From contig NZ_CP093442.1 in the NCBI RefSeq assembly GCF_022814725.1, positions 1,612,001-1,676,000 of the forward strand: DNA of 64,000 bases, written 5' to 3'. Within the stretch, counting starts at the first letter, position 1. The number at the start of each line of letters is the position of its first letter. This document shows, in pieces, positions 1 to 64,000 of this stretch. Made by a program: the position numbers and the translations under genes. This stretch comes from Bdellovibrio reynosensis (GTDB taxonomy: Bacteria > Bdellovibrionota > Bdellovibrionia > Bdellovibrionales > Bdellovibrionaceae). The notes under the pieces are model-generated. The model was not told the DNA's origin. It saw nothing but the letters and a program-made list of their open reading frames with translations, and did no database searches.

Positions 1-744
1 CACTGTGTTTGCTGCAGTCCCTACGTTTAAAGTAACTACGGGCGCTGTTGTGGTATTCACTACCGAGATATATGCATTCGCTGAAGTGACTGAAGTCACT
101 GTACCGCCATTAGCTCCACTCACACCGGTACAAGATAGCATCGATCCATCCCAGCTTAGAAAAGTTCCTGCAACACATGTTGGTAAGCCCACTTTCAAAA
201 GAAAGTCACTTGCGGTGTATGTTCCAAGTTTAGCAGCCGAACTAGCAAAACCCGCAAAAGGAACAGAGCGAATGACAGAGTCTGGAGAAATTTGTTTCCA
301 ACCTATTCCATCCCAAAACTGAACTCTAAGCACTCGGCCTTGATCCGCAACCGGTACATAGCAGTTCGGATTGTTTGAACCTTTGCAGTAGTAAGGAGTT
401 GAATTATTAAAAGCACTTAGCAAATTGAAATTTAAAACGTAGGCAGCATCCAATACTTGTATGTTGGCGTCTGGAAAAACTTTGGTGCCGTTACCGATTG
501 GTACATCAAACACACCTTTTGAACCTGACATATCGACAAAGCCAGAAAGTTCTTCATAGATCACGTATTGCCCTGTCGGATCCATAATCTTGAAGGCAAA
601 TTGCACTTGCGAATATTCAAGTGGGCTTCCATCAGCTTTTATAATGCGACCTTGATAAGTGAGAGATTGAGGAGAAGCGTTTGCATTAGTAAGAGCTACT
701 AAAAACACAATAAGAAATAACGTGCTTTGAAATATGTTTTTCAT
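1..744 (-). CDS. Secreted fibre-like surface protein, N-terminal part (runs off the left edge)
   Basis: This reading frame starts at an ATG at 744 and stays open to base 1, so only the first 248 residues are visible. Residues 1-23 form a signal peptide (hydrophobic core LFLIVFLVAL, cleavage after ANA). A compact domain follows, starting QSLTYQGRIIKADGSPLEY and containing VQFAFKIMDPTG and GVFDVPIGNGT. This type of head domain is found at the start of large secreted Bdellovibrio proteins. At about residue 215 the protein turns into Gly/Ser/Thr/Val-rich sequence (GGTVTSVTSANAYISV), typical of the start of beta-rich fibre shafts. By analogy it may be a trimeric fibre or adhesin of the kind used in prey contact, but the deciding C-terminal part lies outside. 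A phage tail fibre is less likely because no phage genes are nearby and it has a signal peptide. The gene is divergent from the next one across about 280 AT-rich bases. Confidence 0.7.
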   Translation of the reverse strand, partial: MKNIFQSTLFLIVFLVALTNANASPQSLTYQGRIIKADGSPLEYSQVQFAFKIMDPTGQYVIYEELSGFVDMSGSKGVFDVPIGNGTKVFPDANIQVLDAAYVLNFNLLSAFNNSTPYYCKGSNNPNCYVPVADQGRVLRVQFWDGIGWKQISPDSVIRSVPFAGFASSAAKLGTYTASDFLLKVGLPTCVAGTFLSWDGSMLSCTGVSGANGGTVTSVTSANAYISVVNTTTAPVVTLNVGTAANTV

Positions 745-1027
745 ACCTAACTTATCGGAAAATATGGGTAATTATTTAATTAAATCGAAAAAAAGTTTCA
801 TGCTTTTTCATTCCCAAATTTCTTCTTAAGAGAGGTTTTTCTCATTCTGAACCATTTCTATTTAACTTCTGTGGGATAACTCTTTAAAAAATGTATGTAA
901 CAGTAATGTGCCCCCATAAAAGACGATTCGGAAGTCCGGAGAGGGAACAGGAAAAACGTCTAGATTCTTTTGGTTTTCTCATAGATTGAACTAAATGCTC
1001 CGACAAGAAATTGTAGGGGTAACTATT

Positions 1028-2155
1028 TTGAGTTTATTCAGCCGTTGCTTACACATCTTTTTAGCTGTTTTGATTTTTTCTAGTTCCGCTTTCGGGGCCT
1101 GGGAAGAACTGCAAGACCTTGTCGTTACAGGTGATCTGAACGGTCGCTCCTCTTTGGATTTCCGCAAGAAAGCTCGCAATGTGCAATTCTTAGTGCCACA
1201 AGGTTCTGAAGGAACTGTTGTTGAAACAAGAAAACTAGCGAAAACGGGTTCGTACGGAATCAAAGTACGTCTTACTAAAGTTGGCGAAAGCAAAGCGAAA
1301 AACCTTCCTAAAGTCGGCGACGAAACTTGGGTTTACTTTTCGCAAAAAGATCCATGGTTAACTTTAAAAGATAAAGAGGGCGCTGAAGTTCAAGACCCTG
1401 AAGTGGCTTTAACTTCTAAAGCTATCAAAGATGGCGAAGGTCTACCAGCGGAAGGGACAGTGACTCCGCACCTTCCAACAAAAGATGAAGTTCTGCGCGA
1501 ACAAAAGCCAGAACCAGCTCCAGTTTCTGAAGATCCTAATTTAGCGAAAAATTCTGATCCAACTAAAACGGAAGGGTCTTTCTGTGCGGAGTGTTCAACC
1601 ACTCAGCCAGGAACCACAGAACAAAATCGCAAGGACATCGGCGAAGTGGCAAAGGAAGTTGATAGCACTCCCCGACCACAGCCTCGTCCGCAGGTCGCAG
1701 ATATTCCTTCAGAAAAATGGAAAAACTTTCCGTCGGTGGCTCGTTATTCAACTAGCAGATCGGTTGAAAAATCCATCAAATACGGAATGCGCAACAAAGA
1801 AGCGCGCTCTAAAAAACTTTGTTACCGCTACGTGAAGCGCGCGATCTTAGGTGGTGACTTGGTAAATGACTATTTACCAGGAGCAAAAGCCGTTAATGCT
1901 GTCGGTGATTTAAAACGCCGTGGCTTCATCAATATGATGGAAGATCCAAGATATAAGAAACTTATCAAAAATCCCCAGGACGCTCCGAAAGGTGCTATCC
2001 TTGTTTACAGACATGGAACCGACAGAAAACATGCGGGCCATGCTGAAATTAAAACTGATTGGGGATCTAAGGGTGGCTACGTCAGTGATTTCTATAGACC
2101 GACTTCAAGACCGCTATACAATCGTGTTTTAGTCGGCGTGATGATTAAGGAGTAA
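1028..2155 (+). CDS. Secreted protein with C-terminal CHAP/NlpC-like putative cysteine peptidase domain
   Basis: I chose the TTG start at 1028 because AGGGG lies 7-8 bases upstream and it gives a clean signal peptide (SLFSRCLHIFLAVLIFSSSAFG, cleaved before AWEE). An in-frame ATG at 995 has no ribosome binding site and adds 11 residues. After the signal comes a roughly 110-residue SH3-like region (NVQFLVPQGSEGTVVETRKL, VGDETWVYF). A Pro/Glu/Thr-rich linker with a CAEC pair follows. The C-terminal 110 residues resemble papain-like amidases: a Cys in KLCYRYVKRAI, a His in HAGHAEIKTD, and the phrase PKGAILVYRHG between them. A role in peptidoglycan cleavage is inferred. The downstream small secreted gene starts 2 bases after the stop and its ribosome binding site lies inside this gene, so they form an operon. 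Confidence 0.7.
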   Translation: MSLFSRCLHIFLAVLIFSSSAFGAWEELQDLVVTGDLNGRSSLDFRKKARNVQFLVPQGSEGTVVETRKLAKTGSYGIKVRLTKVGESKAKNLPKVGDETWVYFSQKDPWLTLKDKEGAEVQDPEVALTSKAIKDGEGLPAEGTVTPHLPTKDEVLREQKPEPAPVSEDPNLAKNSDPTKTEGSFCAECSTTQPGTTEQNRKDIGEVAKEVDSTPRPQPRPQVADIPSEKWKNFPSVARYSTSRSVEKSIKYGMRNKEARSKKLCYRYVKRAILGGDLVNDYLPGAKAVNAVGDLKRRGFINMMEDPRYKKLIKNPQDAPKGAILVYRHGTDRKHAGHAEIKTDWGSKGGYVSDFYRPTSRPLYNRVLVGVMIKE

Positions 2156-2157
2156 TC

Positions 2158-2583
2158 ATGAAAAAATTCTTAGCTTTATCCTTAATATTCTTTCTTGGTT
2201 TTTCCGCGAGCGCTCAAAACTTATCTGAGGCTTTGAAAAAATTAAAAACTTATTCTGTTAGCGACGTAACTGTATCAACGAAAAACAGCGATGAACAAGT
2301 CGGCAAAAAAACAGCAGAGATGCTTTTAACTATCGATAAGACCGTGCAGTTGATGTTGAAAGAAAAACCAACTCAAGAGCTTTACCAAGAATTACTTAGA
2401 GTAGCCGCAATTTCATTCGAAGGCGACCCATCTGAAGCTGCAGGCGAATTACTAGTGCCGCTGTATAAAAGAAATAAAAAAGATTTCGAAAGCGCCCTAA
2501 AAAAACTGCCCGCGAAAGATGCAGCAGCCATCAAAGAATCCATAAAAAACTCAGACCGCGAATATTCCGAAGGCAACGGCTAA
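2158..2583 (+). CDS. Small secreted helical protein, function unknown
   Basis: The product has 141 residues. A strong signal peptide (MKKFLALSLIFFLGFSASA, cleaved before QNLSE) is followed by a Lys/Glu-rich, probably all-helical body without cysteines or recognisable catalytic motifs. The start is set by AAGGAG overlapping the end of the preceding gene. The two-base spacing suggests co-expression with the putative peptidase, so it could be a periplasmic partner or chaperone for it. That is guesswork from position only. The gene ends 13 bases before a palindromic intergenic repeat that separates it from the convergent tpiA. Confidence 0.75.
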   Translation: MKKFLALSLIFFLGFSASAQNLSEALKKLKTYSVSDVTVSTKNSDEQVGKKTAEMLLTIDKTVQLMLKEKPTQELYQELLRVAAISFEGDPSEAAGELLVPLYKRNKKDFESALKKLPAKDAAAIKESIKNSDREYSEGNG

Positions 2584-2595
2584 CTACACCAAACA

Positions 2596-2720
2596 GAAGC
2601 AGTCAAAATGCCCCAGTCGCAAGGCGGAGGGGGTTTCCCGCAGCGCAGGCGTAGTAGCGCTACGTCGGAGCGAGGACAAACCCATTCCAACGCAGTCGAA
2701 TGGGGTATTTTCACCGCTTC
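2596..2720. repeat. Palindromic intergenic repeat, family A, copy 1 (convergent junction)
   Basis: The outer arms start with GAAGC (2596-2600) and end with GCTTC (2716-2720). They continue inward as AAAATGCCCCA and TGGGGTATTTT. Conserved inner boxes are CGCAAGGCGGAG on the left and CCAACGCAGTCG on the right. Between them is a hairpin with stem CGTAG/CTACG (2650-2664) followed by TCGGAGCGAGGACA. The element sits between the stop of a plus-strand gene and the stop of tpiA. It shares boxes with 5134-5242 and 50084-50169. A-rich and T-rich stretches flank the arms, so it could terminate transcription in both directions. Confidence 0.85.
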
Positions 2721-2734
2721 CCCAATCGAAGAAC

Positions 2735-3463
2735 CTATTCAGCAGAAGCGATATCGATAAATGATTTAACTTCTAGTGATGCGCCACCTACTAGGAAGCC
2801 ATCGACGTGAGGGATTTTGATCAGTCCACCTGCATTATCTGGTTTTACACTGCCACCATATAGAATCGGGCTTTCTTCAAAACCTAGTTTTGTAAGAATG
2901 GCGTAGACATCCGCGTGTGTTTCTTCCACTTGTGATGGAGTCGCCACTTTCCCCGTTCCTATCGCCCATACTGGTTCGTAGGCAATCACTAGCGGTTTTG
3001 TTTTGTCAGCTTTAGCCAAACCGTAATGAAGCTGTTCATCTAAAACTTTGTAAGTTTTTAGATCTTCACGCTCTTGCAAAGTTTCACCAATGCACAACAT
3101 AGGTGTTAAACCTAAAGATTGAACGTAAGCCACTTTATCTGCGATCAAAGTATCATTTTCGCCAAAGATTTTACGGCGTTCACTGTGACCGATTAAAACG
3201 TAAGTTCCACCCAAGTCTTTAAGAACTTGAGCTGAGTTTTCACCAGTAAAAGCGCCTTGCGCGTGGGAATAACAGTTCTGCGCACCAAACTTAACAGCAG
3301 AACCTTGCAGCGTTGTGCTTGCCGCTTCTAACGAAATCGCAGAAGGGAAAAATACCAATTCCCCTTTTGCTTTTCCCGCAACTTCTTTAAATTGAGTAAA
3401 GAACTCTCGGGTTTCTTTAGGACTTTTAAAAAGTTTCCAGTTAGCGGCAAAGATTTTTTTCAT
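2735..3463 (-). CDS. tpiA: Triose-phosphate isomerase
   Basis: This enzyme interconverts glyceraldehyde 3-phosphate and dihydroxyacetone phosphate in the cytoplasm. The 242-residue length is usual. Visible catalytic residues are Lys10 (AANWK), His93 (IGHSERRKIF) and Glu163 (AYEPVWAIGTG). The phosphate-binding loops near the C-terminus (YGGSVKPDN, GFLVGGASL) are intact. It starts one base after the stop of the MAPEG gene and is the last gene of a gapA-pgk-MAPEG-tpiA run on the minus strand. Its 3' end faces a family A palindromic repeat. Confidence 0.97.
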   Translation of the reverse strand: MKKIFAANWKLFKSPKETREFFTQFKEVAGKAKGELVFFPSAISLEAASTTLQGSAVKFGAQNCYSHAQGAFTGENSAQVLKDLGGTYVLIGHSERRKIFGENDTLIADKVAYVQSLGLTPMLCIGETLQEREDLKTYKVLDEQLHYGLAKADKTKPLVIAYEPVWAIGTGKVATPSQVEETHADVYAILTKLGFEESPILYGGSVKPDNAGGLIKIPHVDGFLVGGASLEVKSFIDIASAE

Positions 3464-3464
3464 G

Positions 3465-3872
3465 TTAGTTCCCTGTGTAGCTGATTAAAAGACCGGTAGA
3501 ACTTCCTAGTAAGACAATGGCAGTTAAAGTCATGCCGAGGAATCTTCCCAGGTGTGGCAAATGGCTTGAATACAATCCCCACGCATGGAAGACCCTGGAC
3601 AAAACCAAACTGATCCAAAGGAAATGTAAAAATTCTGAAGGAGTTCGGTTGATTTCAAGGATGACCAACATCAAAGACAATAACGGCACATATTCAGCGA
3701 AATGTCCGTGCATGCGAATAATTTGGGTCATTTTTTGATTTTGCCCGCCCCCGATAGGAACGCGGAACTTCCAACGGTGAACAATCACGTTCACCGTCAA
3801 AGCAAAAAACATCAAACCCAGAATTCCTAGATACAAAAGCCCGATGTGAACCTTGGGAGTGAAAAAATTCAT
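3465..3872 (-). CDS. MAPEG-family membrane protein
   Basis: The product has 135 residues and four predicted membrane helices (about 12-32, 58-76, 80-98 and 112-132). The MAPEG signature region is visible as RMHGHFAEYVPLLSLMLVILE with the preceding Asn/Gln-rich loop. Relatives are small membrane proteins linked to glutathione or lipid metabolism, and bacterial members are mostly uncharacterised. It lies between pgk (2 bases away) and tpiA (1 base away), so it is transcribed with the glycolytic genes. I see no biochemical reason for that placement. Confidence 0.85.
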   Translation of the reverse strand: MNFFTPKVHIGLLYLGILGLMFFALTVNVIVHRWKFRVPIGGGQNQKMTQIIRMHGHFAEYVPLLSLMLVILEINRTPSEFLHFLWISLVLSRVFHAWGLYSSHLPHLGRFLGMTLTAIVLLGSSTGLLISYTGN

Positions 3873-3874
3873 AA

Positions 3875-5077
3875 TTATCTCTTAGATCTTAAGATCTCTA
3901 AACCTGGAAGTTTATCACCTTGAAGATATTCAAGGGAGGCACCACCACCTGTAGAGATGTGAGTCATTTTGTCAGCAAAACCAGACGCTTCTGCTGCAGC
4001 TGCTGAATCACCACCACCGACGATTTTTGTAGCATTGCTTTCAGCGATCGCTTTAGCCACACCGAAAGTGCCTTTTGAAAACGCAGGATTTTCAAAGATG
4101 CCCATGGGACCATTCCAGAAAATAGTTCCAGCTTCCATCAAAGCTGCTGTGTAAGAACGAAGGGTTTGAGGCCCAATGTCTACACCCAACTCATCTTCAG
4201 AGATAACAACGTCTTTTGTCGTACGAGCGTTTGCAGTATCCGTGATACCCTTTGTCGCTACGTGATCCACTGGCAACAAGATTGTTTTGTTACGAGCTTC
4301 AATACGTTCAATCATTTCTTTTGCGTATTTAACTTTGTCGTTTTCAACCAAAGACTTACCAACTGGATGCCCCATCGCCTTAAGGAATGTGTACGCCATA
4401 GCGCCACCAATGATGAAGCCGTCAACAACGTCCATCAATCGTTCGATAACCGCGATCTTGTCAGAAACTTTCGCGCCACCCATAACAGCCAAGTAAGGGC
4501 GTTTTGGATTTTGCAATAGTGAATCAAGCATATTGATTTCTTTTTCAATCAAGAAACCAATACCTTTATCTTTCATCACTGACGGTAAAGCATGAATTGT
4601 CGCGTGCGCACGGTGGGAAGCACCGAAAGCATCGTTGATATAGATGTCAGTGTAGTTTGCGATTTTTTGTGCGAATTCGATGGAATCCTTAGTCTCCCCT
4701 TCTTCATAACGAACGTTTTCAAGAAGGATCAGCTGATTCTTTTTCAAAGATTGTAAAAGATGTTTAGGAGCATCTGAATCTGGGTCTTCAACCAGGATCA
4801 CTTCCGCATTCAAGTGCTCTTGAAGACGTTTTGCCACAGGCTCTAAAGAATATTCTTTATCGTCTTTAGATTTTGGACGACCCAAGTGAGACGCCAAAAC
4901 AAGTTTCGCGCCTTTTTCCATGCAATGTTTAATTGTAGGCAAAGAAGCGGTGATACGGTTTTCATCAGTGATCTTTCCGTTTTCCATTGGAACGTTCAAA
5001 TCAAGACGCAAGAAAACCACTTTGCCATCAAGTTCAAAATCACGAACTGTTTTAATACCCTTTAGACCATTTGCCAT
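3875..5077 (-). CDS. pgk: Phosphoglycerate kinase
   Basis: This glycolytic enzyme makes ATP and 3-phosphoglycerate from 1,3-bisphosphoglycerate. It has 400 residues, a normal bacterial length. Recognisable blocks are the N-terminal FLRLDLNVPMENGKI substrate loop, LASHLGRPK, VLLEN-type LLENVRYEEGE, the hinge sequence VMGGAKVSDKIAV, and the nucleotide-binding KIVGGGDSAAAAE near the C-terminus. The ATG at 5077 starts MANGLKGIKTV. The 244-base gap to gapA upstream carries a long structured repeat, so expression may be partly uncoupled from gapA. Confidence 0.97.
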   Translation of the reverse strand: MANGLKGIKTVRDFELDGKVVFLRLDLNVPMENGKITDENRITASLPTIKHCMEKGAKLVLASHLGRPKSKDDKEYSLEPVAKRLQEHLNAEVILVEDPDSDAPKHLLQSLKKNQLILLENVRYEEGETKDSIEFAQKIANYTDIYINDAFGASHRAHATIHALPSVMKDKGIGFLIEKEINMLDSLLQNPKRPYLAVMGGAKVSDKIAVIERLMDVVDGFIIGGAMAYTFLKAMGHPVGKSLVENDKVKYAKEMIERIEARNKTILLPVDHVATKGITDTANARTTKDVVISEDELGVDIGPQTLRSYTAALMEAGTIFWNGPMGIFENPAFSKGTFGVAKAIAESNATKIVGGGDSAAAAEASGFADKMTHISTGGGASLEYLQGDKLPGLEILRSKR

Positions 5078-5133
5078 AACGTACTTCCCTTAAGAAATAA
5101 AATCAAAAAAACTAAGACGAACGAGCGACCGCT

Positions 5134-5242
5134 CAAAATGGTTCAGCCGCAAGGCGGAGCGGACTTACCGCAGCGGAGGTGTGGCAGCGCCACATCGGAG
5201 CGAGGACATGGCCGATCCAACGCAGTCGGATGGGCCATTTTG
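5134..5242. repeat. Palindromic intergenic repeat, family A, copy 2 (between gapA and pgk)
   Basis: The arms are CAAAATGG...CCATTTTG (5134-5140 and 5235-5242). The same inner boxes as copy 1 are present (CGCAAGGCGGAG and CCAACGCAGTCG). The central hairpin has stem TGTGG/CCACA (5180-5194), against CGTAG/CTACG in copy 1, so two base pairs differ and both are compensated. This is the only copy lying between two genes of the same direction, where it could attenuate read-through from gapA into pgk. Confidence 0.85.
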
Positions 5243-5246
5243 TTGC

Positions 5247-5310
5247 GGGCTCCTGCCCTTACCCTCCTTCGGAGGGCTTCGCGAAGAAATGCCGTGATGG
5301 CATTTCTTTC
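5247..5310. repeat. Hairpin-chain module shared with 59107-59170
   Basis: This stretch is a run of small stem-loops: GGGC/GCCC (5247-5258), CCCTCC/GGAGGG (5262-5276), CTTCGCGAAG (5277-5286) and GAAATGCC/GGCATTTC (5286-5306). The same order (GGGCTCCTGCCCT, a CCTTCGG hairpin, CGCG, then an A/T-rich hairpin) occurs inside the family B repeat at 59107-59170. There the last hairpin has a different but equally self-complementary sequence. It ends just before the gapA stop codon. Confidence 0.75.
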
Positions 5311-5321
5311 AGCGGTTGCGA

Positions 5322-6329
5322 TTATAGGCCTTTTGCGGCCATGTGCAAGGCTACGTCTACCATTCTGTTAGAGAAACCAGTTTCGTTGTCGTACCAAGAA
5401 AGCACTTTCACCATGCGCGGACCAACTACCATTGTGGAAGCAAGATCCACGATTGATGAATAAGGGCTGCCGTTGAAATCAACGCTCACTAGTTCGCCAT
5501 GTTCTACTGCAAGGATGCCTTTCAATGCGCCTTTGGAAGCAGCGATCAAGGCTTCGTTCACAGATTCTCTAGTAACATCTTTTTTCGCAGTGAATGTGAA
5601 ATCCACCAAAGACACGTTCGGTGTTGGAACGCGCACAGAGATACCGTCAATTTTACCTTTTAGTTCAGGCAACACAAGTCCTACGTTTTTCGCAGCGCCT
5701 GTTGTTGTCGGAATCATGCTCACCGCAGCAGCGCGGGCACGGCGCAAATCTTTGTGAGGAGCATCCAAGATTTTTTGGTCATTTGTGTAAGAGTGAACAG
5801 TCATCATAGTACCGTGTTCGATACCGAATGTTTCGTTCAAAACTTTAGCCAAAGGAGCCAAGCAGTTCGTTGTGCAAGAAGCGTTAGATACAACTTGGTG
5901 CTTAGATGGATCGTAGGCATCGTGATTGATACCGTAAACCATAGTTAGGTCAGCACCTTTTTCTGCAGGACCAGAAACCAAAACTCTTTTTGCGCCTGCA
6001 TTGATGTGGCCCATGAACTCAGCTTTATCTTTAAATGCGCCAGTGCACTCAAGAACCAAGTCAACGCCAAGATCTTTCCAAGGAACTTCAGCTGGGTTGC
6101 GAGTTTTAGAAACCGCAATTTTTTTACCATTAACGATAAGGTTGTGACCTTCAGTAGAAACGTCACCTTTGAAAACGCCATGTGCTGAATCGTATTTTAG
6201 AAGATGAGCATCACCCTCGATGCTGTCTAGAGAGTTGATTCCGACGATATCTAGCTTTTCAAAACCAGCGCGGAAAAGTACACGACCAATACGACCAAAA
6301 CCGTTGATGCCAACGCGTAACTTAGACAT
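5322..6329 (-). CDS. gap: Glyceraldehyde-3-phosphate dehydrogenase, with NADP-type cofactor pocket
   Basis: I start at ATG 6329 (MSKLRVGINGFGRIGR) because AAGGAG lies 5 bases upstream, which gives 335 residues. Catalytic Cys152 (SNASCTTNCLAPL) and His179 (MTVHSYTND) are present. In NAD-specific enzymes the adenosine ribose is held by an Asp after IN. Here the sequence is INSLDS, with Ser33 at that place. The usual Leu before PHKDLRR is Ala190. Both changes are known determinants that shift GAPDH towards NADP, so dual or NADP use is inferred. It is first in the run gap-pgk-MAPEG-tpiA. A terminator for the upstream gene precedes it. Confidence 0.95.
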   Translation of the reverse strand: MSKLRVGINGFGRIGRVLFRAGFEKLDIVGINSLDSIEGDAHLLKYDSAHGVFKGDVSTEGHNLIVNGKKIAVSKTRNPAEVPWKDLGVDLVLECTGAFKDKAEFMGHINAGAKRVLVSGPAEKGADLTMVYGINHDAYDPSKHQVVSNASCTTNCLAPLAKVLNETFGIEHGTMMTVHSYTNDQKILDAPHKDLRRARAAAVSMIPTTTGAAKNVGLVLPELKGKIDGISVRVPTPNVSLVDFTFTAKKDVTRESVNEALIAASKGALKGILAVEHGELVSVDFNGSPYSSIVDLASTMVVGPRMVKVLSWYDNETGFSNRMVDVALHMAAKGL

Positions 6330-6373
6330 GATGTCTCCTTTTTTAAACCCCCACAATATCGACCCATCAGACG

Positions 6374-6414
6374 AAAAAAGCCAGTCTAGACATGGTCTGT
6401 CATAGACTGGCTTT
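6374..6414 (-). terminator. Rho-independent terminator of the glycine-zipper protein gene
   Basis: Read on the minus strand, a 12-base-pair stem (AAAGCCAGTCTA paired with TAGACTGGCTTT, 6403-6414 and 6377-6388) with a 14-base loop is followed by TTTTTTC. It lies 38 bases after the stop at 6452 and just upstream of the gap start region. Confidence 0.85.
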
Positions 6415-6451
6415 GAGGGAAAAAAGGAAATTTTATTCCGCGAACTTGAGC

Positions 6452-7441
6452 TTAGTAACGAGAAACACTCAAAGAAGGGTAAGTTTCATTTGAGGTCACT
6501 TTTACGATGGCTTCAGCGTATCCGCCCATGGACTCAACACGAAGATCAATCGCAGTCACTCTGTCTGAACCTAGGTTTAGATTTGCAGAAGACAACGTCT
6601 GACCAGAGTACGCATTTTGAGTGTTCGTCAATTGGTAGACTTGAACGCGACGACCTGACTCTGTGTAAACAGTTGTGTCATGAACTTTTAGCCCTGCAGC
6701 CAAAACATAAACTTGGATGTTTTCTAAAGATACAGCTTGGTTCAAAGTCACACGGAACCATTCACCACCCGTACGACGAGTGATTTGGCTTAATTGCGTT
6801 TGACCTTCATAACCGTAACGGTTCACTGGCGGAGGTGGCGGAGGCAATGGACGGCTTGGTGCTGGAGGAGGAGCTGGGTTGTAACGAGGAGGTTCGTTAT
6901 GGCGACCACCACCATTATGACGGCCACCACCGTTTCCACGACCATTGAATCTTACTTCTGTTTCGCGAGTTTCATACCAAGAACCATCTGGGCGAGAGCA
7001 CGCAATACCGCGAGTTTCTTCAGTGGTACGACGGGTATAGATAACGCTTGTGTATTCACGGCATACTTCACCAGTGTAGATATTAGTACCTTCACGAACA
7101 GAAGTGAAACGACCGCGAGAACCTGTGCGTGAACCGTAGTTACGACCGTCCCAATCACAGTTCCCACCTTGGCGAAGCATGCGGTTTTGTGCATCGTTAA
7201 TTGCACGACGATCCGCTTCGTCTAAGTCTTGACCTACTTTATTACCGATAATAGTTCCTGCGATCGCACCGATAGCGATAGCTGCTTTGTTACCATTACC
7301 TTTACCGATAGTGGAACCGACACCAGCGCCGATAATGCCACCAATAACGCTGCCGATGATTTCTTTATTCGCAAAGGCAGGGCTTGTATATTGTACAAGG
7401 CTGGTGACAATGAGTGATCCAATAATGAGGTTCTTTTTCAT
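6452..7441 (-). CDS. Glycine-zipper envelope protein with C-terminal beta-sandwich-like domain
   Basis: The product has 329 residues. A signal peptide (to about residue 24, SPAFA) is followed by a glycine zipper (IIGSVIGGIIGAGVGSTIGKGNGNKAAIAIGAIAGTIIG split over residues 28-66), as in the 17 kDa surface antigen or SlyB type. A Cys/Arg-rich middle comes next, then a Gly/His/Pro-rich low-complexity linker (about 170-210, PPPPPP). A C-terminal region of about 110 residues (GGEWFRVTLNQAVSLENIQVYVLAAGLKVHD region) looks like an all-beta domain. An outer-membrane or periplasmic structural role is inferred. The strong terminator downstream indicates a single-gene transcript. Confidence 0.75.
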   Translation of the reverse strand: MKKNLIIGSLIVTSLVQYTSPAFANKEIIGSVIGGIIGAGVGSTIGKGNGNKAAIAIGAIAGTIIGNKVGQDLDEADRRAINDAQNRMLRQGGNCDWDGRNYGSRTGSRGRFTSVREGTNIYTGEVCREYTSVIYTRRTTEETRGIACSRPDGSWYETRETEVRFNGRGNGGGRHNGGGRHNEPPRYNPAPPPAPSRPLPPPPPPVNRYGYEGQTQLSQITRRTGGEWFRVTLNQAVSLENIQVYVLAAGLKVHDTTVYTESGRRVQVYQLTNTQNAYSGQTLSSANLNLGSDRVTAIDLRVESMGGYAEAIVKVTSNETYPSLSVSRY

Positions 7442-7764
7442 GGGAACTCCTTTAGGGTTTTAATAGTAAATCCGAATTCCGGTTATCCAAGTTCTGTGCC
7501 ACCCTTTTTGGTGTCAAAAAGGCTCCTGGCGTGCTTTTGAAGCTTACAGGCCTGCCATGAACGAGTGCTTCCTTCACGCTGTCGGTTATTTTCTGAAATT
7601 CGCGGTTTTCCCTCGAGGCCTTATATTTGATTTAAGTTCTACTGTCTGAAGTTTAGACATTGAGTCCCTGGGTCATAATTTTATTTTTGTTGCTACCTTT
7701 CAAAGAAATCACCTGAAATCGATATTTCGGTGGGCTAGCGTTTTTGCTTCAAAGGAGTGACAAA
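7442..7764. promoter_or_regulatory. Divergent intergenic region with palindrome and 5' leader hairpin
   Basis: This 323-base gap separates two divergent genes and contains no convincing reading frame. I see a palindrome TGTCTGAAGTTTAGACA (7643-7659), which also occurs with small changes at 54433-54451. A hairpin CACC-GAAAT/ATTTC-GGTG with a one-base bulge and CGAT loop lies at 7710-7732, about 33 bases before the protease start. CATAAT near 7674 could be a -10 box for the protease gene. Functions are inferred only. Confidence 0.4.
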
Positions 7765-8619
7765 ATGGATCTAAGAAAACTCATGGCGGGTGTTTTAATT
7801 CTCTGTTCAGGCTGCGGCCTCGCAATACAAACCCACGAAAACCAAGATATTAGCGGCAATGGATCTATTATCAACGGCACCCCGGTTGAAGAAAGGGTTA
7901 GTGATGCCGCCAAATCCGTTGTCCTTATTGAAATGCACGATATCCAAGGTCGACCGCTTACCATTTGCACGGCGACCTTGATTGGTCCTAACACCGTCCT
8001 TACGGCGGCCCATTGTTTTGATAAGACTAGAATGCGCGCCTTTGGCGGTTTCAACGTGATCTTCACTAATAATTATTTAAAGACCTATGGCAATGCCTTG
8101 AAACTTAAGGGTTTAAGAATGGCCCTGCATGGCTCTTACAATTCCACAAAGATGTACGATCATGATATTGCTCTAGGCACTTTTAAAGGTGAAGTTCCAG
8201 AGGGATATGAACCTGTCGATTATGACTCTGACAAAGCAGCAAATTACGCCCATCAAACAGTTTATTCCTATGGCTTTGGAAAATCCCAAGACTACACAGG
8301 CAAACGTGGCGAAAGAGGTCACGAGTACGTGGGCGTACTTCACCGCGGAGTTTTAAAAGTCGCTGGAAACTATAACTCTTATTCCGACCGCTATTTTCTA
8401 GATCCCTCGACTTCTGTATTTATATGCTCTGGTGATTCAGGCGGACCGCAATTTTTCCATGAAGATGGAGTTTTAAAAGTTATTGGAGTTCATTCAGCCG
8501 TGTACGGCACAAAATTGGATAACGGGTTCACGAGCTGCAAGGGCCGTGGTCAAGTTACCAAGGTCGCCCCTTTTGCGCAGTGGATTCGCGAAACCGAATC
8601 TAAACTTCTTACCAACTGA
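7765..8619 (+). CDS. Trypsin-like serine protease lipoprotein (S1 family)
   Basis: The ATG at 7765 is preceded by AAAGGAG, and an upstream in-frame TTG is unneeded. Residues 1-17 (MDLRKLMAGVLILCSGC) are a lipoprotein signal with Cys17 as the likely lipidated residue, although the -3 position is unusual. The catalytic triad is complete: His83 (LTAAHCF), Asp134 (YDHDIALG) and Ser225 (SGDSGGPQF). SIINGT at about 34-39 resembles the mature N-terminus of trypsins, so cleavage activation is possible. It probably acts outside the inner membrane, perhaps on prey proteins. The last 11 bases overlap the convergent tatD. Confidence 0.93.
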   Translation: MDLRKLMAGVLILCSGCGLAIQTHENQDISGNGSIINGTPVEERVSDAAKSVVLIEMHDIQGRPLTICTATLIGPNTVLTAAHCFDKTRMRAFGGFNVIFTNNYLKTYGNALKLKGLRMALHGSYNSTKMYDHDIALGTFKGEVPEGYEPVDYDSDKAANYAHQTVYSYGFGKSQDYTGKRGERGHEYVGVLHRGVLKVAGNYNSYSDRYFLDPSTSVFICSGDSGGPQFFHEDGVLKVIGVHSAVYGTKLDNGFTSCKGRGQVTKVAPFAQWIRETESKLLTN

Positions 8620-9379
8620 TTTTAGGGAACATCTTTAAGGCATTTTTACGAGTCTGCTCACAAAGCTCTTCTTCTGAAATGCCTTTTAGTTCAGCGACGA
8701 ATTTAGCAGTGTGAATAACGTAGGCCGGTGTGTTCTTTTTCCCGCGCATGGGAATGGGCGCTAGAAAAGGAGCATCGGTTTCTACATGGATTCTATCTAA
8801 AGGCAGCATCTTTACGGTGCTACGTAAACTGTCGGCGTTTTTGAAAGTGACAACACCGCTGATAGAAATATTAAATCCGATATCCAAAGCTTGGCGAGCG
8901 AGCCATTCTGTACCCGTAAAGCAATGAATCAGACCATTCACCGAGCCTTTGAATTCTTTTAAAATTCCAATCGTGTCTTCTTCAGCATCACGCGTGTGAA
9001 TTTCAACTGGCATTTTCGTGCGTTTAGCGATTTCAAGCTGAGCACGGAACGCATCTTGCTGTTCTTTACGTGGGGATTGATCATAGTAATAATCTAAGCC
9101 GATTTCTCCGACCGCGACCACGCAGGGTTCAACCACGTGTTCTTCGATAAATTTACCGGCAGCTTCGGTATAGACTTTGCCATCGTGGGGATGGACACCT
9201 AGGGTGCAATAAACATCGGGATAGTATTTACGAGCGATATCTAAAACGAGCTGATGATCACCAGGCTCAGTTCCGATAGTGATGATTTTTTTAACGCCCA
9301 CAGATTTAGCGTTAGCGATCGCCGCTTCAACGCCTTCTTCGAGCATATTTAAGTGAGCGTGAATATCAATCCATTCCAT
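8609..9379 (-). CDS. tatD: TatD-family metal-dependent deoxyribonuclease
   Basis: The product has 256 residues with the full metal-binding set of the family: His7 and His9 (DIHAHL), Glu92 (VGEIGLDYYYD), His128 (EIHTRDA), His152 (HCFTG) and Asp202 (ETDAPFLAP). Family members are cytoplasmic 3'-5' DNA exonucleases or hydrolases linked to DNA repair. It is the last gene of a holB-tatD pair, an order common in bacteria where tmk-holB-tatD are clustered. That order holds here, with a 58-base gap between holB and tatD. Confidence 0.95.
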   Translation of the reverse strand: MEWIDIHAHLNMLEEGVEAAIANAKSVGVKKIITIGTEPGDHQLVLDIARKYYPDVYCTLGVHPHDGKVYTEAAGKFIEEHVVEPCVVAVGEIGLDYYYDQSPRKEQQDAFRAQLEIAKRTKMPVEIHTRDAEEDTIGILKEFKGSVNGLIHCFTGTEWLARQALDIGFNISISGVVTFKNADSLRSTVKMLPLDRIHVETDAPFLAPIPMRGKKNTPAYVIHTAKFVAELKGISEEELCEQTRKNALKMFPKISW

Positions 9380-9437
9380 ACGGTCAGTCTACTCTACAAC
9401 CGAAGCGGTGAAAAGGGCCACTTCGTGTTTTGCGCGA

Positions 9438-10385
9438 TTAAGGACGGCCAGCGGTAATATAAAGCTCTTCCAAGACCAATTGAGCATCGCGGTTGGCGGC
9501 CATGGCTTGTTCAGCGTTCAGGGATTTTTGGATCAGAGTTAATAAGTACTCGCGGCTGTATTCTGCCAGAGTCTTAATAAGCGCAGCTTGGTCCAAATTG
9601 ACGATTTGAGTTTTAGCATCTTCTTGAAGGCAGATGGCATCTTTCATAAAGCCCACCCAATAAGCGATAAGGCTTTGGGCGTGACTACGGTCTTTGAATT
9701 CAGAGCGCCAAATTTCATTCAGTAAGAAATCTGGATCTGTCAGCATCAGCTTTAAAATTTCTACTGATTTCTGGCGAACCTCTTGTTCAGGACCTTCTTG
9801 CAAGTGCGCTAGTTTTTCAAAACTTCCGCCAGCAGACTTCAAAGCCCATTGCGGAGCTTTCACTCTTTTAGCTAAATCATCTGCCGTGAGAGGTTTAAAT
9901 TGGACTATGCGGGAACGGGAACGAATCGTCGGCAATAACCCCGCGACACTGGGGGCGATCAAAAAGAAAAACGTGCCTTCAGGTGGTTCTTCTAATGTTT
10001 TAAGTAACGAGTTCGCCGCTTGAGGATTTAAAGTTTGCGCTTGATCGATGATGATCACGCGATTGCCGCTAAGACTTTTTAAACTTAAGAATTCTAAAAC
10101 TTCTTTAGCTTGTTCCATTTTGATGCTGGCTTTTTCAGGCTCAACAATCTTAAGTCCTTCGTGGCTTTTATTCGTGACCCGAAAACAGCTTGGACAAGTG
10201 CCACAGCCTCTTTTGCTTTGTGGGCATAAAAGAGCTTGGGCTAAGCCTGTGGCAGTCAGTTTTTTTCCGATACCTGCAGGACCAACAAAAAGATACGTCT
10301 GACCAGGCTTACCTTGTTCAAAGGAAGCAACCAGTTTTGCGATTGTTTCTTGGTGCCCAAGAATCGTATCCAACAGACGAGGCAT
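9438..10385 (-). CDS. holB: DNA polymerase III delta' subunit
   Basis: This is a clamp-loader subunit of the replicative polymerase. The N-terminal AAA+ region has GPAGIGKK (35-42) in place of a classical P-loop, a four-cysteine zinc site (Cys54, Cys61, Cys64, Cys67 in LLCPQSKRGCGTCPSC), LLKTLEEPPEG and the SRSR sensor segment near residue 156. Those features distinguish it from the gamma/tau subunit. The C-terminal 100 residues are the usual divergent helical collar. It lies 6 bases after tmk in the same direction. Confidence 0.93.
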   Translation of the reverse strand: MPRLLDTILGHQETIAKLVASFEQGKPGQTYLFVGPAGIGKKLTATGLAQALLCPQSKRGCGTCPSCFRVTNKSHEGLKIVEPEKASIKMEQAKEVLEFLSLKSLSGNRVIIIDQAQTLNPQAANSLLKTLEEPPEGTFFFLIAPSVAGLLPTIRSRSRIVQFKPLTADDLAKRVKAPQWALKSAGGSFEKLAHLQEGPEQEVRQKSVEILKLMLTDPDFLLNEIWRSEFKDRSHAQSLIAYWVGFMKDAICLQEDAKTQIVNLDQAALIKTLAEYSREYLLTLIQKSLNAEQAMAANRDAQLVLEELYITAGRP

Positions 10386-10391
10386 TTTTTA

Positions 10392-11027
10392 TTACCTTAA
10401 AATATTTTTTTCTGCCAAAGCAGTTAGTAAAAGCACGAACAATTCTTGCGGAGTTTTTTTAGCATCAAGCACCAACCAAGATTTTTCATCGGCGCGGGCT
10501 TGGGCTAAAAAGGACTGACGAACTTTTTCATGAAACGTGTCTGCTTCAGACTCGATGCGATCTTCTGATTCACCATTCGCAGCGCCACGGCCTTGTCGGC
10601 GACGACGGGATTCTTCCACGGGCAAATCTAGCAGAATCGTAAGATCAGCTTTCAAACCACCCGTCGCGAATTCATTTAACATGACCACGTCTTTTTCAGA
10701 GATTTCACGGCCACCACTTTGAAAAGCAACCGAGCTAGCTGAGAAGCGATCGCAAAGGACCCAGGTCCCCGCTTGTAATTTTGGACGAATCACTTGATCA
10801 ACGTGTTGGGCACGACTTGCTTCATACAGCAAAAGTTCAGCGCGAGCCAAAGGCGATGGACCTTCAGTACGTAAAATCATGTTACGGATTTCATCACCTA
10901 GTGGAGTTCCACCCGGTTCACGCGTGCGATGAAAATCGATCTGATGCTTTTGCAGCTCTTGTTCTAAAGCTGCCATCAATGAACTTTTGCCTGAACCGTC
11001 TAGGCCCTCAAATACTAAAAACTTCAT
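10392..11027 (-). CDS. tmk: Thymidylate kinase
   Basis: This enzyme phosphorylates dTMP to dTDP for DNA synthesis. I use the ATG at 11027 (MKFLVFEGLDGSGKSS), which puts the P-loop at residues 8-15. The frame continues upstream to a TTG, but that extension is not family-like. Also visible are the FHRTREPGG segment, the DRFSASSVAFQ motif and an Arg-rich lid (ESRRRRQGRG). The ribosome binding site is weak. Co-directional with holB and tatD. Confidence 0.93.
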   Translation of the reverse strand: MKFLVFEGLDGSGKSSLMAALEQELQKHQIDFHRTREPGGTPLGDEIRNMILRTEGPSPLARAELLLYEASRAQHVDQVIRPKLQAGTWVLCDRFSASSVAFQSGGREISEKDVVMLNEFATGGLKADLTILLDLPVEESRRRRQGRGAANGESEDRIESEADTFHEKVRQSFLAQARADEKSWLVLDAKKTPQELFVLLLTALAEKNILR

Positions 11028-11093
11028 GGGGACTTTGTCAGATATTGCGTGCTGCCGGTCAAACAGCAAACGCGGAAGCCTTGATTTTACGCG

Positions 11094-11558
11094 CTATTCC
11101 GACTGAACCCAAGCTTCGCCCTGTTTTACGAACTTCACAATGCCAAGGCCTTGCTTGGTGTTTTCAGTGTCTTCACCGGTTTGGCGCTTTATCAGACTGA
11201 CAGCCTCACCAAAGTTGAAGCGACGAGCTTTACTGGAATCCAATTTTCCAGCGATGGCAATAAGGGTTTTACGAAGCTTTACTGGCGGAATCATGGCAGC
11301 CACCGAGACTACCGCAGAACCCCCGATAATTTCTGGTTCATCGGTGACCACTTCAGAGCGGGCCATAATAAAATCCTGATAGCCTTGGCGCAGTTCTGAA
11401 GATTGAGGCATTCCATCTAGCGCTTCTTGCTGAATCAACTGCTGAAGGCGCAATTCGCCTGTTGAAATTGCCTGCTTTTTAAGCTTTCCTTCTTCTGAAG
11501 TGCAGCCAGCAGCCCAAAGAGTCGCGATGGTAAGGCTAAATAGTAGAATTTTTCTCAT
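11094..11558 (-). CDS. Small lipoprotein, function unknown
   Basis: The product has 154 residues. The lipobox WAAGC gives Cys19 as the anchored residue. The rest is a soluble domain with no motif that I recognise (LRLQQLIQQEALDGMPQ, SAVVSVAAMIPPVKLRKTLI). It lies 66 bases upstream of tmk in the same direction and may be transcribed with it. It is divergent from secG across about 134 bases. Confidence 0.7.
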   Translation of the reverse strand: MRKILLFSLTIATLWAAGCTSEEGKLKKQAISTGELRLQQLIQQEALDGMPQSSELRQGYQDFIMARSEVVTDEPEIIGGSAVVSVAAMIPPVKLRKTLIAIAGKLDSSKARRFNFGEAVSLIKRQTGEDTENTKQGLGIVKFVKQGEAWVQSE

Positions 11559-11692
11559 GGATTGATTTTAAGCCGGATGGAAGATGAAAACCACCTTATG
11601 ACTATGCGCGCCAAAGGGAGAATTTTTGGGCACTTTGGGATGGACGATTCCCCCTTCTGTCCCTATATTCAGGAACTTCGGGAGATAAATAA

Positions 11693-12076
11693 ATGACTAC
11701 TTTCATTGGTATCTTGCACATCATCGTTGCACTTGTTTTGATCGTTCTGGTTCTTATTCAAGATTCTAAAAGCAACGGCGCTTTAGGCGTTGGCGGCTCT
11801 TCAACTTCAAATTCATTGTTAGGTGCGACTGGCGCGCAAACTCTTGCTGGTAAAATGACAGTATGGGCTGCAGTAGTTTTCGCAATCACTTGCTTGGCTT
11901 TGTCTGTTTTAACTTCTTCTCACGAAAAATCTGTTGTTGATTCTTTACCGCTTCCAACAGCTCCAGTAACAGCACCTGCTGCTCCAGCGGCAACGGCTCT
12001 TCCAGAGACAGCTCCACCTGCAGCTAACGGAACTCCAGCAGCAACGCCGGCTCCGACTGCAGCACCTGCTCAATAG
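11693..12076 (+). CDS. secG: Preprotein translocase subunit SecG
   Basis: This is the small subunit of the SecYEG channel. Two membrane helices (about 5-22 and 55-75) are joined by the conserved SecG loop (LIQDSKSNGALGVGGSSTSNS). After residue 80 there is an unusual tail of about 45 residues, almost only Ala, Pro and Thr. The ATG follows GGGAGATAAATAA. A terminator follows 16 bases after the stop. In many bacteria secG follows tpiA, but here it stands alone. Confidence 0.93.
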   Translation: MTTFIGILHIIVALVLIVLVLIQDSKSNGALGVGGSSTSNSLLGATGAQTLAGKMTVWAAVVFAITCLALSVLTSSHEKSVVDSLPLPTAPVTAPAAPAATALPETAPPAANGTPAATPAPTAAPAQ

Positions 12077-12091
12077 TAATTTGATCCGTCC

Positions 12092-12122
12092 AAGCGCTCT
12101 TTTCTTTTAAGGGCGCTTTTGG
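12092..12122 (+). terminator. Rho-independent terminator of secG
   Basis: AAGCGCTCTT (12092-12101) pairs with AAGGGCGCTT (12109-12118) with one wobble and a seven-base T-rich loop, followed by TTTTGG. It lies directly after the secG stop. Confidence 0.75.
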
Positions 12123-12183
12123 TTCCTGACTTGATCCGCTGATTTTACTACATCTTCAATCTGGGTTTCGCTATAGTTTTTCT

Positions 12184-12993
12184 ATGGCGAAAAACAACTG
12201 GCTTATTCCTTCTTTGATTGTCGTGGGCTTATTTAGCGTAGCCCTTTCGTTATTCATAGCTTCGCAAACTGAAAAACAAAAACCTGGCGCACGTCCTCTT
12301 GCTCGTCTGGAATTAAACCTAGGCAAAGTTTTCGTCTTAAGAAAAAACATGACCCAAAAAGAAAAGCTGGGCCGCAAAGCCAGTCTTTTTGCTTTAGATT
12401 CCGTTGAAACAAGTGTGGACGGAGATGCCACCATGGAATTTGATTCTGCCTACCGTATCCGCATTCCTGAAAACAGCTTGATCACAATCGATGAAGAAAC
12501 AGAACGCATCGTTTTAATTATTAAGCGCGGCGATCTGCAGGTAGAAAACTTCGGCCGTGAAGGCAGCGTTTATATTTCAAAAGACGGCGTTCGTTGGACC
12601 GCCACTGATTATGAAATGAATTATAAAAAGCAAGCTCCTGAGGAAACCTTGCCAGAATTAGCTCCGGCAGAAACAGGCGTACCCGCAGTTCCAGTTGCCA
12701 ATATGGCTGAGGGCTTAACGTCAGAACAAATCCAAGACACGTTAAAAACCCATCGCAGTAACTTCTTTAAATGCTACACTCAGCTTCTGCAAAAAACACC
12801 AGGAGTTGTGGGACAAGCTTCGATCAGCTTCACGATCGAAAGAACCGGCAAAGTCGCCCAAGCCGAAATAGCTTCATCAAGCATCACTGATGCAGGCTTC
12901 AAAAAATGTTTATTAGAAGCAACAAAACGCGTGGAATTTAAATCCTTCGGCGGCGACCCAATCACCACTGTTTTCCCTCTGCGCTTCGAATAG
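12184..12993 (+). CDS. Membrane-anchored protein with FecR-like and AgmX/PglI-type C-terminal domains
   Basis: The product has 269 residues. One membrane helix (about 5-27) anchors a periplasmic body. Residues 45-135 (LELNLGKVFVLRKN, DATMEFDSAYRIRIPENSLITI) read like a FecR-type beta domain. The last 85 residues (LTSEQIQDTLKTHRSNFFKCYTQLLQ, GQASISFTIERTGKVAQAEI, FKKCLLEATKRVEF) match the AgmX/PglI or TonB-like C-terminal domain known from myxobacterial gliding and development proteins, including its two cysteines. Role unknown. It faces a family B palindrome at its 3' end. Confidence 0.75.
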   Translation: MAKNNWLIPSLIVVGLFSVALSLFIASQTEKQKPGARPLARLELNLGKVFVLRKNMTQKEKLGRKASLFALDSVETSVDGDATMEFDSAYRIRIPENSLITIDEETERIVLIIKRGDLQVENFGREGSVYISKDGVRWTATDYEMNYKKQAPEETLPELAPAETGVPAVPVANMAEGLTSEQIQDTLKTHRSNFFKCYTQLLQKTPGVVGQASISFTIERTGKVAQAEIASSSITDAGFKKCLLEATKRVEFKSFGGDPITTVFPLRFE

Positions 12994-13076
12994 TGGCCGT
13001 TAAAAAATTCAACTAGCCACGCTGACGAAGTTCACTTGGATGCCACACAAAATGAATGTATTGTCGCTAGCACGAA

Positions 13077-13241
13077 GGGCTTTTGCAGACTGAAGGGCTC
13101 CATTTGCAACGGACCGAAGAGAGGCCTTCGTCGGCGCCACGACGGCGCGAACCGCAACGAAGTTGCGGCGACGATTGAGCCTGGATGGCGTGCCGACCGA
13201 AGCGTCCGGTGTAAATGGAGCCCTTCAGTCTGCAAAAGCCC
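13077..13241. repeat. Long palindromic intergenic repeat, family B, copy 1 (convergent junction)
   Basis: The outer arms of 29 bases (13077-13105 and 13213-13241) are perfect reverse complements of each other. The inner part holds GGCGCCACGACGGCGCG and the hairpin CCGCAAC-GAA-GTTGCGG (13152-13168). The segments 13123-13149 and 13150-13190 match, in inverted orientation, 59168-59194 (25 of 27 bases) and 59061-59101 (34 of 41). The element fills the gap between the stops of two convergent genes. Bases 12994-13076 before it contain only a weak GTGGC/GCCAC hairpin. Confidence 0.88.
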
Positions 13242-13250
13242 GCCTTCGAG

Positions 13251-14327
13251 TTAACGATAATCGTGTAAGTAGTCGATGCGATCAGGAATCCAAGGTTCGT
13301 GGACTCCTTCGAGTTCGAAGACTCTTCCATCTTGAACTGTTTTTTCTTTGAGGGGCGCCACTGATGGCTCGTAGGATGCGTGAAGCAAACCTTTTTCAAA
13401 GAAGAAGGGTTTTATTTCATGGAAGGCTCTTTCGCCTAGAATTCCACGGCGGATGAATTCGTCAAAACTTTTCATCAGCTCTTCTGGAGTGTATGAGTAA
13501 TTATAGATCATGTCTTGGATGACTGAATAAATGCCTTCAAAACTAATACGGTTGTCCTGATATAAATCTAAAGCGACTTGAAAAGTATTGTAGGTAGCTA
13601 AAGTTCTTCTGCCGAATTTCAGATAATAATCGGGATCCGTATCCGTTGCTAAGTTGATATAGATTTTTTCAACAGGATCGTTTTCCGGGATATTCGACTG
13701 AAGTTCTAAGATCGTACTAACCTGTTCACCTGAAACGTTTAACTTTTCTAAAGTTGTGCGAATCTCGTGAGCGCTTAGACGGCGGGAACAAATATCCGAA
13801 TACAGATTATAAATAATCGCATCTGTTTCACTATCGTCGCCCCAGCAGATTTGACGAACGTTTTCACCCAAGCGCGTACGCAGCTGTAAAAGCGCTTGCA
13901 ACTTATAGCCCACTTGTTTGGTCAGACGCCAGAACCGTCCCGGGCGAAGATTCGCTAGGTTGTCTTTATAAAAACATCCAAACGGTCTTATATTATCTAA
14001 CGAGAATTTTTCAGAGATTCGTTCTTCTAATTGCGGCGGTGAAGCCGTGATAAAATATATCGGAAAATACATATAGCCCTTCTGCTGCTTTCGATATTCT
14101 GAAAGCGATTGCAAAAGAGCATTGGTACCAGGAATGTTTTTCTTATTTAAAGCGCGCTCTAAGATCGTAGTCATTAAACCCGACAAAGAATCGATTGTGG
14201 TATCAAGGTAGGTTTTATCGAGGTCCCAGATAAAGACCTCGTCATGGCTTTTTTCCATTCCTTCCGATACATATCGAAAGAACACCACATCACCATTCAT
14301 TTCACTTCGTTCGCGCCAATCTGCCAT
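13251..14327 (-). CDS. App1-like (DUF2183-type) HAD-fold phosphatase domain protein
   Basis: The product has 358 residues. The DxDxT signature is at Asp35-Asp37 (FIWDLDKTYLDT), the second motif is YFITASPPQLEERI (91-104), and a basic stretch LRPGRFWRLTKQVGYKLQAL follows. CWGDDSETDAIIY supplies the distal acidic pair. These features and their spacing resemble the catalytic domain of phosphatidate phosphatase App1 and its bacterial relatives. The C-terminal 150 residues are helical and not recognised. There is no signal peptide, so it is probably cytoplasmic. A substrate cannot be named from sequence. Upstream on the same strand is a MepA-like lipoprotein. Confidence 0.65.
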   Translation of the reverse strand: MADWRERSEMNGDVVFFRYVSEGMEKSHDEVFIWDLDKTYLDTTIDSLSGLMTTILERALNKKNIPGTNALLQSLSEYRKQQKGYMYFPIYFITASPPQLEERISEKFSLDNIRPFGCFYKDNLANLRPGRFWRLTKQVGYKLQALLQLRTRLGENVRQICWGDDSETDAIIYNLYSDICSRRLSAHEIRTTLEKLNVSGEQVSTILELQSNIPENDPVEKIYINLATDTDPDYYLKFGRRTLATYNTFQVALDLYQDNRISFEGIYSVIQDMIYNYSYTPEELMKSFDEFIRRGILGERAFHEIKPFFFEKGLLHASYEPSVAPLKEKTVQDGRVFELEGVHEPWIPDRIDYLHDYR

Positions 14328-14358
14328 GCTTTAAGTTTGGCAGTCTTAAGACCCTAGG

Positions 14359-15825
14359 TCAAAAACATCCAGACCCTGTCGCAGGCTCTGCCATTTGGCG
14401 GCAACGCACTTGGGCGCTGGAACATTTCACACGAACATGGAAATGATCGTCATGGTCTGTATCTGGAATCAATCGGCGCAGGGTTTCAGCTGGCAAACTG
14501 GTTGTGTCACCTTTCCGCAACTCTCCTTTTTGAATGGCAAGCCTGCAAAGCTCGTTTTTAAGTGCCTTATGGATGAAAATTCTGTCCACTAGCTTTGTGC
14601 CCACGATACTTTTAAATAACTTCCAGGAAACCTCAGGCATCCATTGGCTGTGGGGCTTGCTTCCAGAAACAGCAGATACAAAGCTCTTCTGCGATGATCC
14701 GTTGCTAAAATAAAAAGCCACATCCGCATCAAGACCATTTTGATGGGATTTATGTCGGCCTAACTTTCCACCGCTTTGGCGAGAAGTATCGCCAATTGCT
14801 AAAGTCTGCCCGCTCACTTCGGCATTTGTAAACTTGCCCATTTGTTGAATCAAATACGCCAGTTCATTTGTAGCAAAATGAGTTTTTCTTTCGGGACGAA
14901 TAATTTTAAATCCTGGATCCGAAGTCTTCTGCTGAAGATCTAGTAGGCTCACAGCATTTTGCAACCAACCTAAGTTCACAGAACCAATCGCTTGGTTGGC
15001 TTTCGGTATCTTAGCCACCGGGTCCTGCGAAGGACGCGGTTGAGGCCTTACAGGATCTTCTTTTTTAGGCTCCTCGCGCTTTGGTTCTTCTTTTTTTGGC
15101 TCTGGCTTTGGCTCACGTTTAGGTTCCTCACGCTTCGGCTCTTCCGGCTTTGGCTCTTCTTTTTTTGGTTCTTCTGGCTTTGGATCTTCCTTAGGCTCCT
15201 CTTTTTTTGGAGCTGGTTTTACATCCAACAGTTTGTCGATATCTTCTTTTTGGCTACCAATGTATTGGCCTGGTTCACCATCAGCGTGGTCTGATTCATC
15301 TTCAGATTCTAATTCTTCATCGGTAATATGATCTTCTTCTGTAACTTTCTCTCCAGAATCTTGATGGGATTCAACTTGGTGATGATAAACCACTCCGTTA
15401 ATCGCAAGGTAAATATCGATAAATGAAGAGGTACAAGTGTTTTCCTGACTTAAGCAGGTCGCTTTGGCTGCGACTTGCAATCCTTCTTTCAATTTTAAAC
15501 TTGGGTGGGAACGCAATTCAATGAAACCTTCTGCATCTAGAATCCCGTTAAGGTCTAAATCTTGAGATTCGATCTTACGACCATCTAGACTTAAATATTC
15601 GACTTTACCACGGACTTTCATTGAACGAGTTTCTTTGTCAAAAAGAACCGACATATCTTGAATGCGTGTCGCACCTTTGGCTACACGATAGCCTTCAAGG
15701 TCAACGATGGTTGGTTTTTGGGGTTCCGCGGTTGTTGTCGCAGGCATTCCTGTTTCCCGTGAATCTGGCGCACAGGCTGACACTAAAAAAGGAATTAATA
15801 ATAAGCTGCGAACTAGTTTCTTCAT
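14359..15825 (-). CDS. MepA-like murein endopeptidase lipoprotein with charged KPE linker
   Basis: The start at ATG 15825 has GGAGTG upstream and gives 488 residues. LVSAC makes Cys18 the lipid anchor. Residues 30-150 form a beta-rich domain with a Cys pair. Residues 155-200 are very acidic. Residues 203-260 are a low-complexity run of Lys/Pro/Glu units, likely a spacer through the periplasm. The C-terminal 200 residues match peptidase M74 (penicillin-insensitive murein endopeptidase): GRHKSHQNGLDADVAF with His361, Asp366 and Asp368, and DHDDHFHVRVKC with His461 and His463. It should cleave peptidoglycan cross-links. In a predator this could act on self or prey wall. Confidence 0.85.
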   Translation of the reverse strand: MKKLVRSLLLIPFLVSACAPDSRETGMPATTTAEPQKPTIVDLEGYRVAKGATRIQDMSVLFDKETRSMKVRGKVEYLSLDGRKIESQDLDLNGILDAEGFIELRSHPSLKLKEGLQVAAKATCLSQENTCTSSFIDIYLAINGVVYHHQVESHQDSGEKVTEEDHITDEELESEDESDHADGEPGQYIGSQKEDIDKLLDVKPAPKKEEPKEDPKPEEPKKEEPKPEEPKREEPKREPKPEPKKEEPKREEPKKEDPVRPQPRPSQDPVAKIPKANQAIGSVNLGWLQNAVSLLDLQQKTSDPGFKIIRPERKTHFATNELAYLIQQMGKFTNAEVSGQTLAIGDTSRQSGGKLGRHKSHQNGLDADVAFYFSNGSSQKSFVSAVSGSKPHSQWMPEVSWKLFKSIVGTKLVDRIFIHKALKNELCRLAIQKGELRKGDTTSLPAETLRRLIPDTDHDDHFHVRVKCSSAQVRCRQMAEPATGSGCF

Positions 15826-15985
15826 GATTTTCACTCCAGAATAGGATCCCGTCATTGGTATCCATCTGCGGCCTAGGTTGCAGAATGTATGCCTTCGACT
15901 TTAAGGTTCAAACCACCTTAAATTACAAATGACCTGTCAAAGTTTTAGATAGAGCAGCCGTAAATTGTTTGCCATACTTAAAGCC

Positions 15986-16915
15986 ATGAAGCGCTTTGAA
16001 CACAAATGGCAAGACTTTAAATGGATTGATATCGAGGCCCCGACCCCTGCTGATTTAGAAATGTTGGCTGGGGAATTTAACATCCCTCGTGCGGCGATTT
16101 CTAATTCCTTAGACCCGGAACACCTCCCTAAGTGCGAGGTCTTTGATAAGCTGATTTATATCATTCTTCGCCACCACGATGAACAAGCCAAAATAAGTGC
16201 TGCTACTATGCAGGAAATTTCGACAAAACTTATTTTATTTGTCGGCAAGAATTTCGTGATCACGATCCACCGTGCTGCTATCAAAAGCATCTCGGATAAG
16301 AAGGAAACTTGCTCTAGCCAAAACAACGTGGAAATGATTTCCTTTGTTAAAGGGCTCTTTTTACATACCATCCGCAGTTTCGATAAACCCCTTGATGATC
16401 TTGATAGCAAAACCGATGTGATTGAAGAACGTGTCTTTGCTTTGCAGCGAAGAAATATTTTACGCCAAGGTTATATCGTAAAAAGAAAAACATCTTCTTA
16501 TCGCAAAATCTTTAAGTTCACTTCCGATATCATCGCTAAACTAAATACCGAAATGGAAGTGCCATTAAAAGATATCAATCACGTGCGCGAGCCCCTAGAT
16601 AAGTTGATCTTCTTTGCTGATAGCATTCAGGAAGAAATCACGGGCCTTATCAATCTGCATCTGTCATTGATGGCGCAAAAAACCAATGAAGCCTCTTACC
16701 GCACCAATGAAGTGATGCGGGTTCTTACGGTGTTTTCAATTTTCTTCTTACCTTTGAATTTTATAGCCGGCGTTTACGGCATGAACTTTGAGTTCATGCC
16801 AGAACTAAAACTACAATATGGGTACTTCATCACCCTAGGTGTGATGTTGACTGTTGTCATAGCCATCACTTGGTGGATGCTTCGTAAAGGTTGGCTAAAA
16901 AAAGACCAGTTCTAA
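15986..16915 (+). CDS. corA: CorA-family magnesium/cobalt transporter
   Basis: The product has about 309 residues from ATG 15986. An in-frame TTG at 15965 would add 7 residues, and neither start has a good ribosome binding site. It has the large N-terminal cytoplasmic domain, a long helix (residues 130-245) and two C-terminal membrane helices. The family signature GMN is present in GVYGMNFEFMPEL at the first helix end. It forms a pentameric channel for divalent cations. Its last four bases overlap the convergent methyltransferase gene. Confidence 0.92.
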   Translation: MKRFEHKWQDFKWIDIEAPTPADLEMLAGEFNIPRAAISNSLDPEHLPKCEVFDKLIYIILRHHDEQAKISAATMQEISTKLILFVGKNFVITIHRAAIKSISDKKETCSSQNNVEMISFVKGLFLHTIRSFDKPLDDLDSKTDVIEERVFALQRRNILRQGYIVKRKTSSYRKIFKFTSDIIAKLNTEMEVPLKDINHVREPLDKLIFFADSIQEEITGLINLHLSLMAQKTNEASYRTNEVMRVLTVFSIFFLPLNFIAGVYGMNFEFMPELKLQYGYFITLGVMLTVVIAITWWMLRKGWLKKDQF

Positions 16916-17733
16916 GTTCTAGCGGAAGCTTGAACAAAAGAGTAAAAGAAAACAGCATTAGGGTCGCTGGCCACAGCGGCCATTTCTGTTTTCATTCCTT
17001 CAACAACCTCTTTAGAAACATATTTAGCATCAAGCAATTGTTCACTCGCGCTAAGCAAAAGCTCTGTCCAATATTCGATACAATCTTTGCGGGCTTGCGG
17101 CGAACGATTATCCAAGAACCACGTTTTAACTTCAGTGTGAATGTCCTTATATCCTAGCTGCATCAGCAAGTTACCAAGCTTAGCCCCCATGAAGGGATCC
17201 CCTTTTTGTTTCAACTGATATTCATTAAAAGCCATCCAGTACTTCCAAACATTTGGTGAATAAGGATCCAAAAAGAATGAGGCATTTAAAACTTCAGTGA
17301 CATACACCGGACTACCGGGGCGAAGAACTCGGCGCACCTCTGAAAGCACGCGAATAGGTTCTGGGACGTGCTCTAAGATCCAACACAAAAATGCACCATC
17401 AAAAGCGTTCGCTGAAAACTCCATGTTGGTGGCGTCAGCTTCTTTTAATTCGAATCGACCTTGGGCGAAAGGCAATTGACTTAGGAACTGTTGGGCGGCC
17501 CCCAACTGCTTGGTCGAACGATCAATGCCAGTCAGTTTTAAATCAGGGAAGCGACGAAGAATAATTTCACTTTGTGCGCCAACCCCACAACCGACTTCCA
17601 ATAACTTTTCAACGCCGGTGAAATTGACGTTACGATAAACCGTGTATTCACCAAAACGCGCTTGCTTACGCAGTCGTTCCTGTTCCTCAGTTGAAAATCC
17701 GTGGAGGTATGGAAAGTCAGCTTTCTTAGACAT
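16912..17733 (-). CDS. SAM-dependent methyltransferase (class I)
   Basis: I start at ATG 17733 (MSKKADFPYLHGFS) because GCGAGGAATT precedes it. The frame is open about 100 bases further upstream. The SAM-binding motif is LLEVGCGVGAQSEIILRRF near residue 45. Motif II LTGIDRS and the post-motif DGAFLCWILEHVPEP are typical of the Methyltransf_11 group. The C-terminal third resembles small-molecule methyltransferases with a substrate cap. The substrate is unknown. It lies 137 bases downstream of the DUF4336 gene on the same strand. Confidence 0.85.
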   Translation of the reverse strand: MSKKADFPYLHGFSTEEQERLRKQARFGEYTVYRNVNFTGVEKLLEVGCGVGAQSEIILRRFPDLKLTGIDRSTKQLGAAQQFLSQLPFAQGRFELKEADATNMEFSANAFDGAFLCWILEHVPEPIRVLSEVRRVLRPGSPVYVTEVLNASFFLDPYSPNVWKYWMAFNEYQLKQKGDPFMGAKLGNLLMQLGYKDIHTEVKTWFLDNRSPQARKDCIEYWTELLLSASEQLLDAKYVSKEVVEGMKTEMAAVASDPNAVFFYSFVQASART

Positions 17734-17870
17734 AATTCCTCGCAGTTTAGAGAAAAATCCTACCAAGACTCTCAAAATAATAGCAAGACCGTCTGCCGCA
17801 TTGACTTTTTTGCGCCGCTCGTTAGACACAAACGATGTTCTTTTACAGTACGGGAAAGGCGGCCCCCAGG

Positions 17871-18557
17871 CTAATGAAGTACTTTTTTTAAAGCGACGGT
17901 GATCTTGTTAAGTGTGTCTTCATAAACAAGATCGCCGTGGGCAATGATCAAAGTCTTAGGATTCCATTGCTGAACTTGGTTTAAAAAACCTTTAAGGGAA
18001 ATCGTATGGGTGAAGGATTTTCTGCCGATCTTAGTGATCTCTAACTTTTTGTAAGCACCATTTATTTTAGAAAAAAGTTTATAGAAAGCATTTGGGAACT
18101 TGTGCCAGTTAAAAAATAGATCTGTGACGATCAAGGATCCTGAAAGTTTATGAAAGAATGTGATTTCTTCAAATACCGGAGAGTTTGCTTTCACAGAAAA
18201 AACCTCCACTTCCTGCTTCCAGGGGTGCATGTCTAAATCAGAAAGATTTTTAGTGAATTTAATATCGGACCGTTTAGCGTGCAGGTCCAGCGGTCCCCAG
18301 GTTTCGGCTTTAGGATAATTTAAGGCAAAATCTTTGAAGAACAGGTGATGCATACCATTCGGCGCAATAACGTGTTTCACTTCGCCGAGATGATTGACCT
18401 CTTTAATAAGATCTTCTGTGACAGCAATTGGTGAAATCACCATCAGCTCCGAATTTTCAAGTCTAATAACCGTCATTCTTCCCGGCATTTTAAATCCGCC
18501 GGGGAATGTCGCCACACCTTCAGCAACCCAGATGTTTGTTCCTACGGGAATTAACAT
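17871..18557 (-). CDS. DUF4336 family protein (metallo-beta-lactamase-like fold)
   Basis: The product has 228 residues. MLIPVGTNIWVAEG, VISPIAVTEDLIKEVNHLGEVKHVIAPNGMHHLFF and the C-terminal LIIAHGDLVY correspond to DUF4336, a degenerate metallo-hydrolase-like family. Only some of the His/Asp metal ligands of true beta-lactamases are visible, so activity is unclear. It starts one base after the DUF429 gene and is the last gene of the long gldA operon. Confidence 0.8.
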   Translation of the reverse strand: MLIPVGTNIWVAEGVATFPGGFKMPGRMTVIRLENSELMVISPIAVTEDLIKEVNHLGEVKHVIAPNGMHHLFFKDFALNYPKAETWGPLDLHAKRSDIKFTKNLSDLDMHPWKQEVEVFSVKANSPVFEEITFFHKLSGSLIVTDLFFNWHKFPNAFYKLFSKINGAYKKLEITKIGRKSFTHTISLKGFLNQVQQWNPKTLIIAHGDLVYEDTLNKITVALKKVLH

Positions 18558-18558
18558 T

Positions 18559-19494
18559 CTAAAACCCTGTCCATTTCAATGTGGTCTTAGGAATTTCAAT
18601 CCAGTCTTCATTTTCAGGAAATCCTTCTGGGCGGGGCTCCGTCATATTTTTGAATTTTAAAAACGCAGTTAAGGCGCAGATAAAAGCTTCAAAGGCGTGA
18701 TTGTTTTCAATCATAAGCTTCACGTCTTGATCGTAAACGAAAGCGACATTTCTGCTGCTAAGTGCATGCAGGATTTCCCGCCGACTTTCATCCCCACTAA
18801 TGGCGTGTTTATGAAAACGCAAATGGCTTTTCATCACATCAAGACTTCGCCCGATTCGCCACACTGAAATTTTGGGATTTACTTCAACACATACCGTGGT
18901 CAGACGGCGTTTAATGTACATGGCGCGAGCTAAAAGCGGAGCAATGTTCGCCCCCAGGGCATGCTGCATGATAAAAGGCTCTTCAAGTTCCGTCGACACA
19001 TACATCTCGACACAACGTTGAGTGTATGAGGTGAAAAGTTTTCTTGGTTTTTTCTTTTTATGCAGTTTGCGGGTGTATTCCCACATCCACTTCACATGGG
19101 GCTCTGGACAACCTTCAATTCCAGGACAGCTTCTTTCACAATTTGTACAATGCGGCAGTCTGAAAGGAACATCAAAAGCAAAGGTTGTGATTTGATCGTG
19201 GTACTGATTAATGATTTCAAAGATTTTAAAATCAGCGGAATGAACTTCGTCAGATTTTATTTTCTCAACCAACCGAGAAAGAAAAACTTTTTTGTGCTTA
19301 GGATAGTATTCAACGATGGCAATACAGGCTTTGTCGGACTTACCGCCACTAAGGGAAAGACCCACAAAACGGTGGACCTCCCCTGCGTGGGTTTCTGAAG
19401 TCGATGGTTTTGAAACCACCGCCTTCTTTGTCGTTTTCTTTACAGGGGATCGACGGGTTTTGCGTCCATCACCTGAAAGCCGGCTTTTTGACAT
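18559..19494 (-). CDS. DUF429 family protein (predicted RNase H-like fold)
   Basis: The product has 311 residues from ATG 19494, which lies inside the preceding kinase gene, giving a 55-base overlap in another frame. A Lys/Arg/Ser-rich N-terminus (about 40 residues) precedes the DUF429 core: FVGLSLSGGKSDKACIAIVEY, then FAFDVPFRLPHC with an acidic residue, and the Cys-rich HCTNCERSCPGIEGC. The C-terminal half has NNHAFEAFICALTAF. DUF429 proteins are predicted nuclease-fold proteins of unknown role. The upstream frame extends further, but no better start is visible. Confidence 0.78.
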   Translation of the reverse strand: MSKSRLSGDGRKTRRSPVKKTTKKAVVSKPSTSETHAGEVHRFVGLSLSGGKSDKACIAIVEYYPKHKKVFLSRLVEKIKSDEVHSADFKIFEIINQYHDQITTFAFDVPFRLPHCTNCERSCPGIEGCPEPHVKWMWEYTRKLHKKKKPRKLFTSYTQRCVEMYVSTELEEPFIMQHALGANIAPLLARAMYIKRRLTTVCVEVNPKISVWRIGRSLDVMKSHLRFHKHAISGDESRREILHALSSRNVAFVYDQDVKLMIENNHAFEAFICALTAFLKFKNMTEPRPEGFPENEDWIEIPKTTLKWTGF

Positions 19495-20432
19495 GCGCTT
19501 GCTACCTTCTCGCGTTTGTCTGGAGGACACCAAACTAGGACACAACCGCCGCCTCCAGCTCCACAAATTTTAACAGCCTCTGCCCCATTCTGCAAAGAGA
19601 CTTCCGCAAGCTTAGCAATCTCAGGACTTGAAAACTCAGGGGCCAAACGCACACGGGCATCAAACTCTTGTTTAAATAAATTTCCAAGAGCTTGCCATTG
19701 ACCTGCGCGCACGGCTTTTTCAGTTTCAATAGCGATGGCTTTAAGATCACGCAATGCTTGAATCGTATTAGGATCTTTGACTACGCCATCTTTCATCACT
19801 TCAAAATTGTTAAGACCTGAATGATGGGCTTTACCAGTATAAACCAACATGAATTTTTCAGCCAACGCCGTGTTTTTTACAGGCAAAACTGCTTGTTCAA
19901 TACCATCATAGTCATAATGCAAAATATTGATTCCACCCGATGCTGCCGGATAATAATCTTGCGTGCCTGTTGGAGTATTAAGAATTTCAGCTTCAATATT
20001 ATGTGCCACATGCACCATCTGGTGAATGTCAGCAAAAGGACGACCGCAGAATAACGAAAAAGCTTTCATCAGACTGATTGTCAAACTTGAGCTTCCACCT
20101 AAACCGCCGCCTACTGGACTGTCAGAAGAAGTTTTTAAATGAAACCCCTTCACCGGCTTCCAGTAACGTAACTGCGTTTGCAACAAAATCATTTTTGGAT
20201 CTTGATCAGCAAGAGCCTGGTTAAGATCACGGTATTCTTTTTTAATATTCAGATCCAAAGTTTCTAGAATGATCTTTGAATCAGCATGCGGAGTAAGCTC
20301 TACAGTAGTGTAAATATCAATGGCCACATTCACAGTAGAAGCACCATTGATAAACAAATATAATGGCCAAAGATCCAAGGTCCCGCCTGCTAAATCAACG
20401 CGGGTTGGGGATTTAATAACGATTTTTTGCAT
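19440..20432 (-). CDS. GHMP-family kinase (sugar/heptose kinase-like)
   Basis: The product has 330 residues. The three GHMP motifs are present: PTRVDLAGGTLDLWPLY (residues 9-25), SPVGGGLGGSSSLTIS (about 105-120, the ATP loop) and KICGAGGGGCVLVW near residue 300. The AGGTLD form of motif 1 is closest to D-glycero-D-manno-heptose 7-phosphate kinase (HddA) type members, which feed LPS or S-layer sugars. A mevalonate-type kinase is less likely. The start codon overlaps the DUF4340 stop (TAATG), so translation is coupled. Confidence 0.85.
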   Translation of the reverse strand: MQKIVIKSPTRVDLAGGTLDLWPLYLFINGASTVNVAIDIYTTVELTPHADSKIILETLDLNIKKEYRDLNQALADQDPKMILLQTQLRYWKPVKGFHLKTSSDSPVGGGLGGSSSLTISLMKAFSLFCGRPFADIHQMVHVAHNIEAEILNTPTGTQDYYPAASGGINILHYDYDGIEQAVLPVKNTALAEKFMLVYTGKAHHSGLNNFEVMKDGVVKDPNTIQALRDLKAIAIETEKAVRAGQWQALGNLFKQEFDARVRLAPEFSSPEIAKLAEVSLQNGAEAVKICGAGGGGCVLVWCPPDKREKVASACQKAGFQVMDAKPVDPL

Positions 20433-21436
20433 TACTGAATTTCTTTCTGATGAACGATCATCGCCTGATCACTATCTTCAACTGGCTTTGAGTTTTTCTC
20501 AAGCGGATCTTTTTTATCAGCAGGCTGCTCTTTAAGGTCTTCAACCGTCATATTTATAAGACCATCCAATGCACCCGGTTCGAGTTTCATCGATAGACCA
20601 CTTGAGGGAACCGCATAGATTCCTAAGTCTTTAGCTTGGGTCACTTGGGCTTGCCATTTTTCATCGGCCATCACCAGCTTTAAGCCGAATAATTTTTTAC
20701 CAGGTGGGATTTGTGCGCCACCTTCGAAGATTTCTTTTCCCTTCGCATCCGCGATAGATGTTAATAAGGCGCGAACTTTGTTTTGATCTAAGGCCAAATC
20801 TTTCTTAACTGGACTGATCCATTTTCCATCAACTCGTTTGATTTCAAGAGCGCCTTTGGCGTTTTCAATGCGCACTTCATCTATACTGGCGATTTTCTTT
20901 CTTAACAGTCTACGATCTCTGAAATCCAGAACAGATTTTTGAATGCGGCTTTGCCAAACTGAATTGACCACCAAAACCCTGTTTTCACCGTCTTTACGAA
21001 GAAAGGCATTTTCTTCAAAATTTCTTTTTTCAGAAATTTCAAACGTATTTTTGGCCCCAGCTGATGTGGTAAGAGTGATGGTGCCCAGGGGTTTATCTAA
21101 GCCATAAACGGCCCAATCAATACCATCCCCTTCTTTTGCAACTTCGATCACACTTTCCGGAAAAATATTTTTTACGAAATCATCCACCACCGTATTGTCA
21201 GCTAGGTCTTTTATTGGTGATACGATTTCCCAACCATCGACAGTGCGCTTTAATGAAACTTCTTGGTCATCTTTTTTAAGTTGAACACTGTCTACCTGTT
21301 GAAAGTCCACGGTCATAAGACGGTTGGCTTGCTGGGTCTTTTCCGCCTTCTTTTCATCGCGCAAAAAGTCCCAATAAGCGTAGCCGCCAAATAACAAAAG
21401 GCAGAAGACTAAAATGGAGCGACCTTTAAGTTTCAT
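20432..21436 (-). CDS. DUF4340 membrane-anchored periplasmic protein
   Basis: The product has 334 residues from ATG 21436, supported by GGAGAAACGCC and by a TAATG overlap with the gldG stop. One membrane helix (about 5-22) is followed by an extracytoplasmic beta-rich body with repeated DUF4340 units (VDSVQLKKDDQEVSLKRTVDGWEIVSP, then IDEVRIENAKGALEIKRVDGKWISP). The near-identical phrasing of the two units shows an internal duplication. DUF4340 proteins regularly follow GldF/GldG-type ABC genes and are probably part of that complex. Confidence 0.85.
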   Translation of the reverse strand: MKLKGRSILVFCLLLFGGYAYWDFLRDEKKAEKTQQANRLMTVDFQQVDSVQLKKDDQEVSLKRTVDGWEIVSPIKDLADNTVVDDFVKNIFPESVIEVAKEGDGIDWAVYGLDKPLGTITLTTSAGAKNTFEISEKRNFEENAFLRKDGENRVLVVNSVWQSRIQKSVLDFRDRRLLRKKIASIDEVRIENAKGALEIKRVDGKWISPVKKDLALDQNKVRALLTSIADAKGKEIFEGGAQIPPGKKLFGLKLVMADEKWQAQVTQAKDLGIYAVPSSGLSMKLEPGALDGLINMTVEDLKEQPADKKDPLEKNSKPVEDSDQAMIVHQKEIQ

Positions 21437-22974
21437 TAGGCGTTTCTCCTTTTTAACCACAAACCAATGCTAGTTCCCAGTAACAGGATAGGCAGTGGAA
21501 TGATGAATGCAAATAAGAAAACGGCAAACTTGGTTTCTGTCATCATTAGCGGTGTCGTCATCGTTTCCTTTGGCGTGATGCTAATCAAGTTTTCTTCCTT
21601 GGCCAAAGCCGCGATCGAGTTTAGGACCAAATCACGGTTCAAATTTTGGTATAGCATTTGATTGGTCATAAAATCCACGTCGCCGACTATGATAGCTCTG
21701 AACTCTTCAGACTTTTCATCGGTCCCTGGCCAACGCCCTGTCACTTCATCAACCAACGTATAGGTGGCTTCAGGTGCATCGCCACGAATTTGCATACTGT
21801 CAAAGGCCATCGCCGTTGGTGCGGTTTTCACCAGTTCATCAACAGTGATTCCCGCCGGAGCGTCAATTTTAATTAAAGCCTGAGGCATACGGAATTGAGT
21901 CACATCCGTACGAGCAAAGCTTCTAGTGATTTTGTTGGTGCTAGAAAAAACAGAACCGATCGCAGGCCCCTGGTTCACTCCGCGTCCCATCACCGTATCA
22001 ACGACGTTAAAGATATAGTTGTTAGCGAATCTAACACCTATTTTTTCTGTCAGCTTTTCCAGTCTTGCAGTGTTCTGACTTTCAATGGCCATAAAAAGGG
22101 TTTTCCCGGCCTTCAAGTGATTTTCTAGAACAAGCAGTTCAGAATCTTGAAAATCACGAATCGGACCTGCAATTAAAATGACGTCGGCATCGTCTGGAAT
22201 CTGCGGCGTTTGCGTCAATGAAAGTTCTTTAACCACGTAACGATTGTTTTCAAGCATCAGCTTTAGGGAACCCAGTCCTAAACCCTCTTTTGAATCATTC
22301 AGATCCTTTTCGCCATGGCCCACGGTGAAATACAAAGTCTTGGTTTTTTCACGGGTGACTTTGACGATGGCGCTGGTAAATTCCTGTTCATCGATTTTTT
22401 CGATGCGATTACGACGGTCTTTATAATTTAAAAACACGACGCCGCTGCCTTTATCAACTCCATAGTCTTTTGCAAGATCAGGGTTTTCATTCACTTCGAC
22501 GAATTGCAATTTCACTTTGCCGCTGACGTCTTGGTACTTGTTAATCAGCTCGCGGAACTGACGACGGTTTTCTTCGTTACCTTCGACACCTTTTTTATAA
22601 AAGAAAAACACTTTCAGCTCTGAATCCAGGGATTTTACAAGTTGGATCGATTGCTCTGATAAAGAGTTCGCTTTGCTAGTAGAAAAATCCCAGGACTTAT
22701 AATGTTTAATTCCAAGGTAATTAACTATCGCCAAAACCGCGACCATAAGCAGGATTAAAACTCCCATGCTCATGCCCTCTTTGGTGGTCTTCATGGTGAA
22801 GAACTCTTTAAAGAACTCTCGGTCCTTGTAAATGCCAAAACCAAAAAAGAACACGGCCATGCCTAAAGCTAGCCAGCAAAATGGAACCCAGTCCCCTAAA
22901 AGGTATCTGGTGATTGCCATGGACAATAAAGAAATAAAGCCGAATAAAAATGAAATTTTACTTAATTTTCCCAT
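21436..22974 (-). CDS. gldG: GldG-like ABC transporter auxiliary protein
   Basis: The product has about 512 residues from ATG 22974 (MGKLSKISFLFGF), with GGAG 6 bases upstream. Two N-terminal membrane helices and a third near residue 95 precede a large extracytoplasmic domain. One C-terminal helix (PLPILLLGTSIGLWL) ends the protein. The domain matches the ABC-type transport auxiliary family that includes GldG (LDSELKVFFFYKK, TLYFTVGHGEKDLND, VILIAGPIRDFQDSELLVLENHLKAG). The symbol rests on family and gene order. A gliding role is not proven by this. Confidence 0.85.
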   Translation of the reverse strand: MGKLSKISFLFGFISLLSMAITRYLLGDWVPFCWLALGMAVFFFGFGIYKDREFFKEFFTMKTTKEGMSMGVLILLMVAVLAIVNYLGIKHYKSWDFSTSKANSLSEQSIQLVKSLDSELKVFFFYKKGVEGNEENRRQFRELINKYQDVSGKVKLQFVEVNENPDLAKDYGVDKGSGVVFLNYKDRRNRIEKIDEQEFTSAIVKVTREKTKTLYFTVGHGEKDLNDSKEGLGLGSLKLMLENNRYVVKELSLTQTPQIPDDADVILIAGPIRDFQDSELLVLENHLKAGKTLFMAIESQNTARLEKLTEKIGVRFANNYIFNVVDTVMGRGVNQGPAIGSVFSSTNKITRSFARTDVTQFRMPQALIKIDAPAGITVDELVKTAPTAMAFDSMQIRGDAPEATYTLVDEVTGRWPGTDEKSEEFRAIIVGDVDFMTNQMLYQNLNRDLVLNSIAALAKEENLISITPKETMTTPLMMTETKFAVFLFAFIIPLPILLLGTSIGLWLKRRNA

Positions 22975-22975
22975 A

Positions 22976-23749
22976 TTATCTCCAACGAGAAGACTCAACC
23001 ACTCGTTCAGCAAGGAAGCAGAACAGAACAATCAAACTAAAAATTAAAATCAACCCATTGGTGCGGATGATGCCTTCAGCTAAGTTTGACAGGTGTGTAC
23101 CTAAAGAAATGTGCTCGAAAAACTTTCTAGAAAATTCCCCGTCCACAACTTCAGCGCCATAGCCTACAAACCATAATGAAATATTAAAGAATACCGACAG
23201 AATGTAGGCTGCGATGCTATTTTCAGTAAGCGATGAAACAAACAAATCAATCGCCACATAAATACCGCCAACTAGGAACAGTCCAAAAAAGGAAACAAAT
23301 AAAGGCAACCAGTTGACCTTTGTCAGAAGGGTGCTTGCCAAAGGATATAAGAGCGCTAATACCACAAGTCCTGCCAATGCACCGACAGCGGCAAAATATT
23401 TCCCTAAAACAATTTCTAAGGAAGTCACCGGTGAAGTTAAAAGCAGATCAAACGTGCGCAATTTCTTTTCTTCAGAAAAAAGCTTCATCGTTAAAGCCGG
23501 AATCGCAAACATCAAAATAATATGCAATACGCTTAAGATTCTTAAGAACACACCATAATGAATGTTCAGCTGTTTAGAATCCACCCCTTGTTGCATCACG
23601 TAGTTTGAAAGAAGCTGAGCAAATAGATTTAATTGAATTGTAAAAACCCAGCTAAAGATCACGCTTGCAAAAAAACAGATGATCCAAAAAGTTGGATTTA
23701 AATAAAAGCCTTTAAGTTCTTTTTTAAAAATCGTCAGTGCTCCGCCCAT
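22976..23749 (-). CDS. gldF: GldF-like ABC-2 permease
   Basis: The product has 257 residues with six membrane helices. MGGALTIFKKELKGFYLNPTFWI and ALTMKLFSEEKKLRTFDLLLTSPV are the hallmark sequences of the GldF/ABC-2 family. It ends one base before gldG and starts with an overlap to the ATPase stop, so all four genes are translationally coupled. It is the membrane part of an exporter or of a membrane-associated machine. Confidence 0.9.
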   Translation of the reverse strand: MGGALTIFKKELKGFYLNPTFWIICFFASVIFSWVFTIQLNLFAQLLSNYVMQQGVDSKQLNIHYGVFLRILSVLHIILMFAIPALTMKLFSEEKKLRTFDLLLTSPVTSLEIVLGKYFAAVGALAGLVVLALLYPLASTLLTKVNWLPLFVSFFGLFLVGGIYVAIDLFVSSLTENSIAAYILSVFFNISLWFVGYGAEVVDGEFSRKFFEHISLGTHLSNLAEGIIRTNGLILIFSLIVLFCFLAERVVESSRWR

Positions 23750-24690
23750 TAGTTACCTTCCTTCCCTTCAGCTCCATAGGTCAGCTTTAAGAAGACATCT
23801 TCAAGATCTAGTTTGCTTGGACTTAATTCGATAAGACCATAACCTTTACCCACGATGCGCGAAGAAATCATATCGACAACTTCTTCACCACCTTGAACGT
23901 CAATGTCCCATTCTTTTGAAGTTGCGCCCAAGTGCACCGAAACCACTTGGCTGATGTCAGAAAGGACTGACTTCATATCCGTTATTTCTTTGCGCAAACG
24001 AACGTGGATGCGGCTTTGGCCTTTTTCCATTGTTGATAGATTGTGAATGCTATCTTCCGCGACGATCTGTCCTTTATTGATGATGATGACTTTTTCACAA
24101 GTCGCTTCAACTTCAGGAAGGATGTGGGTTGATAGAATGATGGTGTGATGGCCTTTAAGTGATTTTACTAGATCACGAATCTCTGCGACTTGTTTTGGAT
24201 CAAGACCTACCGTGGGCTCATCTAATATCAAAACTTCCGGCTCTGAAACGATCGCTTGGGCAATACCCACGCGTTGTTTGAAACCTTTAGAAAGGTGCTG
24301 GATCAAACGCTTTTGCACATCGCCTAAGTTTGTTTTTTCGATAGCATAATCCACGCATTTTTCAATTTTATCGTGGGGCACTTTTTTTAAAGCTGCCACA
24401 TAGCGCAGATAATCGCGCACAAACATGTCACCATAAACCGGTGGAGTTTCTGGTAAATAGCCAATGCGCTTTTTAACTTCTAGCGGATTTTCAAAAACAT
24501 CAAATCCCGCAACAGAAGCAGAACCTTGGCTAGGGGCCATGAATCCAGTGATGATTTTCATGGTCGTGGATTTTCCAGCTCCGTTCGGACCTAAGAATCC
24601 AACCACATCCCCTTTTGAAATGGAAAAATTAAGCTTATCGATGGCCCGTCTGGAACCATAATCTTTAGTAAGATCTCGCACTTCAATCAT
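23749..24690 (-). CDS. gldA: GldA-like ABC transporter ATPase
   Basis: The product has 313 residues. The Walker A motif GPNGAGKST is at 34-42, the signature is LSKGFKQRVGIAQ near 133, Walker B is EVLILDEPTVGLDP, and the switch His is in LSTHILPEV. A C-terminal domain of about 90 residues (GQSRIHVRLRKEI) follows, as in GldA and NatA-like ATPases. It is the first gene of the operon. A sigma70-like promoter (24718-24746) and AAGGA precede the ATG. Confidence 0.92.
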   Translation of the reverse strand: MIEVRDLTKDYGSRRAIDKLNFSISKGDVVGFLGPNGAGKSTTMKIITGFMAPSQGSASVAGFDVFENPLEVKKRIGYLPETPPVYGDMFVRDYLRYVAALKKVPHDKIEKCVDYAIEKTNLGDVQKRLIQHLSKGFKQRVGIAQAIVSEPEVLILDEPTVGLDPKQVAEIRDLVKSLKGHHTIILSTHILPEVEATCEKVIIINKGQIVAEDSIHNLSTMEKGQSRIHVRLRKEITDMKSVLSDISQVVSVHLGATSKEWDIDVQGGEEVVDMISSRIVGKGYGLIELSPSKLDLEDVFLKLTYGAEGKEGN

Positions 24691-24717
24691 CGATGCATCC
24701 TTTCGATTACACCGAAA

Positions 24718-24746
24718 ATTTTAGTCTTCAGACATGGTCAGATCAA
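24718..24746 (-). promoter_or_regulatory. Sigma70-like promoter of the gldA operon
   Basis: On the minus strand TTGATC (24746-24741) and TAAAAT (24723-24718) are separated by exactly 17 bases. The expected start of transcription is about 20 bases upstream of the gldA ATG. The spacer contains TGTCTGAAG, matching half of the palindromes at 7643 and 54433. Confidence 0.6.
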
Positions 24747-24752
24747 GGGGCC

Positions 24753-26015
24753 TTAGGCATGACGCAAAGTTAAACTTAAGGAGCGCTCTGAATGATAAGT
24801 GACGCGACCTAATTTATCACCCTTGATAGGGCGAACAAAGCGGCATTCTACTATGACGACGGCTACTTTCTGCCCGACCATAAGGGATTTTGAAGCCAAA
24901 GATTCTTTTGCAACCCACTCTGCGGCTTCTTGAACTTCTTTATCGCTAATAAGTTGATCACGGTGACGATGAATTATCGCGTGGGCGCCCGGAAAATCCC
25001 GCAAGTGCAACCAGAAATCCCAAGCCTTAGCCTGACGAAGCAAAGCTAAATTGTCGGCAGCCGATTTACCGCAATAAACGACAGCTCCAGATTCTAAATG
25101 CAGCTTACGACCGCGCGCTTCCGTTTTTTTCATTAAATCCACAAGCTGACTGCCCGCAGGTCTTTCTTTGTAAGTTGCTTTTTCTAGCTGACTGATTTCT
25201 TTAATCAAATCATCCAGTCGATCTTTGGCGCCTTCTTTTTTCGCCAAAAGCTGCTTGGCTTTTGAAAAACTATTTTCGATATTCCAACTTAAAGACTCTT
25301 TTGAATTAACGAACTCTTTAAGATGCTCTGGAACCTGCAAGCGACCTTCGCTTTTTAGAAAATTACCCAGCTCATACCAAGTTTCATACTTGTCGCTTTC
25401 AATTTGCTTTTGAATTTCGCTAAGGGCTTTGCGTTTTTTCTCTAAGTCTTTGGATTTTTGTTTTTCCCACTGTGCGACGGGATCCAAACTGGATTTCTTA
25501 ACCGAACCTTGCTCTGCCAACCATTCCGTTTCAATTTGTTCCAAGGTTCTAGGTGGCGGCGGATTTTCGATTGCTGGCGGTGGGGAAAGATCCAATGGCT
25601 TTTCCCAAGCGATTTGTTTTCCCTGGGATTTAACGATCAGATTTACTTGTTTGGGAATCAGGCGAAGTTCCAGCTCACATTCTGTTTCTGCATTCTTTAA
25701 TGCGATTGTGACGATTCTGCCCCATTGCCCTAAAACTTCCATGGAAGTAAAATACAGATTTTTAGCTTTGGAATTTAAAAACAGTCCAACCGGTTTTGTC
25801 TTCGGGCTCTTCTTAAAGGGGCAGTGATCTTCAAACAATAGCATCATGGGCGTGTTAGGCACAAGGTCTAGTACAAGCCAATAGCGGGTGCGAGATTGAA
25901 AGCCCAAAGCTAGACCACGATCGTTTGCAATGATTTCTTGAAGTTGCGCACCATCTAACAAAGGTGCTACTGAAGAGACAAAATGTTCTAGTTCTTGCTG
26001 GGTCAGGGCTTTCAT
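24753..26015 (-). CDS. NFACT (RqcH/FbpA-like) family protein, short form
   Basis: The product has 420 residues, against roughly 560-580 in typical bacterial RqcH. The C-terminal NFACT-R domain is clear (VVYCGKSAADNLALLRQAK, DFWLHLRDFPGAHAIIHRH, residues about 305-355). The middle is a long coiled coil (about 175-300). The N-terminal NFACT-N part is reduced and poorly conserved. RqcH binds split large ribosomal subunits and adds alanine tails to stalled chains. Whether this shorter form keeps that activity is open. It is separated from gldA by the gldA promoter and is divergent from a small gene. Confidence 0.8.
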   Translation of the reverse strand: MKALTQQELEHFVSSVAPLLDGAQLQEIIANDRGLALGFQSRTRYWLVLDLVPNTPMMLLFEDHCPFKKSPKTKPVGLFLNSKAKNLYFTSMEVLGQWGRIVTIALKNAETECELELRLIPKQVNLIVKSQGKQIAWEKPLDLSPPPAIENPPPPRTLEQIETEWLAEQGSVKKSSLDPVAQWEKQKSKDLEKKRKALSEIQKQIESDKYETWYELGNFLKSEGRLQVPEHLKEFVNSKESLSWNIENSFSKAKQLLAKKEGAKDRLDDLIKEISQLEKATYKERPAGSQLVDLMKKTEARGRKLHLESGAVVYCGKSAADNLALLRQAKAWDFWLHLRDFPGAHAIIHRHRDQLISDKEVQEAAEWVAKESLASKSLMVGQKVAVVIVECRFVRPIKGDKLGRVTYHSERSLSLTLRHA

Positions 26016-26096
26016 ACCAGAGATTGTTTCATTCTTTGGGCCAAATTTCTATGGATGACATTAGGTTCCCAAGGGAAACTCCGATAGTAACAAGGC

Positions 26097-26366
26097 ATGA
26101 CAACGGATAACTTAGTAAAAATAGTTGAAACCCGGCTTCAAGAAACAAAAAACCTGAAGGAGAAATCCCAGGATTTTATTCTGAAGGTGGTCCATATCTA
26201 TACCCTGCAGTTAATGAAACAGGGCAATATTCCCATAGCTTTTATGGAAGACGTCATCGCCGATATCGAAGCTGAAGTGATTGAAATCTACCGCAAAAAG
26301 ACCTACGGGTTCATGACCTTAGAAGACTATCGTCGCCATAAATTTCGTCAAGGTGACGAAAACTAA
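26097..26366 (+). CDS. Small conserved-looking helical protein, function unknown
   Basis: The product has 89 residues and no signal peptide or membrane helix. It is a charged, probably all-helical cytoplasmic protein (VKIVETRLQETKNLKEKSQDFILKV, MEDVIADIEAEVIEIYRKK) ending in a Tyr/Arg/His-rich segment. AACAAGG lies 3 bases before the ATG. A clean terminator directly follows. I do not recognise the family. Confidence 0.7.
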   Translation: MTTDNLVKIVETRLQETKNLKEKSQDFILKVVHIYTLQLMKQGNIPIAFMEDVIADIEAEVIEIYRKKTYGFMTLEDYRRHKFRQGDEN

Positions 26367-26390
26367 AAAGGAGCCCTAGGCTCCTTTTTT
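26365..26390. terminator. Bidirectional terminator between convergent genes
   Basis: AAAAAGGAGCC-CTA-GGCTCCTTTTTT is a symmetrical stem with A and T runs on both sides, so it can serve both the plus-strand 89-residue gene and the minus-strand gene ending at 26419. Confidence 0.9.
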
Positions 26391-26418
26391 ATGCTCTTTT
26401 ATTTCTCTTTTTTGGTTC

Positions 26419-26781
26419 CTATCTTCCTTGAAGCGCCACGATTTTTCGATTCGTTTGGGAAACCTCAAACTTCATGCACACTTCCTGAGCCTGCAAATTA
26501 GTGATGGTATTTACTGACAACATTAATAATGAATCGCTGGATACACCGCAAACTTGCTCGCCGCTTACTAGATCAAGACAAAGCTCTACTTCAGATTTAG
26601 CACCTTGTTCATTGGCTTCTTCGTAAATGTACTTCACTTGCTTACTTAATTTACCGCAACTTTTTTCGTAAGGATTGCCACGTCCACAGGATCCGCAAGA
26701 AGGTGGGGCTGCTTGGGCTTGAGAGAAGATAACTAATGAAGCAGCTAAAATAAAAAGAACAATCGCCAGTAAAGATCTCAT
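26419..26781 (-). CDS. Small secreted cysteine-containing protein, function unknown
   Basis: The product has 120 residues from ATG 26781, with GGAGTGTTT directly upstream. A GTG two codons earlier lies inside that binding site. A signal peptide of about 25 residues ends at AQA, followed by a Cys-rich start (APPSCGSCGRGNPYEKSCGK) and further cysteines later (ELCLDLVSGEQVCG, QEVCMKF). Seven cysteines suggest a disulfide-stabilised periplasmic or exported protein. No family recognised. Confidence 0.75.
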   Translation of the reverse strand: MRSLLAIVLFILAASLVIFSQAQAAPPSCGSCGRGNPYEKSCGKLSKQVKYIYEEANEQGAKSEVELCLDLVSGEQVCGVSSDSLLMLSVNTITNLQAQEVCMKFEVSQTNRKIVALQGR

Positions 26782-26886
26782 AAACACTCCTTGTCTATAT
26801 CACTTCGGATCCTCCGAAGTTGCGGTGAGGTTTTATTCTATGGAGTTCTTAATTGGAGTGATAATTTCAACTCTGTTATGTGTGCC

Positions 26887-27777
26887 CTAGCATTTCTCTA
26901 AAATGGCGAAATAGAGCGGACCAAAACCACTTTTATCTGGCATGAAGGCGACACCCAATTCCGTGCGCTCGCCGCCGACACCGACGGCAGCTTCAACGAG
27001 TTTTACAGAATCTTTTTTCTTTTTAAGTAGTTTGCGCACGACTTCGTCATTTTCTGTTGGGCTAATGGAACACGTAGAATAAACGATTCTTCCACCTGGT
27101 TTCACTGCTAAAAAAGCCGCGGCTAACAATGAATACTGTCGTGAAGCCAAGTGTTCGGTTCTGCGCGGGCTCCACTCATCTTGGGCGGCTTTATTTTCTA
27201 AAATATGTCGTTCGCCAGAACAAGGAGCATCTAGCAGAATACGATCAAAACTTTCAGGCTCTTTAAGGCCGAATTGTACGCCGTCCTTGCCAGTCACCCA
27301 AACGCGGTTGCGAATATCGCGGGGAACATATTGTTGAATGACTTTTTTGAGGCGTTCCCGTCTTTCCGGGGAAAGATCGTTGCAAAAGATTTCGCCGGAT
27401 TCTTTTAAGGCTTCAATCAGCACCAAGCTTTTTCCACCGGGTGCTGCACACATATCTAGTACTCGATCACCCGACTGAACATCTAAGGCTCTAGCGACCA
27501 TGACACTGGCTGGATCAAGAATATAAACATCTAATAGTTCATCCTCATTGCGTTCTGGCTGAACGAAACTGCCAGGGGTCATCCATTTGCAACCTGGTAA
27601 GGCCATTTCTTCATTAAGATGAAACCACTTTTTACTTTCGATATCAGCGATCAGGCTAAGATTATTAATGCGCGCCACTTGTTGTTCTGGTTGAGTCAAA
27701 GCCGCGAACAACGCAGGCCAACGATCGCCGTACACCTTTTGAAAATGTTTATAAAAGCCGTGGTCTTCAGAAATCAT
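26887..27777 (-). CDS. RsmB/NOP2/Sun family RNA (cytosine-5) methyltransferase
   Basis: The product has 296 residues. The SAM-binding motif DMCAAPGGKS is at 109-118, and the catalytic cysteine pair Cys186 (DAPCSGERH) and Cys236 (YSTCSISPTEND) is complete. The N-terminus (FYKHFQKVYGDRWPALFAAL) resembles the NSUN3/NSUN4-type short proteins that lack the NusB-like domain of RsmB. It should methylate a cytosine in rRNA or tRNA. It lies 8 bases downstream of phoR on the same strand and may be transcribed with the pho genes. Confidence 0.9.
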   Translation of the reverse strand: MISEDHGFYKHFQKVYGDRWPALFAALTQPEQQVARINNLSLIADIESKKWFHLNEEMALPGCKWMTPGSFVQPERNEDELLDVYILDPASVMVARALDVQSGDRVLDMCAAPGGKSLVLIEALKESGEIFCNDLSPERRERLKKVIQQYVPRDIRNRVWVTGKDGVQFGLKEPESFDRILLDAPCSGERHILENKAAQDEWSPRRTEHLASRQYSLLAAAFLAVKPGGRIVYSTCSISPTENDEVVRKLLKKKKDSVKLVEAAVGVGGERTELGVAFMPDKSGFGPLYFAILEKC

Positions 27778-27785
27778 CTTTAGTC

Positions 27786-29210
27786 CTATTTAACCGGAAA
27801 AGTGCAGATAAATTCGCTTCCTTTATCTATTACACTTTTTACTGCCACTGTGCCACCGTGACTTTGCATAATGTGCTTAACAATAGCTAAACCTAAACCT
27901 GTACCACCAGCGTCTCTAGTGCGGCCCTTGTCGATGCGATAAAAACGTTCAAACAAACGATCTAAATGTTCTTCAGGTACGCCAGGCCCGTCATCAATAA
28001 CCCGTAAGATCACATTCTTTTCATCACCTTCCCAACGGATTTGGACAGTTTTTCCGTTAGGAATAAATTTGATGGCATTTGAAACAAGATTTCTTAAAAC
28101 CTGTTCGACCTTTTTGGCATCCGCCATAAACGGTTCCACTTCGCCAATCACACGAATTGAAATATTTTTTGCCCCGGCCATCACAGCAAGTTCTGTGATG
28201 ATATGCTCAGAAATTTGTAAGGGATGAATTTGTTCTAATTTCAAGGCAGCTTGGGAATCCAACGAACTTAAACTTAATAAGTCGTTCACCAAATCCATTA
28301 AGCGATCGATATTTTTAGAAACGATATCTAAGAATCTTCCCGCCTGTTGGATCTGTCCTGACTTAACATCCTCTTTCAAGGTATCGACATAACCCTTAAT
28401 CGAAGTCAGGGGCGTTCGCAGTTCGTGGGAAGCATTACCTACGAAATCAATGCGGATCTGTTCTGTCTTTTTTAACTCTGTAATATCATGGAAAATGCCA
28501 ACCACACCGTACATGACTTTGGTTTTTTCATTGCGAATGGGATTGACCGAAACCGAAAAGAATCTTTGCTGATTATCGATTAACGTCGGCAGCTTCACGG
28601 TAAAACGCTGCCCTTTTCCTTCCGTGATTGTGCGCGCAAAGCCTTCAAGAACATCTGAGGAACGGATGGCATCTTTTAAACGCAGGTTCGGGGACTTCAT
28701 GCGATCTGCAGTTAAAAACTGGGCACCAAACTGAGAGTTAAAATAAAGGATCTTTTCATCAAGGCTTACACTCACTAAGCCCTCTGCCACAGCACTCATA
28801 AATGCTTGGGATTCTTCTTGGGCTTGCAGAAATTGGGCTTTGCGCTTTTTCATTTTGCGGTGAATGTGGTTTAAAGCCACATCTAACTCAGAAATATCAT
28901 CCAGCTCATCATCAAGCAGATCGTCTTCCTGATTTTCCACTAGGTTCCCATAAACTCTTTTACTAGAAATTCTTAAGGCCTTTAGAATCACGCGATGAAT
29001 AGGACGTGCAAATCGATAGGACGTGAGTGCTGCGACAAAATTACTGAAGAAAAAAAAGTTTAAAAGGGCTTCGTTATAAACAAACGGTCGCACACGGTAG
29101 CGCGTATCGACCACAGCAATAAGCACCAAAAAAAGCACATTGAATGCTAGCACTTGATAAAAATAGAATTTCCAAAATATGCGCCAAGGGAATCTTACAA
29201 ATCGCTTCAT
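27786..29210 (-). CDS. phoR: PhoR-like sensor histidine kinase
   Basis: The product has 474 residues. Two membrane helices (about 15-34 and 47-65) leave almost no periplasmic sensor. They are followed by a linker, a PAS domain (about 138-245, ending GVVGIFHDITELKK) and the kinase core. The phosphorylated His262 is in NASHELRTPLTSIKGYVDTL. N (NLVSNAIKF), G1 (DDGPGVPEEH), F and G2 (GGTGLGLAIVKH) boxes are complete. This layout is PhoR-like. It overlaps phoB by four bases. Confidence 0.92.
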   Translation of the reverse strand: MKRFVRFPWRIFWKFYFYQVLAFNVLFLVLIAVVDTRYRVRPFVYNEALLNFFFFSNFVAALTSYRFARPIHRVILKALRISSKRVYGNLVENQEDDLLDDELDDISELDVALNHIHRKMKKRKAQFLQAQEESQAFMSAVAEGLVSVSLDEKILYFNSQFGAQFLTADRMKSPNLRLKDAIRSSDVLEGFARTITEGKGQRFTVKLPTLIDNQQRFFSVSVNPIRNEKTKVMYGVVGIFHDITELKKTEQIRIDFVGNASHELRTPLTSIKGYVDTLKEDVKSGQIQQAGRFLDIVSKNIDRLMDLVNDLLSLSSLDSQAALKLEQIHPLQISEHIITELAVMAGAKNISIRVIGEVEPFMADAKKVEQVLRNLVSNAIKFIPNGKTVQIRWEGDEKNVILRVIDDGPGVPEEHLDRLFERFYRIDKGRTRDAGGTGLGLAIVKHIMQSHGGTVAVKSVIDKGSEFICTFPVK

Positions 29211-29923
29211 GCGATATCTACTTTAACCCGATATCCTACTCCGCGGATAGTCTCAATGCGATCTCCCCACTCACCTAACTTCTTGCGTAATCCAAAAACG
29301 TGGGTGTCTATGGTGCGGCCGACCACATTAATGCCCTCACCTTGAATATTTTCGATCAGTTTTTCTCGCGTTAACACGCAGCCCATGTTTTGCACTAACG
29401 ATCCTAGAAGTTTGAACTCGGATGGAGTTAAGTGCAGCGGCTCGCTGTTATAAGAAATTTCATAGGTCTTAAAGTTCATTTTTAAGCCACCCACCGAAAC
29501 TTCACTGCTATCAGAAGGGGGTGCTGCGATATTGGCACTTCTTCTTAGAAGGGCCTTTACTCTGGCAATGAAAACACCTGGATTAAAAGGTTTAGTCAGA
29601 TAGTCATCAGCGCCTTTTTCTAGGCCCGCCACGATATCTTGTGGCTCTGCCATCGCTGTTACCATTAGGACGGAGGCGTCCCTTGCTTTGGCTTTGATCT
29701 TTCCAACAAGATCAACACCGCTCATCCCAGGAAGCATCCAATCAAGCACGAAAAGTTGGAAGTTTGGATTACGATTCACTTCATTCAAGGCATCTTCAGC
29801 AGAAGAACATTCGGTCACTTTGAAGCCCTGACGCAATAAATGCAGGGCCATCAACTCACGAATCTCTTGTTCGTCTTCCACTACTAGCACATGAATCAAA
29901 TTCTCAGCCAAACTTTCCTCCAT
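29207..29923 (-). CDS. phoB: PhoB-like response regulator (OmpR family)
   Basis: The receiver domain carries the acidic pair (VEDEQE), the phospho-acceptor Asp61 (FVLDWMLPG) and Lys in DYLTKPF. The C-terminal winged helix (LHLTPSEFKLLGSLVQN, VGRTIDTHVFGLRKKLGEWGDRIETIRGVGYRV) is typical of PhoB. The start is uncertain. I give ATG 29923 within the end of phoU, but its own GGAGGA could instead serve a TTG a few codons later. It should bind the Pho-box-like repeats upstream of phoU. Confidence 0.92.
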   Translation of the reverse strand: MEESLAENLIHVLVVEDEQEIRELMALHLLRQGFKVTECSSAEDALNEVNRNPNFQLFVLDWMLPGMSGVDLVGKIKAKARDASVLMVTAMAEPQDIVAGLEKGADDYLTKPFNPGVFIARVKALLRRSANIAAPPSDSSEVSVGGLKMNFKTYEISYNSEPLHLTPSEFKLLGSLVQNMGCVLTREKLIENIQGEGINVVGRTIDTHVFGLRKKLGEWGDRIETIRGVGYRVKVDIA

Positions 29924-30569
29924 GACGTATATCTTTACCTGTGAAGGCGAAAATAACGTCTTCTGCGATATTTGTTGCGTGGTCACCCAAGCGCTCTAAG
30001 TTTCTTGCAATCAAAATCAAATCCAAACCAGCTTCAACATCTTCACCATGGCTTTTCATATGGAGGACGGCATCTTTAAAGACTTTGTTTTTCAAAGCAT
30101 CAATTTCGTCATCCATCATAAGAATGTCTTTAGCTTGTTGAACATCACCGCGAACAAAGGAATCAAGAGACCCCTTCACCATGCGACCTGCGATTTCCGA
30201 CATTTTTTTGATGTCGTCCAATTGCTGTTGAATTGGTTTACGACCTAAATAGTCTTTTCCAGAATAAGAAATATTCACAGATTGGTCGCCCATACGCTCT
30301 AGATCGTTATTGATTTTAATCACTGACAAAATCAAACGCAGATCTTTAGCTACCGGCCCTTGCTTAGCAAGTAAGTTCATACAAGCATTGTCGACTTTGA
30401 TATGATCTTCATTGATAAGCTTTTCAATGGCGTGCACCTGATCAAACATGCCCAAGTCCTTGGACAACAATGCCGCAGTAACTTGCGACAAAGCTTTTTC
30501 GACGTGGCCACCCATTAGAAGAATCATTTTCTTTAAATCTTCAATTTGAGTGTCAATCGCTCTTTCCAT
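29904..30569 (-). CDS. phoU: Phosphate-signalling regulator PhoU
   Basis: The product has 221 residues from ATG 30569, with GGAGAATGATC upstream. It consists of two three-helix PhoU repeats with the metal-binding signatures NNDLERMGDQSVNI and ARNLERLGDHATNIAED. PhoU links phosphate transporter state to PhoR. Here it is first in a phoU-phoB-phoR operon. No pstSCAB genes are in the window, so the transporter must be elsewhere or of another type. Confidence 0.95.
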   Translation of the reverse strand: MERAIDTQIEDLKKMILLMGGHVEKALSQVTAALLSKDLGMFDQVHAIEKLINEDHIKVDNACMNLLAKQGPVAKDLRLILSVIKINNDLERMGDQSVNISYSGKDYLGRKPIQQQLDDIKKMSEIAGRMVKGSLDSFVRGDVQQAKDILMMDDEIDALKNKVFKDAVLHMKSHGEDVEAGLDLILIARNLERLGDHATNIAEDVIFAFTGKDIRHGGKFG

Positions 30570-30613
30570 GATCATTCTCCAGGGCACCTTGCCCATTGTT
30601 TATAATTATTTAT

Positions 30614-30669
30614 TTAACAAAAACACCGGTTAACACGGCATTCTTAAACATTCTAACAGAATCTTAACA
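30614..30669 (-). promoter_or_regulatory. Pho-box-like repeats upstream of phoU
   Basis: On the minus strand the hexamer TGTTAA or TGTTAG recurs at 30669-30664, 30658-30653, 30635-30630 and 30619-30614, with a further TGTTTAA at 30650-30644. The first two are spaced by 11 bases (TGTTAAGATTCTGTTAGAAT), the period of PhoB binding sites. Autoregulation of the operon by PhoB is inferred. Confidence 0.5.
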
Positions 30670-30685
30670 ATATACTCAAACTACC

Positions 30686-31741
30686 TTAAAACAAAGCCTG
30701 TCCCGCAATGGAAATCTTCGTGCGATCCCGTGCTGAAACCGAAAAGCTTTCGCCATATTTTGTATAGTCCACCACTAATGCAGCTTTGACATCATCAGTA
30801 AGTTGGTACGCTAAAGATGCAAGCCCCGTTTGCAAATTTTTTCCGTCTTCACCAACTACGGCATTAAGATAGTCATAGCGAAGCATCAATTCTGCTTTGG
30901 GACCCGTGCTGATGACAGTGAATAAACTGGCCGCCTGCCCTTTTACAGCTTGGCCTGAAAGTGCCGACACATCTACGTCATCGGCAATATCTAAGGCGGT
31001 CATCCCATCAGCGGGATCTTGGGTTGCTAATAATTCCAATCCCCAGGTCACGGCACCGTGCCCTTCATACATCATTAACGCTTGAATTCGCTCTTTTAAT
31101 GAAACCCCTTCACCGTAAAGTTCATAGGTGCCGCGGGTGTAACCAAAAGAAAAACTCCAGGGCTCTACAGGAGTCAGACGTAAGAATAATGAAGCCTCCT
31201 TGTGGGATCCTTCTTCAGCACCTTCAGCCCCTTCGCCGTTTGAAAAAGTCAAAGCCCATTCGCCAAAGTTTTGGGAAAGCTCTGACATAAATGAAATGCC
31301 TAGGTCGCTTGGATTTAGATATCGCCATTTTTCAGTCATGGCCCAGGCGTCACGCTCTAAAAATCGGTAATGATATGTTTCATACTGGGCTTCTTGCCAA
31401 ACTTGGGGAATCAAACCGAAACGAACCGCATGCATTCCTGCAAAAAGACTCACTAGATCAACATAAGCCTCACGCACTTTGACGTCGAATCTTTCAGTCG
31501 ACGAGGTTTTAGACTCTGAACCTTCAAAAACCAAAGTTAGTACATTTTCTTCTTTTAACGGCGCATTGATATCCAAGAACAACCCAGGAACCGCAAAGTT
31601 TGAATTCCCTCTTTCGCCAGTTGGCAAAGTTGAAACTCCAACGGAAGCGTCTAGTTCCCCAGAAATTTCTAGATCTGATAGAGCGAAGGCCTGAGAGCAG
31701 CTAAAAATATAAAATAATGCACAAAGAACACGTTTTTTCAT
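30686..31741 (-). CDS. Outer-membrane porin-like beta-barrel protein
   Basis: The product has about 351 residues from ATG 31741 (MKKRVLCALFYIFSCSQAFA as signal peptide). A second ATG three codons upstream is also possible. The body alternates polar and hydrophobic residues in many short strands (ASLFLRLTPVEPWSFSFGYTRGTYELYG, AELMLRYDYLNAVVG, VKAALVVDYTKYGESFSVSARD) and ends in Phe, the usual barrel-assembly signal. MHAVRFGLIPQVWQE resembles porin plug regions. Its place upstream of phoU suggests a phosphate or polyphosphate channel of OprP/OprO type, inferred from context only. Confidence 0.78.
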   Translation of the reverse strand: MKKRVLCALFYIFSCSQAFALSDLEISGELDASVGVSTLPTGERGNSNFAVPGLFLDINAPLKEENVLTLVFEGSESKTSSTERFDVKVREAYVDLVSLFAGMHAVRFGLIPQVWQEAQYETYHYRFLERDAWAMTEKWRYLNPSDLGISFMSELSQNFGEWALTFSNGEGAEGAEEGSHKEASLFLRLTPVEPWSFSFGYTRGTYELYGEGVSLKERIQALMMYEGHGAVTWGLELLATQDPADGMTALDIADDVDVSALSGQAVKGQAASLFTVISTGPKAELMLRYDYLNAVVGEDGKNLQTGLASLAYQLTDDVKAALVVDYTKYGESFSVSARDRTKISIAGQALF

Positions 31742-31791
31742 GTCTCTCATGGTGCCATTTTTATATACTATTGCCAAAGGAGATCTTTATC

Positions 31792-32712
31792 GTGTTACGT
31801 CGTGTGTCTGCCATTGATATTGGTTCAAATGCCATTCGCATGATGATCGCGGATATTTCTGGACATCCGTCTCCGACAATTCAAGTTGTTAAAAGATTTC
31901 GGGCCGCCGTGCGCCTAGGCCATGATGTTTTTACTGAAGGCATTATTACGCCGGCAACTATGGACATAGCAAAGGCCACCTTTCGCCGATATGCAGAGAC
32001 TAATAAAGAATTAAATGTCGAGGTCTGTCGCGCGGTCGCCACCAGTGCTTGCCGCGAAGCTAAAAACCGCCAAGATTTTGTCGATGAAATTTTCAAAAAT
32101 TCCCACATCCCCATTGAGGTGATTGATGGAACCGAAGAAGGTCGTCTGATTCACTTGGCTGTCCGCAAAGAATTAAACTTAGACAACAAACGCAGCATGC
32201 TGATTGATATTGGCGGTGGAAGTGTTGAAGTTACTTTTTCTGACGGCGACAAGATGACGGCTACAAAATCCTTTCCGATGGGGACCGTGCGCATTCTAGA
32301 AAATCTTACTAAGCGCCAACTGAATGAGGCCCATTTGAATATTATCATGGGTGAATTTTTAGGTGATCTTGGCGAACATATTTATAAAAACTGTGACCAT
32401 GACCCCGTGGATTTTGCCATCGGTACAGGTGGAAATTTAGAGTGTCTGGGTAAACTTAAGGTTCAGCTTTTAAATGCAGCTCCTCATAGTTTTTTAACTC
32501 TGTCTGAACTTAATGCGATCATCGAAAAACTAAAAACATTTAAGGTCAAAGAGCGCGTTGAAGTCTTGAAACTTCGCCCTGATCGCGCCGATGTGATCGT
32601 GCCTGCGGCAATGTTAGTGCAAACAATCATGCGCCAGGCAGAGGTTCAAAAAATTCTAATTCCCGGGGTTGGACTTCGCGATGGGATCGCATGGTCGATG
32701 CTAACTAAGTAA
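31792..32712 (+). CDS. ppx: Exopolyphosphatase (Ppx/GppA family)
   Basis: The GTG at 31792 is preceded by AAAGGAGATCTTTATC and starts VLRRVSAIDIGSNAIRMMIADI, the family N-terminus. The 306 residues cover only the two-domain ASKHA core, as in short Ppx proteins, without the C-terminal HD domain. Further motifs are ATSACREAKN, DGTEEGRLI (the conserved Glu in GTEEG), LIDIGGGSVEVTF and GTGGNLECLGKL. It hydrolyses polyphosphate or pppGpp. It is divergent from the porin and near ppk1, so the store is both made and used from this region. Confidence 0.92.
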   Translation: MLRRVSAIDIGSNAIRMMIADISGHPSPTIQVVKRFRAAVRLGHDVFTEGIITPATMDIAKATFRRYAETNKELNVEVCRAVATSACREAKNRQDFVDEIFKNSHIPIEVIDGTEEGRLIHLAVRKELNLDNKRSMLIDIGGGSVEVTFSDGDKMTATKSFPMGTVRILENLTKRQLNEAHLNIIMGEFLGDLGEHIYKNCDHDPVDFAIGTGGNLECLGKLKVQLLNAAPHSFLTLSELNAIIEKLKTFKVKERVEVLKLRPDRADVIVPAAMLVQTIMRQAEVQKILIPGVGLRDGIAWSMLTK

Positions 32713-32861
32713 CACCCGCTAAAGCAAAATGTCACCTTTCCCAGTCTGAGACAGTTTTAACGAAAATCCCCTCTATTAAGTCGCACTTGTAGTATTTGGC
32801 CTCGTTATTGTGGCATCGGTCTTGCCTCTATTCATAGTGAGACAAACTTTTAGAGGTGTTT

Positions 32862-35800
32862 ATGAAATCAAAAAAGACCAGCTTCCAATCCGTTGCTACA
32901 AGCATCCTTATTGGTTCACTGACTTTTGGAGCGGCCTCAAAATCCGTTGCCTTTGATTTACCGTTTAAGCCAAAACCCGCTGCCGCCGCCTCTAAAAAAG
33001 TCGAACAAACAAAAACGGTTTTCTTAGCTGTTGATGGCTTAAGCTACTACGCTTTCTTAGCTGCACAAAAGCAGGGTCTTTTCAAAGATTTTACGAATTA
33101 TGGTGCCCACATTGCTCCATTCCCATCAATGACTGATTTGTCTTGGGCGACTATGACCCATACTTCAGATCTCTTTGGTGCCGCAGGAAGAATCAAATCC
33201 GTTGAAGCGACGTATTTTGATGAATCAACACAAACTGTGCAAGGCGATCCTCGCGATTACTATCGTCGTTTGGCGTTCCCTAAGTATTATATGGGTGCGT
33301 TTGATAGTTTCTTTAATCCTTACGTTGAAGCTTTAATGTACTTTCCGACCGAGGAAGTTCCAAAACTTGAAATTAAAACAGTTGTCGATGAACTAGCTTC
33401 CGCTAAGGCAAAACCAGTTCACACAGGTTATATTGGTGCAATTGATTCTACGGCGCATACTCAGTTAAATCGTCTATTCCCCGTGATGCGCGTCCTTGAT
33501 ACTGAACTGCAAAGACTTATTAAGTCCTCGAAAGATAAAGGTCAGGATATTGAAGTTATCCTTGTTTCAGACCATGGAAACATCGGACGCTTCCATGAAG
33601 GCCAACCTGAACAAGAACTTTTGGGTGTTGATCTAAATAAAGCTATTGAGTCTGCGGGTTTTAACAACGTTCAACAACTTAAAGGCGCTAAAGACGTTGC
33701 AGTTCCATTAATGGCGTTAGGAACTTGGGCTCCGGTTTATTTAAAAGAGCGCAAAGAAACTAGAAGCCTTATTCAAGGTTTACGTCAGCACAACTGGTTT
33801 GATCTGGCTGTTTATTTAAATCGCAATTCTTCGAGCGAAACGCTGATGACTGTGGTGTCGTCTGACGGAGAAGCGAAAGTTCAGTTCGATAAAAAGACCC
33901 ATCTTTATTACTACTATCCAGAAAGCGGCAATCCGCTGCAAATCGACAAACTATACCACTCTAGCAAAACGGCTCCAAAAGCAATGAAGGCTACTGAGGT
34001 TTTAAACCTGACTGCCAAAACAGCTTACCCTGATTCAATCTTTCGTTTGATTGAGTCCGCTTCTGAAAGAAACTTTGATTTCCCTGATTTCATTTTAACG
34101 TTGAAAGATGGTTATTACATACAATCTTCCCTTGGTGCCTTCACCAAGATGTACCGTACCCACGGCTCCTTAACTGCGGCTTCATCATTTGGTTTGGTGG
34201 CTTCTAATAAAAGAAAAATACCAGGACAGATCCGTTCTAAAGATATTCTTAGCTTCCTAGGTGTTAATCCGAAGGAACTATTTGGCAATACAGAAAAGCG
34301 TCATGCAACGACTGGTAAAGAATCTTTAAAAGAAGTTTTGGCTAACTACCAACAAGGTGTTGAGACTCAAGCTAAAGATCTTTCACAAAAAAGAATTTTC
34401 CAACATATCACGCGCTTCGTTTCTGACACTCGTCCTTATTTCCTAGTTTCAGAAATGAAAAGCTTCATGTCGGCATTTAAGTTTGATCCGTTCAAACAAC
34501 CGGGTTCCCAAACTCTTTCACCAATGAACTTTGATATTTCTAAGTTTGACGTAACAAGCATGATCAGTCCCGAAGACATCGGTGCGTTGACGGATGCTGT
34601 TCTAACTTCGGGTTCAGTGGAAAACCTAATGAACGACCCACGCGTAGAAAAGATCAAAGATAAAGTTGATATGCTTCAAGGTAACAAGATGGCAAACCTT
34701 GATCTGACTCACCAGGATTTGTCTGGCGATAACGACTTTATGAAAAATATCGTAGACTTCGTGTTACCAGCAAAAAGAGCTGCGATGAAAATGTATCAAA
34801 TGCCCTATCTTTTAGAGCGCTCTATCGTTGTCCAAGAAAAAGCCTTCTTACAAGACAGCCGCGATATGCTGTTTGCAAGAAAGTGGATTAACAATAAAGA
34901 ATCAGCTTCACAAAGCTTTAAAGAATTAAACGCGCAATTCCAGACAGCAACTATGGCGCAAACTTTATTGAAGGAAGCTATTAAAGAAGCGGAATTAGAA
35001 GACCGCATCTATCCAACTCCCTTGACTCAAATCTATAATCAAAAGCTTGAAGACCTGACGATCGTTTATATCCCAGGTATTTATAACAGCATCTTTGATA
35101 AAGAAATCTTCAGCCTTGGCTTAAATGGTCTTGCTGATGAAATGGGACTAAGAGTGATCCAACCACCAGTAGAAAGCGGTTGCTCTAGTGACTACAACGC
35201 CGATGTGATTCTAAACTACTTGCGTGAAGATTTTAAAGCACGCACACAACGTGGTCACAGCAATCCACGCTATTTGATTCTTGGCTACTCTAAAGGTGCC
35301 GTGGATGCCTTAGCGGCTTTTACTAAGAATCCAACGTTTATTTCTAATAACGTAAAGGCTTTCGTGTCGATTGCAGCCCCTTTACATGGATCAAGCATTC
35401 TAAATACGACAGATCTTCCATTCATGTTAGTGTCTGCTCTTTCTGAAAATAAAATTCCAGAAATCTGCCAAAAAGAAAAAACAGCTGCTAAATCCATTAC
35501 ACCAACTGCGATGGAAGCGTTCTGGAGAAAAAATGAAAGAGGTTTGACTGGATTGACTCGTTATTTCTCTGTGACCTTTGAAAGCGACCCAGAAGATTCC
35601 CATATCTTTATGAAAGCGACTAAGATCATTGGTCAATTTGAAGAAAACAACGATGGCGTTGTGACGACTTCATCTTCTAAGTTCCCACAAGCTTTAAAAG
35701 CTGTGGACTTAGGAACAATCAAGGCCGATCACTTGGCCGGTATCTTGTCTTCGCGCTTTAATCAAAAAGCGTTCATGAAAGGTGTGGTTAAAACTTTAGC

Positions 35801-36866
35801 TGAAGTTAACATTAGTGATGATAAGCAAAATCTGACTTGGAACTCGAAAGTGATTTTAGCTGCCGCCAACTCTCGTGCGACGGCTGAAAGAACTTACTAC
35901 AGATGGTTTAAGGACAATATCGCAAAAGTTTATTCGCTTAAAAACGAAAACTTCGTAGATTTCGTGGTTTACTCAAACTCTTGGGAAATGAATCAACAGT
36001 TACTTCCTAAGATCAACGATCCGGCTGATAACTATGAGGTGAAAACGAAGCTTCCACAATCACAATGGCGCTTTGATCCCTACGCGGTGTTGGATGTGGC
36101 AAAGCTTCCAGACATCATGGCAGGTGTTCGTGTAGCTCCGGTGACAAAAACGAATTTACCAGAGGGCATTAACATCACTTACAACCATAAGAACATGGTG
36201 CACTTCCGCATGGATCACCAATTCAACTATGAATCGCGTTCGCCAGGTGGTTTAGATGACAACAAAGACTTTGGTTACGTGACCGCTGACTTTGATGGCG
36301 ATAAGGACTGGGCTTTGATGAAAAGTAAAAACAACTCGATTCGCATGACGACGTTGGCTTACCGCTTTTCACCGACAGAATATGCAAACATGAATTTGAA
36401 ATTGGCTGTTACTAAAGGTGTAAACGGTGCTGACCCAGTAAAAGGCAGAAGTGGCAAAGATGATTCTGCTTTCCAAGTATGGTTTACGATCCGTGACGGA
36501 AAAGCCAACGGTGACCGCGGTATTGTAGATCCTAAAAATGATAAGGTGTTTTTATTTGGTTATTACTGGGGCGATGAAGCCCAAGGGGAAATTCGCAAAG
36601 CGGGTGATATTTTTGAAAATCACTACTCTAATAAAAACATCGTGGTTGCGACTTTACCATTAGCAAAACAGCTTTTGTTAAACAATCAAGATATGCTTGG
36701 TAAAGCTCAAGATTATAAACGCAACTTAGCTGCGGATTTAAAGAAAGCCTTCCCGGATAAGAATGTCGAAGATTTGGATATCGTTGCCATCACGATTCAA
36801 CATGACTCTAATGATGCGGAAGATTCTTCAGAAGCTTACTTTAAGTCCTTAAGCTTCCAACCTTAA
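32862..36866 (+). CDS. Large secreted fusion: alkaline-phosphatase-superfamily phosphodiesterase + alpha/beta hydrolase + DUF3047-like domain
   Basis: The start at ATG 32862 has AGAGGTG upstream and gives 1334 residues. A signal peptide (to about residue 30, SKSVA) leads to a phosphodiesterase/nucleotide pyrophosphatase-like domain: Asp58 (FLAVDGLSYY), nucleophile region PSMTDLSW (88-95), Asp195/His199 (IDSTAH), Asp237-His238 (VSDHGN) and His245. After an unassigned helical region (about 430-720) comes an alpha/beta hydrolase (from LTIVYIPGIYNSIF near 732) with nucleophile Ser810 in GYSKGAVDAL and a likely catalytic His near 956. The C-terminal 220 residues (about 1105-1330, ending AITIQHDSNDAEDSSEAYF) resemble DUF3047. 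A combined phospholipase or phosphoesterase-lipase acting on lipids outside the cell is inferred. Confidence 0.8.
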   Translation: MKSKKTSFQSVATSILIGSLTFGAASKSVAFDLPFKPKPAAAASKKVEQTKTVFLAVDGLSYYAFLAAQKQGLFKDFTNYGAHIAPFPSMTDLSWATMTHTSDLFGAAGRIKSVEATYFDESTQTVQGDPRDYYRRLAFPKYYMGAFDSFFNPYVEALMYFPTEEVPKLEIKTVVDELASAKAKPVHTGYIGAIDSTAHTQLNRLFPVMRVLDTELQRLIKSSKDKGQDIEVILVSDHGNIGRFHEGQPEQELLGVDLNKAIESAGFNNVQQLKGAKDVAVPLMALGTWAPVYLKERKETRSLIQGLRQHNWFDLAVYLNRNSSSETLMTVVSSDGEAKVQFDKKTHLYYYYPESGNPLQIDKLYHSSKTAPKAMKATEVLNLTAKTAYPDSIFRLIESASERNFDFPDFILTLKDGYYIQSSLGAFTKMYRTHGSLTAASSFGLVASNKRKIPGQIRSKDILSFLGVNPKELFGNTEKRHATTGKESLKEVLANYQQGVETQAKDLSQKRIFQHITRFVSDTRPYFLVSEMKSFMSAFKFDPFKQPGSQTLSPMNFDISKFDVTSMISPEDIGALTDAVLTSGSVENLMNDPRVEKIKDKVDMLQGNKMANLDLTHQDLSGDNDFMKNIVDFVLPAKRAAMKMYQMPYLLERSIVVQEKAFLQDSRDMLFARKWINNKESASQSFKELNAQFQTATMAQTLLKEAIKEAELEDRIYPTPLTQIYNQKLEDLTIVYIPGIYNSIFDKEIFSLGLNGLADEMGLRVIQPPVESGCSSDYNADVILNYLREDFKARTQRGHSNPRYLILGYSKGAVDALAAFTKNPTFISNNVKAFVSIAAPLHGSSILNTTDLPFMLVSALSENKIPEICQKEKTAAKSITPTAMEAFWRKNERGLTGLTRYFSVTFESDPEDSHIFMKATKIIGQFEENNDGVVTTSSSKFPQALKAVDLGTIKADHLAGILSSRFNQKAFMKGVVKTLAEVNISDDKQNLTWNSKVILAAANSRATAERTYYRWFKDNIAKVYSLKNENFVDFVVYSNSWEMNQQLLPKINDPADNYEVKTKLPQSQWRFDPYAVLDVAKLPDIMAGVRVAPVTKTNLPEGINITYNHKNMVHFRMDHQFNYESRSPGGLDDNKDFGYVTADFDGDKDWALMKSKNNSIRMTTLAYRFSPTEYANMNLKLAVTKGVNGADPVKGRSGKDDSAFQVWFTIRDGKANGDRGIVDPKNDKVFLFGYYWGDEAQGEIRKAGDIFENHYSNKNIVVATLPLAKQLLLNNQDMLGKAQDYKRNLAADLKKAFPDKNVEDLDIVAITIQHDSNDAEDSSEAYFKSLSFQP

Positions 36867-37369
36867 TCAATCAGAAACTTCGGGGGTACAGCGTATAAAA
36901 GCTGTGCCCCACCTGCTTCAGCCGTTTGAAACGATTCTACTTCTAAACCGATAATTCCACTTTTCTTTAGATCAATGAAACTTTCGTCTTTCCCCGTTAA
37001 CATGTAACTCGCAAATGAACTTAAATGGGGCTCATGACCGACGATGGCAATTCGTTTCAGGGTCTTTGCTTGAATGCGAATCCATTTCAAAAATGCTTGG
37101 GGAGGACTGCCTGGTACCAGTTCCGGAGCTTCCACTACTTTCGTTTCAAAGTAAATTTGCGAAAGGATTTCCGCCGTCTGGCGCGCGCGAGTGAGGGGAC
37201 TTGAAACAATAAGGTCGAATTCCTTCACCACGTCCCGCAATTGGATTGCGACCTTTTGCATTTTCTTTCGACCTTTTAAAGTCAGGGGACGAAAATAATC
37301 CTCCTGACCTTTCTTTGCGAAGTCTTCCCTTTCTTCAGCGATGCCATGACGGATGATCACCAGTTCCAT
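36863..37369 (-). CDS. sixA: SixA-like phosphohistidine phosphatase
   Basis: The product has 168 residues of the histidine phosphatase superfamily. The RHG motif with catalytic His8 is in LVIIRHGIAEERED, Arg residues are in SSPLTRARQTAEIL, and the second His is in AIVGHEPHLSSFASYML. SixA removes phosphate from phosphohistidine in signalling or PTS proteins. It starts on the last base of the ppk1 stop region (shared base 37369), so the two are coupled. The 3' end overlaps the fusion enzyme gene by four bases. Confidence 0.88.
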   Translation of the reverse strand: MELVIIRHGIAEEREDFAKKGQEDYFRPLTLKGRKKMQKVAIQLRDVVKEFDLIVSSPLTRARQTAEILSQIYFETKVVEAPELVPGSPPQAFLKWIRIQAKTLKRIAIVGHEPHLSSFASYMLTGKDESFIDLKKSGIIGLEVESFQTAEAGGAQLLYAVPPKFLID

Positions 37370-39540
37370 TAGTCGTGATCTCCTTGATGATGGGCTTCTT
37401 CATGTAAAGTGGCCTTGGCCTTTGCCATTTGCATTAAAGTCTGATGAATGCCCACATCCTGGGAACCTTTACGTGAATAACTACCGTCCGAATTCATCTG
37501 CCAAGATTGACGTTGTTCTTTCATGCACAGACTTAAAAGTTCATAACATTTTTCTTTTAGGCTGCGATCTAGGATTGGCACAATGGCCTCTACCCGCGCA
37601 TGAAGATTGCGATACATCCAGTCCGCTGATCCTAAATAAAACTCACCATCGATAGGATCTTTGGCGCCGTTTCTAAAATAGAATAAACGCGAATGCTCTA
37701 AAAAGCGGCCAATGATGGAAACGACTCTGATTTTTTCACTCATCCCCGTGACACCGGGACGAAGACAACAGAAGCCGCGCACGACCATGTCAATATCGAC
37801 ACCTTTTTGCGAAGCTGCGTACAAGGCAACGGCGATATCGTTTTCTTCAAAGTTATTAAACTTTGCCATGATGTGAGCAGGTCTTCCTGCTTTTGCGTGT
37901 TCAGCTTCCCGTTCAATCATCGCCTTAAAGCGCGTGAACATATTTACAGGTGCAACTAACAGATTATTATAAGACGTTTTTAAAGAGCGACCCGTGAGGT
38001 AATGGAAAAACTCAACAACATCACTGGTGATTTCTTCATTCGCAGTTAAAAGACCCAAGTCCGTATAGAATCTGGAAGTAGCAACGTTATAGTTCCCAGT
38101 TCCGATATGACAATAGCACTTAAGGCCTTCTTGTTCCTGACGAACTACGAGTGCTGTTTTTGCGTGGGTTTTTAAACCCACAACTCCGTACACGACGTGT
38201 ACGCCGGCGTTCTCTAATTCAGTGGCCCAGTAGATGTTTCTTTCTTCATCGAAGCGTGCTTTTAATTCTACCAAACAGACAACCTGTTTGCCCTGTTCAG
38301 CGGCGCGGATCATCGCTTTGATAAAGGGGCTATTATCGCCGGTGCGATAAAGAGTCATCTTAATCGCAAGAACCTTGGGATCTTCACTGGCAATACGAAT
38401 GAACTTTTCGACTGATGCCGCGAAACTTTCATAGGGATTATGGATGAGGTGGTCATTCATTTTAATCGCATTAAAAATACCAGTACCTTCTTCAGCAAAA
38501 GCCAACGGTACAACTGGCAGATAAGGTTCAAATTTTAATTTTGCGATATTCAAATCAGAAATCGTCGAAAGATCGGTGTAATCTAATAAACCCGGCAGTT
38601 CATAGATATCTTCTTCATTAAGCTCTAGTTCATCCATCAAGAACTTTAGCATCCACGGATCTGGATGTGGTCCATGCTCTAAACGCACGACCTCAGCAAA
38701 TCGGCGCTGGCGCAGTTCTTCTTCGATGGCTTCCAGTAAATCTTCGGCATCCTCTTGGTCTTGATCTGAGTCTGCATTTCGCGTTAGACGGAAAGGCATT
38801 ACATTTAGAACCTGCATGGCAGGAAATAAATCATCCAGATTTTCCTTAATCAACTCAAGCAAACTTACAAAGCGCAAGTTACCGGGGGTTCCTTCTACCG
38901 GAATCCACTGAGGCAATACTTTCGGAATCTTTACGCGGGCAAATAATTTATCTTCACTGTGAGGATGCTTCAGCGTCACACCCAATGAGATAGAAAGATT
39001 TGAAATAAACGGGAACGGATGCCCAGGGTCCACCGATAACGGCGTCAAAACCGGAAATACATTTCTGATATAATATTTCTTAATGGTTTCTATTTCTTTA
39101 TCGCTCAGATCTTTCCAATTTACTAAATGAATGCCTTCTTTTTCCAAAGCAGGCTTGAGCAATTTTTTAAAGCAATTCGCCTGATCCAAAAGCATGGGAT
39201 TAACCACTTGGCGAATCTCTTGAAGTTGCGCTAGTGGAGTTTTACCATCAGCAGAACGCGGAGAAATTCCATAGGCTACGTGGCGTTTTAAACCACCCAC
39301 GCGCTTCATGAAAAATTCATCCAGGTTAGATCCCGAAATACTTAGGAATTTGACTCGCTCTAAAAGCGGGTTTCTAACATCTTCGGCTTCTGCCAAAACG
39401 CGGCGATTGAAATTAAGCCAACCAATTTCACGGCTGCTAAATAAGCTTTCAGACGACAGAGGATGCTCGACAACCTTCGGCTTGCGAGATGATTTCTTTT
39501 TTGACGTTCGTTTTTGCGAAGCCACTTTTGGCGTATTCAA
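37369..39540 (-). CDS. ppk1: Polyphosphate kinase 1
   Basis: I prefer the TTG start at 39540, because AAGGAGG lies 5 bases upstream. An ATG at 39597 would add 19 residues and overlap thiL. The product has 723 residues. A basic N-terminal tail (KRTSKKKSSRKPK) precedes the PPK domains: FSSREIGWLNFNRRVLAEA, LSISGSNLDEFFMKRV, KMTLYRTGDNSPF, and the phosphorylated His region VGLKTHAKTALVVR with CHIGTGNYNVATSRFYTDL. It makes polyphosphate from ATP. Together with ppx and the pho genes it forms a phosphate storage neighbourhood. Confidence 0.94.
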   Translation of the reverse strand: MNTPKVASQKRTSKKKSSRKPKVVEHPLSSESLFSSREIGWLNFNRRVLAEAEDVRNPLLERVKFLSISGSNLDEFFMKRVGGLKRHVAYGISPRSADGKTPLAQLQEIRQVVNPMLLDQANCFKKLLKPALEKEGIHLVNWKDLSDKEIETIKKYYIRNVFPVLTPLSVDPGHPFPFISNLSISLGVTLKHPHSEDKLFARVKIPKVLPQWIPVEGTPGNLRFVSLLELIKENLDDLFPAMQVLNVMPFRLTRNADSDQDQEDAEDLLEAIEEELRQRRFAEVVRLEHGPHPDPWMLKFLMDELELNEEDIYELPGLLDYTDLSTISDLNIAKLKFEPYLPVVPLAFAEEGTGIFNAIKMNDHLIHNPYESFAASVEKFIRIASEDPKVLAIKMTLYRTGDNSPFIKAMIRAAEQGKQVVCLVELKARFDEERNIYWATELENAGVHVVYGVVGLKTHAKTALVVRQEQEGLKCYCHIGTGNYNVATSRFYTDLGLLTANEEITSDVVEFFHYLTGRSLKTSYNNLLVAPVNMFTRFKAMIEREAEHAKAGRPAHIMAKFNNFEENDIAVALYAASQKGVDIDMVVRGFCCLRPGVTGMSEKIRVVSIIGRFLEHSRLFYFRNGAKDPIDGEFYLGSADWMYRNLHARVEAIVPILDRSLKEKCYELLSLCMKEQRQSWQMNSDGSYSRKGSQDVGIHQTLMQMAKAKATLHEEAHHQGDHD

Positions 39541-39617
39541 AGAATCCTCCTTGACTCTTCCTTCGTATATTTCACAATAAAGCCAATTTTTTGGCAATGT
39601 CTTCCAAGGACAACGGC

Positions 39618-40571
39618 ATGCAGAATACTCCGAAAGAATGGAACCTGATCGACGTAATAAAGTATCGGGTCCAGCGTCAAAATAAAAACACCGTCGTTCC
39701 GTTAGGCGATGACGCTTTTGTTTTTAAAAACTTCCCTGGTTATTCCGTTATCTGCCAGGACATGATGGTCGAAGACGTGCATTTTAAAACTGACTATTGC
39801 AGTGCCTATTCCCTAGGACATAAATCCTTGGCCGTGAACTTAAGTGATATTGCCGCGATGGGGGCCCGGCCCCATTTTATCCAGTGTTCTTTGTCCCTGC
39901 CAGCGAAATACACGACAGAATCTTGGCTTGACGATTTTTATAAAGGCATGGTCGCCCTTGCAGATGAACACGGTTGCGAAGTCATTGGAGGTGACCTCAC
40001 CGCATCCACTGACAAGATTTCAATCGACGTCAGCGTTTATGGTTCCTGTGAACACCCTTTGACTAGAAAAGGTGTGAAGTCAGGTGACCTGCTATTAAGC
40101 AGCGGACCCTTAGGGCTTTCGTACACTGGATTTTTGGCTTTAAATAAAAATATTAACGGCTATGAGGAAGCTAAGAAAAAACACACTCAGCCTTTACCGC
40201 GACTTGATCTTGTGCAAACAATTTCACAGAACCATCAAAAAATCCATGCCCTGATGGATTGCAGTGATGGCCTTGTTAACGATTCCTTACAGCTTATCCC
40301 TGAAAATGGCGGGCTTCATATCTTTGAAGAAAGTCTGCCGGTGCATCAAGAAACTGCTCAATTAGCAATTGATCTTGGGCGATCTGTAACTGAGTTGGTA
40401 CTTTGGGGTGGCGAAGACTATGAACTTTTGATGGCCATACATCCAGATGATTACAGTTTGTTTCAAGACTGGAAATTAATTGGTCAGTTCACAAACTCGC
40501 CCGGAGTTTTTTTAACGGATTCCCACGCGCAAAAGGAAATTAAAGAATTCAAAGGCTGGAAGCATTTCTAG
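39618..40571 (+). CDS. thiL: Thiamine-monophosphate kinase
   Basis: This enzyme makes thiamine diphosphate from thiamine monophosphate. It starts at ATG 39618 with AAGGA 8 bases upstream and has 317 residues. Family motifs are VVPLGDDAFVF, MMVEDVHF, AVNLSDIAAMGARP, EVIGGDLTAS, LMDCSDGLVNDS and LWGGEDYELLMAI. It is divergent from ppk1, and no other thiamine genes are in the window. Confidence 0.94.
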   Translation: MQNTPKEWNLIDVIKYRVQRQNKNTVVPLGDDAFVFKNFPGYSVICQDMMVEDVHFKTDYCSAYSLGHKSLAVNLSDIAAMGARPHFIQCSLSLPAKYTTESWLDDFYKGMVALADEHGCEVIGGDLTASTDKISIDVSVYGSCEHPLTRKGVKSGDLLLSSGPLGLSYTGFLALNKNINGYEEAKKKHTQPLPRLDLVQTISQNHQKIHALMDCSDGLVNDSLQLIPENGGLHIFEESLPVHQETAQLAIDLGRSVTELVLWGGEDYELLMAIHPDDYSLFQDWKLIGQFTNSPGVFLTDSHAQKEIKEFKGWKHF

Positions 40572-40654
40572 TTTCTCATTTTGAGACTGAAAAATTATCT
40601 TCCGTCTTCCAGTTCCCGCTTCAGACTGAGGTCCTTTTCGCCGAAAAGTAGACT

Positions 40655-41197
40655 ATGACAAGTCTAGCACGCTATCACGGTCGCTCACCCCGTTACATCC
40701 TCAATACCGAGGACGACAGCCTAGTTCGTGTGGCCGGCCCCAAACAAGTTCCTTGGGAAGAAGGCACTGAAATCAAAAATGTGTCTTTGACTGGTTTAGC
40801 GTTCACCGCGCCGGATGATCTTTGCCCGCTATTAGGTGAAGTTATTAAAATTCAATTCACTCCACCCGGTTCCCGTCAGATGGCTTGTTATGGCATCGTA
40901 ACCCGCTTAGAAAATATCACAGAACAAAGAACCTTAGTGGGTGTGCATTTCTATAAGCTAGAAATGTCACAAAGAATCGTGCTTGCCCAAGGCTTAGCGC
41001 GGAAGTTCAAAGAAACCCAAGATCGCAGCGAGATTGATGGTCTTTTAAACCGCACTAAAGAAAGCTTTAGCTTGGCTTCAGCGCCGCAATTGACCTTGAT
41101 GGCGATCCTAGGCTTCGCTTGGGGCGCAATCATTTGGCACTTACTGCGCTTTGAGTATGTTGGCCTTTACAAAATGTTGTTAAGACTGTTTTCTTAA
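40655..41197 (+). CDS. PilZ-domain-like protein with C-terminal membrane helix
   Basis: The product has 180 residues. Arg6 to Arg10 (RYHGR) and Asn42-Gly47 (NVSLTG) match the RxxxR and N/DxSxxG motifs that bind cyclic di-GMP in PilZ proteins, although their spacing is tight and should be modelled. Residues 145-165 (LTLMAILGFAWGAIIWHLL) form a membrane helix, which is uncommon at the C-terminal end. A cyclic di-GMP effector at the inner membrane is inferred. It overlaps the convergent LysR gene by 4 bases. Confidence 0.7.
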   Translation: MTSLARYHGRSPRYILNTEDDSLVRVAGPKQVPWEEGTEIKNVSLTGLAFTAPDDLCPLLGEVIKIQFTPPGSRQMACYGIVTRLENITEQRTLVGVHFYKLEMSQRIVLAQGLARKFKETQDRSEIDGLLNRTKESFSLASAPQLTLMAILGFAWGAIIWHLLRFEYVGLYKMLLRLFS

Positions 41198-42096
41198 GTG
41201 GTCGTTAATAGGTCCCTTAATCTTTTCCCGACAAACTCTGAAAACTTTTTGACCTTCAATGGAACTTCTTTTTGTTCGGGAGTTACAATGTTTACCGCGG
41301 CCTCTACTCCTCTTAAATTTCTATGAATGTGCAATAGTCTTCCCGATTTTATGTGATCAGCGCATAAAAACTCGGGAACATAGGCAATACCTTTTCCCAA
41401 TAAAGCAAGCTCAACCAGCATAGCTGGGTTGTTGGCGCTGTATGAAAGATTCGGCTTGAACGAAAATTTTTTGCCGTCGCTTCCTTTTAACGTTTCAATT
41501 TTTTGCATTGAAGTCATGCCAACAAAAGGCAACTTCTCGATCTGATTCAGATCTTCATAATGTCGGTATCTTTCGATAAAACCAGGGGAGGCAACGATTA
41601 TACTTTTTACCGTTCCGACTTTTCTTACTCTTAAAGAGCTATCCTTTAGGGTGCCAATTCGAATCGCAACATCTATGGATTCTTTCACCAAGTCGACATA
41701 TGCTTGGCTTAAAAGCAGCTCAAAACGAACTTGTGGATACAAGCGCGAAAACTCATCCAGAATCGTGGGCAGGTGCTTTACACCCATATCATCAGAAGCG
41801 GTGACCTTGATAAGTCCACTGACTTCGGCAGTTCCCTCGCTGACCTCATTAGAAAGACTCTCCAAACCCTCGATCAGATTTTTGGCGCGGTCATAAAAAT
41901 TCCGGCCCACCTCAGTCAATTGAAATTGTCTCGTAGTTCGGTAGATCAGCTGAGCCCCTAAATCTCTCTCTAATGAGGCCAAACGGCGACTGACCCTAGA
42001 CTTAGGCTGACGCAGGACCTCAGCGGCTTTGGTAAAGCTTCCCGTCTGGACAAGTCTCACAAAGGTACGAATTTGGTTTAAATCTAATTGTTCCAT
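41194..42096 (-). CDS. LysR-family transcriptional regulator
   Basis: The product has 300 residues from ATG 42096 (MEQLDLNQIRTFVRLVQTGSFTKAAEVL). The N-terminal winged helix-turn-helix (RQPKSRVSRRLASLERDLGAQLIYR) and a substrate-binding domain with IKVTASDDMGVKHLP and IRIGTLKDSSLRVRKVG are typical of the CrgA/DsdC-like subgroup. The ribosome binding site is weak. It is divergent from the YceI-ygiD pair across about 97 bases and probably controls it, via the palindrome at 42163-42177. Confidence 0.92.
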   Translation of the reverse strand: MEQLDLNQIRTFVRLVQTGSFTKAAEVLRQPKSRVSRRLASLERDLGAQLIYRTTRQFQLTEVGRNFYDRAKNLIEGLESLSNEVSEGTAEVSGLIKVTASDDMGVKHLPTILDEFSRLYPQVRFELLLSQAYVDLVKESIDVAIRIGTLKDSSLRVRKVGTVKSIIVASPGFIERYRHYEDLNQIEKLPFVGMTSMQKIETLKGSDGKKFSFKPNLSYSANNPAMLVELALLGKGIAYVPEFLCADHIKSGRLLHIHRNLRGVEAAVNIVTPEQKEVPLKVKKFSEFVGKRLRDLLTTT

Positions 42097-42162
42097 ATAT
42101 GCAACAGTATATCCCGAATCCGTCACCTACCGCAATAATCAAAATCCTTCGATACTAATCTT

Positions 42163-42177
42163 GTTCAATTAATGAAC
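42163..42177. promoter_or_regulatory. Possible LysR operator
   Basis: GTTCA-ATTAA-TGAAC is an inverted repeat that includes the T-N11-A pattern of LysR sites. It lies between the two divergent genes and ends 15 bases before the YceI start codon. Function is inferred. Confidence 0.4.
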
Positions 42178-42192
42178 CTAAGGAGAAAACAT

Positions 42193-42795
42193 ATGACAAA
42201 ACTTATTCTTTCATCACTTATCACGCTAGCAAGCCTTTCTGCATTTGCAGGTAAAACCATCCCTGCCGGAAGCTATAGCGTTGATGGCGCCCATTCAACA
42301 ATTGGCTTTGAAATCCCTCACATGGTGATTTCAACAGTTGAAGGTCGTTTCACAAAATTTGATGGCACCATTACAGTGGATCAAAAGCTTGAAAAATCAT
42401 CAGCTAATTTGAATGTGGATGTTGGCACTATCGATACATCTAACAAAGATCGTGATGATCATTTGAAAAGCCCTGACTTCTTTGACGTTACTAAAAATCC
42501 AAAAATGACATTTGTCACAAAAAAGATTTCAGGAACACCGGAAAAACTAAAACTGGTTGGTGATTTGACTTTAAAAGGTAAAACTAAAGAAGTGATTTTG
42601 GATGTGAAGTACCTAGGTGACGTTGTAGATCTTTACGGAAACCATAAAGTAGCCTTCAACGCGACTGGAAAAATCAATCGCAAAGATTTCGGCTTAACTT
42701 GGGGTAAAATGATCGAAGCGGGTCCTGCAATTGGCGACGAAGTGACTTTGATTTTGAAAATTCAAGCAAACAAACCGCTGGATAAAAAAGGTTAA
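42193..42795 (+). CDS. Periplasmic YceI-family protein
   Basis: It starts at ATG 42193 after AAGGAG. A signal peptide (MTKLILSSLITLASLSAFA) precedes the lipocalin-like YceI domain: YSVDGAHSTIGFEIPHMV, VDVGTIDTSNKDRDDHLKSPDFFDV and FNATGKINRKDFGLTWGK are hallmark segments. YceI proteins bind isoprenoid or quinone-like molecules in a hydrophobic tunnel. It is followed 5 bases later by ygiD and is divergent from a LysR regulator, an order seen in stress-inducible loci. Confidence 0.92.
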   Translation: MTKLILSSLITLASLSAFAGKTIPAGSYSVDGAHSTIGFEIPHMVISTVEGRFTKFDGTITVDQKLEKSSANLNVDVGTIDTSNKDRDDHLKSPDFFDVTKNPKMTFVTKKISGTPEKLKLVGDLTLKGKTKEVILDVKYLGDVVDLYGNHKVAFNATGKINRKDFGLTWGKMIEAGPAIGDEVTLILKIQANKPLDKKG

Positions 42796-42800
42796 TTGTT

Positions 42801-43571
42801 ATGACTAAAATGCCTGTGTTATTTGTTGGTCACGGTTCCCCGATGAATGCTTTGGATAAAAATCCATTCACGGAAGGACTTCATCAGCTGGCGGGGAAAA
42901 TTCCTCGCCCACAGGCTATTCTTGCAGTGTCTGCTCACTGGGAAACCACTGGCACGCAAATTCTTTCTGCGGCAAATCCGCAAACCATCCATGATTTTTA
43001 TGGATTTCCAAAAGCTCTATTTGATATTCGTTATCCCGCGCCGGGCGCACCCGAATTAGCAGCTGAAACTCAGAAGCTAGTTGGTGGTGATGCTATTCTT
43101 ACGGAAAAATGGGGTTATGATCATGGCACTTGGTCTATTCTTTTGCACATGTACCCTGAAGCCAATATCCCCGTTTACCAGTTAAGCCTTGATGTTAAAA
43201 AAGATCCTAAAGCCCACGTGGAAATCGGTCGCAAGCTGCAGGCGTTGCGTGAAAAAGGCGTACTGATTTTGGGAAGCGGCAACATCGTCCACAATTTACG
43301 TTTGATAAATTGGAAGGATCAAAAGGCAGTTTACCCTTGGGCAAAGGAATTTGATTTAAAGGTAAAGGCTGCATTAGAAAATCGTGAAGATTATAAACTA
43401 ATGTACTTAGATGAAAATCAGGAAGCCGACCGTCTTAGTGTTCCTTCAGCTGACCACTATTTACCGCTTTTATATTGTTATGGTGCTTCGACCCCTGAGG
43501 ACTCGATTTCATATCCTTATGAAGGATATGAACTAGGCAGTCTTTCAATGCGCTCTGTATTGTGGAAATAA
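42801..43571 (+). CDS. ygiD: Extradiol (4,5-DOPA-type) dioxygenase family protein
   Basis: The product has 256 residues of the LigB/DODA family, as E. coli YgiD. Metal and active-site histidines are visible in LFVGHGSPMNAL, AVSAHWETTGTQ, GYDHGTWSILLHMYPEA, GSGNIVHNLRLI and PSADHYLPLLYCYG. It opens catechol rings, with a physiological substrate not predictable from sequence. It is co-transcribed with the YceI gene, and a strong terminator begins at its stop codon. Confidence 0.9.
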   Translation: MTKMPVLFVGHGSPMNALDKNPFTEGLHQLAGKIPRPQAILAVSAHWETTGTQILSAANPQTIHDFYGFPKALFDIRYPAPGAPELAAETQKLVGGDAILTEKWGYDHGTWSILLHMYPEANIPVYQLSLDVKKDPKAHVEIGRKLQALREKGVLILGSGNIVHNLRLINWKDQKAVYPWAKEFDLKVKAALENREDYKLMYLDENQEADRLSVPSADHYLPLLYCYGASTPEDSISYPYEGYELGSLSMRSVLWK

Positions 43572-43600
43572 AAAAGCTCCTTTGCAGGAGCTTTTTTTTT
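43571..43600. terminator. Bidirectional terminator between ygiD and the RND gene
   Basis: AAAAAGCTCC-TTTGCA-GGAGCTTTTT forms a 9-10 base-pair stem with a T run on the plus side and an A run on the minus side. It serves two convergent genes. Confidence 0.9.
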
Positions 43601-46600
43601 ATTCAAGAGCTTCAGTTCCCACCGCCGCAAAGGCCTGTTTGGTTTTTTCACGAACGACATCGCGCTGTTTGAATTTATCCATCAACAAGTAGGCCACTGG
43701 AACTACGAACAACGTCAGTGCTGTTGAAACCACAACCCCGCCGATCAAACAAATCGCCATTGGACGCATTGTTTCTGAGCCAGCTCCCGTTGCTGTCGCT
43801 GATGGTATCGCCGCTGCGATAGTCGCAACAGAGGTCATCAAGATAGGGCGAAGGCGAATCGGACACGCTTCGATTAAAGCGTTAATAGCTTCTCTGGTTC
43901 CGCGGTCACGTACGGTGTTCGTAAACTCAATCAGTAAGATCGAGTTCTTTTTCACGATCCCCATCAATAATAGTAACCCAATCATCGAGAACATATTTAA
44001 CGACTGTCCCGTCATTAGCAGCGCAAAGAAAGCCCCACTAAAGCTGAATGGCAATGCCATCAGAATCGTCACTGGATCGATGAACGAGTTAAACTGACTT
44101 GCTAGTACCATGTAAGCGATAACTAAACCCATCACCAAAGCAAAGATCAAACTTTGGAAGGATTCTTTAAATGTTTTAGAACTTCCGCCTGGATCGATCA
44201 TATAACCTGGCTCAAGGATTTCCTTAGCTTTGTTTTCAACATAGGCCATGGCCGCTTGTTGAGAAACGCCGGGTTTCATATTCGCAGTCACCGTGATCGC
44301 TCTTTGACGATTCACGCGAGAAATCGCTTGTAAGCTTGAACCCACTTCATCCTTCGTCACTCTTGGTAACGGAATCAGATTTCCACGGCTGTTTCCAACG
44401 AACAAAGTTTTGATTTCATTCATCGGATCACCCTGATCAACAAGCTTCACCTTAATATCGTAACGATGTCCGCCTTGTGGGAACTCCCCTACTTTCACGC
44501 CCCCGATCAGCGCATTGACGGTTGTACCGATAGAGTTAATGCTAACCCCATGTTGGGCTGCTGAAACCCGATCTGGTTTCACTTGGATTTCTGGCATACC
44601 TAAAAGGTAATTGGAATCCACGTCCACCATCAGGCCACTTTTTTCCATTTCCTTCATCATGGTTTCTGTGTATTTCGCGAGCTTATCCCAATCAGAACCT
44701 AAGATCGTAAATTCAATCGGATAACCACGACCGCCACCGAAACCTTGTTGGGATAGATCCATCAAGATCGGTCTAACATCCTCGATTTTTGCTAAAGCTT
44801 TACGAGCCACTTGCATGAATTCCTGCTGGCTAAGTTCTTTTCCTGATTCAGGATCTTTACCGCGCTCGCCTTTATCTTTCATGGTCACGAACATCATCGT
44901 GATGTTGGAATCAGAAACACCGCCACCAAAACCACCGATAGCCGCATAAACTTGTTTAATTTCAGGACGCGATAGGAACCACTGTTCAGCTTTTTTCGTT
45001 TGCGCGTCTGTATGGGAAAGCGAAGTTCCCACTGGCAAAACTAAACGCGCTAAGAAAATGCTTTGATCCTGGGCCGGGTTCATTTCTTTATTCAAGAATT
45101 TGATAGAGATGAAGGACAACGCTACGAACACCAGCGAGCCAACCAATACTTTCCAAGGATGGGCCAAAGAAAGTTTAAGGTATTTTTCATAGACGAATTT
45201 CAAGTTTTCCATGAAGGCTTCAAAACCACGACCTAGTTTTGTTTTACGTTCACCGTGATGCACAAAACCCGCGCAACGCATTGGTGTGATCGTCAAAGAC
45301 TCAACTAGCGATAAGAAAACCGCTAAAGAAATCGTCACACCGAATTGCATAAAGAACTTACCGATAATACCTTTCATGAAGGCAACTGGTAGGAAGATCG
45401 CAATAACTGCAGCGGTGGCTGCCATGGCGGCAAAAGAAATTTCCCTTGCACCTAAGATAGCAGACTCAATTCGTCCCCGGCCGTTTTCGTTATACCGGAA
45501 GATATTTTCTAACACCATGATGGCATCATCCACGACGATACCAATCGCCAGCGTCAGACCCAACAGTGTGAACATGTTCAAAGTATATCCAAGGAAGTAA
45601 AGACCAATAAACGCACCAAGAAGTGAGGTTGGAATCGACAACAACACATTAAAGGTCGCAGACCAACTTCCTAAGAACATCCAACACACAAGCGATGTAA
45701 AAATAACAGCTAAGATCAAATGCTTATTAAGCTCATGCACGGATTGTTCGATGAACTTTGTACTATCAAAGTTCACTTGCACTTTCATGCCCGGAGGAAG
45801 TTGCGGTTGAATCTCGTCGATTTTTTCTTTCACTGCCTGCGCCACAGATACGGCGTTTGTGCCACGCTGCTTACGAATACCTAAACCCAGCGCAGGTAGA
45901 CCGTTAAAGCGCGATAGACGCTCGATCTTATCTAGGCCAAGGCTTGCATCTGCAACTTGAGAAATCTTAACCATGTTCGTTGGGTCCGCGACAGTTTGAC
46001 CGGCACGACGGCTGATGACGATGGAACGGAACTCATCTTCCGTTTTCGCTTCACCCAAGGTTCTTACGTTGAAAGTCTTTTTTTCGGTTGTGATGTATCC
46101 ACCAGGAAGTTCTGAGTGTTCGTTTTTAACGGCATCCATAACGTCGTTAACAGATATATTATAGCGCATCAGATCCTTAGGACGAACGTGCACGCGCATC
46201 ACAGGATCCGTGTAACCACCTAAGAAAATATCACCGACTCCTTCAACCGTTGTGAAACGATCTTTCAAATAATCGCGCGCATAGCGCATCATGAATTCTG
46301 GATCGTTCTTTTCATACGTAAGCGCCAGCCACAGAATCGGTTGGTCATCAGGATTTGTTTTAGAAAGAGTTGGCGGATCCACATCGTCTGGAAGCAAACG
46401 CTGAACACCAGCGACTTTAGCTTGAACGTCTTGCAAAGCCACATCGATGTTGCGATCCAAATCAAATTCGACCGTGATAGAGGCTGATCCCGTTTTACTA
46501 TTTGATTTAATCGATTGAATCCCTTCAACCGTCATCAAGGCGCTTTCAATTGGATCGACAACTTGAAGTTCCATGACTTCCGGAGCCGCCCCACTCATTG

Positions 46601-46748
46601 TGACGCTGACATTCACTGTCGGGAAATCCACGTCTGGCAGCTGGCTTACGCCCATGCGTGAAAATGAAATTAGACCGAAAATCATCAACCCGAACATCAA
46701 CATCCAAGCAAACACCGGGTTCTTAATTGAAATATCTGAGAGTCTCAT
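43599..46748 (-). CDS. RND efflux transporter (HAE1 family inner-membrane pump)
   Basis: The product has about 1049 residues from ATG 46748, with AGAGGTAGTG upstream. It shows the two-fold repeated RND layout: MRLSDISIKNPVFAWMLMFG at the start, a large periplasmic loop, the proton-relay pair in IGIVVDDAIMVLEN, the second half beginning LAHPWKVLVGSLVFVAL, and MALPFSFSGAFFALLMTGQSLNMFS. It should export drugs, lipids or metals out of the inner membrane. No membrane-fusion (adaptor) gene is next to it. A TolC-family gene lies in the divergent operon. Confidence 0.93.
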   Translation of the reverse strand: MRLSDISIKNPVFAWMLMFGLMIFGLISFSRMGVSQLPDVDFPTVNVSVTMSGAAPEVMELQVVDPIESALMTVEGIQSIKSNSKTGSASITVEFDLDRNIDVALQDVQAKVAGVQRLLPDDVDPPTLSKTNPDDQPILWLALTYEKNDPEFMMRYARDYLKDRFTTVEGVGDIFLGGYTDPVMRVHVRPKDLMRYNISVNDVMDAVKNEHSELPGGYITTEKKTFNVRTLGEAKTEDEFRSIVISRRAGQTVADPTNMVKISQVADASLGLDKIERLSRFNGLPALGLGIRKQRGTNAVSVAQAVKEKIDEIQPQLPPGMKVQVNFDSTKFIEQSVHELNKHLILAVIFTSLVCWMFLGSWSATFNVLLSIPTSLLGAFIGLYFLGYTLNMFTLLGLTLAIGIVVDDAIMVLENIFRYNENGRGRIESAILGAREISFAAMAATAAVIAIFLPVAFMKGIIGKFFMQFGVTISLAVFLSLVESLTITPMRCAGFVHHGERKTKLGRGFEAFMENLKFVYEKYLKLSLAHPWKVLVGSLVFVALSFISIKFLNKEMNPAQDQSIFLARLVLPVGTSLSHTDAQTKKAEQWFLSRPEIKQVYAAIGGFGGGVSDSNITMMFVTMKDKGERGKDPESGKELSQQEFMQVARKALAKIEDVRPILMDLSQQGFGGGRGYPIEFTILGSDWDKLAKYTETMMKEMEKSGLMVDVDSNYLLGMPEIQVKPDRVSAAQHGVSINSIGTTVNALIGGVKVGEFPQGGHRYDIKVKLVDQGDPMNEIKTLFVGNSRGNLIPLPRVTKDEVGSSLQAISRVNRQRAITVTANMKPGVSQQAAMAYVENKAKEILEPGYMIDPGGSSKTFKESFQSLIFALVMGLVIAYMVLASQFNSFIDPVTILMALPFSFSGAFFALLMTGQSLNMFSMIGLLLLMGIVKKNSILLIEFTNTVRDRGTREAINALIEACPIRLRPILMTSVATIAAAIPSATATGAGSETMRPMAICLIGGVVVSTALTLFVVPVAYLLMDKFKQRDVVREKTKQAFAAVGTEALE

Positions 46749-46892
46749 CACTACCTCTTTAAACTCCCGCCACTGTAGGCAATCCGTGTAAAATAGTCAT
46801 TACGATTTTCATTCAACACAATGCTCTCAAACTATTGAAACAATATGGAAAAATCGATTTCATTGTTAGGTCCCCAAATCAGCAACTCGAGG

Positions 46893-46921
46893 TTGACAGG
46901 CCCTGATGTGCGGACTATTCC
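46893..46921 (+). promoter_or_regulatory. Sigma70-like promoter of the TolC operon
   Basis: TTGACA (46893-46898) and TATTCC (46916-46921) are 17 bases apart, about 37 bases upstream of the first start codon, which has AGGGG before it. The -35 is perfect and the -10 is weak. Confidence 0.55.
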
Positions 46922-46957
46922 TGACCCACGAGTTCTATTATTTTTAGGGGTGAAATA

Positions 46958-47710
46958 ATGAAGTGGATATTGATCCCAGCAGCTATTCTGACCTGCTCTT
47001 TTAGTTACGCAGCTCCCGCAGTGAGCGAAGTATCTTTACGTCAAAAGGCTTTGGCCGAATCTTCAATTCAAGGCAAAACAGTTCAAACAGCTACCGACGC
47101 GCAAGTCGCTGGAATGCTTACTTTGAAAGATCCGCGTCCTGAAATTATCACCCGTCGTTGGAATTATTTCGCAGGCTTTTCTGCACAACAATTTCAACCT
47201 GCAGGAACAGCACAGAAAGACGGAGTTGGATCTTTTGATCTAGCGAAAAACGGCGAAACGGTAATGCCAGGTTTTGAGTTTGGCGCCCTAACACCTTATT
47301 ACGGCATCAAACAATTGAATTGGAAGGCCGGCCTTCGCGCTAAAGCTTCTATTGCTTCTCAAGATACAGATGTGACCTTATCGTCTGGTTTTAAAATCAA
47401 CGATGCTCGTTTGAACACCAGTCTTTTAAGCCTAGGGCCTTTGCTTCAATTGCAGTGGGCACGACTTTCATGGTTGGCTTTCACTTTCTCTCCTCAATTC
47501 GGAACTTTGAACTACACCCAAGCAAGCGCCAATGATTATGCGACATTCTCTAAGATTGCGGGTTATGAATCGATGGCCTACGGTTTAGATTTCACTGTCG
47601 GTAAAAACTGGTCCCTGTTCACCGAATGGTCCCAAAGACAACTCAAAGACAACTCTGACATCGCACTTCAAAAAGACAACTTTGAACTAGGAACTAAAAT
47701 CACATGGTAA
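46958..47710 (+). CDS. Outer-membrane beta-barrel-like protein, function unknown
   Basis: The product has 250 residues. A signal peptide (MKWILIPAAILTCSFSYA) precedes a body with alternating strands rich in aromatic residues (WNYFAGFSAQQFQ, AGLRAKASIA, SWLAFTFSPQFGTLNY, YGLDFTVGKNWSLFTEWSQ) and a C-terminal Trp (ELGTKITW). An outer-membrane barrel is likely. The next gene, tolC-like, begins within its last codons (ATGGTAA), so they are co-translated. I do not recognise a family. Confidence 0.7.
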   Translation: MKWILIPAAILTCSFSYAAPAVSEVSLRQKALAESSIQGKTVQTATDAQVAGMLTLKDPRPEIITRRWNYFAGFSAQQFQPAGTAQKDGVGSFDLAKNGETVMPGFEFGALTPYYGIKQLNWKAGLRAKASIASQDTDVTLSSGFKINDARLNTSLLSLGPLLQLQWARLSWLAFTFSPQFGTLNYTQASANDYATFSKIAGYESMAYGLDFTVGKNWSLFTEWSQRQLKDNSDIALQKDNFELGTKITW

Positions 47711-49170
47711 AAATATTCTTAGCCCTCATTACATCATGCACATTCATCACGGCGTGGGCGCAAACACCTAAGAAAATCACCTTGTCACAAAAAACTGTGG
47801 CAGAGCTGGTTTTAAAACAAGGCCCAAAAGCTTTGGAGGTGAACTTAAGATACCAACAATTCCGCTTAACACCGGCACTGACTTTATCAGCCTATGACTG
47901 GAAATTAGGGGTCGAGACTGGTTTTGAATACGATAAATCAGCGGGCCTTCTTTCATCTACAAGCAGCAACACTGCAAAGTATGAACGACTTAGAACAACA
48001 GCGACTTTACAAAAGCCCTTTACGACAGGAACTTTGTTAGGATTAGAACTAAGTCGTCTATCGCAAAAAGTTGATTTTGATACCATTCCCACAAGTCCTC
48101 CGCCATCTGAACAAACTTTGGATGTGGCGGGCTTAACTTTAGAACAAGCTCTTCTTGGCAACTCTTTTGGTGTTGCTGATCGCGGGATCGTGAATGCTGC
48201 AGAGCTTACTTATGAAGCTAACAAGATCGCTAGAGCCAACGAACTTGAAGACGTTGTATTAGAATCTATCCGTCAGTTCTGGAACACATACGTAGCCCAA
48301 GAAAATTTCAGAGAAGCTGTTGCTTCCCGTGATCGCTATAAAAAGTTGGTTGATGCGGTGAAAAGAAAAACGGGTCTTGGTTATTCAAACCCCGGGGACC
48401 TTCCGCAGGTTCAAGCTGAAATGGAATCCCGCGAACAAAGAGTAAAGTCTTTTTCTGTCGCTTATCTAAAAAACAGCGAAAATCTTTTAACGTTGTTAGC
48501 TTTAGATCCAACGACGGAAGTCACGTTTGAAATCCCTCAAGACATCCCCGCGGTACCAAAGTTAGTACAAAAGAAAATCGAAGACTTGCGCAGCATTCGT
48601 TCGCAAAAACTAAGAGTTGAAGCAGCTGAAGAAAATCTTGATGCTTATGAATCATTGGCTTACCCAACATTGAATTTTGTGGGTCGCGTGTATACTTCTG
48701 GTTCGGATGAATCTTCAGAAGGTTCTTATTCAGAGTTAGCTTCAGGCACCCGCCCGAAATACTATGTGGGACTGAAGTTCCAATACAACTTTGGTTCTGA
48801 CATTCAAAATGAACAGATCATCAATAAAAAGCTAACGAAGGATTTAGAAGCAACTCGTTTGCAACGTCAAATCCAGGAAGCTACAGATATCGAAGGCCAG
48901 TCTGAACGCCAAGTTCAAACCAACTATGCCATCGCTGTCAGCGCAAAGAAACAAAGGGAATTCCGCGAAAAGGCGTCGCAGGAGCTAAACCGCTCTTACA
49001 ACCAAGGCCGTACGGACATTTCTATTCTGATTACTGCAATGAATAATTTTTTCGACTCTGAAGTTCAATACTATCGCGCACTGGGTGATTACGCCATCGC
49101 CCTTAACGAATGGGCCGCAGTCAGAGACGAATTGATCCCAGATGATATTCCATCTGCGGATGCTAAATAA
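47704..49170 (+). CDS. TolC-family outer-membrane efflux protein
   Basis: The product has 488 residues. The signal peptide ends at AWA-QTPKK. The two-fold TolC pattern of long helices and short strand pairs is visible: ESIRQFWNTYVAQENFREAVASRDRY, TGLGYSNPGDLPQVQAEMESREQRV in the first half and EATDIEGQSERQVQTNYAIAVSAKKQREF, QGRTDISILITAMNNFFDSEVQYYRALGDYAIAL in the second. It forms the outer-membrane exit duct of efflux or secretion systems and may partner the divergent RND pump. Confidence 0.9.
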   Translation: MVKIFLALITSCTFITAWAQTPKKITLSQKTVAELVLKQGPKALEVNLRYQQFRLTPALTLSAYDWKLGVETGFEYDKSAGLLSSTSSNTAKYERLRTTATLQKPFTTGTLLGLELSRLSQKVDFDTIPTSPPPSEQTLDVAGLTLEQALLGNSFGVADRGIVNAAELTYEANKIARANELEDVVLESIRQFWNTYVAQENFREAVASRDRYKKLVDAVKRKTGLGYSNPGDLPQVQAEMESREQRVKSFSVAYLKNSENLLTLLALDPTTEVTFEIPQDIPAVPKLVQKKIEDLRSIRSQKLRVEAAEENLDAYESLAYPTLNFVGRVYTSGSDESSEGSYSELASGTRPKYYVGLKFQYNFGSDIQNEQIINKKLTKDLEATRLQRQIQEATDIEGQSERQVQTNYAIAVSAKKQREFREKASQELNRSYNQGRTDISILITAMNNFFDSEVQYYRALGDYAIALNEWAAVRDELIPDDIPSADAK

Positions 49171-49182
49171 GAGGGGTTTAAG

Positions 49183-50073
49183 ATGTTAAAAAAATTAATT
49201 CTAATCTTAGGTGTACTTAGCCTTACCGCTTGTGCCTTTGACCAGGACACTAGCAAAAGTGATGCAAAAGAAGCTGAAGAGCGCGCCCGCCTATTAAGCA
49301 AGTACAACTCTGTTGTCGGTACGTACGCCGGTAAACTTTCAACTGGAAATTCTGAAAAAGACATCGAACTAACTTTGTTCACGTTAGAAGAAGTGGATAG
49401 CCAAAATCAAAATGGCGAAGATACAAACCGCGTGGTTTTGCGCGCGAACTATAAAGCCATCAACCCAGCGAGTGCGGGCTTAAATTTACGCGTCCGTTAT
49501 ATCCCTGAAACTTCCGAGTTGATTTTCACCAATGAAAATAAAACTCCAGGCCCTGATGATGTCCACACAATCAATGCGAAAATCGCCGGTAACACAATCG
49601 AAGGCCAAGTGAAATCATTGTCAGGTCTTGTTGGGGTTTTGAAAGTCAGCCTGCAATCAGCAGAGCGCCAAAAACCTGGCAGCGACAATCAAGAACACGA
49701 ATATTATGAAAGACTTCGCGAACAGTATGAGGCGATTGCTGGTACTTACACTGGCGCTAACATCAAAGGTGGCAAAGCAACTTTTACTTTCACCATCACT
49801 TTGCAAGTTGTGAAAGAAGGAAAGGTACCTAAGTTGATCGGTCGATTTGATCGCGCTGATGATCCAGCTGGGTCTGTGTCGTTATATCTAAAAGTAAATT
49901 ATCAAACTGATTTGAATCCACCAGTATTAACTATCACTGGAACTTCGATTCAACACAGTTCAGATTACCTTGCCACATTCGACGGAACTTTAGTGAATGG
50001 CGAATACAAAGGCTCTTGGCAAAACAACAAACAGGGTTTTCAAGGCGACTTCACTCTTAAAAAAGTGCAGTAG
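49183..50073 (+). CDS. Lipoprotein with two repeated domains, function unknown
   Basis: The product has 296 residues. The lipobox LTAC puts the lipid anchor at Cys17. Two copies of a domain of about 110 residues are visible, the first from YNSVVGTYAGKLSTG and the second from YEAIAGTYTGANIKGG, each continuing into alternating beta strands. The second ends with GEYKGSWQNNKQGFQGDFTLKK. This resembles calycin-like barrels. It follows the TolC gene by 12 bases in the same operon and could be an outer-membrane accessory of it. Confidence 0.75.
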   Translation: MLKKLILILGVLSLTACAFDQDTSKSDAKEAEERARLLSKYNSVVGTYAGKLSTGNSEKDIELTLFTLEEVDSQNQNGEDTNRVVLRANYKAINPASAGLNLRVRYIPETSELIFTNENKTPGPDDVHTINAKIAGNTIEGQVKSLSGLVGVLKVSLQSAERQKPGSDNQEHEYYERLREQYEAIAGTYTGANIKGGKATFTFTITLQVVKEGKVPKLIGRFDRADDPAGSVSLYLKVNYQTDLNPPVLTITGTSIQHSSDYLATFDGTLVNGEYKGSWQNNKQGFQGDFTLKKVQ

Positions 50074-50083
50074 GATTAATCAA

Positions 50084-50169
50084 GGCTGATCAAAAGTGGT
50101 CAAGCGCAAGGCGGAGGGGTTGACGACACCCCCCCGACAACGCAGTCGCTTGGCCGCTTTTCATCAGCC
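50084..50169. repeat. Palindromic intergenic repeat, family A, copy 3 (convergent junction, short form)
   Basis: The left arm from GGCTGAT (50084-50090) through AAAAGTGGTCAAGCG pairs with the right arm CGCTTGGCCGCTTTT...ATCAGCC (ending 50169). The two left-right differences in the inner arm are G-U compatible. The conserved boxes CGCAAGGCGGAG and CAACGCAGTCG are present. The central hairpin of copies 1 and 2 is missing. The right arm runs into the last codons and stop of uup, so a structural element and coding sequence overlap. Confidence 0.82.
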
Positions 50170-51978
50170 GCCACTGGATTTCTTTTCTAATTCTTCCCAG
50201 CGCTTATAATTCTTGTCAATTTTCTCTTGGGTTTCAGAAATCTGCTTATACAGTTCTTGAACCTTCGATGCCTGACTTACAATTTCAGGCTTAGCGGATT
50301 CGGCCTGCAACTCTTCAAGTTTCTTTTCTAATTCCTGAATAGTCGCTTCCATGTTTTCTAACTCAAACTTTTCTTTAAAGGACAACTTCACTGGTTTACC
50401 GCTAGCTTTCGCTGCTTCTTTTTTCGCGGTATTTTTAAGCTCTATAGCTTCCAGTTCCTTTTGTTCTTCAAACCATTCTTCCCACTGCAAGTACCCGGCG
50501 AAGTTTTCTAAAGACGTTGTACCATCAGGTCTTTTATGGAAGGCCATGATTTGCGACGCCACTTGATCCATAAAATAACGATCATGGGTTACTAGAATCA
50601 CGGCACCGTTAAACTCTTTTAAAGACTCTTCAAGCACAGTCAGTGTCGCCACATCAAGATCGTTCGTAGGCTCATCCAGAATCAGAACTTGGGCTTCATT
50701 TAACATCAACTGGGCCAAACGCAATCTGCTTTGTTCACCACCAGAAAGCTTTTCTACTGGCAGATCCATTTGCTGGCGATTGAATTGAAAACGCTCTAGA
50801 TAGCTGCGGGCAAATACGTATTGTCCTTGATAGTGAACGTAATCACCTTCAGGGCAGATGTTTTTTAGGACCGATTCTTTAGGTCTTAAAGTCTCTCGAT
50901 TCTGTTCAAAGTAAGCGACCTTAAGTTTATCAGCCCGAGCGACACGACCCGTGTCAGGCTGTTCTTCACCTAACATGATACGAATCAATGTGGACTTACC
51001 AGAACCGTTATCACCCAATAAAGCTAAGCGCGTTTTTGGATTTACAAGGTAAGTGAAATCTTTAAATAGCACGCGGCCATTGTAAGCTTTAGTGACATGA
51101 TCTAGTTCAATCAGTTTTTGCGGATTGCGATCAGCATCTTTAAATTCAATTTTAGCGACACGAGCTGCATTCTTTTGTGTTAACTCTTGCACGTCATCTT
51201 TAAGTGAACCAGCACGTTCGATACGGGCCTTTTGCTTTGTTTGACGGGCTTTAGCTCCCCGACGTAACCATTCAGTTTCACGGCGAAGGGTGTTCTTTAA
51301 AACAACTTCGCGTTGCTCTTGTGCTGCCATCTGTTGGTCTTTAGCTTCAAGATATTCTAAATATCCGCCCTTAACTGAAAGAAGGTAGTTGGGATTTTTA
51401 GGATCAAGATCAAAAATTTTATTGGTCGCTCTTTGTAAGAACAAGCGATCATGGGTGATGATCAAAGTTGCAAACGAAGCTTGCGCTAAAAATTCCTCAA
51501 GCCAAAGAATACTTGAAACGTCCAAGTGATTCGTCGGCTCATCCAGCATGAGTAGTTCAGGTTCTAGAACCAACTCGCGGGCTAAAGCGACGCGCTTTCT
51601 CCAACCACCGGAAAGATCTTTAACTAAAAAGCTTTCACCGAATTGAGTTAGTTCTAAGCGCGCCATCCATTCATAGGCGTTGGCGATAGCTTCGTGCGGA
51701 TCGTGGGCTTTGCTAAGAACCGCATCAAGAATAGTTTCGTTATCTTTGAAAACGGGAGTTTGCTCTAAGAAACCAAGGCGCAAACCTTTTTTCGCGGTGA
51801 CATCACCAGCGTCTGCTTCCATTTGACCGGCAAGAATTCTTAATAACGTGGATTTACCGGCACCGTTAGGGCCGACTAATCCCACACGCTCGCCGTCTTC
51901 AATGCCTAAACTGACATTGCGAAACAGGGTTTTACCGGCGAAAGCTTTTTCTAATTTATAGGTACTAATAAGAAGCAT
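50164..51978 (-). CDS. uup: ABC-F ATPase, Uup-like
   Basis: The product has 604 residues with two ABC domains and no membrane part. The Walker A motifs are GPNGAGKST and GDNGSGKST. The signatures are LSGGWRKRVALAREL and LSGGEQSRLRLAQLML. The linker between them is basic (RRGAKARQTKQKARIERAG), as in Uup. A coiled-coil C-terminus (about 535-604, KFELENMEATIQELEKKLEEL) is the DNA/RNA-binding tail of this subfamily. Uup acts on ribosomes and influences transposon excision and DNA branch handling. It lies 11 bases downstream of a protease gene on the same strand. Confidence 0.92.
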   Translation of the reverse strand: MLLISTYKLEKAFAGKTLFRNVSLGIEDGERVGLVGPNGAGKSTLLRILAGQMEADAGDVTAKKGLRLGFLEQTPVFKDNETILDAVLSKAHDPHEAIANAYEWMARLELTQFGESFLVKDLSGGWRKRVALARELVLEPELLMLDEPTNHLDVSSILWLEEFLAQASFATLIITHDRLFLQRATNKIFDLDPKNPNYLLSVKGGYLEYLEAKDQQMAAQEQREVVLKNTLRRETEWLRRGAKARQTKQKARIERAGSLKDDVQELTQKNAARVAKIEFKDADRNPQKLIELDHVTKAYNGRVLFKDFTYLVNPKTRLALLGDNGSGKSTLIRIMLGEEQPDTGRVARADKLKVAYFEQNRETLRPKESVLKNICPEGDYVHYQGQYVFARSYLERFQFNRQQMDLPVEKLSGGEQSRLRLAQLMLNEAQVLILDEPTNDLDVATLTVLEESLKEFNGAVILVTHDRYFMDQVASQIMAFHKRPDGTTSLENFAGYLQWEEWFEEQKELEAIELKNTAKKEAAKASGKPVKLSFKEKFELENMEATIQELEKKLEELQAESAKPEIVSQASKVQELYKQISETQEKIDKNYKRWEELEKKSSGG

Positions 51979-51989
51979 ATGCCGACAAA

Positions 51990-52841
51990 CTAGTTTGTTT
52001 TAGCAATATCGGCTAGGATTTTCTGAATAGGAGTGATGAATTCACCCCGGCAGCTTTCAATCTGGCAGTGTTTTATGCGCGCAGGTCCAGAACCTTCGGA
52101 ATTTTCCTCAAAATCGGTTTCGCCGCTGGACACAATACCGACCAACTCATGGGTTTCAGCAGAAAATACCGGAGAACCTGAATTTCCAGTAAATAGATCT
52201 AAATCAGAACGGTAAAGTCCTTCAGAAATTTCTACGATTTGGCCTTCAGATTTCTTTTTATAAGCACCCAATGGATAACCTAAACTATAAACTGCGGATT
52301 TTTCTGAAAGCATTTTTTCACTTAAAGTTGCGGGCTTGATGGCCACCTTTTCAGTCAAAGTAACCAAGGCATAATCCAAGCCTTCTTCATCCAGGCTGTT
52401 TTTAATGATCTCAATTTTCTTACACTCAACCCCGTGAATGTCTTTGCCAGTTAGGTCATAATTGAAAGCAGCCACGAACTCTTCGCACTTCGTTTCAGCA
52501 AAACAATGACCTGCAGTTAAAAACTGGTTTTCAGAAATCAACACGCCCGAGCAAAAAGCACTGATCGGTTGATCTTTCCACGAAAGATCTTCAGAGATAA
52601 AATCTGAAACCCGGTAGCCTTCTTGTTTGTTTTTAAGAGATAGAAAGTCTTCTTTTTTGATAAGAGCCAGGCTGACAGAATTGTTGGGCTCAGATTTCTT
52701 AACTTCGGAGATCGAATTATCACCGTAAATCACACCGGCCGTAGCCGTTTCATTCTTAGCAAAAAAGTCCGATGTGGTTGCGGCTCCTCCGCAACCTGCC
52801 ATCAGACTTGAGATTAAAGCTAGAACGATTATTTTATTCAT
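51990..52841 (-). CDS. Trypsin-like serine protease lipoprotein
   Basis: The product has 283 residues. The lipobox LMAGC gives Cys17. The catalytic triad is His112 (FLTAGHCF), Asp156 (GLDYALVTL) and Ser221 (TGNSGSPVF). The GNSGSP form is closer to the glutamyl-endopeptidase/V8 type than to classical trypsin. Its start codon overlaps the deacetylase stop (TAATG), so both are made together and probably act in the same envelope compartment. Confidence 0.9.
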   Translation of the reverse strand: MNKIIVLALISSLMAGCGGAATTSDFFAKNETATAGVIYGDNSISEVKKSEPNNSVSLALIKKEDFLSLKNKQEGYRVSDFISEDLSWKDQPISAFCSGVLISENQFLTAGHCFAETKCEEFVAAFNYDLTGKDIHGVECKKIEIIKNSLDEEGLDYALVTLTEKVAIKPATLSEKMLSEKSAVYSLGYPLGAYKKKSEGQIVEISEGLYRSDLDLFTGNSGSPVFSAETHELVGIVSSGETDFEENSEGSGPARIKHCQIESCRGEFITPIQKILADIAKTN

Positions 52842-54358
52842 TAGTGTCCGTGAGTATCATTTTCTTCATCATGGGCGCCGGCCAAATGACCATCGTTCCA
52901 TTTTTCTTCGATGTTCTCAGAAGAAATTTTCTCTTTATCTGTACCAAGACCTTCTACTTTGAAAGTCGCTGTTTGAACTTCTTTACCTAAGCGATCTTCA
53001 ACCGCAATACGAACCTTAGTATCTTCACCGTAGGCACCCATTTTACGGATGTTCTCTAGGGTGATTTCACCTTTGATTTCGGTGTTCTTGCCATTCACCG
53101 TAATGATTTGCTTCAAGCCTGGTCTTTGCGCATCCGCGCCTTTTAATTCAAAATTCATTTTCTGATCGTCCGCTTTCATTGCAATCGCCAGATCCCAGTG
53201 ACGGTCAATCTTCATAGATTTTGGCGCAGGCATTTTATCGAAAGCACCCGCTTGGTAAGCTGCGATTTCCTTAGCTGATTTTGATTCAACAAAGTTCATA
53301 AGTGACGTGTATGTCCCGCAACGAACTTCTGGCTTAGAGCACACTTCGTTAGCGAACTCGTAGAACACTTCCATATAAGCGCCGCTCATCCAATTAGAAA
53401 AGTGGTGACCGATATGAACAGGGGCACGATTGCCGTAATAGTTACGAGCAAAGTACGTACGGTATAAGTTCAACATGTTCTTTTTAACTTGCGCCTTTTG
53501 TTCTGCAGTCACAGTTTTATAGCAGTCAATACCTGGTTTGTTAGCACCCAAGCGATCTGTTGCTGGATTTGCTTTACGCAAGCTTGCTGTATCACGAACA
53601 CAGAAGTTGTAATCCATTGACACCCAAGTTCTAGCACCATTTGGTTCTTTGATCTGCGCTAAAGGGAAATCCCAAGTTCCAAATTTATTTCTTGTCGGCC
53701 AGTAGTTTTCATTGTTTTTCAAAGAAGTATCATAGCGAATACCAAACTTCGGAAGAACCGGCCACATGCCTTTGCTGAAACCTAAAAGCGGAGCACGGAA
53801 GCCATAAATCTCGTTACGGAAAAGAAGACCGCGGTTTTGTTTGCTTGTTGGTCTTAGGCCGTTAAATTTAAATACGTTATCCAAGATAGTATAGAATTCT
53901 GTGAATTCAGCAGTCCACGCTTCTTCGCTCCACACGGATCCATCAAAGTGTCCTACGGCGTGGGAACCGATTTCATGGCCTTCAAGGTAAGCATCGTTCA
54001 TTTGATCAACGCGCTCTGAAACGTCTTCTTTGCTATCACCAAAACCAATCGCTGAACCTTTATATGGAGCTGGTGCGCGATAGAATCTGCGGGAATCAGC
54101 GGCACCTGTAGTATCTTTATATAAAAGATAAACTGGATTGATGAAATAGGTGAATTTTACGTCAGCATTTCTATTTTGCTGTTGGTCCTTAGAAAAATCA
54201 CGGGAGTATTGCCACACTGAATTTGTGTAAGAGCCATCAAAGGCAAACAACACATATTGAGGCGGTCTTTCTACTTTCTTAGTTTGAGCCCCAGCAATGG
54301 CAGGACTTACCATAGATAAAGCCACAAGATACTTTGTAAAAGAAGATACCTTAAACAT
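52841..54358 (-). CDS. Secreted polysaccharide-deacetylase-like protein
   Basis: The product has 505 residues. The signal peptide ends at GAQ (about residue 25). A NodB-like domain is visible with motif 1 as LFAFDGSYTN (Asp41) in place of the usual TFDDG. Motif 2 is the metal-binding pair in EIGSHAVGH (His133, His137), and the later segment is IYGFRAPLLGFSKGMW. The C-terminal 130 residues are a beta-rich add-on followed by an acidic, His-rich tail. Substrates could be peptidoglycan or chitin-like glycans. Bdellovibrio is known to use deacetylases to mark prey wall, but I cannot tell if this is one of those. A palindrome lies about 75 bases upstream. Confidence 0.82.
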   Translation of the reverse strand: MFKVSSFTKYLVALSMVSPAIAGAQTKKVERPPQYVLFAFDGSYTNSVWQYSRDFSKDQQQNRNADVKFTYFINPVYLLYKDTTGAADSRRFYRAPAPYKGSAIGFGDSKEDVSERVDQMNDAYLEGHEIGSHAVGHFDGSVWSEEAWTAEFTEFYTILDNVFKFNGLRPTSKQNRGLLFRNEIYGFRAPLLGFSKGMWPVLPKFGIRYDTSLKNNENYWPTRNKFGTWDFPLAQIKEPNGARTWVSMDYNFCVRDTASLRKANPATDRLGANKPGIDCYKTVTAEQKAQVKKNMLNLYRTYFARNYYGNRAPVHIGHHFSNWMSGAYMEVFYEFANEVCSKPEVRCGTYTSLMNFVESKSAKEIAAYQAGAFDKMPAPKSMKIDRHWDLAIAMKADDQKMNFELKGADAQRPGLKQIITVNGKNTEIKGEITLENIRKMGAYGEDTKVRIAVEDRLGKEVQTATFKVEGLGTDKEKISSENIEEKWNDGHLAGAHDEENDTHGH

Positions 54359-54432
54359 TTGCTACTCCCTGTATGACATTTAGGGGGTGCAAGCCTTATT
54401 CCCCGGTCAAATCAAAGGGAAGGCCTATGTTG

Positions 54433-54451
54433 GTGCCTAAACTTTAGACAC
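54433..54451. promoter_or_regulatory. Palindrome upstream of the deacetylase gene
   Basis: GTGCCTAAACTTTAGACAC is a 19-base palindrome with one mismatch. It agrees with the site at 7643-7659 in the pattern TGnCTnAAnTTTAGACA. Both precede genes for secreted hydrolases. A regulator site or part of a promoter is inferred. Confidence 0.4.
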
Positions 54452-54467
54452 TACGGTTTTTGGGCAC

Positions 54468-55136
54468 TTACTGGTGGGATCCTAAAGATAGCTCTTTGTG
54501 GCGATTTTCTAACATGCCTAGATAGGTTTCACGGTCCACGTATTTACCCCCAAGGCTTTCCACCACAGGAGTGACCATTTGCACGTCCATCCATTTATGG
54601 CCCTGGCTTTTCAGGTAATCAGCGAGATACCACAGCGCCAACTTAGAGGCATTGGGCTTTTTATAGAACATGCTTTCACCACTAAAAACACCCTGAACTA
54701 AAACGCCGTAAATACCGCCAATGATGACGTTGTTTTCGCGAACTTCGACACTTAAACAGTAACCCGCATTGAAAAAGTCCATGTACGAACGGACCATCGC
54801 CGGAGTAATCCACGTGCCGTCTTGCCCGGGACGAGGTTGCTTAGCGCACTCTTCAATCACCTGACGAAAATCTTTATTCACTGTGAACTGAATTTGCGGA
54901 TTTTTTCTTAAGTGTCTTTGAAGGCTCGCTGGCACATGCAAATCTTTAAACTCTAAAACTCCCCTTTTATCGGGGGAAAACCACAGCATCGGTAAATTCG
55001 GTTGAGGCCACGGAAAAATTCCCATGCTGTAAGCCGTATACAAAGTCCCGACATCAAGCTTTCCGCCGACAGCTAAAATTCCTTCAGCTAAAGTTTCTCG
55101 GGGATCAGGGAAGGCAACGGAAGAGTGTAACTTCAT
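54468..55136 (-). CDS. aat: Leucyl/phenylalanyl-tRNA--protein transferase
   Basis: The product has 222 residues. It adds Leu or Phe to N-terminal Arg/Lys of proteins, tagging them for ClpAP. Family blocks are GILAVGGKLDVGTLYTAYSMGIFPW, LPMLWFSPDKRGVL, GTWITPAMVRSYM, GGIYGVLVQGVFSGESMFYK and WMDVQMVTPVVESLGGKYVDRETYL. It starts on the base after the recQ stop, so the two genes are adjacent and co-directional. Confidence 0.96.
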   Translation of the reverse strand: MKLHSSVAFPDPRETLAEGILAVGGKLDVGTLYTAYSMGIFPWPQPNLPMLWFSPDKRGVLEFKDLHVPASLQRHLRKNPQIQFTVNKDFRQVIEECAKQPRPGQDGTWITPAMVRSYMDFFNAGYCLSVEVRENNVIIGGIYGVLVQGVFSGESMFYKKPNASKLALWYLADYLKSQGHKWMDVQMVTPVVESLGGKYVDRETYLGMLENRHKELSLGSHQ

Positions 55137-56582
55137 TTACTGCCCCGCCGAAAGACAGTAATCACATTTTCCACAAGGGGTTTCGTGATTGTGACCGAAA
55201 TAATGATAGATGCGATTTAATCTGCATTCCGCGTCTTGCGTGCACCACTGAACCATTTTTAAAAGTTTGGTATTCTGTGCCTTTAAAATTTCCGCACCGT
55301 TTTCGGCTTTAAATTGCTCGTCGGTGGGTTCATGCACGCAGGCAAATGGGAATGGATCGTCCGACTTTTCAAGACAGCCCCAGCGTTCTAAAATACTGAC
55401 GGCTGCTTCCACGCGGAAGTCCCGACGGTTTTTAAAATTCATTTGTTCACGAAGAAAATCAAAACCATCTTGGTCGACTTGCATGCGTTTTTCTTCGATC
55501 AGCTGATAAACTTTGCGAATGAATTCAGGCTCTGGATGGGACCATTTTAAAAATTCCATTTGAATGGTCACATCGTCTTGATCGTAAAACAAATGACAGA
55601 AAGATTCTTTGCCATCGCGCCCCGCCCTGCCGACTTCTTGGAAGTAAGACTCAATGGCGTTGGGCATTTCTGTATGAACTAAAAGTCGCACATTGTTTTT
55701 ATCGATTCCCAATCCAAAGGCAGGGGTCGCAATCATCAATGGCGCTTCGTCAGAGATAAATTTCTTTTGATTGCGCTTACGATCCTGCGGCGACAAATCC
55801 CCATGGTATACCAAGTGTTCCACACCCATGCGATGTAAGGATGACGAGATTTTTTTAAGTGTTTGAATCAACGAACAGTAAATAATCGCAGTGCCGGGAT
55901 GTTGATGCCGAAGTCCTACGATGGCGCGGATTTTTTCATCCAATCCGTAAACATCGTGCACTGAAAGACCTAAGTTAGGTCGCTCAATACCGGCAGAGAT
56001 AATTTCAGCCTCTGCCATTTTCAAATTTTGAAGAATATCTTTTTGCACTTCAGGCGTAGCTGTGGCCGTTAACGCTAAGGTCGGCGGGTTTCCTAAGATC
56101 GCGCGGAATTCACCTAGGCGAGAGTAGTCGGGCCTAAAATCATGCCCCCACTGGGAAATGCAGTGGGCCTCATCCACAGCTAAAAGCTGAATCAGACGGT
56201 CTTTGATGGCTGATAAAAACTCAGGTTTTCGAAAACGTTCTGGGGTTACATACAAAAGCTTGTACTCCCCTTTTGCCAGGCGGCTTTGGCGCAGCTCCCG
56301 TTCGTCCCGGGTCAGGGTCGAACTTAGAAAAGTCGCTGAAATCCCCAATTCCTGGGCCTTGAAAACCTGATCTTGCATAAGCGCGATCAGTGGAGAAATC
56401 ACAACAACTAAGCCGTCGCGGATCTTTGCTGGAAATTGAAAGCACAGACTTTTACCCATCCCCGTCGGCATTAATGCGAGAAGGTCTTCGTTTGCCCAAA
56501 CTTTACGCAGAATAGCTTCCTGTTCCCCGCGAAAGCCTGGGAAAGGAAAGTTTTGTTCTAAAAGCTGCTTTAAATCGACCAT
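55137..56582 (-). CDS. recQ: RecQ-like ATP-dependent DNA helicase, short form
   Basis: The product has 481 residues from ATG 56582 (MVDLKQLLEQNFPFPGFRGEQEAIL). Helicase motifs are LALMPTGMGKS (I), LAVDEAHCISQWGHDFRPDY (II with aromatic-rich loop), LALTATATP (III) and QEVGRAGRDG (VI). The four-cysteine zinc site (CTQDAECR and CGKCDYC) ends the protein. The winged-helix RQC and HRDC domains found in E. coli RecQ are absent, so DNA-structure preference may differ. It is divergent from fusA. Confidence 0.93.
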   Translation of the reverse strand: MVDLKQLLEQNFPFPGFRGEQEAILRKVWANEDLLALMPTGMGKSLCFQFPAKIRDGLVVVISPLIALMQDQVFKAQELGISATFLSSTLTRDERELRQSRLAKGEYKLLYVTPERFRKPEFLSAIKDRLIQLLAVDEAHCISQWGHDFRPDYSRLGEFRAILGNPPTLALTATATPEVQKDILQNLKMAEAEIISAGIERPNLGLSVHDVYGLDEKIRAIVGLRHQHPGTAIIYCSLIQTLKKISSSLHRMGVEHLVYHGDLSPQDRKRNQKKFISDEAPLMIATPAFGLGIDKNNVRLLVHTEMPNAIESYFQEVGRAGRDGKESFCHLFYDQDDVTIQMEFLKWSHPEPEFIRKVYQLIEEKRMQVDQDGFDFLREQMNFKNRRDFRVEAAVSILERWGCLEKSDDPFPFACVHEPTDEQFKAENGAEILKAQNTKLLKMVQWCTQDAECRLNRIYHYFGHNHETPCGKCDYCLSAGQ

Positions 56583-56809
56583 GGGGATTAGGATAGATGG
56601 CTCGAACTTCCAGTTCAAAATAAATCCGAGTTAAATTTCGAGCCCGACTAAAAGACCGCGTCTCAAAATTCCCCTCTGAAAAAAATAAATGTAGCGCTGC
56701 GTCGACCGGGTGCCCTAGAATCTTCTTTTGCACTTCATTATATTTGATGGTACTTCGAGTACTTTCATAAAAGTAACAATAAAAACGACCAATTAAGAAG
56801 GGTAAAGTT

Positions 56810-58918
56810 ATGTCCAAAAAGTGGAATATTGATACGGTCAGAAATATCGGTATCTCGGCTCACATCGACTCGGGAAAAACCACATTGTCTGAGCGTATTT
56901 TGTTCTATGGAGGTAAGATCCACGCTATCCACGAAGTTCGTGGTAAAGATGGCGTCGGCGCTACAATGGACTCCATGGATCTAGAGAGAGAAAAAGGTAT
57001 CACCATCCAGTCTGCTGCAACTCAGGTTCAGTGGAAAGATTATACAATCAACTTAATCGATACACCGGGGCACGTGGACTTCACAGTTGAAGTTGAACGT
57101 TCTCTTCGCGTTCTTGACGGTGCGATTCTAGTTCTTTGCGGTGTTGCTGGTGTTCAATCTCAGTCCATCACTGTTGACCGTCAGATGAAACGTTACAGCG
57201 TTCCACGTTTGGCATTCGTTAACAAATTGGACCGTCAAGGTGCCAACCCTTTCCGCGTTAAAGATGCTTTGATCGAAAAACTTCGTTTGAATGCAGTTAT
57301 GGTTCAGATCCCAATCGGTTTGGAAGACCAACACCGTGGTATCGTTGACCTAGTGCAAATGAAAGCTTTCATCAATGAAGGTCAAGACGGCGAAAAAATC
57401 ACTGAAATCGAAATCCCAGCTGACCTAGTTGATCAAGCTAAAGAATACCGCAACATCATGATCGGTGCTCTTGCTGACATCGACGATGGTATCGGCGAAA
57501 AATTCTTGATGGAAGAAGAACCAACTCAGGACGAAATCAAAGCTGCGATCCGTAAAGGTGTTATCAGCTTGAAACTAGTTCCTGTATTCTGCGGATCTGC
57601 TTTCAAAAATAAAAACGTTCAGCATTTGCTTGATGGCGTTACTTACTACTTGCCAACTCCTGCTGAGAAAAAAGAACAAGCTCTTGACCTTAACAAAGGC
57701 GAAGAGAAATTTGATCTTTACCCAGACAATACAAAACCACTTGTGGCTTTGGCGTTCAAACTTCAGGAAACTCCATTTGGTCAATTGACTTACATGCGCG
57801 TTTACCAAGGTACGCTGAAAAAAGGTGATTTCATCATCAATCAGTCGAACAAGAAGCAAGTTAAGATTCCTCGCTTAGTTCGTATGCACTCTGATAAAAT
57901 GGAAGATATCGATGCATCATACGCTGGTGACATCGTAGCATTGTTCGGTATCGACTGTGCTTCTGGTGACACGTTCTGTGACGAGCGCGTGAATGCGTCT
58001 ATGCAATCTATGCACGTTCCAGATGCGGTTATCAGCTTGGCAGTTGCTCCTAAAGATAAAACTGCAGCGAACAACTTCTCTAAAGCTCTTCAAAAATTCC
58101 GTAAGGAAGACCCTACTTTCCGCGTACACCGTGACGAGGAATCAAATGAGACTATCATCTCTGGTATGGGTGAGCTTCACTTAGAGATCTACGTTGAACG
58201 TATGAAGCGTGAATTCAACTGTGAAGTTATCGTTGGTCAACCTCAGGTTGCTTACCGTGAGACGATTTCTCAAGCAGCTGATTACGATTACACTCATAAA
58301 AAACAAACGGGTGGTTCGGGTCAATACGCGAAGATCGTTGGTAAAATCCAACCTCTTCCTCCACAAGAAGACGGTTCTGTTTTCAAATTCGAAAACAAAG
58401 TTGTCGGTGGTCGTATCCCTAAAGAATTTATCCCAGCTGTTGAAGAAGGTTTCAAAGAGCAAACTGTTAAAGGTCCATTGATTGGTTTCCCAATCGTTGG
58501 CGTTGAAGTTGTTCTTGAAGACGGTGCTTACCATGACGTCGACTCTTCATACATGGCGTTCAAAATCGCTGGTATGGCGGCTCTTCGTGAAGTGTATGCT
58601 GCTGCGAAACCAACAGTTCTTGAGCCAATCATGAAGCTTGAGACGACTGTTCCAGATGAATACCAAGGTGCAGCGGTTGGCCAAATCAACCAACGCCGTG
58701 GTACTATCGTTGGTACAACTGCTTTCGAAGGTAACGTTGTTATCGAAGCGGAAGTTCCATTGACAGAGATGTTCGGTTATTCAACTGATCTTCGTTCTGG
58801 TACTAAAGGAAAAGGCGAATTCTCTATGGAATTCGCGAAGTACGCTCCAGTACCTCGCAACATCCAAGAAGAACTTGCTAAGAAATACCAAGCTAAGCGT
58901 GCAGCTGAGCAGAAGTAA
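56810..58918 (+). CDS. fusA: Elongation factor G, spirochaete/mitochondrial-like EF-G1 type
   Basis: The product has 702 residues with all five EF-G domains. The G motifs are [18 protein letters not shown] and NKLDRQG. Switch I reads [30 protein letters not shown], split here as residues 43-72, which follows mitochondrial EF-G1 ([22 protein letters not shown]) and not the E. coli form. This is the signature of the spdEFG1 subfamily of spirochaetes, planctomycetes and delta-proteobacteria, specialised for translocation. It stands alone, outside a str operon, with its own terminator. Confidence 0.96.
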
Positions 58919-58940
58919 TTTCTCTTTAAGATCTAATCTT

Positions 58941-58972
58941 AAAAGCCCGGTGGAAACACTGGGCTTTTTTTT
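58941..58972 (+). terminator. Rho-independent terminator of fusA
   Basis: AAAAGCCCGGTG pairs with CACTGGGCTTTT around a GAAA loop (12 pairs, one G-U), followed by eight T residues. Very strong. Confidence 0.95.
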
Positions 58973-59014
58973 GCCTTTCTTCGGTCGGAGATAGGATCAA
59001 CAAAGCTCTCGGTG

Positions 59015-59236
59015 GGGATTTGCTTAGCTATGGGCTTTGGTATCTCTCACTACGCTGGCGCGCCATCCGGGCTCAGTCACCGCCGCAGCTTTGCTGCGGT
59101 TGTTGAGGGCTCCTGCCCTCAACCCCTTCGGGGCTTACGCGCAAAAATAGCATCCTGCTATTTTTGGCGCGCCGTCGTGGCGCCGGTGAAGGCCGGCTTC
59201 GTGGGAGACACCAAAGCCCATAGCTAAGCAAATCCC
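59015..59236. repeat. Long palindromic intergenic repeat, family B, copy 2 (convergent junction)
   Basis: The outer arms of 27 bases (59015-59041 and 59210-59236) are perfect reverse complements and differ in sequence from the arms at 13077. The core segments 59061-59101 and 59168-59194 match copy 1 in inverted orientation. In the hairpin CCGCAGC-AAA-GCTGCGG one A-T pair of copy 1 is replaced by G-C. An extra chain of hairpins (59103-59166, including AAAAATAGCA/TGCTATTTTT) is shared with 5247-5310. The gap 58919-59330 holds the fusA terminator, this element and the terminator at 59277. I see no gene in it. Confidence 0.88.
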
Positions 59237-59276
59237 ACGGTAGTTTTGTTTTACTTCGTTCGTAGAATGGAAAAAG

Positions 59277-59301
59277 AAAAAGCCCAATCCTTGGGCTTTT
59301 T
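59277..59301 (-). terminator. Terminator of the 156-residue secreted protein gene
   Basis: AAAAAGCCCAA-TCC-TTGGGCTTTTT is an 11-pair stem. Read on the minus strand, it ends in a T run and lies 30 bases after the stop at 59331. Confidence 0.9.
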
Positions 59302-59330
59302 GGCTTAGATTCAATTTTCTAATTTCCAAT

Positions 59331-59801
59331 CTATCGGCAGTCTTCTAGTGATCTTTCTGGAAGTTCGATTTGTCTTTCGTGTATGAATTCGAATCCTCTG
59401 ACGTTTGCCGAAATGTTTTCACGTAAGCTCATGAAGCATTTTTTTGAGAACGTGTCAGGCCAAACAAGCCGTGTTACTTCGATTGTAAATGGCGCAGTTA
59501 GAACTTCTGGGTTTCCTTGGACTACGTCTTCTACTTTGAATGTTTGGAAGGTTGCTACACAGGGTGCTGATTCGCCTTCGTTTCGGTGATTCATAAGGGT
59601 ATGATCGGCTAATTGCGGAATAAGGATTTTAACAAATTTTGTGGTGCCGTAGCCTGCGTTGCTTAAGCGGATACCAGCAGTTGATAGATCAACAGGTAGT
59701 TCTACAACTTTTTTAGAGATTACTTCCTCACGTAGTTCTGCTGTTGCGGTCATTGCACATAATGTTAGGCCTAGAGCCAGGATCCAATTTAGTTTTTTCA
59801 T
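59331..59801 (-). CDS. Small secreted protein, function unknown
   Basis: The product has 156 residues. The signal peptide ends at TATA (about residue 21). The mature part has four cysteines (ESAPCVATF, SKKCFMSL, and the C-terminal LEDCR) and a beta-rich pattern (FKVEDVVQGNPEVLTAPFTIEVTRLVW). AAGGAGGGTAAAA gives a very strong ribosome binding site. It is divergent from a LysR regulator across 92 AT-rich bases and may be its target. Confidence 0.78.
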   Translation of the reverse strand: MKKLNWILALGLTLCAMTATAELREEVISKKVVELPVDLSTAGIRLSNAGYGTTKFVKILIPQLADHTLMNHRNEGESAPCVATFQTFKVEDVVQGNPEVLTAPFTIEVTRLVWPDTFSKKCFMSLRENISANVRGFEFIHERQIELPERSLEDCR

Positions 59802-59861
59802 TTTTACCCTCCTTAAAGGTGATAAGGAGCTTTTAGCAATTTCCTATTATTATTAAAATTG

Positions 59862-59879
59862 ATGAATATTGATATTTAT
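59862..59879. promoter_or_regulatory. Possible LysR operator, AT-rich palindrome
   Basis: ATGAATAT-TG-ATATTTAT is an 18-base palindrome with one mismatch, placed between the divergent LysR gene (15 bases downstream) and the secreted protein gene. Autoregulation is inferred. Confidence 0.45.
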
Positions 59880-59893
59880 GATTATTTTTATCT

Positions 59894-60730
59894 ATGGATA
59901 TAGATGTACTGAAATACTTTAAGACTACGGCCCGCTTAGGCAATATGAGCCGAGCTGCCCAGGAACTTCACATCAGTCAACCTACCCTGACTGTTGCCAT
60001 TCGTAAGCTTGAAGATCAGTTGGGTGTGAGGCTTTTTGAACGTTCTAAGAAAGGTGTCAGTCTTACTTCTGCTGGAGAGCAGATTTACAAGTACTCTGAT
60101 AACCTCATCAAACTTTATGAAGAAATGTTTCGTAACGCCGGTTCTCTTGAAGATAAAGTCAAAGGCACCCTTCGCCTGGGACTTCATCCTTCTGTGGCTT
60201 GTTACACGCTTCCTGCGTTTTTATCGCAAACCCTTAAACAACACCGCGACTTGAACGTGGAACTTCACCATGATTTATCACGAAATGTTCTGCAGGATAT
60301 TTTAGATAACACTCTTGATCTTGGTCTTGTGATCAATCCTGAACGTCATGGCGATCTTATCATCAAGGAACTTTGCCAGGATGAAGTCACTGTTTGGAAA
60401 AAGAAAGGATCCCTCAGCGACACTCTTATTTACGATCCTAGTCTTTTCCAGACTCAGGTAATTTTGGAACGACTTCAGAAAAAAGGACTGCAATATACAC
60501 GTAAGATTTCTTCAACGAATTTAGAAGTGATCGCGACACTGTTACAGTCTGGTGCAGGTCATGCGATTTTACCAAAAAGGGTGGCATTGAATTCAGGAAG
60601 TTCTATTGAACCCGCGCACAGTCAAATCAGTGTCTATAGGGACTCGTTGTGCTTGGTCTATCGGCCGTCCTTGAAAAGAACGGCCACTGGAAAGGCCCTA
60701 GTACAGGCCATCTTGAACGCTAAAATTTAA
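59894..60730 (+). CDS. LysR-family transcriptional regulator
   Basis: The product has 278 residues. The N-terminal helix-turn-helix (MDIDVLKYFKTTARLGNMSRAAQELHISQPTLTVAIRKLEDQLGVRLFERS, split over residues 1-52) is textbook LysR. The effector domain (TLRLGLHPSVACYTLPAFL, LDLGLVINPERHGDLII) is somewhat shorter than usual at the C-terminus. The start codon lacks a good ribosome binding site and lies in very AT-rich DNA. It ends directly against the convergent Gly-rich protein gene. Confidence 0.92.
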   Translation: MDIDVLKYFKTTARLGNMSRAAQELHISQPTLTVAIRKLEDQLGVRLFERSKKGVSLTSAGEQIYKYSDNLIKLYEEMFRNAGSLEDKVKGTLRLGLHPSVACYTLPAFLSQTLKQHRDLNVELHHDLSRNVLQDILDNTLDLGLVINPERHGDLIIKELCQDEVTVWKKKGSLSDTLIYDPSLFQTQVILERLQKKGLQYTRKISSTNLEVIATLLQSGAGHAILPKRVALNSGSSIEPAHSQISVYRDSLCLVYRPSLKRTATGKALVQAILNAKI

Positions 60731-61195
60731 TTACAACGGATAGCTATTGCAGAAATAGTTGCTGTCTGAAGAAACGATTGAATTTGTCGCTTTTTCAATC
60801 ACAACCACTGTCACTGTGGTGCAGCTTTCGTTAGCACTGATGTCTTCCTGAACAGTTGTCGTGTAAACAACCACATCACCGCGATCTTCTGTTTTTGTGT
60901 TCGTAGTGATTGGGTAAGTTTTTGAATTTCTTACGAAGAAGATTTCGCCGATCATGCCACCTTCATCGCTGCCGCCATCGTAACCACCACCGTCGAAGGA
61001 ACCGCCGCCGCGATCGTTACCTTCGTAAGTACCTTGACGAGGATCGTACTCTTCACCACCACGCTCGTCTTCTTTAGGAGCTGGTTCAGATTTTTTTGAA
61101 CTTTTCTTTGCTAAAACTTCAGAAGTTTCAGCAACGATTGATGCTTGGGCGCTTAAGCAGAATAATGCTGCAAGGATAACTACAAATACTTTCAT
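60731..61195 (-). CDS. Secreted glycine-rich protein, function unknown
   Basis: The product has 154 residues. A signal peptide (to about residue 18, SAQA) is followed by a Lys/Ser-rich stretch (AKKSSKKSEPAPK). A Gly/Asp-rich flexible region (GGGSFDGGGYDGGSDEGG) leads to a C-terminal beta-rich part with two cysteines (ANESCTTVTVVVIE, NYFCNSYPL). It is probably envelope-located. No family recognised. Confidence 0.75.
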   Translation of the reverse strand: MKVFVVILAALFCLSAQASIVAETSEVLAKKSSKKSEPAPKEDERGGEEYDPRQGTYEGNDRGGGSFDGGGYDGGSDEGGMIGEIFFVRNSKTYPITTNTKTEDRGDVVVYTTTVQEDISANESCTTVTVVVIEKATNSIVSSDSNYFCNSYPL

Positions 61196-61265
61196 GGTAT
61201 TAACTCCTCATGGAAAATTGAGCCGGTGGATATACCGACATTAGCGAGTGGGGATTTACCACAAA

Positions 61266-61298
61266 GAAAAAGCCCCCGCCAGCTGACGGGGGCTGTCT
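61266..61298 (-). terminator. Terminator of the dienelactone hydrolase gene
   Basis: AGCCCCCG (61271-61278) pairs with CGGGGGCT (61287-61294). On the minus strand it is followed by TTTTTCTTT. It lies about 58 bases after the stop at 61352. Confidence 0.88.
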
Positions 61299-61351
61299 TG
61301 CCATTTTTTCACAATCCTGATCCGATGGATTCTAGAGTAAGAACTGTGGGT

Positions 61352-62137
61352 CTATTTAGTCACAGGGGCTACTTCATCTAGGAAATCCATGAAATGGCGC
61401 CATGAACGGCGGTCAGCAGCTTCGTTATAGGCCACCCCTTTTGAAGGATCATTACCAGAATTTTTGTCCGTAAAAGCGTGAACCGCCCCTGAATAAGCAA
61501 TAAATTGGTAATCAGCCTTCGCGTCGTTCATCTCTTTCATAAAGGCCTCTACGTCCTTCGTAGGTACGTTGGGATCAAGGGCTCCGTGAAGAACCAATAT
61601 TTTGGGCCTCACAGTTTTCGTCATGGCTGGCGATGGAGTCGTTAGGCCTCCATGAAAGCTGACGGCACCAACCACTTGGAAGTTCATGCGAGCTGCCTCT
61701 AAGGCGCCGATCCCGCCGAAGCAATAGCCCATAACCACGATCATTTTAGGGTTTACCATTTTGTTTTTAGCAATTTCATCGATGGCTGCCTTTACGCGCA
61801 GACGGTATTTAGGAACGTCATTCTTATATTGGCTCGACACAGTTTTTGCGTCTTCCATAGCAGTCAGACGAACACCCTTGCCGTAAATATCAGCGGCAAA
61901 AACCACATACCCTTTTTCAGCTAATTGTTGCGCGCGCATTTTTTCGTAATCAGAAAGACCCTTCCATTGATGAACAATGACCACTGCAGGACGAGGCCCC
62001 TTCATCGAATCGTCGTAGGCGAGATGACCTTCAAGCTCGGTCTTTCCTTCTTTATAACTGATCACTTCGGTTTTAATTGCGGCCAAACAGATGCTTACTT
62101 CAAGCAGAAACATCAACGCTAAACTCAAGACTTTCAT
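61352..62137 (-). CDS. Secreted dienelactone-hydrolase-family protein
   Basis: The product has 261 residues. A signal peptide of about 20 residues (MKVLSLALMFLLEVSICLAA) precedes an alpha/beta hydrolase. The catalytic triad of the family is visible: Cys139 (MGYCFGGIGAL), Asp188 (HGALDPNVP) and His220 (GAVHAFTD). The oxyanion region is VIVHQWKGLSDYEK. True dienelactone hydrolases are cytoplasmic, so this exported form probably acts on another ester in the periplasm. It is divergent from the CBS-domain protein gene. Confidence 0.88.
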   Translation of the reverse strand: MKVLSLALMFLLEVSICLAAIKTEVISYKEGKTELEGHLAYDDSMKGPRPAVVIVHQWKGLSDYEKMRAQQLAEKGYVVFAADIYGKGVRLTAMEDAKTVSSQYKNDVPKYRLRVKAAIDEIAKNKMVNPKMIVVMGYCFGGIGALEAARMNFQVVGAVSFHGGLTTPSPAMTKTVRPKILVLHGALDPNVPTKDVEAFMKEMNDAKADYQFIAYSGAVHAFTDKNSGNDPSKGVAYNEAADRRSWRHFMDFLDEVAPVTK

Positions 62138-62337
62138 CGTGCCTCCCTTTGTCTACAATTTAAGCTTAGGAACAGACGTCCCCTCGGTCAAAAGGGCTTT
62201 TAATGCATATGGCGGGACACAACTCGACGTTGCAAGTTGCGTTATAGACAGGTCACTCAGATGCTATGGTACAATTAAACAACTATGGATAATTGTAGGC
62301 TTTTTGCCAATTTCTCTAACTCTATCTTATTTCAACC

Positions 62338-63378
62338 ATGACACTGATACTTGTTCTTTTTCTTCTTACTATTGGTATTTCGTTTCTATGCTCAATGCTA
62401 GAAGCCGTTTTGCTTAGCTCTACTTCCGCATACATCGGAGTTCTAGTTAAAGAAAACCGCCGAAGCGCGAAACTTCTAGAGCATCTTAAAGAAAACCTGG
62501 ACCGTCCGATTTCAGCGATCCTCACATTGAATACGGTTTCACACACGATGGGTTCTGCTGCTATCGCTTACCAAATTCAAGTTCAGTATGGCGAAGAGGC
62601 TGTGACTATTGCTTCGTTCGTATTAACGTTTCTAATCCTGATTTTGTCCGAGATCATTCCTAAATCCATCGGTGCTGCCCACTGGAAGGCCTTAGTGCCC
62701 TTTGCTGCTTACACCATCCAACTAATGATTATCTTGCTTTACCCGCTTGTGATTATGTCAGAGTGGTTAGGCAAGCTTTTCCAAAAAACATCGGAAGACC
62801 CTGAAGTCACCCGCGAAGAAATTCTGATGACTGCGGAAATGGGTGTCGAAGAAGGAACCTTAAAAGGTAAAGAATCTAACATCATTAAAAACCTTCTAAT
62901 GTTAGATAAGATCTATGTTTCAGATATCATGACCCCGCGATCAGTGTTCTTTGCATTAGATAAAGAACTGACGGTGGAAGAGGTTTTTGCGAAATACAAA
63001 CCTTTGCGTTTTTCGCGAATTCCAGTTTATTCACACAACTTAGATAACATCATCGGCATGACCTATCGTTATAAGATCCATGAAGCGTTATCCAACGACC
63101 AACATGATAAAAAAGTGGGCGACATGGTTTCGCCTATTTCAAGTATTCCCGAGCGCATGACCGTTTCCCAGGTTCTAGATTTCTTTATCAAAGAAAAAGA
63201 ACATATTGCCTTAGCGGTGGATGAATACGGTGTAGTAGCAGGTCTGGTAAGTTTGGAAGATGCGGTTGAAACGCTATTGGGCGTTGAGATCGTAGACGAA
63301 CTAGATAACGTCGAAGACATGCGTAAGTTTGCTTTAGAACAATGGCAATTGCGCAAACAAAAACTTCGCCGGAGCTAA
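62338..63378 (+). CDS. CNNM/HlyC-CorC-like membrane protein with CBS pair
   Basis: The product has 346 residues. An N-terminal DUF21 (CNNM) membrane domain with about four helices (MTLILVLFLLTIGISFLCSMLEAVLLSS, ILSEIIPKSIG) is followed by a CBS-domain pair (DIMTPRSVFFALDKELTVEEVF, then MVSPISSIPERMTVSQVLDFF and HIALAVDEYGVVAGLVSLEDAVETLLG). The usual C-terminal CorC_HlyC domain is missing: the protein stops about 35 residues after the second CBS. Relatives handle magnesium or cobalt and are not haemolysins. cutA follows after 3 bases. Confidence 0.88.
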   Translation: MTLILVLFLLTIGISFLCSMLEAVLLSSTSAYIGVLVKENRRSAKLLEHLKENLDRPISAILTLNTVSHTMGSAAIAYQIQVQYGEEAVTIASFVLTFLILILSEIIPKSIGAAHWKALVPFAAYTIQLMIILLYPLVIMSEWLGKLFQKTSEDPEVTREEILMTAEMGVEEGTLKGKESNIIKNLLMLDKIYVSDIMTPRSVFFALDKELTVEEVFAKYKPLRFSRIPVYSHNLDNIIGMTYRYKIHEALSNDQHDKKVGDMVSPISSIPERMTVSQVLDFFIKEKEHIALAVDEYGVVAGLVSLEDAVETLLGVEIVDELDNVEDMRKFALEQWQLRKQKLRRS

Positions 63379-63381
63379 TCC

Positions 63382-63696
63382 GTGGTTTTGCTCTATATCC
63401 CCTGCCCAGATAAAAAAGTCGCACAAAACATAGCGAAAACTCTATTAGAGGAAAAGTTAATTGGTTGTGCGAATATTATTCCAGGAATGGAATCGATGTA
63501 CTGGTGGGATGGAAAAATCGAAACAAGCTCTGAGTATATACTTATCCTAAAAACTTTGGCCACCCCTGACGCACAGGAAATTCTTAGAAAAAGAGTGCTA
63601 GAGCTGCATCCCTACGAGGTTCCCTGCGTGATGACTCTAGACGTCTTAGGAATCAACGAATCATATAAGAGATGGCTTGAATCCAGTATGAAGTAA
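63382..63696 (+). CDS. cutA: CutA1-family divalent-ion tolerance protein
   Basis: The product has 104 residues starting at GTG 63382, with GGAG inside the end of the preceding gene. Family motifs are AKTLLEEKLIGCANIIPGMESMYWWDGKIE (split over residues 18-46), EYILILKTL and LHPYEVPCVMTLDV. CutA1 forms a PII-like trimer of unclear function, once linked to copper tolerance. Coupling to a CNNM-type ion protein fits a metal-related role. Confidence 0.93.
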   Translation: MVLLYIPCPDKKVAQNIAKTLLEEKLIGCANIIPGMESMYWWDGKIETSSEYILILKTLATPDAQEILRKRVLELHPYEVPCVMTLDVLGINESYKRWLESSMK

Positions 63697-63735
63697 CCCC
63701 TAAGATGGGCAAACCACATGCCCCAGGGGATTCCC

Positions 63736-64000
63736 ATGACAAAGCAAGAACTAGCTAAGAAAATTTATGATATCGCCCACCTGACTGGTGAGTTTAAATT
63801 GCGTTCGGGCCAAGTATCTAACGAGTACTTTGATAAGTACCGCTTCGAAGCCCAGCCTTTGTTGTTAAAAGAAATCGCCAAACAAATGGCTCCATTAATT
63901 CCCCCAGGAACAGAAGTGTTAGCAGGTTTAGAAATGGGCGGCATTCCCATCGCGACGGCTTTGTCGCTTGAAACTGGATTGCCATGCGTATTTGTTCGCA
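63736..64000 (+). CDS. pyrE: Orotate phosphoribosyltransferase, N-terminal part (runs off the right edge)
   Basis: ATG 63736, preceded by AGGGGA, starts MTKQELAKKIYDIAHLTGEF. The frame is open to the window end (88 codons). FKLRSGQVSNEYFDKYRF and VLAGLEMGGIPIATALSLETGLPCVFVR are the conserved PyrE segments before the PRPP loop, which lies outside. It makes OMP in pyrimidine synthesis. Confidence 0.92.
   Translation, partial: MTKQELAKKIYDIAHLTGEFKLRSGQVSNEYFDKYRFEAQPLLLKEIAKQMAPLIPPGTEVLAGLEMGGIPIATALSLETGLPCVFVR

Follow-up and report, generated by a model that had tools for sequence, protein, structure and literature searches.

The window analysed here is a 64-kb stretch (positions 1612001-1676000) of the 3,582,323-bp chromosome of a bacterium of the genus Bdellovibrio, labelled G000. 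Two related long palindromes were present, about 13 kb and 59 kb into the window, each located at a convergent gene junction as the first-pass annotation had noted. The features of the two loci, numbered from the first base of the window, are as follows.

12184-12993, plus strand: left neighbour gene, encoding a protein with an AgmX/PglI C-terminal (TonB-like) domain
12994-13076, plus strand: non-coding, A-rich leader that precedes the hairpin on the core strand, with a weak excess of C over G
13077-13114, plus strand: left arm of the 13 kb element, 38 nt long and pairing at 95% with 13204-13241
13109-13210, plus strand: conserved core region (covariance model R1, G000:C1:1625109-1625210, 98 bits)
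13128-13133, plus strand: 5' side of the closing stem P2, pairing with 13169-13174
13134-13148, plus strand: hairpin H1, GCGCC(ACGAC)GGCGC, helix 3 of the core alignment
13149-13151, plus strand: GAA linker of the three-way junction, unpaired and nearly invariant
13152-13168, plus strand: hairpin H2, helix 4 of the core alignment, with strong covariation
13179-13189, plus strand: hairpin H3, GCC(TGGAT)GGC, nearly invariant
13204-13241, plus strand: right arm of the 13 kb element, pairing with the left arm
13251-14327, minus strand: right neighbour, an unnamed conserved gene whose stop codon is 10 nt away from the right arm
56810-58918, plus strand: fusA (elongation factor G), with an intrinsic terminator of its own that precedes the 59 kb element
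59015-59059, minus strand: arm of the 59 kb element, 3' on the core strand
59041-59208, minus strand: core of the 59 kb element, an enlarged variant (L017:1374-1541)
59103-59133, minus strand: two more small hairpins present in the enlarged variant, AGGA forming the loop of one
59142-59166, minus strand: additional hairpin of the enlarged variant, core-strand loop AGGA
59192-59236, minus strand: arm of the 59 kb element, 5' on the core strand
59331-59801, minus strand: convergent neighbour beyond the 59 kb element

The 29-nt arms at 13077-13105 and 13213-13241 were indeed perfect inverted repeats, and the pairing extended to 38 nt at 95%. Only one inverted pair within 400 bp in the whole window was longer, namely 59015-59059 with 59192-59236 (45 nt, 89%). 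The folding energies of the 13 kb and 59 kb elements corresponded to z scores of -12.6 and -13.3 relative to dinucleotide shuffles, and none of 200 shuffles folded as well. The reported recurrence of the inner part of the 13 kb element at 59015 on the minus strand was borne out, as was the exchange of an A-T for a G-C pair in the second hairpin (CCGCAAC-GAA-GTTGCGG at 13 kb, CCGCAGC-AAA-GCTGCGG at 59 kb). The first-pass annotation was thus right that the window holds two related copies and understated their number, since about 20 related copies were found in G000, with only the inner part in common.

Of 24 genomes of the genus, 22 had copies matching a covariance model of the core, R1, with up to 30 per genome; G003 and G004 had none. 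When the core was compared by BLAST with 60 relatives, good matches were confined to the genus; the sole match outside it, among 34 other genera searched, was weak (35 bases, E 1.4e-4). About 85,000 species were also scanned for an exact pattern, which was narrow and returned just two Bdellovibrio records. No Rfam family scored above threshold, and only two chance-level hits appeared at E up to 5. A phage or plasmid origin was also considered and rejected, the search having given one weak match to a Myxococcus phage and no match to a plasmid. The elements are a genus-specific family of interspersed, strand-specific folded sequences, located mostly at the 3' ends of genes.

Read 5' to 3' on the core strand, the order of the parts is leader, left arm, P1, P2, H1, GAA, H2, ACTGA, H3, GTG and right arm. 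The arms range from 20 to 45 bp across the family, and the short stem P1 often holds a purine-rich CGAAG/CGAAG internal loop. The core itself is a three-way junction, formed by a closing stem and two hairpins, together with a third hairpin. In an alignment of 39 cores, 93.1% of the pair cells were standard pairs and G·U pairs were rare. Cells in which both sides had changed numbered 129, compared with at most 22 when the partners were slid out of register, and shuffles never reached as high a count. Helix 2 (P2) was paired in 95.7% of its cells, with two-sided changes in five of its six pairs, and in some relatives the H3 stem was swapped from GCC/GGC to GGC/GCC. The H1 and H3 loops were almost without exception CGA or GGA, with the same alternatives in both. 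The compensatory changes in a conserved secondary structure by which structured RNAs are recognized were therefore found in the core. The first-pass annotation had offered three explanations for a conserved core inside variable, self-matching arms, and the first, a selected structure, was supported by this covariation and by the strand-specific mismatches described below. Two known structures were suggested by the motifs. A hammerhead ribozyme (GAA and CTGA) was rejected because the required order of core motifs was absent on inspection by eye, and an attC site (conserved unpaired bases in a folded strand) was considered unlikely, as the copies bound no cassettes and the arms had no boxes in common.

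The enlargement seen at 59015-59236 also occurred in two other G000 copies, the extra hairpins lying between H1 and H2 (window 59103-59166; L008:1851-2017; L002:975-1139). Two of these three enlarged copies were paired, in inverted orientation, with ordinary copies.

The arms followed a different pattern. Within a genome, paralogous cores were up to 98-100% identical, while the similarity of their arms did not exceed that of chance alignment; the arms of paralogues were unrelated, yet each was almost perfectly paired with its own partner. The outer ends had only ATTTG (about 6 nt) and short tails in common. The presence of near-identical cores inside unrelated arms shows that cores are exchanged between copies independently of the arms; in the pair L196 and L218 the core had been swapped and the arms were unchanged. 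Near-identical cores in unrelated arms could also arise if the core inserted into the loop of pre-existing hairpins and the arms belonged to the site, another of the original explanations. One locus resembles its predicted product, in that G022 (L222) has a hairpin of joined outer arms where G012 (L193) has an element. However, the loop of L222 retains the inner left arm and the join is at a microhomology, so that it reads better as a deletion of the core than as an empty site. Moreover, orthologous junctions that lack the element were mostly short and without a related hairpin bearing those arms, and arms change even where the core stays. Insertion into hairpin loops is consequently not supported and is considered very unlikely.

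Comparison of orthologous loci showed that the arm sequence is replaced rapidly and on both sides together, at a fixed locus and with pairing kept, faster than the surrounding DNA changes. The 13 kb junction had a different arm in each of G000, G018, G001 and G005, every one self-paired, and at the fusA junction the arms of seven species differed from one another yet paired. In the orthologues L163 (G001) and L180 (G018), whose flanks and core were 97% identical, 14 arm pairs had changed on both sides with pairing kept and only three on one side. In 26 independent orthologue pairs, 86 arm pairs had changed on both sides with pairing kept, 55 had changed on one side and 603 were unchanged, counts that rest partly on pairwise alignments of fast-changing arms. 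The flanks of the same loci had diverged by 8.7% and the cores by 8.1%. If the two sides changed independently, about 2 matching double changes would be expected (0.087 squared over 3, times 760), compared with the 86 observed, and 39 of the 86 had no route through a G·U step. Individual loci had undergone either no change or extensive change, a pattern suggesting that single events substitute several bases.

The remaining original explanation, regeneration of the arms, held to the extent that the two arms of a locus are rewritten jointly; its variant of gene conversion from another copy did not. The 13077 arm had no second occurrence in 24 genomes at up to three mismatches, nor did the L163 arm in G001 or G018. 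Conversion from another copy is not favoured because neither of the arms searched occurs elsewhere in the genomes scanned. Inverted duplication of nearby flanking sequence was likewise rejected, as the longest words common to the arms and their 400-bp flanks were no longer than those obtained with permuted arms. With neither source supported, the simplest remaining account is that small changes are passed from arm to arm, and short-range template switching between the arms would be the best candidate mechanism. In this scheme the 5' arm would be copied onto the 3' arm by template switching during replication, which would spread any change in one arm to the other, while variants that left the arm unpaired would be removed by selection. 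Since a change in one arm spreads to its partner, the arms would drift freely as sequence and not as structure. The arms therefore look maintained by a combination of selection and replication template switching. It is improbable that a dedicated, structure-driven process is responsible instead, in which the folded element would recruit an activity that periodically replaces both arms, spares the core and leaves each locus with private arms; the candidate activities may include fork stalling with hairpin repair, or copying of a self-primed or reverse-transcribed intermediate.

The arms were asymmetric in base composition. The 5' arm was rich in G and T, G-C plus T-A pairs exceeding C-G plus A-T pairs in 121 of 143 distinct arms (p = 9e-18). 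An excess of G-C and U-A pairs is predicted when intrastrand switching corrects G·U by the 5' base (Monttinen and Loytynoja, PMC8794818), and the excess found here is what intrastrand template switching predicts. The same asymmetry, the bursts of double changes, the freedom of the arms in sequence and the deletion derivative L222 would all be expected of a neutral palindrome, kept perfect by template switching alone with its fold unselected, for which the coding palindromes of nematomorph mitochondria provide a precedent (PMC6649704). Against this stand the mismatches, the core and the leader. Isolated arm mismatches, read on the core strand, were G·A 57, G·T 39, A·C 16, G·G 10, C·T 8 and A·A 7; the opposite strand would show mainly C·T and A·C, so that the core-strand fold is favoured. 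The short core helices covary and are accompanied by invariant unpaired bases, and the sequence upstream is biased as well. These three features call for selection acting on a single strand, or for some other cause specific to one strand, and neutral maintenance is accordingly judged unlikely.

The bias upstream was confined to one side of the element. On the core strand, the 150 nt immediately 5' of the left arm were rich in A and C, poor in G and weakly structured. C exceeded G in this segment in 89% of 100 copies, compared with 49% on the other strand, and the leader was also far less structured than its counterpart there (-15.2 as against -24.0 kcal/mol). The excess of C over G and of A over T in the left flank rose over about 400 nt towards the element and ended there, with no such bias on the opposite side, and was alike whether the left gene pointed towards or away from the element. 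Sequences of 78 nt resembling rut sites were only moderately enriched (57 versus 38 of 100). The leaders of the two window copies were only weakly biased, with C/G counts of 19/17 and 17/15. The bias could stem from selection that favours unstructured RNA, or from a mutation gradient specific to one strand. Taken together, the mismatches, the unpaired purines and the unstructured, G-poor leader indicate that an RNA fold on the core strand is probably under selection.

Among 163 copies with callable neighbours, 77 junctions were convergent, 75 tandem and 11 divergent, the ORF calls being mechanical, and the end of the right-hand gene usually lay no more than some tens of bases away from the element. 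The 13 kb junction carried an element in G000, G001, G005, G007 and G018. In relatives with the same neighbours and no element the junction was short, and the HD100 group had a small hairpin in place of the element, preceded in G023 by a run of A. Many genomes lacked an element at the same junctions. The fusA junction had one in nine genomes and none in thirteen; because the nine of 21 genomes in the fusA tree fall on both of its deep branches, common ancestry with losses and repeated gains give the same picture.

One alternative is a non-autonomous mobile element, a single-stranded hairpin moved in trans by a Y1 transposase of the REP-associated, RAYT-like type and without a host function. 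Several observations are consistent with this alternative, 1) the copy number varies from 0 to 30 between species, 2) the outer tails and ATTTG ends are conserved, 3) inverted pairs 100-650 bp apart recall BIMEs and REPINs, 4) Y1_Tnp genes were found in 21 of 24 genomes and 5) the elements are intergenic and avoid divergent junctions. Yet the number of Y1 genes did not follow that of the elements; G008, G013 and G017 carry elements without a Y1 hit, and G011 has four hits and few elements. Apart from one copy about 2 kb from a transposase in G005, no copy was found to flank such a gene. No two paralogues had common arms, as a recent jump would give, and most copies in G012 and G022 were orthologous. 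None of the filled and empty sites compared had a target-site duplication or was a clean empty site, and the terminal inverted repeats that define MITEs and IS elements were absent from the copies save for ATTTG. Present mobility without a host function is therefore doubtful, although the most plausible of the alternatives set out here; a mobile origin is possible and would be compatible with a present function.

The Y1-type (RAYT-like) transposase genes numbered 0-12 per genome across the genus. The inverted element pairs had their 5' sides face to face (L052/L178, L073/L166, L230/L231/L234 and L128/L232/L233), and their spacers, mostly 100-650 bp, were non-coding and conserved in sister species.

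The interpretation to which we would give an even chance is that these elements, a family placed mostly at gene 3' ends, mark transcription boundaries, perhaps with Rho, and that their arms are kept by selection together with template switching. The RNA of the core strand would act as a long hairpin behind an unstructured, G-poor leader, and the element would stop or trim transcripts arriving from the left, possibly with the help of Rho, sparing the neighbouring gene from run-in. We infer the RNA-level function, the boundary role, the involvement of Rho and the template-switching mechanism from sequence patterns. The arrangement associated with Rho, an unstructured RNA with more C than G followed by a hairpin, was found at the level of the family and was weak in the two window copies. 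The U-run that follows the hairpin of an intrinsic terminator had no match at the 13 kb element, and the right ends of the family were CCCGTCGCTCGAAGC-like. Since fusA has its own terminator, the 59 kb element is not needed for fusA.

A trans-acting role, as a structured RNA or a protein sponge that offers the C/GGA loops of H1, H3 and the extra hairpins to one RNA-binding partner, would explain why H1 and H3 have the same CGA-or-GGA alternatives and why the extra hairpins have AGGA loops. However, CGA loops are unlike a CsrA site, and a CsrA sponge in particular was rejected because CGA freely replaces GGA. Promoters were not enriched upstream of the copies, and an own promoter was discarded for the same reason. 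Only one of the eight published small RNAs of attack-phase HD100, APsRNA6, overlaps a copy (PMC3627812), and it is mainly an ORF with the core in antisense. A trans-acting role is thus quite improbable.

The same transcript bears on the boundary proposal. APsRNA6 is located on the plus strand at 1,338,787-1,339,441 (PMC3627812, Table 2). In G006, which we take to be B. bacteriovorus HD100, a GCCGAAAA motif lies just upstream of the published start. The transcript runs through a copy that has its core on the minus strand, in antisense orientation, and its estimated end falls inside the next relative, which is plus-oriented (sense) and has a truncated core. APsRNA6 fits an orientation-dependent boundary, as a single case with an estimated end. 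The locus (L278, G006:C1:1337900-1340600) looks to be mainly a short protein-coding gene with two family elements and not a plain small RNA.

REPs are sequences of 20-40 nt with conserved stems, and ERICs are palindromic intergenic repeats of about 130 nt whose centre is conserved and which occasionally carry internal insertions. Like the Bdellovibrio family, the REP/BIME (PU) and REPIN elements are interspersed intergenic palindromes, rare at divergent junctions and sometimes in inverted pairs, the arrangement of REPs in BIMEs being described in PMC2817692. The Bdellovibrio elements differ in their length of 160-250 nt, their three-way-junction core and their long arms, which are unique to each locus; a short stem sequence common to the copies, as in REPs, was not found because the arms of paralogues are unrelated. 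The likeness to ERIC lies in the intergenic palindromes, the conserved centre and the internal insertions, whereas ERIC arms are conserved in sequence, those of Bdellovibrio are not and the hosts differ. The RhoTermPredict model (PMC6407284) likewise has an unstructured leader with more C than G and a strong hairpin within 150 nt, but differs in having no conserved core structure common to terminators. Template-switch hairpins (PMC8794818, PMC6649704) have in common with the present arms the multi-base double changes with pairing kept, the 5' excess of G-C and T-A and the perfect arms that differ between species; the Bdellovibrio elements are a bacterial repeat family, with a conserved core lying between arms that are far longer than rRNA stems. 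Interspersed palindromic repeats and hairpins maintained by template switching thus both have precedents, and the family is real and unusual.

Extended compensatory change in RNA stems is usually put down to rare two-step mutation, and template switching, the proposed alternative, has been examined largely in the stems of rRNA. In this one bacterial genus, several hundred long stems, each with a conserved core and with flanks that give the divergence, carry double changes well in excess of what independent change predicts; these changes come in bursts and show the predicted base asymmetry. The question thereby becomes directly measurable in a culturable organism, and the family offers a natural experiment on how long hairpins are kept perfect. 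Should the elements also set transcript ends, they would be gene boundaries of a class not yet annotated in predatory bacteria, the model strain HD100 included.

Two further loci were of interest. At L215 (G022:C1:2555700-2557900) a small ORF lies between two inverted elements where G012 has a single element without the ORF. A different family of long palindromes, with a GGAGCGAACCTCCGGGCCCGC core and 25-bp arms, adjoins a copy in G012 and G022 (L103, about 1900-2100, and L124).

Follow-up and report, generated by a model that had tools for sequence, protein, structure and literature searches.

The window analyzed here is a stretch of 64,000 nucleotides (positions 1612001 to 1676000) of the single-contig genome of Bdellovibrio reynosensis (3,582,323 bp). 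It carries members of the structured repeat families A, B, and M, including the B element under study, whose outer 45-nt arms (59015-59059 and 59192-59236) are 89% complementary. The following features are relevant here:

59015..59236, no strand assigned: B element copy 2, a long palindrome with a branched head (inverted arms, head split by M; read from the sequence), with the fusA terminator on one side and the terminator of the opposing gene on the other
59015..59059, no strand assigned: left arm of B copy 2, locus-specific, pairing with 59192-59236; orthologues have other arms
59192..59236, no strand assigned: right arm of B copy 2 (inverted-arm match)
59050..59101, minus strand: conserved B head, part 1, ending at M (profile match 132-183 after the fusA stop)
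59168..59200, minus strand: conserved B head, part 2, beyond M (profile match 250-282 after the fusA stop)
59101..59166, plus strand: M, an inserted independent hairpin repeat with three hairpins (covariance model match 1671101-1671166)
5241..5308, plus strand: M copy at the edge of a family A element (covariance model match 1617241-1617308), between the genes 3875-5077 and 5322-6356 (from open reading frames)
5133..5241, plus strand: family A element adjoining this M copy (direct repeat family D2, core match)
2594..2723, plus strand: family A element without M (covariance model match 1614594-1614723)
50081..50173, plus strand: short family A element lacking both M and the middle hairpin
13077..13241, no strand assigned: B element copy 1, without M (arms 13077-13114 and 13204-13241, head 13115-13203)

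A direct repeat with 15-nt spacing was also observed at 15052-15202, within a long minus-strand open reading frame (14359-15855).

An earlier note on this DNA had reported that 59107-59170 and 5247-5310 contain the same order of parts, as was confirmed by rereading both stretches, and that this insert is missing from the other B copy of the window (13077-13241), which is likewise correct. The note further described A and B as mosaic repeats that exchange modules and bear variable arms at a second level. The variable palindromic arms were borne out, both in the last hairpin of the insert and, to a greater extent, in B's outer arms, but the exchange of modules was not, as detailed below.

The M repeat and its placements

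The insert, designated M, is an independent repeat of approximately 66 nt with three hairpins, whose boundaries were set by covariance model (59101-59166 and 5241-5308 in the window). It mostly starts with TG, closes with an A-run, a hairpin, and a T-run, and ends in ATTTTTG or ATTTTTT. The sequence GGGCTCCTGCCCT has nine exact copies in the whole 3.58-Mb genome, and its reversed pattern has none. A BLAST search of the same genome with the 75-nt insert returned 16 places, among them the insert itself at 100% and window positions 5240-5290 at 83% identity over the matched part (E 1e-5). With a covariance model (R1) built from 15 copies, 17 copies were detected in this genome and matches in 22 of 24 Bdellovibrio genomes; at E<=1e-6, covariance model matches extended to 27 of 66 genomes and 4 of 20 genera of the family. 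A 21-nt core pattern matched in four named contigs, three from Bdellovibrio and one from a Pseudobdellovibrio MAG. A phage origin was rejected, as a 19-nt exact M core had no matches in viral contigs. No published description of the A, B, or M repeats in Bdellovibrio was found in the open literature, most subscription journals lying outside this scope.

The last hairpin (helix 3) is indeed variable yet self-complementary, as the earlier note had stated. Among 88 distinct M rows, in an alignment fitted to the model, it was 98.7% paired with both-side changes in 9 of 10 pairs; an unfitted MAFFT alignment of 15 own-genome copies (14 distinct) gave 98.5% and 4 of 10 pairs, respectively. The 869 pair cells comprised 857 Watson-Crick, 1 G.U, 2 A.C, and 9 other combinations, with the pairs varying widely. 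Three variants (L166, L182, and L186) have a first-hairpin loop of the CATCG or CGTCG type, which resembles the B head, in place of TCCT, and one contig (L134) carries a head-to-tail pair of M copies in which the second is located at the T-run of the first. On the reverse strand, M displays AGGA/GGA loops that we take to resemble CsrA-type sites.

The sequence context of M was classified for 80 placements, which correspond to 92 covariance model matches minus 12 low-score, overlapping, or duplicate ones; of the 116 M matches tallied, the other 36 (two of them from this genome) lie outside the set. M was located in A (13), in B (15), in a terminator tail (19), at the GGTGCCTG repeat (6), at a GGACAG^TCCTCGC site (5), in a T-run (3), or elsewhere without an assignable class (19). 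These numbers include five placements reassigned by eye to A or B (L140, L142, L150, L152, and L155), the automatic count having been 12 in A, 11 in B, 2 near A or B, and 55 in neither. Thus 52 of 80 placements are in neither A nor B, and in 19 of these 52 M directly follows a terminator hairpin. Terminator-type positions accounted for 20 of 80 M sites, compared with 85 of 6400 positions drawn at random from these loci. The 15 full-length copies examined in this genome are distributed over B (four, L030-L033, with L030 being the copy at 59101), A or its edge (five, L035-L038 and L043), and the vicinity of the GGTGCCTG motif (six). A partial copy (L044) lies within A. None of the 13 own-genome B copies in alignment A2 contains the insert.

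Several contexts of M include further repeats. GGTGCCTG stands immediately 5' of M in six own copies, and a further interspersed repeat with AAAAGGTGCCTGCTTC is present at L034, L039-L042, and L045, as well as at the fusA locus of G007 and G020. The target near GGACAG^TCCTCGC recurs in five genomes (L164, L165, L169, L170, and L185) and perhaps belongs to another structured repeat family.

Because the shared module is an independent repeat, with neither A nor B as its host in 52 of 80 placements, an exchange between A and B is not needed, and both families look mosaic because each can carry M. The earlier note had itself named an independent repeat mostly found alone as the outcome that would speak against mosaicism, and this is what was found. 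Recombination between A and B, with M as a shared domain moved by homologous recombination, is hence very improbable in our estimation. The presence of the same module in both families (13 A and 15 B placements) is in its favor, but the placements outside both families are not accounted for, and exchanged modules should share their joints. Instead, insertion points vary within either family. In A, M interrupts an internal loop around CGACTGCGTTG at several points (CGAC^TGCG, CTGCG^, CTGCGT^, and GCGTTG^). It runs antisense to A in 12 of 13 cases, a further argument against exchange; only L043, the copy at window position 5241, has the same sense, and it is located at A's edge. In B, M occupies different loops or junctions, with TC following the insertion point in 11 of 15 cases, and as read from the sequences most of these insertions appear to lie within a hairpin loop; in the own copies L030-L032, M is found between the second and third hairpins.

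The fusA locus allows a comparison of occupied and empty sites. A B element, in one case partial, is present behind the fusA terminator in 10 of 23 genomes. It contains M in B. reynosensis alone and is empty in the other 9 of these 10 genomes, which likewise argues against module exchange. The feature at 59015-59236 is a nested insertion of M into B, and the simplest history would be that this B element received M after the split.

Repeated origin in place, with M as a variant terminator or RNA element that is not mobile, would be compatible with the 19 of 80 copies that follow a terminator hairpin and with the A-run, hairpin, and T-run at M's end. However, the three-hairpin order recurs over the whole 66 nt with conserved TCCT-type loops, M interrupts A and B elements that become continuous again when their flanks are joined across it, and the B element at fusA is empty in other genomes. 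We consider such an origin highly unlikely. Rather, M is a small hairpin repeat interspersed in the genomes of Bdellovibrio and some relatives, and it has reached terminator T-runs as well as unpaired parts (hairpin loops, junctions, and internal loops) of larger structured repeats, A and B included.

How M might move was addressed by comparing its borders and surroundings with those of known mobile elements. Target-site duplications were not seen above chance, with 0 or 1 matching nucleotides in 70 of 80 placements and in approximately 74 of 80 after random re-pairing of flanks; because of this, transposition of M is something we infer and do not observe directly. No terminal inverted repeat of M was detected by eye, and M thus shows neither the target-site duplication nor the family-wide terminal inverted repeat of a MITE derived from a DDE transposon. 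The long inverted arms of B are locus-specific and thus do not qualify as family-wide terminal inverted repeats either. No transposase or integrase for M was identified in the loci tested. Y1 transposase matches are present in 21 of 24 genomes of the genus, and eight Y1 loci (of about 80 Y1 matches listed) contained no M and no A copies; one genome (G013) has 5 M and 44 A matches and no Y1 match. The GTAG and CGTC tags of REP sequences are not conserved in M and its 12-nt flanks, occurring in 3 and 10 of 80 placements on the M strand and in 14 and 18 of 80 on the opposite strand, and membership of M in the GTAG/CGTC REP superfamilies was rejected on this basis. Matches to Rfam 15 covariance models at E<=1 were absent from five loci (L007, L024, L016, L008, and L046), and a known structured RNA family was rejected for these loci.

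Pairing and turnover of the B arms

The head of B is conserved and branched. Among the 13 own-genome copies (78 pairs), heads were 84.7% identical, and arm identity between copies was 55.3% versus 48.2% after shuffling. Within the same copies, the two arms were 96.4% complementary. A count over 55 copies, made without the duplicate loci L062, L083, L064, L085, L065, and L088 and without any G018 copies, gave 1050 Watson-Crick pairs out of 1083 at 20 to 40 nt from the head, together with 7 G.T, 11 A.C, and 15 other combinations. Wobble pairs are thus almost lacking in the variable arms, with no strand asymmetry. Counts over whole arms showed an excess of A.C over G.T that is located mostly beyond 40 nt from the head in position-resolved counts and that we provisionally attribute to the conserved element end.

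B arms turn over between species while staying paired. For both B copies of the window, the arms of the orthologues are quite different (L106/L115 and L105/L127). The sister species G001 and G018 share orthologous B copies, and in 13 arm comparisons 321 pairs were the same, 22 had been replaced by a different Watson-Crick pair through changes in both arms, 13 differed on one side, and 34 were unmappable. Seven of the 13 one-sided changes come from a single comparison (L093/L112), leaving six without it. In L097/L117, nine double and no single changes were found. In L094/L119, most of both arms had changed and both copies were still paired at 28 to 29 of 30 positions, with 18 of 30 pairs unmappable between the species. 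Furthermore, arm differences at the fusA locus include G-C to C-G swaps that no wobble intermediate bridges, and two pair swaps between G021 and G022/G012 were each made in both arms. In the L093/L112 pair, the right arm is unchanged and the left arm differs at seven pairs, as does its outer flank; this one-arm difference may represent a recombination joint or an intermediate.

Rewriting of one arm from the other during replication, by intrapalindrome template switching, would explain why the B arms drift yet remain near-perfect Watson-Crick partners. B itself is a DNA palindrome that occurs interspersed in the genome, and its branched head is conserved and its arms are hypervariable. Template switching predicts paired changes without one-sided intermediates, and the orthologous arms gave 22 double versus 13 single changes, with 34 pairs unmapped. 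Beside several orthologous B pairs, the intergenic flanks have diverged to the same degree as the arms; a mutation rate above that of neutral DNA is thus not required for the arms, which weakens arguments from rate.

The same arms could have arisen if selection on a transcribed RNA stem or a cruciform kept them paired through ordinary compensatory mutations, with no special copying. The conserved, branched head makes some function of B likely, orthologous arms do change by paired substitutions, the adjoining intergenic DNA has also diverged, and a strong demand for perfect pairing could yield arms of this kind. However, selection on an RNA stem does not readily account for the near-absence of wobble and of strand asymmetry (7 G.T and 11 A.C among 1083 pairs), for the single G.U among 869 cells of M helix 3 despite its widely varying pairs, or for several G-C to C-G swaps lacking a bridging wobble state; moreover, the B element at fusA sits between two terminators. 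Selection is therefore regarded as the rather unlikely reading, though one to be taken seriously, and DNA-level arm copying is favored over it.

Ectopic gene conversion, in which arms would be swapped as whole blocks between loci, could explain why 26 of 2685 arm pairs share words of at least 11 nt, compared with 1 of 2685 after shuffling. Yet the longest shared word measures 14 nt, many of the long ones represent the conserved outer end GATTTGG, and no arm copies another, so that we give this process very little credence. Overall, the nested insertion of M in an interspersed palindrome B whose arms are rewritten by template switching is probably the best explanation of the feature as a whole.

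Family A and replication polarity

Pairing in family A is of a different kind. Its stems (L010-L029) contain 57 G.U and 8 A.C pairs, with wobble positions fixed in 13 of 16 and 14 of 16 copies, as expected if the sense strand of A folds alone. There are thus two kinds of pairing, strand-specific in A and strand-symmetric with near-perfect palindromy in the B arms and in M. The seemingly strand-specific fold of A shows that selection on structure exists in these genomes, which lends the selection reading of the B arms some support.

Replication polarity was determined in the genomes with a located dnaA gene (10 for A, 11 for B and M), with dnaA taken as the origin, the terminus assumed to lie halfway around from it, and the length of G005 rounded. 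A replication-strand bias, which is a feature of IS200/IS605-type elements, was found for both A and M. Among the matches listed, the sense strand of A reads against fork movement in 105 of 111 copies, and 45 of 59 M copies are read in the direction of the fork; the polarity of B is weak (49 of 79). One of the six A exceptions is located at the presumed terminus. The direction of neighboring genes does not explain the polarity of A, because 19 of 20 own A loci obey the replication rule even though both neighbors are parallel in five and antiparallel in seven of them. Family A is accordingly a structured repeat almost strictly polarized by replication.

With regard to mechanism, M would insert via single-stranded DNA folded at the replication fork, through a putative trans-acting enzyme. 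A broader and more tentative proposition is that Bdellovibrio genomes harbor replication-coupled DNA structures, with conserved folded heads and arms that would be rewritten in concert, such that pairing is inherited and sequence is not. A would be oriented by the fork, and both A and B would offer landing sites for M in their unpaired loops, as terminator tails do. Repeat families are usually recognized by conserved sequence; B keeps its shape as the sequence of its arms turns over between species, and it thereby provides a natural record of the way in which palindromes remain palindromic. M, a small hairpin repeat, clearly prefers terminator tails and loops as its targets, and all three families can be tested in a culturable predatory bacterium.

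Relation to known systems

ERIC, Correia (NEMIS), and bcr elements are intergenic structured repeats in which internal insertions are possible and a single arm sequence is generally kept throughout the family. In contrast, the arms of B differ between copies.

REP sequences and BIMEs are short interspersed extragenic hairpins, some of which lie inside longer palindromes and some families of which have no known transposase, as portrayed in parts of PMC3733652 and PMC6006769. Judged by these parts, M resembles REP/BIME and RAYT (TnpA-REP) systems as a short interspersed hairpin repeat nested in longer palindromes. The main text of neither article mentions Bdellovibrio. M differs from REP/BIME in having three hairpins, in lacking a conserved GTAG/CGTC tag, and in its preference for terminator T-runs and the loops of other repeats, and from REP/RAYT systems in its absence from the eight Y1 loci tested (of about 80 matches listed). 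Transposition of the IS200/IS605 type involves hairpin recognition and a preference for the lagging-strand template, according to parts of PMC6006769, and a likeness to this type would be in keeping with the polarity of A relative to replication and with that of M, which is weaker. However, no transposase gene accompanies A or M in the loci tested, and the base preceding M is variable.

Template-switch mutations have reportedly been described for rRNA and microRNA stems, reporter sites, and yeast genes, and there is said to be work in Escherichia coli as well. Quasipalindrome correction by template switching, as set out in parts of PMC8794818, is an established source of mutations: one arm serves as the template for the other, and several paired changes are made together. 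With B, selection on the fold can be told apart from arm copying at the DNA level; those parts of PMC8794818 raise this question for RNA stems. Compared with the known cases, template switching would here have as its substrate an interspersed family in which the head is fixed and approximately 30 bp of arm are free.
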